In this document: positions 1-25,426 of the stretch, piece after piece | Layout of the letters: the number at the start of each line of letters is the position of its first letter | Position numbering within the stretch: position 1 is the first letter of the stretch | Assembly (NCBI GenBank): GCA_002449915.1 | Contig: DJXY01000122.1 | Location: 1-25,426, forward strand | DNA: 25,426 bases | Direction of reading: 5' to 3' | From: Oribacterium sp. UBA6992 | Lineage (GTDB): Bacteria; Bacillota; Clostridia; Lachnospirales; Lachnospiraceae | The notes under the pieces: model-generated | Databases searched by the model: none | The model's input: the letters and a program-made list of their open reading frames with translations, nothing else | Told to the model about the DNA's origin: nothing | Program-made: the position numbers and the translations under genes

Positions 1-113
1 AGCGGATAATAAATCATCGGCTTATCATAAATCGGCAGCAGCTGCTTTGAGGTCACCTTGGTAAGCGGATATAGTCTTGTGCCGGATCCACCGGCTAGAA
101 TAATACCTTTCAT
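1..113 (-). CDS. rfbA: Glucose-1-phosphate thymidylyltransferase, N-terminal fragment (partial)
   Basis: This is the 5' end of a gene that runs off the left edge; 37 codons are visible. The translation starts [18 protein letters not shown] and continues with [16 protein letters not shown]. That is the nucleotide-binding signature of sugar-phosphate nucleotidylyltransferases (GGSGTRLxP plus the KQLLPxYDKPM block typical of RmlA/RfbA). The enzyme family joins dTTP and glucose-1-phosphate to dTDP-glucose, the first step of dTDP-L-rhamnose synthesis for surface polysaccharides. The ATG at 111-113 has an AAAGGAG ribosome binding site just upstream. Only the N-terminus is seen, so the rest of the rhamnose pathway cannot be assessed. 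It is divergent from mnmA. Confidence 0.9.
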
Positions 114-200
114 GTACTCTCCTTTATATTTGGATCCATGGAGCCCTGCCGGAAAATGAGCGCAGAATTCCCCATTGAATCTTTGACATACTTTTTAAGA

Positions 201-229
201 ATTTTAGCACAACAAAAGCGGATATACAA
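201..229 (-). promoter_or_regulatory. Probable promoter of rfbA
   Basis: Read on the minus strand, TTGTAT (224-229) is followed after 17 nt by TAAAAT (201-206). The -10 is preceded by TGC, which makes it an extended -10. It would give a leader of about 80 nt before the rfbA start. This is a sequence match only. Confidence 0.5.
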
Positions 230-327
230 ATCTTTTCACTATGCGGATGGCTTATTTTAAGGACATTTTAAGGATTGCACCCGGTAATGTATCATGTTAG
301 ACTAGCGGAACGAGGAGACGAAAAGAT

Positions 328-1416
328 ATGTCAGAAAAAGCATTAATCGCAATGAGCGGAGGCGTCGACAGCTCTGTAGCTGCTGCTCTCATGAAGGAGG
401 CAGGCTATGACTGCATCGGCGTCACCATGAAGCTATATAACAATGAAGACGCAGGCATCAGCCGCGCGCATACCTGCTGTACACTTGAGGATACCGAGGA
501 TGCCCGTCAGGTCGCGGCAAGTCTTGGCATGCCGTATTACGTTTTTAACTTCACCGACGACTTTGGAAAACAGGTCATCGAGCGCTTCATCAAAACCTAT
601 GAGGCCGGCGGCACTCCCAATCCGTGCATCGACTGTAACCGCTATATGAAGCACGAGAAGCTCTATAAGCGCGCCGAAGCTCTCGGCTGTGACTTTATTG
701 TAACCGGACACTATGCAAGGATTGCGCAGGATCCGGAGACCGGCAGATGGCTGTTAAAAAAAGCAAGGAATCTTGCCAAGGATCAAAGCTATGTGCTCTA
801 TTTCCTGAATCAGAAGCAGCTTGAGCACACAAAATTTCCACTCGGAGAGTTTCACTCCAAGGAGGAGGTCCGGGAGCTTGCGGAGAAGCACGGCTTTATC
901 AATGCTCGGAAGCATGACTCACAGGATATCTGCTTTGTCGTAAATGGTGACTACGGTGACTTCATCGAGCGCTATACCGGCAAAAGCTTTGCGCCCGGAA
1001 ATTTCGTAGATACGGAAGGGCACGTGCTCGGACAGCATAAGGGGATTATCCGCTACACCATCGGGCAGCGCAAGGGACTGGGGCTTGCGCTGAAGCAGCC
1101 GATGTATGTATGTGAAAAAGACATGGAACACAACAACGTCGTCCTCACCACCGGACCGGAGCTTTACTCCCGTCAGTTGATTGCCGACCACTTTAACTGG
1201 ATCCCGTATGACGCACCCGACCACCCCGTCCGTGTGACCGTCAAAACTCGCTACAAGGCAAAGGAAGTGCCGGCATCCGCAGAGGTCCTCGAGGACGGGC
1301 GGGTCAAGGTGACCTTTGACAACCCGGAGCGCGCCGTCGCGATCGGTCAGGCTGTTGTACTCTATGACGGCGATCTCGTGGTCGGTGGCGGAACCATCGT
1401 AAAAGCGATCCGGTAA
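328..1416 (+). CDS. mnmA: tRNA-specific 2-thiouridylase MnmA
   Basis: 362 aa, the normal family length. MnmA activates U34 of Lys, Glu and Gln tRNAs with ATP and replaces O2 with sulfur (s2U34) in the cytosol. The N-terminal PP-loop ATP pyrophosphatase motif SGGVDSS is at residues 10-16. The NPCIDCN motif at residues 98-104 holds the catalytic-type cysteine C103. The second conserved cysteine is C202 in DSQDICF. The RRNA-like beta-barrel C-terminal region ends in GDLVVGGGTI. C100 makes a CxxC motif where E. coli MnmA has DxxC, so three cysteines (100, 103, 202) are available, as in family members proposed to hold an Fe-S cluster. A GAGGAG site sits 11 nt before the ATG. It appears monocistronic; a weak TTGCAC-N17-TAGACT promoter match lies at 275-303. 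No cysteine desulfurase gene is next to it here. Confidence 0.96.
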   Translation: MSEKALIAMSGGVDSSVAAALMKEAGYDCIGVTMKLYNNEDAGISRAHTCCTLEDTEDARQVAASLGMPYYVFNFTDDFGKQVIERFIKTYEAGGTPNPCIDCNRYMKHEKLYKRAEALGCDFIVTGHYARIAQDPETGRWLLKKARNLAKDQSYVLYFLNQKQLEHTKFPLGEFHSKEEVRELAEKHGFINARKHDSQDICFVVNGDYGDFIERYTGKSFAPGNFVDTEGHVLGQHKGIIRYTIGQRKGLGLALKQPMYVCEKDMEHNNVVLTTGPELYSRQLIADHFNWIPYDAPDHPVRVTVKTRYKAKEVPASAEVLEDGRVKVTFDNPERAVAIGQAVVLYDGDLVVGGGTIVKAIR

Positions 1417-1483
1417 TCCCGCACTTCAACAGTCGCCTGTGCGTTTCCGGCCTGCACCTTTTCCATAGGCAATCCACAGATCC

Positions 1484-3166
1484 TTAATATATCACTTCAA
1501 AACGATAGTTATCCGGGATCTCCAGCTCTTTATGCTTCCGGATATAGTCAACAATCAGATCCTGGACATTGTCCGCTCCGGTGTAAACTGTCGGACACTG
1601 TCCGATCATCTCATATCCTCCGGTACCCGTAGCACGGTAATTGCTGGTCACGAGCCGATAGCTCTCCTCCGGCAGAATCTCCGTACCATCCAGCTTCCGG
1701 AGCCGTACCACCCGCTCTCCAACCGGTTTCCGGATATCAAAGGCATAATCCAGCCCCGCATACAGATCATAATTGTAATGCTCGATCTTGGGCTTCATAA
1801 AATAGTCGGAAATATACGGTCTGCCCTCTGCATCAAGCTCCAGATAGCGGGCGCACTGCTCCAGCGCTTCCTTCAGGACCGCTCCTGTGATTTCCTTCAC
1901 TTCAGAGGTATTGGCGAATGTATATGCCGCGTAAATATCCCGGATGCTCACGGTCTTTCCAAAACCGATTTCCTGATTTCCAAGCCCCACGCAGGAAAAA
2001 TCCGCAGTAACAGATTCGAGCTGCACCTGATTAAATAGCGCTGCCACCTTGCTTCCATGCAGTCCGATCTCCAGCTTTGACTCCGGTAAAACCGGCTCCC
2101 TGAGCTCTCCTACCGGCTCGTCCAACCATTGTTCTGTCTTCTGCTCCAGCGGAAGAAGCTTCCGGAACACACGATCCCGGTGACGACCTCCGACAGGCTC
2201 AAGCTTGCTATCAAAGGAGATACCATAAACCTCTCCCGAATGCATGCCATCCTCCAGGCTGCCGCCTGTAAAGCCGCCGGATTCCATACCCCGTCCTTTT
2301 GTCCGGTTCTGACGCTCCCATTTTGTATTTCTGCCGGAATAATGCCCGAAATACTCAAAATTGTCGCCTGGCTCCGGATCCGCAACCTCTACTGCGACCT
2401 TGAGATGGATATATTTCTCCGCGTTGGCAGGCGGCTGCACCGTATAGGCGCCGTATAAGCTGGTGCCCTCCACTGCCATATGCTGGTGTCCGGTCAGCAG
2501 AATATCAAAGTCACACATTCTGGCAATCTCGCAGGCGATATTTTCCCGGGTATCGCTCAGCTTCTTCCCTGTTGCGAGATCCTCCTCATATCCGCCATGA
2601 TAAATGCATACGGTAATGTCACACTGCCCTGCCAGCTCATTATAGGCATCCATGGCAGCCTCCAGCGGATCCGTCACCGCAAGCTCCTTAAGATGCTCCT
2701 CTGACTCCCAGACATTGACAAAATCCGTTACCACACCGGTAAGTCCGATCCGTAAGCCGTTGTCCAGACGGTGAATCGCGGTTCTGTGAATTGGAATCTC
2801 GCCACAGAGATCCACTACATTGGCACAGAGACATTCTGCCTTCATAGCCCGGACATAGTCCCGGATCGCGTCGTATCCGAAATTAAAGTCATGGTTTCCA
2901 AGGGTATAGTAGTCGAGCTGCAGATCGTTAAATGCCTCCGCTACCGGATGGTACGGGAAGCTGTCCTTATGCTCCAGATAATACTCAAGCATTGGTGTCC
3001 CCTGCAGGCTGTCCCCTCCGTCAATAACCAGTGTGTTTCCGGTCTTACCAATATCGGAAGCAATGTTGAGGAGTCCGCATTTTTTCTCCTGTCCTGTCGC
3101 ATAGTCCACCGGAAAAATCTTTCCATGCGTATCAGAGGTGTAAAAAATATCAAAGTTCTTTTTCAT
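1484..3166 (-). CDS. Bifunctional metallophosphatase/5'-nucleotidase (UshA/YfkN family), no signal peptide
   Basis: 560 aa. The family removes phosphate from nucleotides, cyclic nucleotides or UDP-sugars using two metal ions. The metallophosphatase domain (about residues 1-255) shows every metal-binding motif: D12-x-H14, GGD at 50-52, GNHD at 90-93, H190 and GHQH at 226-229. The C-terminal substrate-binding 5'-nucleotidase domain (about 335-560) includes the YDLYAGLDYAFD block. Unlike UshA, the protein starts MKKNFDIFYTSDTHG with no signal peptide, so it is probably cytosolic. Between the domains (about 265-335) is a Gly/Arg/Ser-rich insertion that looks flexible. An AAGGAA site precedes the ATG. 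It lies downstream of the phosphonate-family ABC importer on the same strand but after that operon's terminator, so the two are neighbours rather than clearly one transcript. Exact substrate unknown. Confidence 0.9.
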   Translation of the reverse strand: MKKNFDIFYTSDTHGKIFPVDYATGQEKKCGLLNIASDIGKTGNTLVIDGGDSLQGTPMLEYYLEHKDSFPYHPVAEAFNDLQLDYYTLGNHDFNFGYDAIRDYVRAMKAECLCANVVDLCGEIPIHRTAIHRLDNGLRIGLTGVVTDFVNVWESEEHLKELAVTDPLEAAMDAYNELAGQCDITVCIYHGGYEEDLATGKKLSDTRENIACEIARMCDFDILLTGHQHMAVEGTSLYGAYTVQPPANAEKYIHLKVAVEVADPEPGDNFEYFGHYSGRNTKWERQNRTKGRGMESGGFTGGSLEDGMHSGEVYGISFDSKLEPVGGRHRDRVFRKLLPLEQKTEQWLDEPVGELREPVLPESKLEIGLHGSKVAALFNQVQLESVTADFSCVGLGNQEIGFGKTVSIRDIYAAYTFANTSEVKEITGAVLKEALEQCARYLELDAEGRPYISDYFMKPKIEHYNYDLYAGLDYAFDIRKPVGERVVRLRKLDGTEILPEESYRLVTSNYRATGTGGYEMIGQCPTVYTGADNVQDLIVDYIRKHKELEIPDNYRFEVIY

Positions 3167-3260
3167 GAATAAAATTCCTTCTTATTCTTAATTCTATCCG
3201 CCTGATCACCGCAAAATACGATTGCGGCAAACTTACAGAAAAAGTGTCCTGTACATGTAT

Positions 3261-3294
3261 AAAAAAGGCCCGGTCTCAAAAAAGAGACTGGACC
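3261..3294 (-). terminator. Intrinsic terminator of the phn operon
   Basis: On the minus strand an 11-bp imperfect stem (arms at 3284-3294 and 3267-3277, one mismatch and one G-U pair) with a T6 loop is followed by six T residues (3261-3266). It lies 22 bases past the stop codon of the last phnE gene and separates it from the metallophosphatase gene. There is no T run in the other direction. Confidence 0.8.
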
Positions 3295-3315
3295 ATATTT
3301 CTGTATGTAAAATTA

Positions 3316-4125
3316 TCAGCCCCGTGTCAGTTTAACACGGATCCTGGTGGAAATCCACTCAACAATCAGAACCAGAACAACCAGTCCGATCAGGATGGAA
3401 CCTGCTTCATTCCAGCGATAAGCATTCATAGCAAAAATCAGCGGCGCACCGATACCACCGGCCCCGACAAGACCAAGCACTGTTGCATCACGTAGATTAA
3501 TATCAAAACGATAGATGGCAGTAGATGCAAAGTTTGGCATAAGCTGCGGCAGGATGCCATAGCGGATCTTCTGCCAGGTTCCTAAGCCCATGGCGTCCAG
3601 AGACTCCAGGATTTTGGTATCCAGATCCTCAATCGCCTCAATATACATCTTGGAAACCATACCAATAGAAGTCAGCGACATAGTCATAAGACCGGCAAAG
3701 GGTCCGGGTCCTGTAACGCGGATAAACATAAGTCCATAGACAAATGCCGGTACCGTACGGATCGCCATGATCAGGATCCGTCCGATAAAGGCAACCGGCT
3801 TGGGTGTCAGATTGCTTGCAGACAGAAATGCCAGTGGGATGGAAAAAATTGCGCCAACCACAGTACCCATAAAGGCGATGCAGATGGTCTCCAGCAAAAG
3901 ATAGGGTACGCCCTGCATGGTCAGATTAAATAACAGTCCACGATCCGGGTTGACGATACCCTTCAGGATATTTAGCGCCATCCTGCCGCCGTTCGTAGTC
4001 GTACCTGAGGTTTCCATCGAGCCTGCACTCCAGAGCATAAGGAATACAACAACGACAGCAATGGTCAGATGCCAGATCCAGTCCTTCGGACGGTGTTCAT
4101 ATGCTTTTTCAATACGTTCGTTCAT
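3316..4125 (-). CDS. phnE: Phosphonate-family ABC transporter permease (second PhnE)
   Basis: 269 aa integral membrane protein of the PhnE type and the last gene of phnD-phnC-phnE-phnE. Hydrophobic segments occur at about 19-36, 75-105, 120-150 and 215-255. The EAA-type loop that contacts the ATPase reads LESLDAMGLGTWQKIRYGIL, followed by PQLMPNFAS. GLVGAGGIGAPLI is the conserved PhnE block near the C-terminus. An AGGGAGGG site precedes the ATG, and the gap to the upstream permease is 12 bases, so the two are co-translated. Two different PhnE subunits probably form a heterodimeric channel. The family carries phosphonates, phosphite or related organophosphates; the substrate here is not evident from sequence. 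Confidence 0.92.
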   Translation of the reverse strand: MNERIEKAYEHRPKDWIWHLTIAVVVVFLMLWSAGSMETSGTTTNGGRMALNILKGIVNPDRGLLFNLTMQGVPYLLLETICIAFMGTVVGAIFSIPLAFLSASNLTPKPVAFIGRILIMAIRTVPAFVYGLMFIRVTGPGPFAGLMTMSLTSIGMVSKMYIEAIEDLDTKILESLDAMGLGTWQKIRYGILPQLMPNFASTAIYRFDINLRDATVLGLVGAGGIGAPLIFAMNAYRWNEAGSILIGLVVLVLIVEWISTRIRVKLTRG

Positions 4126-4137
4126 ACGATTCCCTCC

Positions 4138-4959
4138 CTAGACAAGCTTTTTACGGGCCCAGCGGCTGACCGACTCAATGCAGAATACCGTGACAAACAG
4201 GACAACCAGGATCATACCTACATTAGGATACTCTCTCCAGCCAAGCTGTTCATTAAGGATCAGGCCGATACCACCGGCTCCGACATAACCAAGTACCGCC
4301 GCATAACGGACATTGCCCTCAAAGTTATAAAGGCTGTTACTCAAAAAGCTTGGCAGCACCTGCGGCACGATGGAGCTGATGAATGCCTGCGTCCGGGTCG
4401 CCCCCATAGCCTCCATCGCTTCAAAGGCTCCCATATCCACTGTCTCGATTTCCTCATAGAGGATCTTACCAATATAGGAAAAGGAAAATACCGCAATCGC
4501 CGTGGTACCGGCAATGGTTCCCAAACCAAAAATAAAGGTCGCGATCAATGCGGAAACCAGCGTCGGCAGTGTCCGGATGATACTGAATATGAGACGCATC
4601 AGCGTAACCACAACGCGATTTTTACAGACATTGGTAGACGCCAGCATGGCAAAGGGAACACACAGGATGGAACCGATCGCAGAGCCCAGCAGGGACATCT
4701 TGATGGTATCTAAAATCGGATCCACAATCGAGCCGAAATATCCCGTATTGGGTGGAAACATTTTGCCCAGAATTACAAAAAACTGATTTCCTCTCGCAAC
4801 AAGTGTCGTCGGATTAAATGCGGTAACCTTGATCGAGAGGATGCTCATGGCAAGTACCAGAATTACATAAATCGGTGCACGGGAGCGCTTCTGGGAAACC
4901 TCCTTACCGCCAGAGAGCTTATAGACCTTGGGTGGAAACAGCTTGTCATAGATGCTCAT
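4138..4959 (-). CDS. phnE: Phosphonate-family ABC transporter permease (first PhnE)
   Basis: 273 aa. After a short cytosolic N-terminus (about 30 residues, with KLFPPKVYKLSGGKEV) it has the usual PhnE hydrophobic pattern. The EAA loop reads EAMEAMGATRTQAFISSIVP, followed by QVLPSFLSN. The GYVGAGGIGLIL block is conserved with the second permease. Its ATG overlaps the stop codon of phnC in the arrangement ATGA (4956-4959), indicating translational coupling. The two permeases are clearly homologous but divergent in sequence, so this is an old paralogous pair and not a recent duplication. It forms the membrane part of the importer with the downstream PhnE. Confidence 0.92.
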   Translation of the reverse strand: MSIYDKLFPPKVYKLSGGKEVSQKRSRAPIYVILVLAMSILSIKVTAFNPTTLVARGNQFFVILGKMFPPNTGYFGSIVDPILDTIKMSLLGSAIGSILCVPFAMLASTNVCKNRVVVTLMRLIFSIIRTLPTLVSALIATFIFGLGTIAGTTAIAVFSFSYIGKILYEEIETVDMGAFEAMEAMGATRTQAFISSIVPQVLPSFLSNSLYNFEGNVRYAAVLGYVGAGGIGLILNEQLGWREYPNVGMILVVLFVTVFCIESVSRWARKKLV

Positions 4960-5708
4960 GCTTCCGCCTCCTGTCCTCCCTGATAAATCTGCTTAAGTAC
5001 TGCATCATTGACCTCTGCGGCAGGTCCGTCATAAACCACCTCTCCGGCGCGGATACCAATCACCCGGTCACAGTACTGCAGCGCAAGATCCACATGGTGA
5101 ATGTTGATGAGGATGGTGATATTCATATGCTGGTTGATTCTCTTAAAGTCATCCATAACCTGCTTGGCGGTTACCGGATCCAGAGATGCAACCGGCTCAT
5201 CTGCAAGGATAATCTGAGGGTCCTGTGCCAGCGTCCTTGCCAGAGCAACTCTCTGCTGCTGTCCTCCGGACAGCTGGTCGGCTCTTACAAACGCCTTATC
5301 TACAATGCCGACCTTATCGAGGCACTCCAGTGCCTTGAGCTTCTCCTCCTTGGTATAAATGCCAAAGGCAGAACGGAACCATGGCATATCCGGCACAAAC
5401 GCAGTCAGTACGTTTTTAATGACTGTCGTCCTGGTAATCAGATTAAAGGACTGGAAAATCATACCGATCTTTCTCCGGAAGCGACGGAGACTCTTACCGG
5501 AGAGACTCATGACATCCACATCATCTACGGTAAGCCTGCCGCTGGTGATGTCATGCATACGGTTGATGGTACGGATCAAAGTGGATTTACCGGCACCGGA
5601 CAGACCTATGATGGCGATAAATTCTCCTTGTTCAATCTCCAGGTTTACATGCTTCAATCCTTCATACCCATTGGGATATTTCTTGCCCACATCTTCAAAC
5701 TTGATCAT
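4956..5708 (-). CDS. phnC: Phosphonate-family ABC transporter ATP-binding protein PhnC
   Basis: 250 aa, the normal length for PhnC. It is the cytosolic ATPase that drives the importer. Visible motifs are Walker A GLSGAGKST (residues 35-43), the Q-loop in MIFQSFNLI (Q86), signature LSGGQQQR (146-153), Walker B IILADEP (D170/E171) and the switch histidine in NIHHVDLAL. The Q-loop FQSFNLI and the HHVDLA segment are typical of PhnC. The start at 5706-5708 has a GAGGG site nine bases upstream. The terminator-like hairpin in the phnD-phnC gap lies just before it, so PhnC and the permeases are probably made at a lower level than PhnD. Its stop overlaps the first phnE start by 4 bases. Confidence 0.94.
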   Translation of the reverse strand: MIKFEDVGKKYPNGYEGLKHVNLEIEQGEFIAIIGLSGAGKSTLIRTINRMHDITSGRLTVDDVDVMSLSGKSLRRFRRKIGMIFQSFNLITRTTVIKNVLTAFVPDMPWFRSAFGIYTKEEKLKALECLDKVGIVDKAFVRADQLSGGQQQRVALARTLAQDPQIILADEPVASLDPVTAKQVMDDFKRINQHMNITILINIHHVDLALQYCDRVIGIRAGEVVYDGPAAEVNDAVLKQIYQGGQEAEA

Positions 5709-5728
5709 TCTCTTTTACCCTCATGCAG

Positions 5729-5758
5729 AAAAACGGGGGAGGTAAAAGCTACCTCCCC
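5729..5758 (-). terminator. Terminator-like hairpin between phnD and phnC
   Basis: On the minus strand a perfect 9-bp stem GGGGAGGTA/TACCTCCCC (5736-5758, 5-nt loop) is followed by CG and five T residues (5729-5733). It lies inside the 73-bp gap between phnD and phnC, ahead of the rest of the operon. It may act as a partial terminator or as a 3'-end stabiliser for phnD mRNA. Confidence 0.7.
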
Positions 5759-5781
5759 TGATGAAATGACTCTGAAATCAA

Positions 5782-6912
5782 TTATTTCTGGTCAAGACGC
5801 AGTGACTTGATAAGCTTCTGCGCATCACGAGCGGAATCATAGTCAGAATCATTGGCCTCTACATATCCCTTGTGGCTGTAGATCGCAATAACCTTCTTGC
5901 CCTCCTCAGTGTTGCCGATATTAATCATAGCCTTCCTAAAGGCAGCCTTGAAGTCCTCATCCTGCATAACCTTGGAAACCTTGGAGCCGGAAATCGTATC
6001 ATTGTAGATCCCCGGAGTAACACCAATCACATTGGTATCATCCCAGATGGAATTTTTCATTGCGTAATCGCCCTGCCACTCATCCTCATAATCGCGACGG
6101 GCATCAGCATAGGTGCAAAGCACATCGATCTGACCCTGTGCAAGACGCGCAAATGCTGTACCATAGGAATCACACTGTACCGCATGTGTAAGATCCGTAA
6201 TGTTTTTCTGGAAGTTCTCCTGGATCCAGAGTGCCGGATAAATATAACCTGCAGAGGAGGTCGGTCCCATAACGCCCCAGTTCAGCGCATTGAGATCATC
6301 CCAGGTCAGAGCCTCGCCATTGTTTACCTTGTCTCCGATCGCCTTGCCTGCTTCCGATGGACCGGCAATAATCAGTGCACGGTAGAAGGTAACCTGCTCG
6401 TCCGTCGGCTTGGTCGGCTTATTTTCATTCCATACCTTAGGATCATCATCATCGATGGAAAGACCATCTCTGGTTGCTGTAAGCAGAACCTCACAGTCAT
6501 CATCATACAGCACATACGTACCGCCTGGGATAAATCCGATATCAATGGTACCTGCCGCAAGACCCTCTCCGACTGCCTCATAAGAAGTGCCGACGGTAAT
6601 CTCCACATCCTTAATGTTATAGCCAAGCGGGAGCATCTCCTTTTTGATCATGTCCTTGAGCGGCTCGGTCGCCGTGACGATTTCATCCGGCTCACGGGAT
6701 GGAACAAACGCAACATTCAGCACGTCGATGTCCTTGGTCTCAGCAGGAGCTGCTGCGGTGCTCTCTCCGGCTGCTGCAGTGGTTTCTGCCTGAGCAGTTT
6801 CACCCTGTGACGCAGCCTGCGTGGTCTGTGTAGAAGTAGCTGAGCTTCCACATCCTGCCAGCATAGATGCTGCCATTGTGGCTGCAACAAGCATTGATAC
6901 GGTTTTTTTCAT
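5782..6912 (-). CDS. phnD: Phosphonate-family ABC transporter substrate-binding lipoprotein PhnD
   Basis: 376 aa, exported lipoprotein. The N-terminal signal MKKTVSMLVAATMAASM ends in the lipobox LAGC (C21). A Gln/Thr/Ala/Glu-rich linker to about residue 60 follows, typical of Gram-positive binding proteins. The mature domain opens with LNVAFVPSREPDEI and includes VGTSYEAVGEGLAAGTIDIGF, the region that in PhnD-like proteins binds the phosphonate headgroup through backbone and Ser/Thr contacts. The GPTSSAGYIYP segment is the second ligand-contact region of the family. A GGAGG site precedes the ATG and a consensus promoter lies about 90 bases upstream. It is the first gene of the importer operon. 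Ligand specificity (phosphonate, phosphite, phosphorylated metabolite) cannot be told from sequence alone. Confidence 0.93.
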   Translation of the reverse strand: MKKTVSMLVAATMAASMLAGCGSSATSTQTTQAASQGETAQAETTAAAGESTAAAPAETKDIDVLNVAFVPSREPDEIVTATEPLKDMIKKEMLPLGYNIKDVEITVGTSYEAVGEGLAAGTIDIGFIPGGTYVLYDDDCEVLLTATRDGLSIDDDDPKVWNENKPTKPTDEQVTFYRALIIAGPSEAGKAIGDKVNNGEALTWDDLNALNWGVMGPTSSAGYIYPALWIQENFQKNITDLTHAVQCDSYGTAFARLAQGQIDVLCTYADARRDYEDEWQGDYAMKNSIWDDTNVIGVTPGIYNDTISGSKVSKVMQDEDFKAAFRKAMINIGNTEEGKKVIAIYSHKGYVEANDSDYDSARDAQKLIKSLRLDQK

Positions 6913-6957
6913 ACATTCCTCCTAAAGGGAAATCCGGTTTCACTAAAGATTTCCACG

Positions 6958-6996
6958 TTAAATAGTGGCAGTGCTAACTGCCGTAATTTAAACCTC
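6958..6996 (-). promoter_or_regulatory. Stem-loop in the phnD leader
   Basis: The untranslated leader of phnD contains GGCAGT-TAGC-ACTGCC (minus strand, 6967-6982). It is flanked by ATTTAA and TTAAAT, which can extend the stem. It lies between the promoter and the ribosome binding site. It could be a regulatory or stabilising element; no known class is recognised. Confidence 0.35.
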
Positions 6997-7002
6997 TTCT
7001 GC

Positions 7003-7031
7003 ATTATATCTATCATAAAGTACCACCGCAA
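7003..7031 (-). promoter_or_regulatory. Promoter of the phn operon
   Basis: Minus strand TTGCGG (7026-7031), 17-nt spacer, TATAAT (7003-7008). This is a near-consensus sigma-A promoter pointing into phnD with a leader of roughly 85 nt. Confidence 0.75.
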
Positions 7032-7096
7032 GTTCTATTTTATAAAAATATATGCAGAATCTCACTTCTCGCAGATGGATAACGGATATTTTACGC

Positions 7097-8245
7097 TCAG
7101 CCCTCTGTTTCGGGAAGCTTTTTCTGTCGGATGCGAATGCCGTTTACCTCCAGGTTATCCGAGACCGGGATCAGAAAATATTCCCGTCCGTCAATGACCC
7201 GGGTCTCCACCACATCACTGACCTCCGACTTGACGCTTAATTTAACGTTATCGGAGCTTACCGTAATACTTTTGGTATTCTGCACATTTTCTGCAATCAG
7301 CGGCGAATCATCCTCCCCGACTGCTTCCTCATAGATCGACTCAAAATTGGACATTGCATCCGCATCCGCGCCACTCTCCTCAAGGAGCCTTTTTAAATCA
7401 TGTTTGCCGATGGTAAGCGGATACGGATCCTTTTCATGCTCCCGAATCATCTGATTTACGGTATCCGAAATCGTTTTGACCGCTTCAAAGTCGCAGTCTC
7501 TCCCTAAGGTTGCCTCGATCACATCGCGGAATACCTGCTGCTGATCCTTCTCCGCTCTCGGAAGCTCTGTGCCAAACAGATCCAGCGCAAGCTCCTCATG
7601 CCGTTCCTGTGCACTCCTGCTGTAGTACAGTGTTTCATGAAGGTCCGTATTTCTGTCATTAAAGGATGGAAACAGAAACGCGGCATCCGGCTTCTGCACG
7701 CCCCAGTCATCCGTTCTGCTGAGGAAGGTCTGCACACTTGCGTCATAGCAAAGTCCCTCTCTTAAAAGCGTCACCGGGCAGATCGAGCAGAGGATAAAGG
7801 AATACACATATTCCGAAGCATCCTCCATCATAAGGTCATCACTGGTCTTCATCGGGATGTCATACACTCCATGGACAAGAAGGATCAGATACTTCCCTGG
7901 AAACTGATACGATCCGATCACCTTATCAAAAAACTCCTGCACAAGCGCATCATCCTTAAGCTCCGACTGCTGCAACCGGTACAGAAACTCCTGATGTCCT
8001 CCCGGCTTCTCCTCCTCCAGTGGAAATGGTACATTAAAAAGATTTCTGCCAAACTTACCTGCAAGAGACTTTTTAAAGAGCTCGCAGTATTTTGCCATCT
8101 CTTCATCCTGCAGCGCAAGAAATGTATCATGGAGCGTGCTGATTTTTTCCTTATCTTCATTCACATAACATGCCCGCATACGATCTACTCTGCAGTCATC
8201 CTTTTTAAACAGTTTTTTGATTTCGGTTACCGCCTTTTTATCCAT
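7097..8245 (-). CDS. DUF4317 family protein
   Basis: 382 aa soluble-looking protein of unknown function. The opening MDKKAVTEIKKLFKKDDCRV, followed by RMRACYVN, is characteristic of the DUF4317 family known from Clostridia (recalled family pattern). There are no membrane helices or signal peptide, and the composition is rich in charged residues. The region around 270-300 (EADADAMSNFESIYEEAVGE-type segment) is acidic. The C-terminus (about 310-375) resembles a compact beta-rich domain (DGREYFLIPVSDNLEVNGIR). Its ATG shares one base with the TAA stop of the acyltransferase gene (TAATG), and a GAGAGG site lies inside that gene's last codons, so the two are translationally coupled. I assign no biochemical function. 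Confidence 0.85.
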   Translation of the reverse strand: MDKKAVTEIKKLFKKDDCRVDRMRACYVNEDKEKISTLHDTFLALQDEEMAKYCELFKKSLAGKFGRNLFNVPFPLEEEKPGGHQEFLYRLQQSELKDDALVQEFFDKVIGSYQFPGKYLILLVHGVYDIPMKTSDDLMMEDASEYVYSFILCSICPVTLLREGLCYDASVQTFLSRTDDWGVQKPDAAFLFPSFNDRNTDLHETLYYSRSAQERHEELALDLFGTELPRAEKDQQQVFRDVIEATLGRDCDFEAVKTISDTVNQMIREHEKDPYPLTIGKHDLKRLLEESGADADAMSNFESIYEEAVGEDDSPLIAENVQNTKSITVSSDNVKLSVKSEVSDVVETRVIDGREYFLIPVSDNLEVNGIRIRQKKLPETEG

Positions 8246-9357
8246 TAAAAACCTCTCTTATAAATATTACGCTGATCAAAGCATTTTTTAACCAGCAGCG
8301 AAACCAGCAGTGACGCAGCTGTAATTACGGCAGCCTCTATTATGCCGGTGATGCCTCCAAAGTATATCCCTTTTTCAGTAAAAAGGAAATCCACATAATT
8401 CCGGACCGGAAAATGCAGGAGATAAAAATACATACTGTCCTTTCCAAGCCTTTGCAGCCTGTTACCGGAAAGAACACTTGAGATTCTGTCCTGATCCAGT
8501 GAAACCGAGAGCAGGAGAAAGCTCACCAGGATAAGATCTACAGCTCTCCGTAAGACAAACGGAAGCATCGATAGAGACCCGCGGATAAAGAACCAGAGCA
8601 CTGCAATCAGCACCGCTGCAGCTGCCATATGCCTGTACCAGACCTTTTCATCTGCCGTAAGCTCAAAATACAACTCAGCCACCGTCATGCCAAGCAGCAG
8701 ATACCAGCAGCGGACATAGGGCGAGCCATAGCTTAAATCATCAAGCACAAGTCCCGGCATTACGACCGTGCCATCCAGCCGCTCCGTGATTACAGTAATC
8801 AGCAGGATCAGAAGGATAACGCCGCCCCAGAGACCTACGGTTTTCCGACGGCTTCCACTATGACGCTCCGTGATCCTCCGAAACCACGGGCACAACATGT
8901 AGCTTAAAAACAGTGTCGATAAAAACCAGCCGACACCGTTGATGGCATGACTCAATACCATCATCCCGGACAGCTCCTGAAGTAACGTAAGAGCCAGAAG
9001 CAGCAGGATCAGATTGGTAACGATCGGATACAGCCAGTCCGTACGATACGTGCGCATCAGCATCACTGCATAAGGATAGCTTAACAGAAGCGAGACCACA
9101 TAGAGCGGATACACCTTCCGGATTTTCCGGATGGCAAAGCTTATCCCTCCAGTCCTCATCTTAACCTGATCCCGGGAGCTGTAATAGATACCAAATCCGG
9201 AAAGCAGAAAGAAATAATCCACGCCCATGGTGGAATTATATAAAAAGCGCCGATAAAATGCCCCATAAGGATAGTTCCAGAGAAACTCAAAATGAGACAA
9301 GAGGATTACGCAAAACATAATAAAGCGGAGTCCATCCAGTTGTCTAAGTCTTTTCAT
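8245..9357 (-). CDS. Acyltransferase family 3 membrane protein (OafA/YrhL type)
   Basis: 370 aa from the chosen start, with about ten hydrophobic segments spread over the whole length. It begins MKRLRQLDGLRFIMFCVILL, followed by SHFEF, the usual entry to the acyltransferase-3 fold. H22 is the probable conserved catalytic histidine. It is followed by GVDYFFLLSGFGIYY, the family's second motif, and the later SMYFYLLHFPVR segment is also typical. Such enzymes O-acetylate or otherwise acylate cell-surface sugars at the membrane. The ATG at 9355-9357 has GGAGG six bases upstream. An in-frame ATG further upstream would place that site inside the coding sequence and has no good site of its own. It is followed directly by the DUF4317 gene. 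Acceptor unknown. Confidence 0.85.
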   Translation of the reverse strand: MKRLRQLDGLRFIMFCVILLSHFEFLWNYPYGAFYRRFLYNSTMGVDYFFLLSGFGIYYSSRDQVKMRTGGISFAIRKIRKVYPLYVVSLLLSYPYAVMLMRTYRTDWLYPIVTNLILLLLALTLLQELSGMMVLSHAINGVGWFLSTLFLSYMLCPWFRRITERHSGSRRKTVGLWGGVILLILLITVITERLDGTVVMPGLVLDDLSYGSPYVRCWYLLLGMTVAELYFELTADEKVWYRHMAAAAVLIAVLWFFIRGSLSMLPFVLRRAVDLILVSFLLLSVSLDQDRISSVLSGNRLQRLGKDSMYFYLLHFPVRNYVDFLFTEKGIYFGGITGIIEAAVITAASLLVSLLVKKCFDQRNIYKRGF

Positions 9358-9412
9358 TTCCATCCTCCGTAATTTCGCCCGTATTCTGCCCTTTCCGGAG
9401 CATTTCTCTATC

Positions 9413-9421
9413 ATTCTATCA
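9413..9421 (-). promoter_or_regulatory. Extended -10 promoter candidate for the acyltransferase gene
   Basis: The minus-strand sequence TGATAGAAT is an extended -10 element, 56 bases before the chosen start. No clear -35 is present. Confidence 0.4.
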
Positions 9422-9468
9422 CAAAGTTTACCGGATATTGAAATTTAAGCAATTTTCACAGGGAGTTG

Positions 9469-9477
9469 TGCTACAAT
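9469..9477 (+). promoter_or_regulatory. Extended -10 promoter candidate for the deacetylase gene
   Basis: TGCTACAAT is a good extended -10 element about 50 bases before the deacetylase start. The -35 region is weak. Together with the minus-strand site at 9413-9421 it makes the intergenic region a divergent promoter region. Confidence 0.5.
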
Positions 9478-9526
9478 AAGATTCGACTTACTTCTTTATA
9501 AATAAAATGATAACAGGACTATCGAA

Positions 9527-11047
9527 ATGGATAAGGACCAATTACATAGACAAGCGCGGCAGAATTACCGCCAAAGAACCAATGGAGGAGCAGGACGCAC
9601 AGGCAGAAATCCGTCTCAAAATAATAATCATAAAAGCAGCAGTCGCAGTATGAGCGGCGGAAGCATTCACAATACAAGCGCCAACTCCGGACGTTTATGG
9701 ACCGGAAGCTGGCAGGATAACGGATCCGGCAGTGCAGGCAGGAAAGCTGCAGCCGGGGCAGCGACTTCCGGAGCCCATCGTACCAGCACCATCAGGAGAC
9801 CCGCTCCCACCAGAAGCCACAGCACCGTTCGCAGCACATCCGGTGGCAGACGCCGTGTGCAGAGCAAACAGGAAATCGAAGCCAGACGCCGGGAGCAGCG
9901 TCGTCGTGCTCTCCGGAAAAAGCGCCGCCAGCAGGCATGGATGTACCGCTTCACCGCACTTTTCTTTTTTGCTGCCGTGATTCTGCTCGGCGTCAAGGGG
10001 ATCCGTGCCATGAATCATGCTTTGGAGCATGCGAGAGAGGAGCAGCGAGGTGTGCTGGAGACCGTCACCCCGACCAGCGGCTACGACGCAGCGGATCCGG
10101 TCACTCCGGAAACCACGACCGTGGCAAGTGCAGAGCAGAATGTTGACGGTCTGGATATGTCCGATCCGACGCATGTGCTCTCCGGCGGCAGATATGTGGA
10201 TACCACAAAACCTATGGTGGCTCTCACCTGGGATGACGGTCCGGACAGTAAGGTTGGAAATCGTCTCATGGATTATCTGGAGGCTGTCGACGGTCGTGGA
10301 ACCTTCTTTATGGTAGGAAACCGTGTTTCTGAAAATCAGGACGAAGTGAAGCGAATGGTACAGGATGGACATGAGGTCGCAAACCACTCCTGGGATCATG
10401 ATCTTAAGCTCTCCAAAAAGGGCACGGATTATATTGCAAACGAATTTAACAAAACCAATGACATCATCGAGCAGGTTTCCGGCGTAAAACCGACTCTCAT
10501 CCGTCTGCCGGGCGGTATTATTTCAGATGATGTCCGGAGCACTGTGACACAGCCAATGATTTACTGGTCTCTTGATACCGAGGACTGGAAAACAAGAGAT
10601 GCACAGTCTACGATTAATGCGATTGAATCCAATATCAAGGATGGAGATATTGTCCTGATGCACGAGATCTATGAAGCAACAGGAGATGCCTGCCAGACCG
10701 TCATTCCCTGGCTGCAATCGCAGGGATATCAGATGGTCACCGTTTCCGAGCTGATCAAATTCCGTGGTGCTACGGTTGACGCCAGCAGCGGAAAGCAGTA
10801 TGAGAGCTTCCGTCCAAAGCCCACGGAAGCCGCAAGCAGCACAGAGGCGCAGGAAAAGGATAGCGCTGCAGTACCGGAAAGCAGCGCGGCACAGTCCGAT
10901 GATACATCTGAAGCAAACGCTAACGCTGCAGAATCCGAATCTCAGAGTAGTACAAACGCCATATCTTCTACCGGAGAAGATATGGCGTCTGAAACCTCTA
11001 TCAATGTTCTCGCAAAGCACAGATTCCCGGGATTCCTGAGGTTCTGA
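9527..11047 (+). CDS. Membrane-anchored polysaccharide deacetylase (NodB domain)
   Basis: 506 aa. Layout: a very basic, Gly/Ser/Arg-rich cytosolic N-terminus (1-138, with Arg clusters at 108-134), one membrane helix (about 139-157), a short linker, a NodB homology domain (about 228-412) and a Ser/Ala/Glu-rich tail. Family motifs are TWDDGP (234-239; D236 catalytic base, D237 metal), NHSWDH (H287 and H291, metal), RLPGG (326-330, in place of the usual RPPYG), DTEDW (350-354) and LMHE (H379). The enzyme should remove N- or O-acetyl groups from peptidoglycan or another surface glycan outside the membrane. The ribosome binding site (AGGA) is weak. The gene's 3' end carries a 14-bp perfect inverted repeat within codons (10956-10988). 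It is monocistronic and divergent from the acyltransferase, so one neighbour adds acyl groups and the other removes them. Confidence 0.88.
   Translation: MDKDQLHRQARQNYRQRTNGGAGRTGRNPSQNNNHKSSSRSMSGGSIHNTSANSGRLWTGSWQDNGSGSAGRKAAAGAATSGAHRTSTIRRPAPTRSHSTVRSTSGGRRRVQSKQEIEARRREQRRRALRKKRRQQAWMYRFTALFFFAAVILLGVKGIRAMNHALEHAREEQRGVLETVTPTSGYDAADPVTPETTTVASAEQNVDGLDMSDPTHVLSGGRYVDTTKPMVALTWDDGPDSKVGNRLMDYLEAVDGRGTFFMVGNRVSENQDEVKRMVQDGHEVANHSWDHDLKLSKKGTDYIANEFNKTNDIIEQVSGVKPTLIRLPGGIISDDVRSTVTQPMIYWSLDTEDWKTRDAQSTINAIESNIKDGDIVLMHEIYEATGDACQTVIPWLQSQGYQMVTVSELIKFRGATVDASSGKQYESFRPKPTEAASSTEAQEKDSAAVPESSAAQSDDTSEANANAAESESQSSTNAISSTGEDMASETSINVLAKHRFPGFLRF
10956..10988 (+). repeat. 14-bp perfect inverted repeat inside the deacetylase coding region
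   Basis: ACGCCATATCTTCT (10956-10969) and AGAAGATATGGCGT (10975-10988) are perfect reverse complements separated by the five bases ACCGG. In RNA this is a very stable hairpin about 60 bases before the stop codon. There is no T run after it, so it is not a canonical terminator. Confidence 0.85.
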
Positions 11048-11112
11048 AGAGATATCCGAGGAAAATCGCACCGTATTACATAAAAGTATTATGCATGAAA
11101 CATACTAAAATC

Positions 11113-11132
11113 TGTGCAGAAATTTCTGCACA
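11113..11132. repeat. 20-bp perfect palindrome
   Basis: TGTGCAGAAA followed directly by its reverse complement TTTCTGCACA. It lies between the deacetylase gene and the tRNA terminator and shares the A run at its right edge with that terminator. It could be an operator or an RNA 3'-end hairpin; no T run follows on plus. Confidence 0.6.
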
Positions 11133-11182
11133 AAAAAATCCTGCGCACACCGGACAAAATCTCGTCCATGTGTACCAGGATT
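11132..11182 (-). terminator. Intrinsic terminator downstream of tRNA-Gly
   Basis: On the minus strand a long imperfect stem (AATCCTG/CAGGATT, then CACA/TGTG, then GGAC/GTCC; 11137-11182) is followed by seven T residues (11132-11138). It lies about 75 nt beyond the tRNA 3' end on the same strand. Confidence 0.75.
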
Positions 11183-11256
11183 AATAGTAAAGCCTATCAG
11201 GGATTTACGTAAATTGCGCTTCGCAAATCAATATGTCACAATTTGTTACGCATAAA

Positions 11257-11327
11257 AGCGGATAACGGGAGTCGGACCCGCCTCTCAGCCTTGGGAAGGC
11301 CGCGTACTACCGATGTACTATATCCGC
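11257..11327 (-). tRNA. tRNA-Gly, anticodon CCC
   Basis: 71 nt, all four arms fold. The acceptor stem is GCGGATA/TATCCGC with discriminator U and no encoded CCA. The D arm is GTAC/GTAC with GG in the loop. The anticodon stem is CGGCC/GGCTG with loop TTCCCAA (anticodon at 11293-11295), the variable loop has 4 nt, and the T arm is GCGGG/CCCGT. It reads GGG codons. Oddity: the T loop is TCCGACT, so the nearly universal U55 (pseudouridine) is C (position 11275). The CCA tail must be added by the nucleotidyltransferase. It stands alone between two terminators. Confidence 0.93.
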
Positions 11328-11388
11328 AGACTTTATTGAGAGATCAGACGTAATAAATAAATTTGATTACCTAATAAAGTTTACTCAC

Positions 11389-11426
11389 AAAAAGCAGATC
11401 CGTCAACTCCCAATTGACAGATCTGC
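11389..11426 (-). terminator. Intrinsic terminator of the flavin reductase gene
   Basis: Minus strand: GCAGATC...GATCTGC stem extended by GTCAA/TTGAC with one mismatch (11394-11426), followed by five T residues (11389-11393). It lies 22 bases past the stop of the flavin reductase gene and insulates the tRNA gene. Confidence 0.8.
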
Positions 11427-11447
11427 CACATGAATTTTAGCTGAATT

Positions 11448-12095
11448 TTATCTGGCTAAATTTTTAGCCTTACTTTGCGGAGCCTTTTTCCCTACAGACT
11501 TCTTCTTTGCCTTATGCACAGAATGCACAGGTTTTTTCCTTATAGAATATCCGAAGCTTCCCAGCAGCTTCCCGAGCGCATAGTACTCTCCATGGGAATA
11601 CGCCACCAGTCCGACTTTTTCCATGTGAAATGCGCCCTTCTGATCCAGATATTTCTCATTCACCTGAACCGCTACCACCTCTGCCAGGAACATATCATGG
11701 GTTCCCAGCGGGATGATCTGCTTAACCCTGCATTCGATGGAGATCGGCGCCTCGGCAATCGACGGCACCGATACCTTACTGCTTTTTTCTTTGGTAAGGT
11801 GCATCTCCTCCCACTTATCATGCTCCCGGAGGCTCCGCACGCCGCAGTAATCCAGTGCTCTAACCATGCTCTCATCCGGAAGGTTAATTACAAACTCCAT
11901 GGAGCTTTTGATAAGCTCATAGCTTGCGCGTGAAGGGCGGACCGAAATATATACCATTGGCGGATCCGAGCAAATCGTTCCGGTCCAGGCAACGGTAAAG
12001 ATATTGGAATTTCCCTCCGTATCCTGGCAGCTCACCATAACCGCGGGAACCGGATACAGGAAGTTTCCTGGTTTCGGGAATGCAGTTTTTGCCAT
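11448..12095 (-). CDS. Flavin reductase-like FMN-binding protein
   Basis: 215 aa from the ATG at 12093-12095. The protein starts MAKTAFPKPGNFLYPVPAVM and shows the FMN-binding split-barrel pattern of the flavin reductase family: VAWTGTICSDPPMVYISVRP (about 36-55), then FVINLP, SIAEAPISIECRV and HDMFLAEVVAV. Such proteins bind FMN/FAD and reduce it or pass electrons to a partner. The C-terminal 25-30 residues are extremely Lys-rich, an extension outside the domain. The chosen ATG has AGGA at good spacing; a TTG 21 bases upstream, close to an AAGGAG sequence, is an alternative start giving 222 aa. It follows the dehydrogenase gene by 29 bases and is probably in its operon. The physiological partner is unknown. 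Confidence 0.87.
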   Translation of the reverse strand: MAKTAFPKPGNFLYPVPAVMVSCQDTEGNSNIFTVAWTGTICSDPPMVYISVRPSRASYELIKSSMEFVINLPDESMVRALDYCGVRSLREHDKWEEMHLTKEKSSKVSVPSIAEAPISIECRVKQIIPLGTHDMFLAEVVAVQVNEKYLDQKGAFHMEKVGLVAYSHGEYYALGKLLGSFGYSIRKKPVHSVHKAKKKSVGKKAPQSKAKNLAR

Positions 12096-12124
12096 AAAAT
12101 TTCCTAACCTTTCCAAGTCTCTCC

Positions 12125-13084
12125 TTAATATCCAAGCTCTCTCTTCACCTGATTGATCATGTCTTTTTTGTCACCGGCAAGATATTTCTCGAGATTTTCC
12201 CCTGTAATGCGGACAATCCTCTCAAAGGTCTCTGCAAGATAAAATTTACCTGAAATATGCGGGCAAACAATGCATCTTGGCGCATCCCACAGCGGATGGT
12301 CCGCCGGCAGTGGCTCCGGATCCGTAACATCCAGCGCAGCTCCGGCAATCACGCCCTCACGCAGTGCCTGATTCAGCTCCATGTTGTTGACAGCATTTCC
12401 ACGTCCTGCATTAATAAGATATGCTGTCGGCTTCATAAGCTTAAGCTCCCGGGTCCCGATAACATATTTGTTTTCCTCTGTGCCAGGCAGCACCATGACA
12501 ACAAAATCCGCTCTTGGCAGAAGCTCCGGCAGCTTCTCCATCGTATGCATCTCATCCGCACATGCCGGAATCTCCTTATGCTGATGCTTCGTGACACCGA
12601 TCACATACGCGCCCAGCGCCTTAACCTTAGCCGCATAGCATTTGCCTATGTTTCCAAGTCCCAGCACCAGCACGGTAGAGCCAGTCACGGTACAGACACT
12701 TCCCATCTCCTGCCATACATGCTTCCTCTGATTATCCATATAGAGATCCATCTTCCGTGCCAGCATATAGGTTGCCGTCAGCATCCAGTCCGAAACGGAA
12801 ATATCATAGGCACCGCTCGCATTGGTGAGGATCGTATCCTCCTTAAGCACGCCCGGTGTGCAGAACTCAGCAGCTCCGGCAGAGTTCAGCTGTATCCACT
12901 GAAGCTTCTCCGCTTTGGGCAGAAGCTTCGGACTAACATTTCCAAAGATAATATCTGTATCTTTAAGATCCTCCTCGCGGACCTCTGAATTTTTCTTATA
13001 GGTAAAGCTGCAGTTTTTTCCAATCTCCTCAATATGCTTTTTATGCTTTTCATTAAACGGCATGGTAACCAGTATTTTAGTCAT
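12125..13084 (-). CDS. D-isomer-specific 2-hydroxyacid dehydrogenase family protein
   Basis: 319 aa from the ATG at 13082-13084, which has AGGAAGGA about eight bases upstream. A longer in-frame reading to 13213 has no convincing start and would add an unrelated N-terminus. The NAD-binding Rossmann motif GLGNIG is at 142-147. The catalytic triad is visible as R228 (NAGRG), E257 (DPEP) and H276 (CPHISG). The family interconverts 2-oxo acids and D-2-hydroxy acids with NAD(P)H; the substrate cannot be named. The N-terminal domain is short and contains FGNVSPKLLPKAEKLQWIQL, typical of the glyoxylate/hydroxypyruvate-like branch. It sits directly before the flavin reductase gene, suggesting a redox pair. 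Confidence 0.9.
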   Translation of the reverse strand: MTKILVTMPFNEKHKKHIEEIGKNCSFTYKKNSEVREEDLKDTDIIFGNVSPKLLPKAEKLQWIQLNSAGAAEFCTPGVLKEDTILTNASGAYDISVSDWMLTATYMLARKMDLYMDNQRKHVWQEMGSVCTVTGSTVLVLGLGNIGKCYAAKVKALGAYVIGVTKHQHKEIPACADEMHTMEKLPELLPRADFVVMVLPGTEENKYVIGTRELKLMKPTAYLINAGRGNAVNNMELNQALREGVIAGAALDVTDPEPLPADHPLWDAPRCIVCPHISGKFYLAETFERIVRITGENLEKYLAGDKKDMINQVKRELGY

Positions 13085-13234
13085 AAGAAACGTCCTTCCT
13101 GTACTGATGCAAATGTTTTCGACCCAAATATTTACGATCTGAATATTTATATCCCGCAGGCTCCCAGCAAGTTTTACTGTGCATGAAATTCCACTTCCGA
13201 AAAAGCTCCCCACGGCATCTTTTTCATTTATAGC

Positions 13235-13266
13235 ACAAATAAAGGGAGAGGCACAAGACCTCTCCC
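13235..13266 (-). terminator. Intrinsic terminator of ilvD
   Basis: On the minus strand GGGAGAGG/CCTCTCCC (13244-13266, 7-nt loop) is followed by TTTATTT. It lies 49 bases past the ilvD stop codon and in front of the dehydrogenase gene. Confidence 0.8.
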
Positions 13267-13315
13267 CTGATATTGCCCAAAACGGTATGGCATTATATAT
13301 AAATAAAAATCATGT

Positions 13316-14962
13316 TTACTCTACAATTGCTCCGGTATCTGCGGAATGCACAAGTTTAGCATATTTCTTAAGATAACCTGTGAGATTTCTCTGTTCACGG
13401 ATCTTCATCGTCTTTTTACGCTCCGCCATCTCCTCGTCAGAAACCTCAAGCTCAATGGAATAGTGCGGGATATCAATTTTGATCTTATCTCCATCCTTTA
13501 TATAAGCAATCGGTCCACCAGCCTGTGCTTCCGGCGAAATATGTCCGATCGCGGCTCCGCGGGACGCACCTGAGAAACGACCATCTGTAATCAGTGAAAC
13601 TGTCGTATCCAGTTTCATGCCGGCAATCGCGGAAGTGGGACTCAGCATCTCTCGCATGCCAGGTCCTCCGGCAGGTCCCTCATACCGGATCACAACGCAG
13701 TCTCCTGCCTTGATCTTGCCGCTATAGATGGCTCCGATCGCTTCCTCCTCCGAGTTGAAGCAGCGTGCCGTACATTCATTCACCATCATCTCCGGTGCAA
13801 CTGCTGACCGTTTCACGATAGAGCCGTGCGGAGCGAGATTACCATACAGTACGGCAAGTCCGCCTTCCTTAAGGTACGGATTGTCCCAGGGACGGATCAC
13901 ATCCGTGTTTTTAACCTTGGCATCCTTTGTGGCTTCACCGATCGTCTTGCCAAGCACCGTCATACAATCCTCATGGATCAGACCATGCTCTGCAAGCTCA
14001 TGGATTACCGCATAGATTCCACCGGCCTCCATAAGATCCTGCATATGATGATGTCCTGCAGGAGCCAGATGGCAGAGATTCGGTGTCTTGTCGGAAATTT
14101 CATTGATCTTATGCAGGTCAAACGGCACACCTGCCTCATGCGCTACTGCCATCAGGTGCAGCGCGGTATTGGTCGAGCATCCCAGCGCCATATCTGTGGT
14201 TAAAGCATTCTCAATGGCATCTGCTGTGATGATATCTCTCGGACGAATGTTTTTATTGAGGACATCCATCACACGCATACCGGCTTCCTTGGCAAGTCTC
14301 AGTCTTGCAGAGTACACCGCTGGAATCGTACCATTGCCCGGAAGCGCCATGCCTAGAACCTCGCAGAGAGAGTTCATGGAATTGGCTGTGAACATACCGG
14401 AGCAGGAACCGCAGGTCGGACAGCAGGAGTTCTCTACATCCGCAACTCCTGCCTCATCCAGAAGTCCCGCCTTATAAGCACCGACTGCTTCAAACGCGGT
14501 GTTCAGATCGCGCTCATGGATCGAGAGCATCGGACCGCCGGAGACAAAAACACACGGGAGATTGAGACGAACCGCGGCAAGCAGCATGCCCGGCACGATT
14601 TTATCGCAGTTCGGGCAGAAAACAAGTGCGTCCAATGCATGTCCAGTTGCCATACACTCAATGGTATCCGCAATCAGCTCCCGGGAGGAAAGTGAGAAAT
14701 GCATTCCGTCGTGTCCCATGGCAATGCCATCGCAGACAGCTATGGTATTAAACTCAAGCGGTGTACCGCCAGCCATAAGCACGCCATCCTTTACAGCTCT
14801 TGCGATCTGCTCCATATGCATATGTCCAGGAACCACCTCTGCAAAGGAATTAACTACTCCAATGAGCGGACGTCTCATCTGCTCATCCGTAAGTCCATCC
14901 GCCTTGAGCAGGGAACGATGCGGTGTATGCTCCACACCCTGCTTTACTAAATCACTACGCAT
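13316..14962 (-). CDS. ilvD: Dihydroxy-acid dehydratase
   Basis: 548 aa, normal length. IlvD dehydrates 2,3-dihydroxy-isovalerate and 2,3-dihydroxy-3-methylvalerate to the oxo acids that become valine, leucine and isoleucine. Motifs from the N-terminus: SFAEVVPGH (39-47), [11 protein letters not shown] (77-87), [11 protein letters not shown] (116-126, C119 cluster ligand), [13 protein letters not shown] (C187 ligand) and GRFSGASRG towards the C-terminus. The PGH in place of PCN in the first motif marks the oxygen-sensitive [4Fe-4S] type, as in E. coli IlvD, which fits an anaerobe. The ATG at 14960-14962 has GGAGG eight bases upstream; a TTG slightly further upstream overlaps that site and is rejected. 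It has its own promoter at 15021-15049 and may also be read from the attenuated ilvN promoter. Confidence 0.96.
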
Positions 14963-15020
14963 ATTATTTTCCTCCAAAATCAGGATTGATATACATGTCT
15001 ATTTTTACTACTACAAAATC

Positions 15021-15049
15021 ATCTTATCTATTACAAGATCTAAAGTCAA
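15021..15049 (-). promoter_or_regulatory. Promoter in front of ilvD
   Basis: Minus strand TTGACT (15044-15049), 17-nt spacer, TAAGAT (15021-15026); leader about 55 nt. It allows ilvD to be expressed independently of the ilvN leader. Confidence 0.7.
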
Positions 15050-15096
15050 GGAACACAAATTCATGCAGGAAATAACCTCAAGTTATTATTGGATTG

Positions 15097-15171
15097 TCAG
15101 ATATATCTGATAGTTAAATCAGATAAAAACGTCTCTGCCTGCTGAATCAAATACAATAGCTGTATCAGATA
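15097..15171. repeat. Cluster of TATCAGATA-like repeats upstream of the ilvD promoter
   Basis: Copies on the plus strand: GTCAGATA (15096-15103), inverted TATCTGATA (15104-15112), AATCAGATA (15117-15125), one-mismatch AATCAAATA (15145-15153) and TATCAGATA (15163-15171). The first two form a 14-bp palindrome, TCAGATATATCTGA. All lie 50-125 bases upstream of the ilvD -35, a position fitting an activator or repressor binding region. No known operator is recognised. Confidence 0.6.
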
Positions 15172-15240
15172 GCCGCATGCCAGGTAAAAATACCTGTTCG
15201 TACCTCCAAGTTCAGACCAAAATCGTATTTCTTAAGGAAA

Positions 15241-15486
15241 TCACAGTCCCTCGCGGCTGACGATCATAGCTTCATGCACAGAATGCAGCGCGCCGAGATG
15301 CTTAATGACCTGATTCATGGAATCATCTCCCATGGAAACGATCGTTATCCTGGATGCATTGCTGCCGACAGCCGGTCCTGCGTTGATCGAATCGATACGA
15401 TAATTCTGTCTTTCAAACACGCCTGTAATCCGCTCCAATGCATAAGACCAGTTATCAACCAAAAGCTCAACCGTATACTTACTCAT
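15241..15486 (-). CDS. ilvN: ACT-domain acetolactate synthase small subunit (IlvN-like)
   Basis: 81 aa, a single ACT domain. MSKYTVELLVDNWSYALERI, then TGVFERQNYRIDSINAG, is the start of the regulatory subunit of acetohydroxyacid synthase, with the glycine-containing turn region that binds valine in this family. Full IlvN/IlvH has about 160 residues; this form has the ACT part only and lacks the C-terminal domain. The short type is known in some bacteria. An AAGGAG site precedes the ATG. The catalytic subunit gene ilvB and ilvC are not in the window. It is the first gene after a leader-peptide attenuator and is followed by ilvD on the same strand, consistent with branched-chain amino acid control. 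An ACT protein of other function cannot be excluded. Confidence 0.8.
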   Translation of the reverse strand: MSKYTVELLVDNWSYALERITGVFERQNYRIDSINAGPAVGSNASRITIVSMGDDSMNQVIKHLGALHSVHEAMIVSREGL

Positions 15487-15596
15487 TTTCTTCTCCTTAA
15501 ACCTGCGATGTAAAGATAAAGCTCCGACATCGCTACGGAATGCACCGGCTCCGGATTTCCAGCAGCATCCAAACGATGATCTTGAGATAACAAAGC

Positions 15597-15638
15597 AATA
15601 AAAAATGAGGACCCTGCGTTACTTGCAAGGTCCTCATT
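15597..15638 (-). terminator. Attenuator terminator in the ilvN leader
   Basis: Minus strand: a perfect 10-bp stem AATGAGGACC/GGTCCTCATT (15629-15638 and 15604-15613, 15-nt loop) followed by six T residues and ATTG. It lies about 110 nt before the ilvN start and downstream of the leader peptide. The loop contains GTAACGC, complementary to GCGTTAC in the leader peptide coding region (15676-15682). CCTTG at the top of the 5' arm is complementary to CAAGG (15665-15669), and TGTCA next to it to TGACA (15657-15661). These pairings make a competing antiterminator. Confidence 0.88.
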
Positions 15639-15658
15639 GACATGAACTTTATTATCTG

Positions 15659-15769
15659 TCAGCTCCTTGAATCCGGTAACGCAAAAGAAACGTTATTGCA
15701 CACGACTGCAATGACGTTAATCAGGATAATAATGACAGATGTAATTGTGAAATTATGCTCCTGAACCAT
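15659..15769 (-). CDS. Leader peptide of the ilvN attenuator
   Basis: A 36-codon open reading frame with ATG at 15767-15769 and TGA at 15659-15661, preceded by AAGGGG ten bases upstream. It has 6 Ile, 6 Val and 2 Leu codons, concentrated in codons 12-23 (SVIIILINVIAVV). This is the composition of attenuator leader peptides for Ile/Val biosynthesis. Ribosome stalling on these codons under starvation would leave the GCGTTAC segment near the end of the frame free to form the antiterminator. A ribosome reaching the stop codon would cover it and let the terminator form. The peptide itself probably has no function. It ends 20 bases before the terminator stem. Confidence 0.85.
   Translation of the reverse strand: MVQEHNFTITSVIIILINVIAVVCNNVSFALPDSRS
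15689..15718 (-). promoter_or_regulatory. Pause-type hairpin in the ilvN leader
   Basis: Minus strand AACGTCATTGCA (15707-15718) and TGCAATAACGTT (15689-15700) pair over 12 positions with one mismatch around a 6-nt loop. It overlaps the Ile/Val codon cluster of the leader peptide, as the 1:2 pause hairpin does in classical attenuators. Confidence 0.7.
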
Positions 15770-15801
15770 CCAGCGCGTTCCCCTTTCCAAGAATTGTCCT
15801 A

Positions 15802-15830
15802 AGTTTAGCCCCGATTTTTGGAGATGTCAA
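15802..15830 (-). promoter_or_regulatory. Promoter of the ilvN leader transcript
   Basis: Minus strand TTGACA (15825-15830), 17-nt spacer, TAAACT (15802-15807). The -35 is perfect. The start of transcription near 15795 leaves about 25 nt before the leader peptide and about 310 nt before ilvN. Confidence 0.85.
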
Positions 15831-15891
15831 GTTTTTTTATGTCTCTTATAACCGGAATTAATGTCTGTCAACCTTTCCTGCATGCTCATCC

Positions 15892-16836
15892 TTAACCATG
15901 TTGCTGCATTTCCTCAAGCTTTGTAAGGAGATACGGATGTAGCCCTCCCGAAATATAAAATAAGGCAAGAATCATCACGCCCTGCGGCATCAGAAACATC
16001 CCAAGGATACTGAGCAGCAGCACCACTCCCCGTTTCCCGGAAACATAGCAACGGATGACCAGCGACAGTGCAATCACGCCAAACACGATGAGATAAAAAT
16101 ACCCCAGCATACCGACCGTTTCCAGGACGCCCTGCGTCAAAGGATCCATTCCCGGCTTTGCAAAGGCATAGCTGTAACCCATGAATGCAATAAAAGCCAC
16201 GAGTCCGCTCCACTTTGGAGGATAGTATTGTGAAACTGCCTTGGGCTTTTGTACAGGGATCCTCATGCGCCGCAGAATAAGAAGGCTGATTTCATAGATC
16301 AGAAAGCCCTGAAAGGCTCCCCCGAGCGCAATCGAGACCAGAAATAAGCGCCGGAGAAAGTCTGTACTGAGCATGGCGTCCGGCAGCGCGACATTAGCCT
16401 TTTGCATGGCGAGACGCATCCCTTCCTGCATTTCCCTCACCTCTGCATCCAGATTGTAGCCGGATATCCCGGCAAGAAGCACGAGATTCAGGAGATTGGA
16501 CAATACGCAGAGAAACATGACAACAAGGAGCGTTTTGGTCGGATCCATCTTACGAAACATCATAGCACCAAAAATCATCCCGACAAACGCCGCGCTGATG
16601 GCATAAAACATACTTGTGAGTGTACTCGTGAGAAACGCAGTAAAGACCATGCAGACAAAAACCGTGAGGCTGCTCCGGCCTCCGTATCTTGCGGCGTATG
16701 CGACCATGGGAATCGGAAATAGATAGGTAAAGCTGCCCTCCAGCAGGCCTCCCATCTGCCGGTTAAAAAGCAGTAAAACGCCAAAAATCGCAACGATCAT
16801 GGCTCCGGTGGTAATTTTTAAGGTTCTTTTATTCAT
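15892..16836 (-). CDS. DUF2232 family membrane protein (YybS-like)
   Basis: 314 aa with about eight hydrophobic segments. The early region EGSFTYLFPIPMVAYAARYG and the helix pattern match the DUF2232/YybS family of Firmicute membrane proteins (recalled family pattern). Their biochemical role is not established; they resemble S components of ECF-type transporters in size and fold prediction. The loop around 130-160 (EVREMQEGMRLAMQKANVAL) is amphipathic. An AGAGGA site lies unusually far (about 11 bases) from the ATG. A promoter at 16985-17013 gives a leader of about 140 nt. It is monocistronic in this window. Confidence 0.82.
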   Translation of the reverse strand: MNKRTLKITTGAMIVAIFGVLLLFNRQMGGLLEGSFTYLFPIPMVAYAARYGGRSSLTVFVCMVFTAFLTSTLTSMFYAISAAFVGMIFGAMMFRKMDPTKTLLVVMFLCVLSNLLNLVLLAGISGYNLDAEVREMQEGMRLAMQKANVALPDAMLSTDFLRRLFLVSIALGGAFQGFLIYEISLLILRRMRIPVQKPKAVSQYYPPKWSGLVAFIAFMGYSYAFAKPGMDPLTQGVLETVGMLGYFYLIVFGVIALSLVIRCYVSGKRGVVLLLSILGMFLMPQGVMILALFYISGGLHPYLLTKLEEMQQHG

Positions 16837-16984
16837 GCGTTATATTATCCTCTGTCAAAATGATCTGTATCGCATTCTCCGCGATTTCCTATGGAAAATC
16901 AGGCTCCTGGACCGGCGTATCCGTAAAGAAGCTTCCGGTTGCTGATCCGCCGCATAGGCACAGCCGGATTTTATGTCTTACTAT

Positions 16985-17013
16985 ATTATACGGATTTTCC
17001 TGCATTCTGAAAA
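16985..17013 (-). promoter_or_regulatory. Promoter of the DUF2232 gene
   Basis: Minus strand TTTTCA (17008-17013), 17-nt spacer, TATAAT (16985-16990). The -10 is perfect and the -35 moderate. Confidence 0.6.
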
Positions 17014-17111
17014 CCAAACCTTACGAAAAGGTAACATTTCCATATACCGGCTTCAAAATATCAGAATCTATATTATGATAAGATTATAGAGTACGAGGAG
17101 GAAAAATGTGA

Positions 17112-18209
17112 ATGCTTCAAAACCTGAAATGTAACGTGAAATCTGATGTTATATATAAAACCACCGCGAAACATATACAGCATTTCCGCGGACTGATGCT
17201 CATGTTTCTGCTTGCGATCCTGCTGACAGTGCCGGCATACGCAGAAAACTATCCCAATGTGACGCTGTCCCAGGGCTCCGCGGGTCCGGGTGCAACCGGC
17301 TGGATCCAACAGCAGAACGGAAGCTGGAATTATATGGCAAGCGGCCGCATCCTTACCGGCACCTGGATCAATGCTGATGGGAAGTGGTATCTCCTGGATA
17401 GTAACGGAACTATGCTGACCGGTCTGCAAAATGACGGCAGCGGGCTGTATTATCTGGGAAGTGACGGACGGATGCGCACCGGATGGCAGAATCTTAATGG
17501 CACCTGGTACCTTTTTAATTCGGAAGGCCGGGCTCTCACCGGATGGCAGAATATCGGTGGCACGTACTATTTGCTCGGTAGCGATGGTAAAATGCTCACA
17601 GGATGGCAACAAGACGGAGGCCATTACTATCTGCTTGATGCCGATGGCAAAATGCTTACAGGATGGCGCAATGTAAACGGTGCGGAATACTATCTCGCTG
17701 AGGCAGCCGATGCTTCCCATCCTTATGGTGCCATGTATGCATCTGAAAAAACACCCGATGGCTCCACGGTCGATGCGCAGGGCTCCAAGGTTTCAGATCC
17801 TGCACCTCGCCAAAATCCTACCGGATATCCCACCTGCGTTGAAGTGGACATTACAAACCAGAACATGTACTGCTATGTAAACAACCAGCTTGTGCTGTCC
17901 AGTCCCTGCGTGACGGGCAGAGCCAATAAGCATGATACTATGCTGGGTGTGCATACCATCAACGCCAAGCAGACAGACCGGTACCTGGAGGGCTATAATG
18001 ACGATGGCAGCAAATACAAGAGCCATGTCAATTACTGGATGCCGTTTTATAAGGGACAGGGACTGCACGATGCCTCCTGGCGTTCCAAATTTGGCGGAAA
18101 CATCTATACTTATGCCGGCTCCCATGGCTGCGTAAATCTCCCGCCTGATATTGCGGCAGCTCTGTACAACATCGCCTATGTCGGCATGCCCGTTGTGGTG
18201 CACAGCTAA
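17112..18209 (+). CDS. Secreted L,D-transpeptidase with cell-wall-binding repeats
   Basis: 365 aa. A long signal peptide (hydrophobic core about 27-42) probably ends after AYA (44). Six to seven choline-binding-type repeats of about 20 residues (63-197) follow, each with a GW, YY/WYL and DG(K/R)MLTG pattern; they bind the cell wall. The YkuD L,D-transpeptidase domain spans about 239-365 with the active-site motif SHGCVNLP (C340 nucleophile, H338). The enzyme forms 3-3 peptidoglycan cross-links or attaches proteins to the wall. Its start lies ten bases after GAGGAGG; an ATG-TGA minimal frame sits between (17106-17111). A -10-like TGATAAGAT is just upstream. It ends at a strong bidirectional terminator. 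Confidence 0.9.
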   Translation: MLQNLKCNVKSDVIYKTTAKHIQHFRGLMLMFLLAILLTVPAYAENYPNVTLSQGSAGPGATGWIQQQNGSWNYMASGRILTGTWINADGKWYLLDSNGTMLTGLQNDGSGLYYLGSDGRMRTGWQNLNGTWYLFNSEGRALTGWQNIGGTYYLLGSDGKMLTGWQQDGGHYYLLDADGKMLTGWRNVNGAEYYLAEAADASHPYGAMYASEKTPDGSTVDAQGSKVSDPAPRQNPTGYPTCVEVDITNQNMYCYVNNQLVLSSPCVTGRANKHDTMLGVHTINAKQTDRYLEGYNDDGSKYKSHVNYWMPFYKGQGLHDASWRSKFGGNIYTYAGSHGCVNLPPDIAAALYNIAYVGMPVVVHS

Positions 18210-18236
18210 AGTTCACAGCATATTACATCCAACAGT

Positions 18237-18278
18237 AAAAAACAGTGCCTAAGGAAATTTCCAAAGGCACTGTTTTTT
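18237..18278. terminator. Bidirectional intrinsic terminator
   Basis: AAAAAA, CAGTGCCT, an inner GGAAATTTCC, AGGCACTG and TTTTTT form a symmetric hairpin with A and T runs at the two ends. It terminates the L,D-transpeptidase gene (plus) and the pot operon (minus, potD stop at 18344). Confidence 0.92.
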
Positions 18279-18343
18279 AGTACTTGTTTCATCCTTTAAA
18301 GTTTATATTTAAAGGATCAACAATTTTTATGTCTGAGTATATT

Positions 18344-19963
18344 TTATGGCTCCATCTTTTTCCTGATCCGGTACTTGAGCACAAAGGCGTAAATCGTACC
18401 GACCAGTCCCGCAGCAATTACACACCAGCCCCACCACGGAAGATGCCTGATATTATAGCAGCGCACATTAACCCACATCCGGTTGATTGCCTGATTCTGG
18501 GCATCGTCAAAATACTGCATGATACTGGTCCTGCGGATATCCTCCGTACTTGGATACTGCGCACCAAGCTGTCTCCTGGTCTGCTCCTCCGGAACTGTCA
18601 GCACATAGCGGGGATCCACTGCATCATCATTACCGGTAAAGAAATAGGAGACATCGTAATCTACCGTATCCTTGCTATCCTCATCTGCACCATAGTTCCA
18701 TTTGAGATACTCAAAGATCCTCGGATCCTCCCCTCCGGAAATAAAGGAGGTATATCCTATGTAGTACATATTGCGGATCGCATTGTCCGGTCTGGATACA
18801 AAATTGATAAAAGCCTCCGCCGCCTGCTGCTTTGCGGGATCTCCCTGGATGCCACGCTTAAGCATGATCCAGCCATCAAAATAGATATTGGAAGCTTCCT
18901 CCGGTTCCACAAACTCAAGATAATAATTATCCGCCTCTGCCTGATCCATGGTATAGACGGCATCTCCGGACCACTGGTAATTGGCAGCAACCCTACCGGT
19001 TACCATATCTGCCTTACCGGAATCCACCTCAAAGGAATATACATTATCCTTCATGCCCTGCAGCCAGTCCTGCACCTTCCGGATCATCTCCGGAGAGGTA
19101 TCATTGACCGCTTGTTCCAACCTTTTTTTATACTCCGGATCCTCCCGGAACGAAGGACTGGTAAGCTCCTCACCCTTCAACGCGGCAACTGCAGCAAAGT
19201 AGCAGTCGCGGACACTGTCCTTGATGGTAACGCATTTACGGAACTCCGGATTTTTTAAGATGTTCCAGGTAGATGCCTGCTCTCTCGTGACAAGCTCCGG
19301 GTTATAAACAATACCGGTAACACCCCACATGTAGCCTGCCGCGTACCGGCTCCATGGCTCTCCATTGATGGTATGCTCTTCAAAAATCCTGCGAAGATAC
19401 GGAGATACGCCCCGGGTATAAAAATTGTCCGGATCCGATGCATCAAAAAAATGCTCTGACAGCGGTACCACCTGGTCCTCGCTGATCAGCTTCATAAACA
19501 TGTACTCCGAGGGACAGATGAGATCATAGGTATCCCCCAGCGTCAGCATGTTATAGAGATCCTCATTGGTTCCGAAGGTGGAATACTCGACGTGCACATT
19601 GACGCCGTAGGTTTCCTTATACCAGTTCTCAAAATCCTCGATCATGGAGTTCTGACCGATGATGTCGCCGCTCGGCAGGTCTATCGTCTCGTCTGCATCC
19701 CAGCCGCCTTCATCCATGTACTCCTCCCAGTTACAGATACGGAGCGTGATATCGCGCCCGGAATCAGCTCCCGATGTCATTACCGATCCGGCTTGGGATG
19801 AGGTCACTGCTTCTGATACTGGGATAGATGCCGTCTGGGTTACTTCCTCCGCGCTTGTACCTGTTGCCGCAAGAGAATTTTCCCCCGGCAATATCAGTGA
19901 AAAAAGGCTCATCATGCCCAGTGCGCCTGTCGCAAGCACTGCCTTATAAAATTTCTGTCTCAT
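18344..19963 (-). CDS. potD: Spermidine/putrescine ABC transporter substrate-binding protein, C-terminally anchored
   Basis: 539 aa, much longer than the usual 350-residue PotD. The N-terminal signal peptide (hydrophobic 8-26) has no lipobox cysteine. A Ser/Thr/Ala-rich linker to about residue 70 follows, then the PotD-type domain starting LRICNWEEYMDEGG with the STFGTNEDLYNML and DLICPSEYMFMKLI segments of polyamine-binding proteins. The extreme C-terminus (about 510-529) is a hydrophobic helix followed by KYRIRKKMEP, so the protein appears held in the membrane by a C-terminal anchor instead of a lipid. It is the last gene of potABCD, 7 bases after potC. The ribosome binding site is weak, suggesting coupling to potC. 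Confidence 0.9.
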   Translation of the reverse strand: MRQKFYKAVLATGALGMMSLFSLILPGENSLAATGTSAEEVTQTASIPVSEAVTSSQAGSVMTSGADSGRDITLRICNWEEYMDEGGWDADETIDLPSGDIIGQNSMIEDFENWYKETYGVNVHVEYSTFGTNEDLYNMLTLGDTYDLICPSEYMFMKLISEDQVVPLSEHFFDASDPDNFYTRGVSPYLRRIFEEHTINGEPWSRYAAGYMWGVTGIVYNPELVTREQASTWNILKNPEFRKCVTIKDSVRDCYFAAVAALKGEELTSPSFREDPEYKKRLEQAVNDTSPEMIRKVQDWLQGMKDNVYSFEVDSGKADMVTGRVAANYQWSGDAVYTMDQAEADNYYLEFVEPEEASNIYFDGWIMLKRGIQGDPAKQQAAEAFINFVSRPDNAIRNMYYIGYTSFISGGEDPRIFEYLKWNYGADEDSKDTVDYDVSYFFTGNDDAVDPRYVLTVPEEQTRRQLGAQYPSTEDIRRTSIMQYFDDAQNQAINRMWVNVRCYNIRHLPWWGWCVIAAGLVGTIYAFVLKYRIRKKMEP

Positions 19964-19970
19964 CTCAATC

Positions 19971-20774
19971 TCAGTCCATCCTCTCCCGACGCTTCTCCTC
20001 CTGCGCTGCTCTTAAATTTCCAAGCAGAACAAACAGAAGTACGATGACAAAAATCGCAGTAGACAAAGCCCAGAGCGCTGTCTTGATACTGGTCTGCGAG
20101 CCCTTGGTGGCATTGACCACATAGGTACTTATGGTGTTAAACATCGCAGGCTTGGTATAGGTAGCAATAAAATAATCATCCAGTGACAGGGTAATAGCAA
20201 GACCAAAGCCGGACAGCACTCCAGGCATGATCTCCGGTATCACAACCTGACGAAGCGCCCGGAATGGTGTCGCGCCGAGATCCAGCGCCGCCTCATAGAG
20301 ACTCGAGTCCATTTGCTGGATCTTAGGCATCACATTGAGAAATACAAACGGTGCGCTCAGCGTAACATGCCCTATGATCAAAGGAATATAGCTATCCTTA
20401 CTGATATGCATAACAACCACCATAAGGACGCAGATAGAAAAGCCCGTCACCACATCCGCATTGATCACCGGAATCCGGTTCACGGTTGCAATGGCAGTCC
20501 GCGTCCTCTCCCTGGAGTAAAAGGCTCCCAGCGCGCCCAACGTTCCCAGGATCGTTGCTATAAAAGCAGACCCCACCGCGAGGGCAAGCGTGCCGGCGAT
20601 CATATTCCTAAGCTCCTCTGTGCTTATAAGTGTCACATAATTTCGGAGGGAGAATCCTCTGATCGCCCCAATGGTGGTCGAGTCCGTGAAGCTGTATACC
20701 GCAAGGATCAGGATCGGCAGATACAGAAACAGAAACACGATCGCAAAAAACACGGGTTTCCAGAGTTTTTTCAT
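19971..20774 (-). CDS. potC: Spermidine/putrescine ABC transporter permease PotC
   Basis: 267 aa, six hydrophobic segments, the second permease of the polyamine importer. It begins MKKLWKPVFFAIVFLFLYLP, typical of PotC. The loop contacting the ATPase reads EAALDLGATPFRALRQVVIP, followed by EIMPGVLSGF, and SLDDYFIATYT is a PotC signature. The ATG overlaps the potB stop as ATGA (20771-20774). It forms a heterodimeric channel with PotB. Confidence 0.94.
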   Translation of the reverse strand: MKKLWKPVFFAIVFLFLYLPILILAVYSFTDSTTIGAIRGFSLRNYVTLISTEELRNMIAGTLALAVGSAFIATILGTLGALGAFYSRERTRTAIATVNRIPVINADVVTGFSICVLMVVVMHISKDSYIPLIIGHVTLSAPFVFLNVMPKIQQMDSSLYEAALDLGATPFRALRQVVIPEIMPGVLSGFGLAITLSLDDYFIATYTKPAMFNTISTYVVNATKGSQTSIKTALWALSTAIFVIVLLFVLLGNLRAAQEEKRRERMD

Positions 20775-21556
20775 AATATCGTGCCTCCCCTCACATCCCC
20801 TGTCTCATCTGAATCCGTCAACAAGGTAAAGATGCAGATGATCAGCAGCAGAATCAACGCAATCATGGACCCGCCATGCCAGTAGTAGGCAGCGAAATAG
20901 CTTCCGATCAGTGAGCCCATGATGTAGGTGCTGTTGTACAGCATATCCAGCACCACATAATTGGTCATGGCCGGCAGAAACACCATCGAAACCCCGCTCA
21001 TAACTCCGGGCATCGACAACGGCAGCGTCACCTTAAAAAATGCCTCCCGCTCGTTGGCGCCTAAATCCTGCGCAGCCTCCAGAAGCGAATGATCCAGCCG
21101 CGAGATGCTCGTATAAATCGGCAGGATCATAAACGGCAGGAAATCATAGGTCATGCCGATCACGGTATTGGTAAACGGATACATGGCAAGATTTCCCTCA
21201 ATAAAAATCAGCACTTCCTTCAGCGCCGTGATCCGGAGGGAGAAATTAATCCACATCGGCAGTACAAACAGCATGACCACTGCGGACTTTGCACGGATTT
21301 TACTGGAAGCGAGGATATATGCCAGCGGATACGCCAGCAGCACGCAAACTACAGTGGTCACAAACGCCACCGCAAAGCTGTACACAAGCGTCCCCAGCGT
21401 ATTGGGATTGGTAAAAAATCCGATGAAATTCATCAGTGTAAACTGCCCTGAACCGTTGGTGAATGCATAGTAAAACAGGACTGCCAGCGGCATAAGCACA
21501 AACAGCAGCAGAAATACGGCATAGGGTATGCCGAGATTCTTTCTGGAAAACCTCAT
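20771..21556 (-). CDS. potB: Spermidine/putrescine ABC transporter permease PotB
   Basis: 261 aa, six hydrophobic segments. The EAA loop is LEAAQDLGANEREAFFKVTL, followed by PLSMPGVMSGVSMVF. LPMWINFSLRITAL and TNYVVLDML are conserved in PotB. An AAGGAAGGGA site precedes the ATG. The gap to potA is 16 bases, so the genes are one operon. Residues near the C-terminus (DSDETGDVRGGTIL) are charged and cytosolic; this end overlaps potC. Confidence 0.94.
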   Translation of the reverse strand: MRFSRKNLGIPYAVFLLLFVLMPLAVLFYYAFTNGSGQFTLMNFIGFFTNPNTLGTLVYSFAVAFVTTVVCVLLAYPLAYILASSKIRAKSAVVMLFVLPMWINFSLRITALKEVLIFIEGNLAMYPFTNTVIGMTYDFLPFMILPIYTSISRLDHSLLEAAQDLGANEREAFFKVTLPLSMPGVMSGVSMVFLPAMTNYVVLDMLYNSTYIMGSLIGSYFAAYYWHGGSMIALILLLIICIFTLLTDSDETGDVRGGTIL

Positions 21557-21572
21557 TTCAGCCGTCCCTTCC

Positions 21573-23099
21573 TTACTTTTTAATGGTAAATGTCATCTTT
21601 TCTGTCGGCATAATCAGACCCACACGGTCTCCCATGTTCCATAAATCCTCATCATATACCGCAAAATCCTGTTCCAGATCATCCGTATGGATAATATAAA
21701 GATAATGCTCACCGAGATAAATCAGGTTGGAAATATTGCCCTGCACGAGACCCTCCTCCTGATTATCCGTCATCTCGATGTCCTCCGGCTGGATGGATGC
21801 CTGGATCCGAAGCCTGTTGATGTCAATGACCTCTCCATTTCCATCCACGATGCTGCCATCCTCCTGACGTTTGCCGCCCTTAATGAGCTTCGTGAGACTC
21901 GCATGCAGAAGCTTACCATTGTATTCCAGACGATAATCCTTGTTGATGTCCACAAGAAACGTGTTGGTGTGATCCTCTGCAATCATAATGTGAATGCCAT
22001 CGGGCTCCACACGGATTCCGACACGGTCACCGACATTCGCAGCCCTCGTAGACCGGGCAACGATTTCATTTTTGCCTGACTGCATGGTAATCTCATAATG
22101 CATTCCCTTAAAGATTACAGAAGTGACGACTGCACGAATCATCCCCTGCTCCGGCGTCGTCAGCTCTACATCCTCCGGACGGATCACCGCCGTGATATGC
22201 GTGCCCTCCGGGACATCATCCACACAGACAAATTCACCACCGCAGAAGCGGGTCCGGAGCTTACCGGTCATAATACCGCTGAATATATTGCTCTCGCCGA
22301 TAAAGTCGGCAACAAAGGCATTTTTAGGCTCATTGTATACATCCTCCGGCGTGCCAATCTGCTGGATCTGTCCCTCACTCATGACGACAATCTTGTCGGA
22401 CATGGTTAGCGCTTCCTCCTGGTCATGGGTAACGTAAATAAAGGTGATCCCCAGCTTGTCATGCATTGCCTTTAGCTCGATCTGCATTTCCTGCCGCATC
22501 TTAAGATCCAACGCTCCCAGCGGCTCATCCAGAAGCAGAATCTCCGGCTCGTTGACAAGCGCGCGGGCAATGGCAATCCTCTGCTGCTGTCCTCCGGACA
22601 AGGTGGCAACGCTTCGGTTTTCAAAGCCCTCGAGATCCACCAGCGTCAGCATCCTCTTGACCTTATGCTCAATGACATCCTTAGCCATTTTTTTCTGACG
22701 GAGTCCGAAGGCGATGTTGTCAAAAATATTCATATGAGGAAAGAGCGCATACCGCTGAAATACCGTATTGATCGGACGCTCATAGGGCGGCAGGCTGGTG
22801 ATGGACTTTCCGTTTAGCAGGATCTCACCCGAGGTCGGGATATCAAAGCCGGCGATCATGCGAAGCGTTGTGGTCTTGCCGCATCCGGAGGGTCCGAGAA
22901 ATGTAACGAATTCTCCTCGCTTCACCTCAAGGTTAAAATCATTGACTGCCACAAAGCCGTTATCATCATACCGTTTTGTGACATGCTTAAGCTCGATGAT
23001 ATTTGCGCTGCCGCTGAGATTTGCTCCATCGCTGGAATTTATGCTTCCGCTGCGATTTGCATTGCCGCCGAGATTTGTGCTGCCGCTGTTTTTTTCCAT
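21573..23099 (-). CDS. potA: Spermidine/putrescine ABC transporter ATP-binding protein PotA, extended form
   Basis: 508 aa against about 350-385 usual for PotA. A 33-residue N-terminal extension consists of four six-residue Asn/Ser/Gly repeats. The ABC domain follows: Walker A GPSGCGKTT (69-77), signature LSGGQQQR (167-174), Walker B ILLLDEP (D191/E192) and switch His in YVTHDQEEA (H225). The C-terminal part carries two TOBE-like units, about 306-373 (IRPEDVELT...) and 435-506 (IQPEDIEMT...). They are joined by a charged linker with KLIKGGKRQEDGSIVDGNGE. The duplicated unit is clearly homologous to the first, so it arose by internal duplication. A GAGG site lies about ten bases before the ATG. 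First gene of the operon; drives polyamine import. Confidence 0.93.
   Translation of the reverse strand: MEKNSGSTNLGGNANRSGSINSSDGANLSGSANIIELKHVTKRYDDNGFVAVNDFNLEVKRGEFVTFLGPSGCGKTTTLRMIAGFDIPTSGEILLNGKSITSLPPYERPINTVFQRYALFPHMNIFDNIAFGLRQKKMAKDVIEHKVKRMLTLVDLEGFENRSVATLSGGQQQRIAIARALVNEPEILLLDEPLGALDLKMRQEMQIELKAMHDKLGITFIYVTHDQEEALTMSDKIVVMSEGQIQQIGTPEDVYNEPKNAFVADFIGESNIFSGIMTGKLRTRFCGGEFVCVDDVPEGTHITAVIRPEDVELTTPEQGMIRAVVTSVIFKGMHYEITMQSGKNEIVARSTRAANVGDRVGIRVEPDGIHIMIAEDHTNTFLVDINKDYRLEYNGKLLHASLTKLIKGGKRQEDGSIVDGNGEVIDINRLRIQASIQPEDIEMTDNQEEGLVQGNISNLIYLGEHYLYIIHTDDLEQDFAVYDEDLWNMGDRVGLIMPTEKMTFTIKK
23004..23075 (-). repeat. Four 18-bp imperfect tandem repeats in the potA 5' coding end
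   Basis: They encode NLGGNA, NRSGSI, NSSDGA and NLSGSA, residues 9-32 of PotA. The unit is 18 bp, so copy-number change would keep the reading frame. Confidence 0.75.
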
Positions 23100-23109
23100 T
23101 ACTGTATCC

Positions 23110-23152
23110 TCTGTATTTTTAGATCCGTATTTTATTTCTGTATTTTTAGATC
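23110..23152. repeat. 16-bp direct repeat in the potA leader
   Basis: TCTGTATTTTTAGATC occurs exactly at 23110-23125 and 23137-23152, 27 bp apart. A third partial match (TTCAGATC) follows at 23167-23174. It lies in the untranslated leader just before the ribosome binding site. Operator or RNA-element function is unknown. Confidence 0.6.
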
Positions 23153-23276
23153 GTTATTATGAAATTTTCAGATCATTCTTTTTAAATCTGCGTGTTTACA
23201 TCTGCTTCTGAAAAAATGGTGCCAAAAACTGAGAGACACACTTTCTGCTTCGCTGCGAAACAAACATAACAGCATG

Positions 23277-23282
23277 ATTATA
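23277..23282 (-). promoter_or_regulatory. Promoter -10 of the pot operon
   Basis: A perfect minus-strand TATAAT about 180 bases before the potA start. At 17 bp upstream no good -35 is seen; a TTGACT lies 21 bp upstream, an over-long spacer. A weak -35 would suggest an activated promoter. Confidence 0.5.
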
Positions 23283-23341
23283 CTATTTGTGTTGTGAATT
23301 TCCAGTCAATTATGCATTTCACTTTCGGTGATATAATCCCC

Positions 23342-23416
23342 ATTTCGGATGACTTTTTTACAGTTTTGATTTTGAAAAATCATCTGGTTTTATCCTGATC
23401 CTCATATTTCGGATGA
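23342..23416. repeat. 11-bp direct repeats upstream of the pot promoter
   Basis: ATTTCGGATGA occurs at 23342-23352 and 23406-23416, 64 bp apart. A related CTTTCGGTGA lies at 23322-23331. All are upstream of the potA -10. They might be regulator sites. Confidence 0.45.
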
Positions 23417-23434
23417 AAAGCACTTCCACATACC

Positions 23435-23465
23435 AAAAAAGCTGCCGCAACTTGTGCAGCAGCTT
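23435..23465 (-). terminator. Intrinsic terminator of the ECF S-component gene
   Basis: Minus strand stem AAGCTGC/GCAGCTT (23439-23465) followed by TTTTTT (23435-23440, partly shared with the stem). It lies about 105 bases beyond the stop codon of the upstream gene and before the pot promoter. Confidence 0.7.
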
Positions 23466-23570
23466 CCGGAAGCAATCATCTTATCGCATAGCATATATAT
23501 TGCCATTTGTTTTTTTATTTCTAACTTTTTTGTTTTTATTTTGCTAAAATTTCCAAAACCCAAATCTCAT

Positions 23571-24209
23571 TCATGCCACAAGCAAGAAGCGATCGCTGTG
23601 GATCAGTCCCGGCATGCTCTTACGGAATACTCCATACAGCGTACGTGAAACCGCACTGCCGACAACAAAGCAAACCGCAGCTTCAATTGCACCCTGCACA
23701 CCGACAAAAAGCAGCACAAACACCAGCGGATTACTTGCGCCGAGAGCTGTGACAAAGTTCTGGATATAATCCGATCCATAAAAAAACAGGACAAGAGACG
23801 TCATAAAAAGCAAGGTATTAAGCAGCGGACAGCTAAGACATGTCACATAATAGGAAACCCTGTTGGTGCTCTTTCTCTTATGCAGTGCCCGGAAAATCAG
23901 CCCGGTGCAGAACCCCACCAGCACTCTTGTCACCACCGTTGTAATAAAATATCCAAAGGGATTGATCTGGAACAGAATACTGCTGCTCATGCCATTGACA
24001 AAGCTGCTGATTCCAAACGTAAGCCCGCAAAGCGCGCCGCCCAGCGGTCCAAGTATAACCGCGCCGACAGAAACCGGTACCGTCAGCAAGGTAAGTGACA
24101 GCCCCGGCGTACGGATATATCCAAGCGGGGTATTTGCCATAATAAGGATGATGGCAATCATCATCGCCATCTCAACCAGAAATGTAGTTTTTTCGTTGCG
24201 TGCTTTCAT
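23571..24209 (-). CDS. ECF transporter S component (substrate unknown)
   Basis: 212 aa, six hydrophobic segments. The pattern TLLTVPVSVGAVILGPLGGA, then CGLTFGISSFVNG, followed by RVLVGFCTGLIFRAL and CPLLNTLLFMTSLVLFF is the pantothenate/folate-type ECF S-component arrangement of energy-coupling-factor vitamin importers (recalled family pattern). The S component binds the vitamin; the shared EcfA/A'/T module must be encoded elsewhere, as is common for group II ECF systems. A GAGGAGG site precedes the ATG. The untranslated leader (about 190 nt) looks structured and may control the gene. The substrate cannot be named. Confidence 0.82.
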   Translation of the reverse strand: MKARNEKTTFLVEMAMMIAIILIMANTPLGYIRTPGLSLTLLTVPVSVGAVILGPLGGALCGLTFGISSFVNGMSSSILFQINPFGYFITTVVTRVLVGFCTGLIFRALHKRKSTNRVSYYVTCLSCPLLNTLLFMTSLVLFFYGSDYIQNFVTALGASNPLVFVLLFVGVQGAIEAAVCFVVGSAVSRTLYGVFRKSMPGLIHSDRFLLVA

Positions 24210-24230
24210 AGAATCCTCCTCGGGTACCTG

Positions 24231-24350
24231 CTGACAGTCTGCTGCAGTCAGGTCTCATTTCATCTGATGCTTTATTTTAAGCATCAAAAGTTTGACAGGA
24301 GATTATTCCAAGGAAATGGCATTAAAGCCAGTGCATAGAATGAAATCAGA
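24231..24350 (-). promoter_or_regulatory. Candidate structured leader RNA of the ECF S-component gene
   Basis: Minus strand: TCTGATTTCAT (24340-24350) pairs with ATGAAATGAGA (24253-24263) with one mismatch and closes a domain. The domain contains hairpins TGGC-TTTAAT-GCCA (24317-24330) and GATGCTT-AAAATA-AAGCATC (24266-24285). A further stem CTGAC/GTCAG (24231-24251) follows, then the ribosome binding site GAGGAGG, which could also pair with CTCCT at 24297-24301. A weak -10 (TATTAT, 24404-24409) could start the transcript. No known riboswitch consensus is seen. The rest of the 24210-24628 gap shows only a weak hairpin with T run (about 24590-24620) after the cation transporter gene. Confidence 0.45.
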
Positions 24351-24628
24351 TCGTTTTTATTTTTATAAGACTAAAACACTCTTAAGCTGACCACTGTATG
24401 TATATAATATCCGGACATTTGCTGAATTGACGCTGACCCTCATAGGTACGGTCGCCATAAAGCCTCATCCTTACACAATGATCCTGATCTTGATCTGTTT
24501 CGATGTATTTCCTCTTTGGGATAATGCTCGATAGTATCGTAGCACGCGCATTAAAAAATACCAGTCATTCCCCGCAAGTTTAATAAAAAAAACATAAAGC
24601 GGTGAATGTTAACAGCTTCACAACAGCC

Positions 24629-25426
24629 TCAGCTCTCACTGAAGTCTGTATCCAGTGACATCTCCAGCTGATAGCCCGGATATGCCTTCTCAACTTCCTC
24701 CCGGATCTCACGATAGGATGCCTTACGATCCGGGACATCAAAGCTGATCATGACATCAAACCGCAGCTTTTTTTCTTCTTTATTAAAATAAAACCCATGC
24801 ATCTGGATGACCCCGGGATGAGACATCACAATCTTACTTACCCTGTTACGGGCATCCACAGCCTCCGGATCATGTGTATTAACCGCATACACACCAATCG
24901 CCGTAAGAATTACATGGTGCTTCTTGTATACCGTAAGAGAAATATCCCTAAGAAGCTGGTCCAGCTGACATGCGGAATACGTATCCGGCACCTCAATGTG
25001 CACAGATCCGCTGTAGTCATCCGGTCCATAGTTATTAAGGATAAGATCATAGGCGCCCTGTACCCCCGGGAAGCTCTTGACGGTTTTACGTATTTCCTTG
25101 GAAAGCTCCGGATCAACTCTCTCCCCTAGAATCTGCGAAATCGTACCTCCAAGCATCTCTACACCCGATTTGATAATGACCAGCGAGATAACTGCACCAA
25201 GCCACGCCTCAAGCGAGAGCCCCGTAAAAAGGTAAATCAATGCGGCAACAAGTGTCGATGCAGAAATCACAGCATCCATGGAGGCGTCCTCACCGGAGTT
25301 TACGAGGGAGTCTGAATGCACCCGTTCCCCGACGCCCTTCACATAGCGCCCCAGCAGAATCTTGACCAGTACACCGGCTGCCACAATAATCAACGCCGCT
25401 GCACCGTAATCCGGCGTTTCCGGATG
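24629..25426 (-). CDS. Cation diffusion facilitator family transporter, C-terminal part (partial)
   Basis: The reading frame runs off the right edge; 265 codons plus stop are visible and the N-terminus is missing. The visible part starts in the third or fourth membrane helix and has the CDF pattern. The helix-5 region (HSDSLVNSGEDASMDAVISA) carries acidic metal-site residues, then a sixth helix and a cytosolic ferredoxin-like metal-sensing domain with ERVDPELSKEIRK and HPGVIQMHGFYF follow. Such proteins export Zn, Mn, Fe or similar divalent ions in exchange for protons. The cytosolic part is longer than usual, with a second repeat-like unit (VSKIVMSHPGV after TVKSFPGVQG). The metal cannot be told from this part alone. 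Confidence 0.9.
   Translation of the reverse strand, partial: HPETPDYGAAALIIVAAGVLVKILLGRYVKGVGERVHSDSLVNSGEDASMDAVISASTLVAALIYLFTGLSLEAWLGAVISLVIIKSGVEMLGGTISQILGERVDPELSKEIRKTVKSFPGVQGAYDLILNNYGPDDYSGSVHIEVPDTYSACQLDQLLRDISLTVYKKHHVILTAIGVYAVNTHDPEAVDARNRVSKIVMSHPGVIQMHGFYFNKEEKKLRFDVMISFDVPDRKASYREIREEVEKAYPGYQLEMSLDTDFSES

Follow-up and report, generated by a model that had tools for sequence, protein, structure and literature searches.

What regulates the short ilvN-like gene that occurs in the 25,426-nucleotide stretch of Oribacterium sp. UBA6992 DNA analysed here, and why does a small open reading frame rich in isoleucine and valine codons stand ahead of it, followed by a terminator? 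We refer to the whole stretch as the window; it is contig C38 of genome G000, an incomplete assembly of 1.84 Mb in 225 contigs (73% complete). We suggest that the locus is, with high probability, a ribosome-mediated transcription attenuator which senses charged tRNA-Ile and tRNA-Val, perhaps Leu as well, and that its leader is very probably a starvation sensor of a known kind. We favor this reading because sequence shows all the elements of an attenuator, shows them conserved in relatives, and reveals covariation in each of the two competing structures. The genes behind the leaders belong to the pathway: ilvN in the window, ilvB in relatives. The features on which the argument is built are as follows.

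15830-15802, minus strand: promoter TTGACA-N17-TAAACT, 10 of 12 consensus bases
15786-15780, minus strand: ribosome-binding site AAAGGGG of the leader frame, 10 nt before the ATG
15779-15775, minus strand: AACGC, just 3´ of AAAGGGG, able to pair with GCGTT of strand 2
15659..15769, minus strand: leader frame of 36 codons, ATG 15769 to TGA 15659, peptide MVQEHNFTITSVIIILINVIAVVCNNVSFALPDSRS
15718-15689, minus strand: hairpin P1 over the regulatory codons, arms AACGTCATTGCA/TGCAATAACGTT, from the minimum-energy fold
15682-15676, minus strand: strand 2 of the antiterminator, GCGTTAC, within the 3´ part of the leader frame
15669-15665, minus strand: CAAGG, extension of strand 2, pairs with CCTTG
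15661-15657 and 15642-15638, minus strand: antiterminator pair TGACA/TGTCA
15616..15630, minus strand: antiterminator strand 3, CCTTG (15630-15626) and GTAACGC (15622-15616)
15600..15638, minus strand: intrinsic terminator, 14-bp stem, 7-nt loop and six T, from fold and conserved pairs
15241..15486, minus strand: short ilvN-like gene of 81 aa, the first to follow the attenuator, Pfam ACT_AHAS_ss
15049-15021, minus strand: weak promoter-like site between ilvN and ilvD, from the promoter scan
13316..14962, minus strand: ilvD (dihydroxy-acid dehydratase), from its ATG; the list of open reading frames starts it at TTG 14977

The preliminary description of this DNA had named the promoter, the 36-codon frame with 12 Ile/Val and two Leu codons, a hairpin overlapping the regulatory codons, and an antiterminator made of GCGTTAC/GTAACGC, CAAGG/CCTTG and TGACA/TGTCA which borrows bases from the terminator stem and loop. 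All of these are present. The frame holds six Ile, six Val and two Leu codons, and its translation is predicted from the signal AAAGGGG. Taken alone, the promoter is no better than chance, because a scan of 13200-16900 yields 7 such sites versus 5.4 expected; an exact TTGACA stands at roughly equal position in 7 of 12 aligned relatives, and TTGACT in two further ones. Hairpin P1, possibly a pause hairpin for the polymerase, is retained in relatives with G-U and some compensatory changes. The fold of the leader is unusually stable (z = -5.3), as is that of the terminator piece (z = -6.8), which stands between the leader frame and the first gene, ilvN. This terminator had been called perfect, with six Ts; the 14 contiguous pairs of its stem (15638-15604) and the six T (15605-15600) hold, but one of the pairs is G-U. 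Strand 3 extends over the 5´ arm, the loop and the first bases of the 3´ arm, and the antiterminator folds once the 3´ arm is omitted, so that folding recovers both alternative structures proposed earlier. The antiterminator piece by itself reaches z = -2.4, with 4 of 200 shuffles equally good, and the duplex of strand 2 with its own strand 3 (-17.9) is more stable than those with swapped partners (mean -11.0, best -13.0). The pairing of AACGC with GCGTT may form a protector stem; in the window alone it gives p=0.52 against shuffles. We also scanned the window for frames of 20-60 codons with at least 8 I/L/V in 10 residues, followed within 110 nt of the stop by a stem with 9 or more pairs and a T run. 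Exactly one match was obtained, namely the Ile/Val leader, and none in 200 dinucleotide shuffles.

How might these parts work together? RNA polymerase would start at about 15795, judged from the promoter, and a ribosome would follow on the 36-codon frame. With isoleucine and valine in ample supply, the ribosome would reach the stop codon (15661-15659) and cover strand 2; the terminator would then form and transcription would end near 15600. With scarce isoleucine and valine, the ribosome would stall in SVIIILINVIAVV and leave strand 2 free to pair with strand 3, in which case no terminator would form and the polymerase could read into ilvN and perhaps ilvD. The stalling itself, the direction of the response, the role of P1 in pausing, the protector stem and the co-transcription of ilvD are elements which we infer.

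The preliminary description had argued that a ribosome stalled on the control codons frees GCGTTAC and one at the stop codon covers it. A simulation by equilibrium folding rather than kinetics, in which a ribosome masks 29 nt and the RNA is grown to the end of strand 3, agrees with this for the window: the predicted probability of the antiterminator stays at 0.7 or above while the A site moves through codons 1-25, is 0.6 at codon 26 and remains under 0.1 between codon 27 and the stop. Eight leaders were covered. Those of genomes G014, G001 and G281 behave like the window and that of G003 does so from codon 5 onward, while G008 and G012 fit in part, with a weak antiterminator for some control codons. 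A second copy of the leader, found ahead of ilvB in the window's own genome, fits over the control codons; with the ribosome at the stop, its antiterminator comes back (0.8). In this copy the stop codon lies, in silico, too far from strand 2 to block it. When no ribosome is placed on the RNA, the antiterminator has a probability of 0.94 in the window and 0.01 to 0.93 in the other leaders. Because the partial transcript of the window favours the antiterminator under these circumstances, an untranslated leader might, according to the simulation, read through, contrary to textbook attenuators.

Is the arrangement kept in relatives? Homologues of IlvN occur in 77 of 98 related genomes, own genome included, and we examined 16 stretches, of which 15 belong to genomes of the same genus and one to the window's own genome. 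A script detected a leader frame with a terminator in 12 of them; 11 of these leaders precede an operon of ilvB and a short ilvN, and one (G001, locus L045) precedes a lone short ilvN-like gene. The script saw no leader in the remaining stretches L035, L037, L047 and L050, of which L047 was later found to have one by a covariance model, and the contig of L035 starts inside ilvB. A typical peptide of relatives is MNNYSVILAVIIILVNIIVISNNAYLCKAFQEI; the window has SVIIILINVIAVVCNN at the same place. The 17 tabulated leaders contain 45% I/L/V, a figure that is partly selected, since besides the window 12 of the 17 were chosen by the script for an I/L/V-rich frame; the leaders found by models (L047, L127, L128 and L129, later L140 and L147-L150) are I/L/V-rich as well. 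Ahead of the control codons, aligned relatives differ in length, in some cases by multiples of three. Differences of one base follow the control codons in L039, L043, L044 and the window. In L039, L043 and L044 (G010, G015 and G016) a one-base insertion shifts the frame and the stop falls on strand 2, so strand 2 would still be masked, and this frameshift would keep the logic of the switch. Nine named genome records contain the leader: eight are from Oribacterium, O. parvum among them, and one is Lachnospiraceae bacterium JC7. In line with the structure first described, the alignment of relatives retains the frame of the leader with its Ile/Val codons, and likewise the terminator and the pairing that competes with it; the pairings covary.

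The covariation tests rest on few, related sequences; the alignment of 11 leaders comprises 10 distinct rows. There, 95.5% of cells pair in the antiterminator, a level reached by 0 of 500 shuffles, and double changes occur at two pairs (A-U to C-G and C-G to U-A), a count not above that of shuffles, 211 of 500 of which reach two. For the terminator together with P1, all cells (100%) pair in the same 11 leaders (0/500 shuffles), with double changes at two terminator pairs, which again do not exceed shuffles (158/500 reach this count). In an alignment of 21 leaders 96.2% of cells pair in terminator and P1 and 12 of 18 pairs show double changes (0/500 shuffles); this alignment was fitted to the model and hence leans toward pairing. 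The antiterminator was further assessed through duplex energies, in which strand 2 was matched either to its own strand 3 or to the strand 3 of other lineages. Over 15 ilv lineages the own-partner sum is -254.3, compared with -189.4 (sd 10.7) for swapped partners, and 0 of 20000 permutations reach it. The same figure of 0/20000 applies to 11 lineages and to 17 lineages with two non-ilv ones included, and 6/20000 to nine leaders absent from any model; the models R1 and R2 described below held the pairs of P1 and the terminator, not the antiterminator pairing. Only 7 of 15 lineages have their own strand 3 as the top-ranking partner, because related lineages share sequence. The protector pairing, which would join strand 2 to the flank of the ribosome-binding site, is possible in the majority of leaders, with 43/20000 permutations as good over 15 lineages, 2052/20000 over 11 lineages and 879/20000 over the nine held-out leaders. 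That an antiterminator excludes the terminator is a prediction supported by covariation.

These data also bear on the notion that the 36-residue product is simply a small membrane protein, with a terminator that merely separates its gene from ilvN. The peptide is indeed very hydrophobic. Its length and sequence nevertheless drift among relatives while the I/L/V content stays, the antiterminator strand within the frame covaries with the terminator loop, and the position ahead of ilv genes is retained; we give this proposal hardly any credence.

Covariance models were built without the window, because an alignment that included it (A1) misplaced its terminator; the window thereby serves as a held-out test. 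R1, made from 11 ilvB leaders, was run on 88.5 kb from 10 sources and gave three matches and no others: L047 at 68.4 bits, the window at 37.3 bits (E 1.4e-5) and L045 at 32.5 bits. In the genus R1 recovers 13 of 17 genomes, including the 11 on which it was trained; one of the four genomes without a match, G001, has the divergent copy L045. A second match in G016 (36.3 bits) consists of the hydrophobic end of another frame and a terminator with no ilv gene, and is probably false. As its score nearly equals that of the window, the R1 score alone is not decisive. In the family, R1 matches 5 of 250 genomes, with three other genera that have ilvB downstream and peptides such as MMTSLVLLAVVIRIIVSIIVVCENAYLRYAEPEVI. 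No R1 match was obtained in the loci of the large-subunit genes of G001, G005, G007 and G002, nor in L052 and L053. A pattern of the peptide core occurs in 54 genome stretches, nine of which are leaders by R1; the best R1 match in the other 45 has 22.9 bits (E 0.048).

The second model, R2, combines the R1 leaders, L047 and the leaders of the three other genera, again excluding the window and L045, which score 42.0 and 49.6 bits, respectively. It matches 10 of 397 genomes of the family (8 of 334 genera) and 3 of 391 genomes in a sample of the class. The genome counts given for R1 and R2 are lower bounds, because the samples overlap and the large searches use stricter filters. The newly found readable leaders (L147-L150) are rich in branched-chain residues and stand ahead of ilvB; the leader of G117 appears to be split across two contig ends. 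The attenuator is patchy in the family (10/397 genomes), and its predicted usual target in relatives is ilvB-ilvN.

Why, then, does the window carry it in front of a lone ilvN? R2 identifies a second leader in the same genome (L140, contig C177:436-265, minus strand; peptide MNLLTIVIYLISISVVSLGNEFLRCTKQVIRNF), directly before an ilvB that is cut off by the contig end after its first 54 codons. Another contig, C62, begins inside ilvB, after which come short ilvN, ilvC, ilvA, a second ilvB and a long ilvN; C177 and C62 would seem to be one operon. A weak R2 match within C62 (18.7 bits) is the end of the ilvA gene with its terminator, not a leader. Since one copy precedes ilvB in this genome, both the leader and the ilvN of the window are paralogous copies. 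The window protein reaches 43.9 bits against Pfam ACT_AHAS_ss (cut-off 27) and stays below the NCBIfam equivalog cut-offs (51.2 vs 119; 43.2 vs 56.9), as a short protein may. A homologous-protein search with it returned one protein, 99% identical, among two candidates. In a tree of 19 IlvN rows, 15 of them different, it groups with the lone G001 protein at a support of 93/94, below the 95/80 mark of the program, and the ilvB-linked IlvN proteins stand apart; long branches make its placement unsure. The G001 protein, which has no NCBIfam match at 1e-5, is called ilvN-like because of its similarity to the window IlvN only. Duplication has apparently placed the attenuator of the window on a lone IlvN regulatory-subunit paralogue.

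Such a duplication raises the question whether the window has a decaying copy, which was duplicated along with ilvN, left the ilvB operon and lost its function. Among 21 leaders scored jointly, that of the window has diverged furthest (R2 42.0 bits, the lowest), the protein it would regulate is a diverged IlvN paralogue, and the other copy stands ahead of ilvB in the same genome. Yet every part is intact in the window, the antiterminator strands still match each other despite a different sequence (GCGTTAC/GTAACGC) and the ribosome logic holds in silico; decay is therefore, in our view, very unlikely. A working attenuator would possibly have ilvD as a further target, by co-transcription with ilvN across a gap of about 280 nt. 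Within this gap, upstream of the weak promoter-like site, lies an inverted repeat AATAAC-TTGAG-GTTATT (15087-15071, minus strand). ilvD may have a control of its own.

Could the same scaffold serve other pathways? In another family of the class, R2 matches 2 of 9 genomes, G388 and G460. The G388 leader MNTLNLTSIAYIYFFSFTGFFYRKAFLRAVAR (R2 45.4 bits; L139:1682-1501, minus strand, G388:C7) is rich in Phe and Tyr, has 32 codons, and precedes DAHP synthase, prephenate dehydrogenase and further frames (operon in L144), with chorismate mutase/prephenate dehydratase at the far end of the run. The G460 leader MNNIYFVIISIILISIIIIRDTAVLRCAKIKG (R2 72.9 bits; L143:1764-1933, plus strand, G460:C164) is Ile-rich, and its frame and terminator precede a set of GerA, GerAC and spore-permease genes; at -10.3 kcal/mol its antiterminator is weak, and a contamination of 6% is recorded for the genome. 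Amino acid attenuation would be unexpected for an operon of GerA, GerAC and spore permease. The two leaders hint at a reused scaffold with exchangeable control codons. One may go further and imagine the Oribacterium ilv leader as a member of a modular family of Clostridia attenuators, in which the scaffold is kept and control codons and targets are exchanged, a view that we regard as rather doubtful at present. The scaffold would comprise a strand 2 with TTTGCGT (peptide tail like AxLRxA), a two-part antiterminator and the terminator. It would be combined with Ile/Val codons for ilvB or lone ilvN, Phe/Tyr codons for the aromatic operon of G388 and Ile codons for the spore germination receptor operon of G460.

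Firmicutes also control amino acid genes by other RNAs, and the leader might belong to these: a T-box or metabolite riboswitch could act ahead of ilvN, the small frame being a by-product. T-boxes are present in the same genome, where four matches (L001-L004), three over the cut-off, served as a control; three of the four precede thrS, pheS and trpD. A ppGpp riboswitch class is moreover reported to control ilvB in Firmicutes (accessible part of PMC10272879). The T-box covariance model has no match at the window locus or the related loci searched, as the preliminary description had maintained for the window. No family of Rfam release 15 reaches its gathering score at the leaders searched, in the window or in relatives; only two tRNAs do so, away from the leaders. 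A permissive Rfam search of the window gave three sub-threshold matches, all unrelated. What is conserved is an I/L/V-rich frame with short competing duplexes, without an aptamer-like core, and we consider a riboswitch highly improbable. With attenuation by a leader peptide as our preferred reading, T-boxes and leader-peptide attenuators in one genome mean that two strategies of sensing aminoacyl-tRNA by RNA coexist.

The earlier division, leader peptides in proteobacteria against T-boxes in Firmicutes, is too simple in the light of Gram-positive cases. According to the accessible text of PMC6123439 and PMC5794164, branched-chain operons are reported to be under ribosome-mediated attenuation in S. 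aureus and L. monocytogenes, and the same is predicted in Lactococcus, Streptococcus and Corynebacterium; PMC10272879, likewise in part, reports or predicts it in Corynebacterium. Portions of further papers report leader peptides for hisS in bacilli (PMC2965389) and His leaders in three Firmicutes lineages (PMC9413887).

The window leader has its terminator/antiterminator arrangement in common with the E. coli ilvGMEDA and ilvBN attenuators. It also resembles them in a short frame of branched-chain codons ahead of ilv genes and in attenuation, as far as the available portion of PMC6123439 describes them. The comparison is by layout, and the two differ in lineage and in target, the window having a lone ilvN, with a second copy ahead of ilvB. 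The S. aureus ilvD attenuator, as presented in the accessible sections of PMC5794164, is Gram-positive too and has a leader peptide rich in branched-chain residues upstream of an ilv operon, and reporter evidence supports it. Its peptide is Leu-rich (PMC5794164) and that of the window Ile/Val-rich. In the S. aureus model the antiterminator ties up the poly-U tail and leaves the terminator stem intact, in contrast to strand 3 of the window, which lies within the terminator stem and loop; CodY acts on S. aureus ilvD as well (both PMC5794164, in part). The ilvB-II and ilvB-OMG uORF motifs place a frame rich in branched-chain codons upstream of ilvB, and ilvB-II has a terminator, like the window leader. 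These motifs come from Corynebacterium and various phyla (PMC10272879, accessible part); the Rfam copy compared here may omit them. For the G388 leader, a comparable case is the aroF candidate uORFC-13-1 of Acholeplasma, a Phe-codon leader ahead of aroF which belongs to another lineage and is likened by layout (PMC8632094, as far as available).

The mechanism of attenuation is already known, Gram-positives included. Among the entries listed in literature searches on Lachnospiraceae, Oribacterium and Clostridia, no description of this attenuator appeared, subscription papers being outside the scope of the search. As far as literature searches go, the lineage, an RNA family without Rfam match and the placement on a lone ilvN are new. 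To the known systems our analysis would add, for part of Lachnospiraceae, a leader-peptide attenuator of branched-chain amino acid genes that is conserved and supported by covariation, and one genome which carries it twice, at the ilvB operon and at a lone regulatory-subunit paralogue. The R1 and R2 models could seed a new RNA family entry and tests of whether the scaffold is combined with other control codons.
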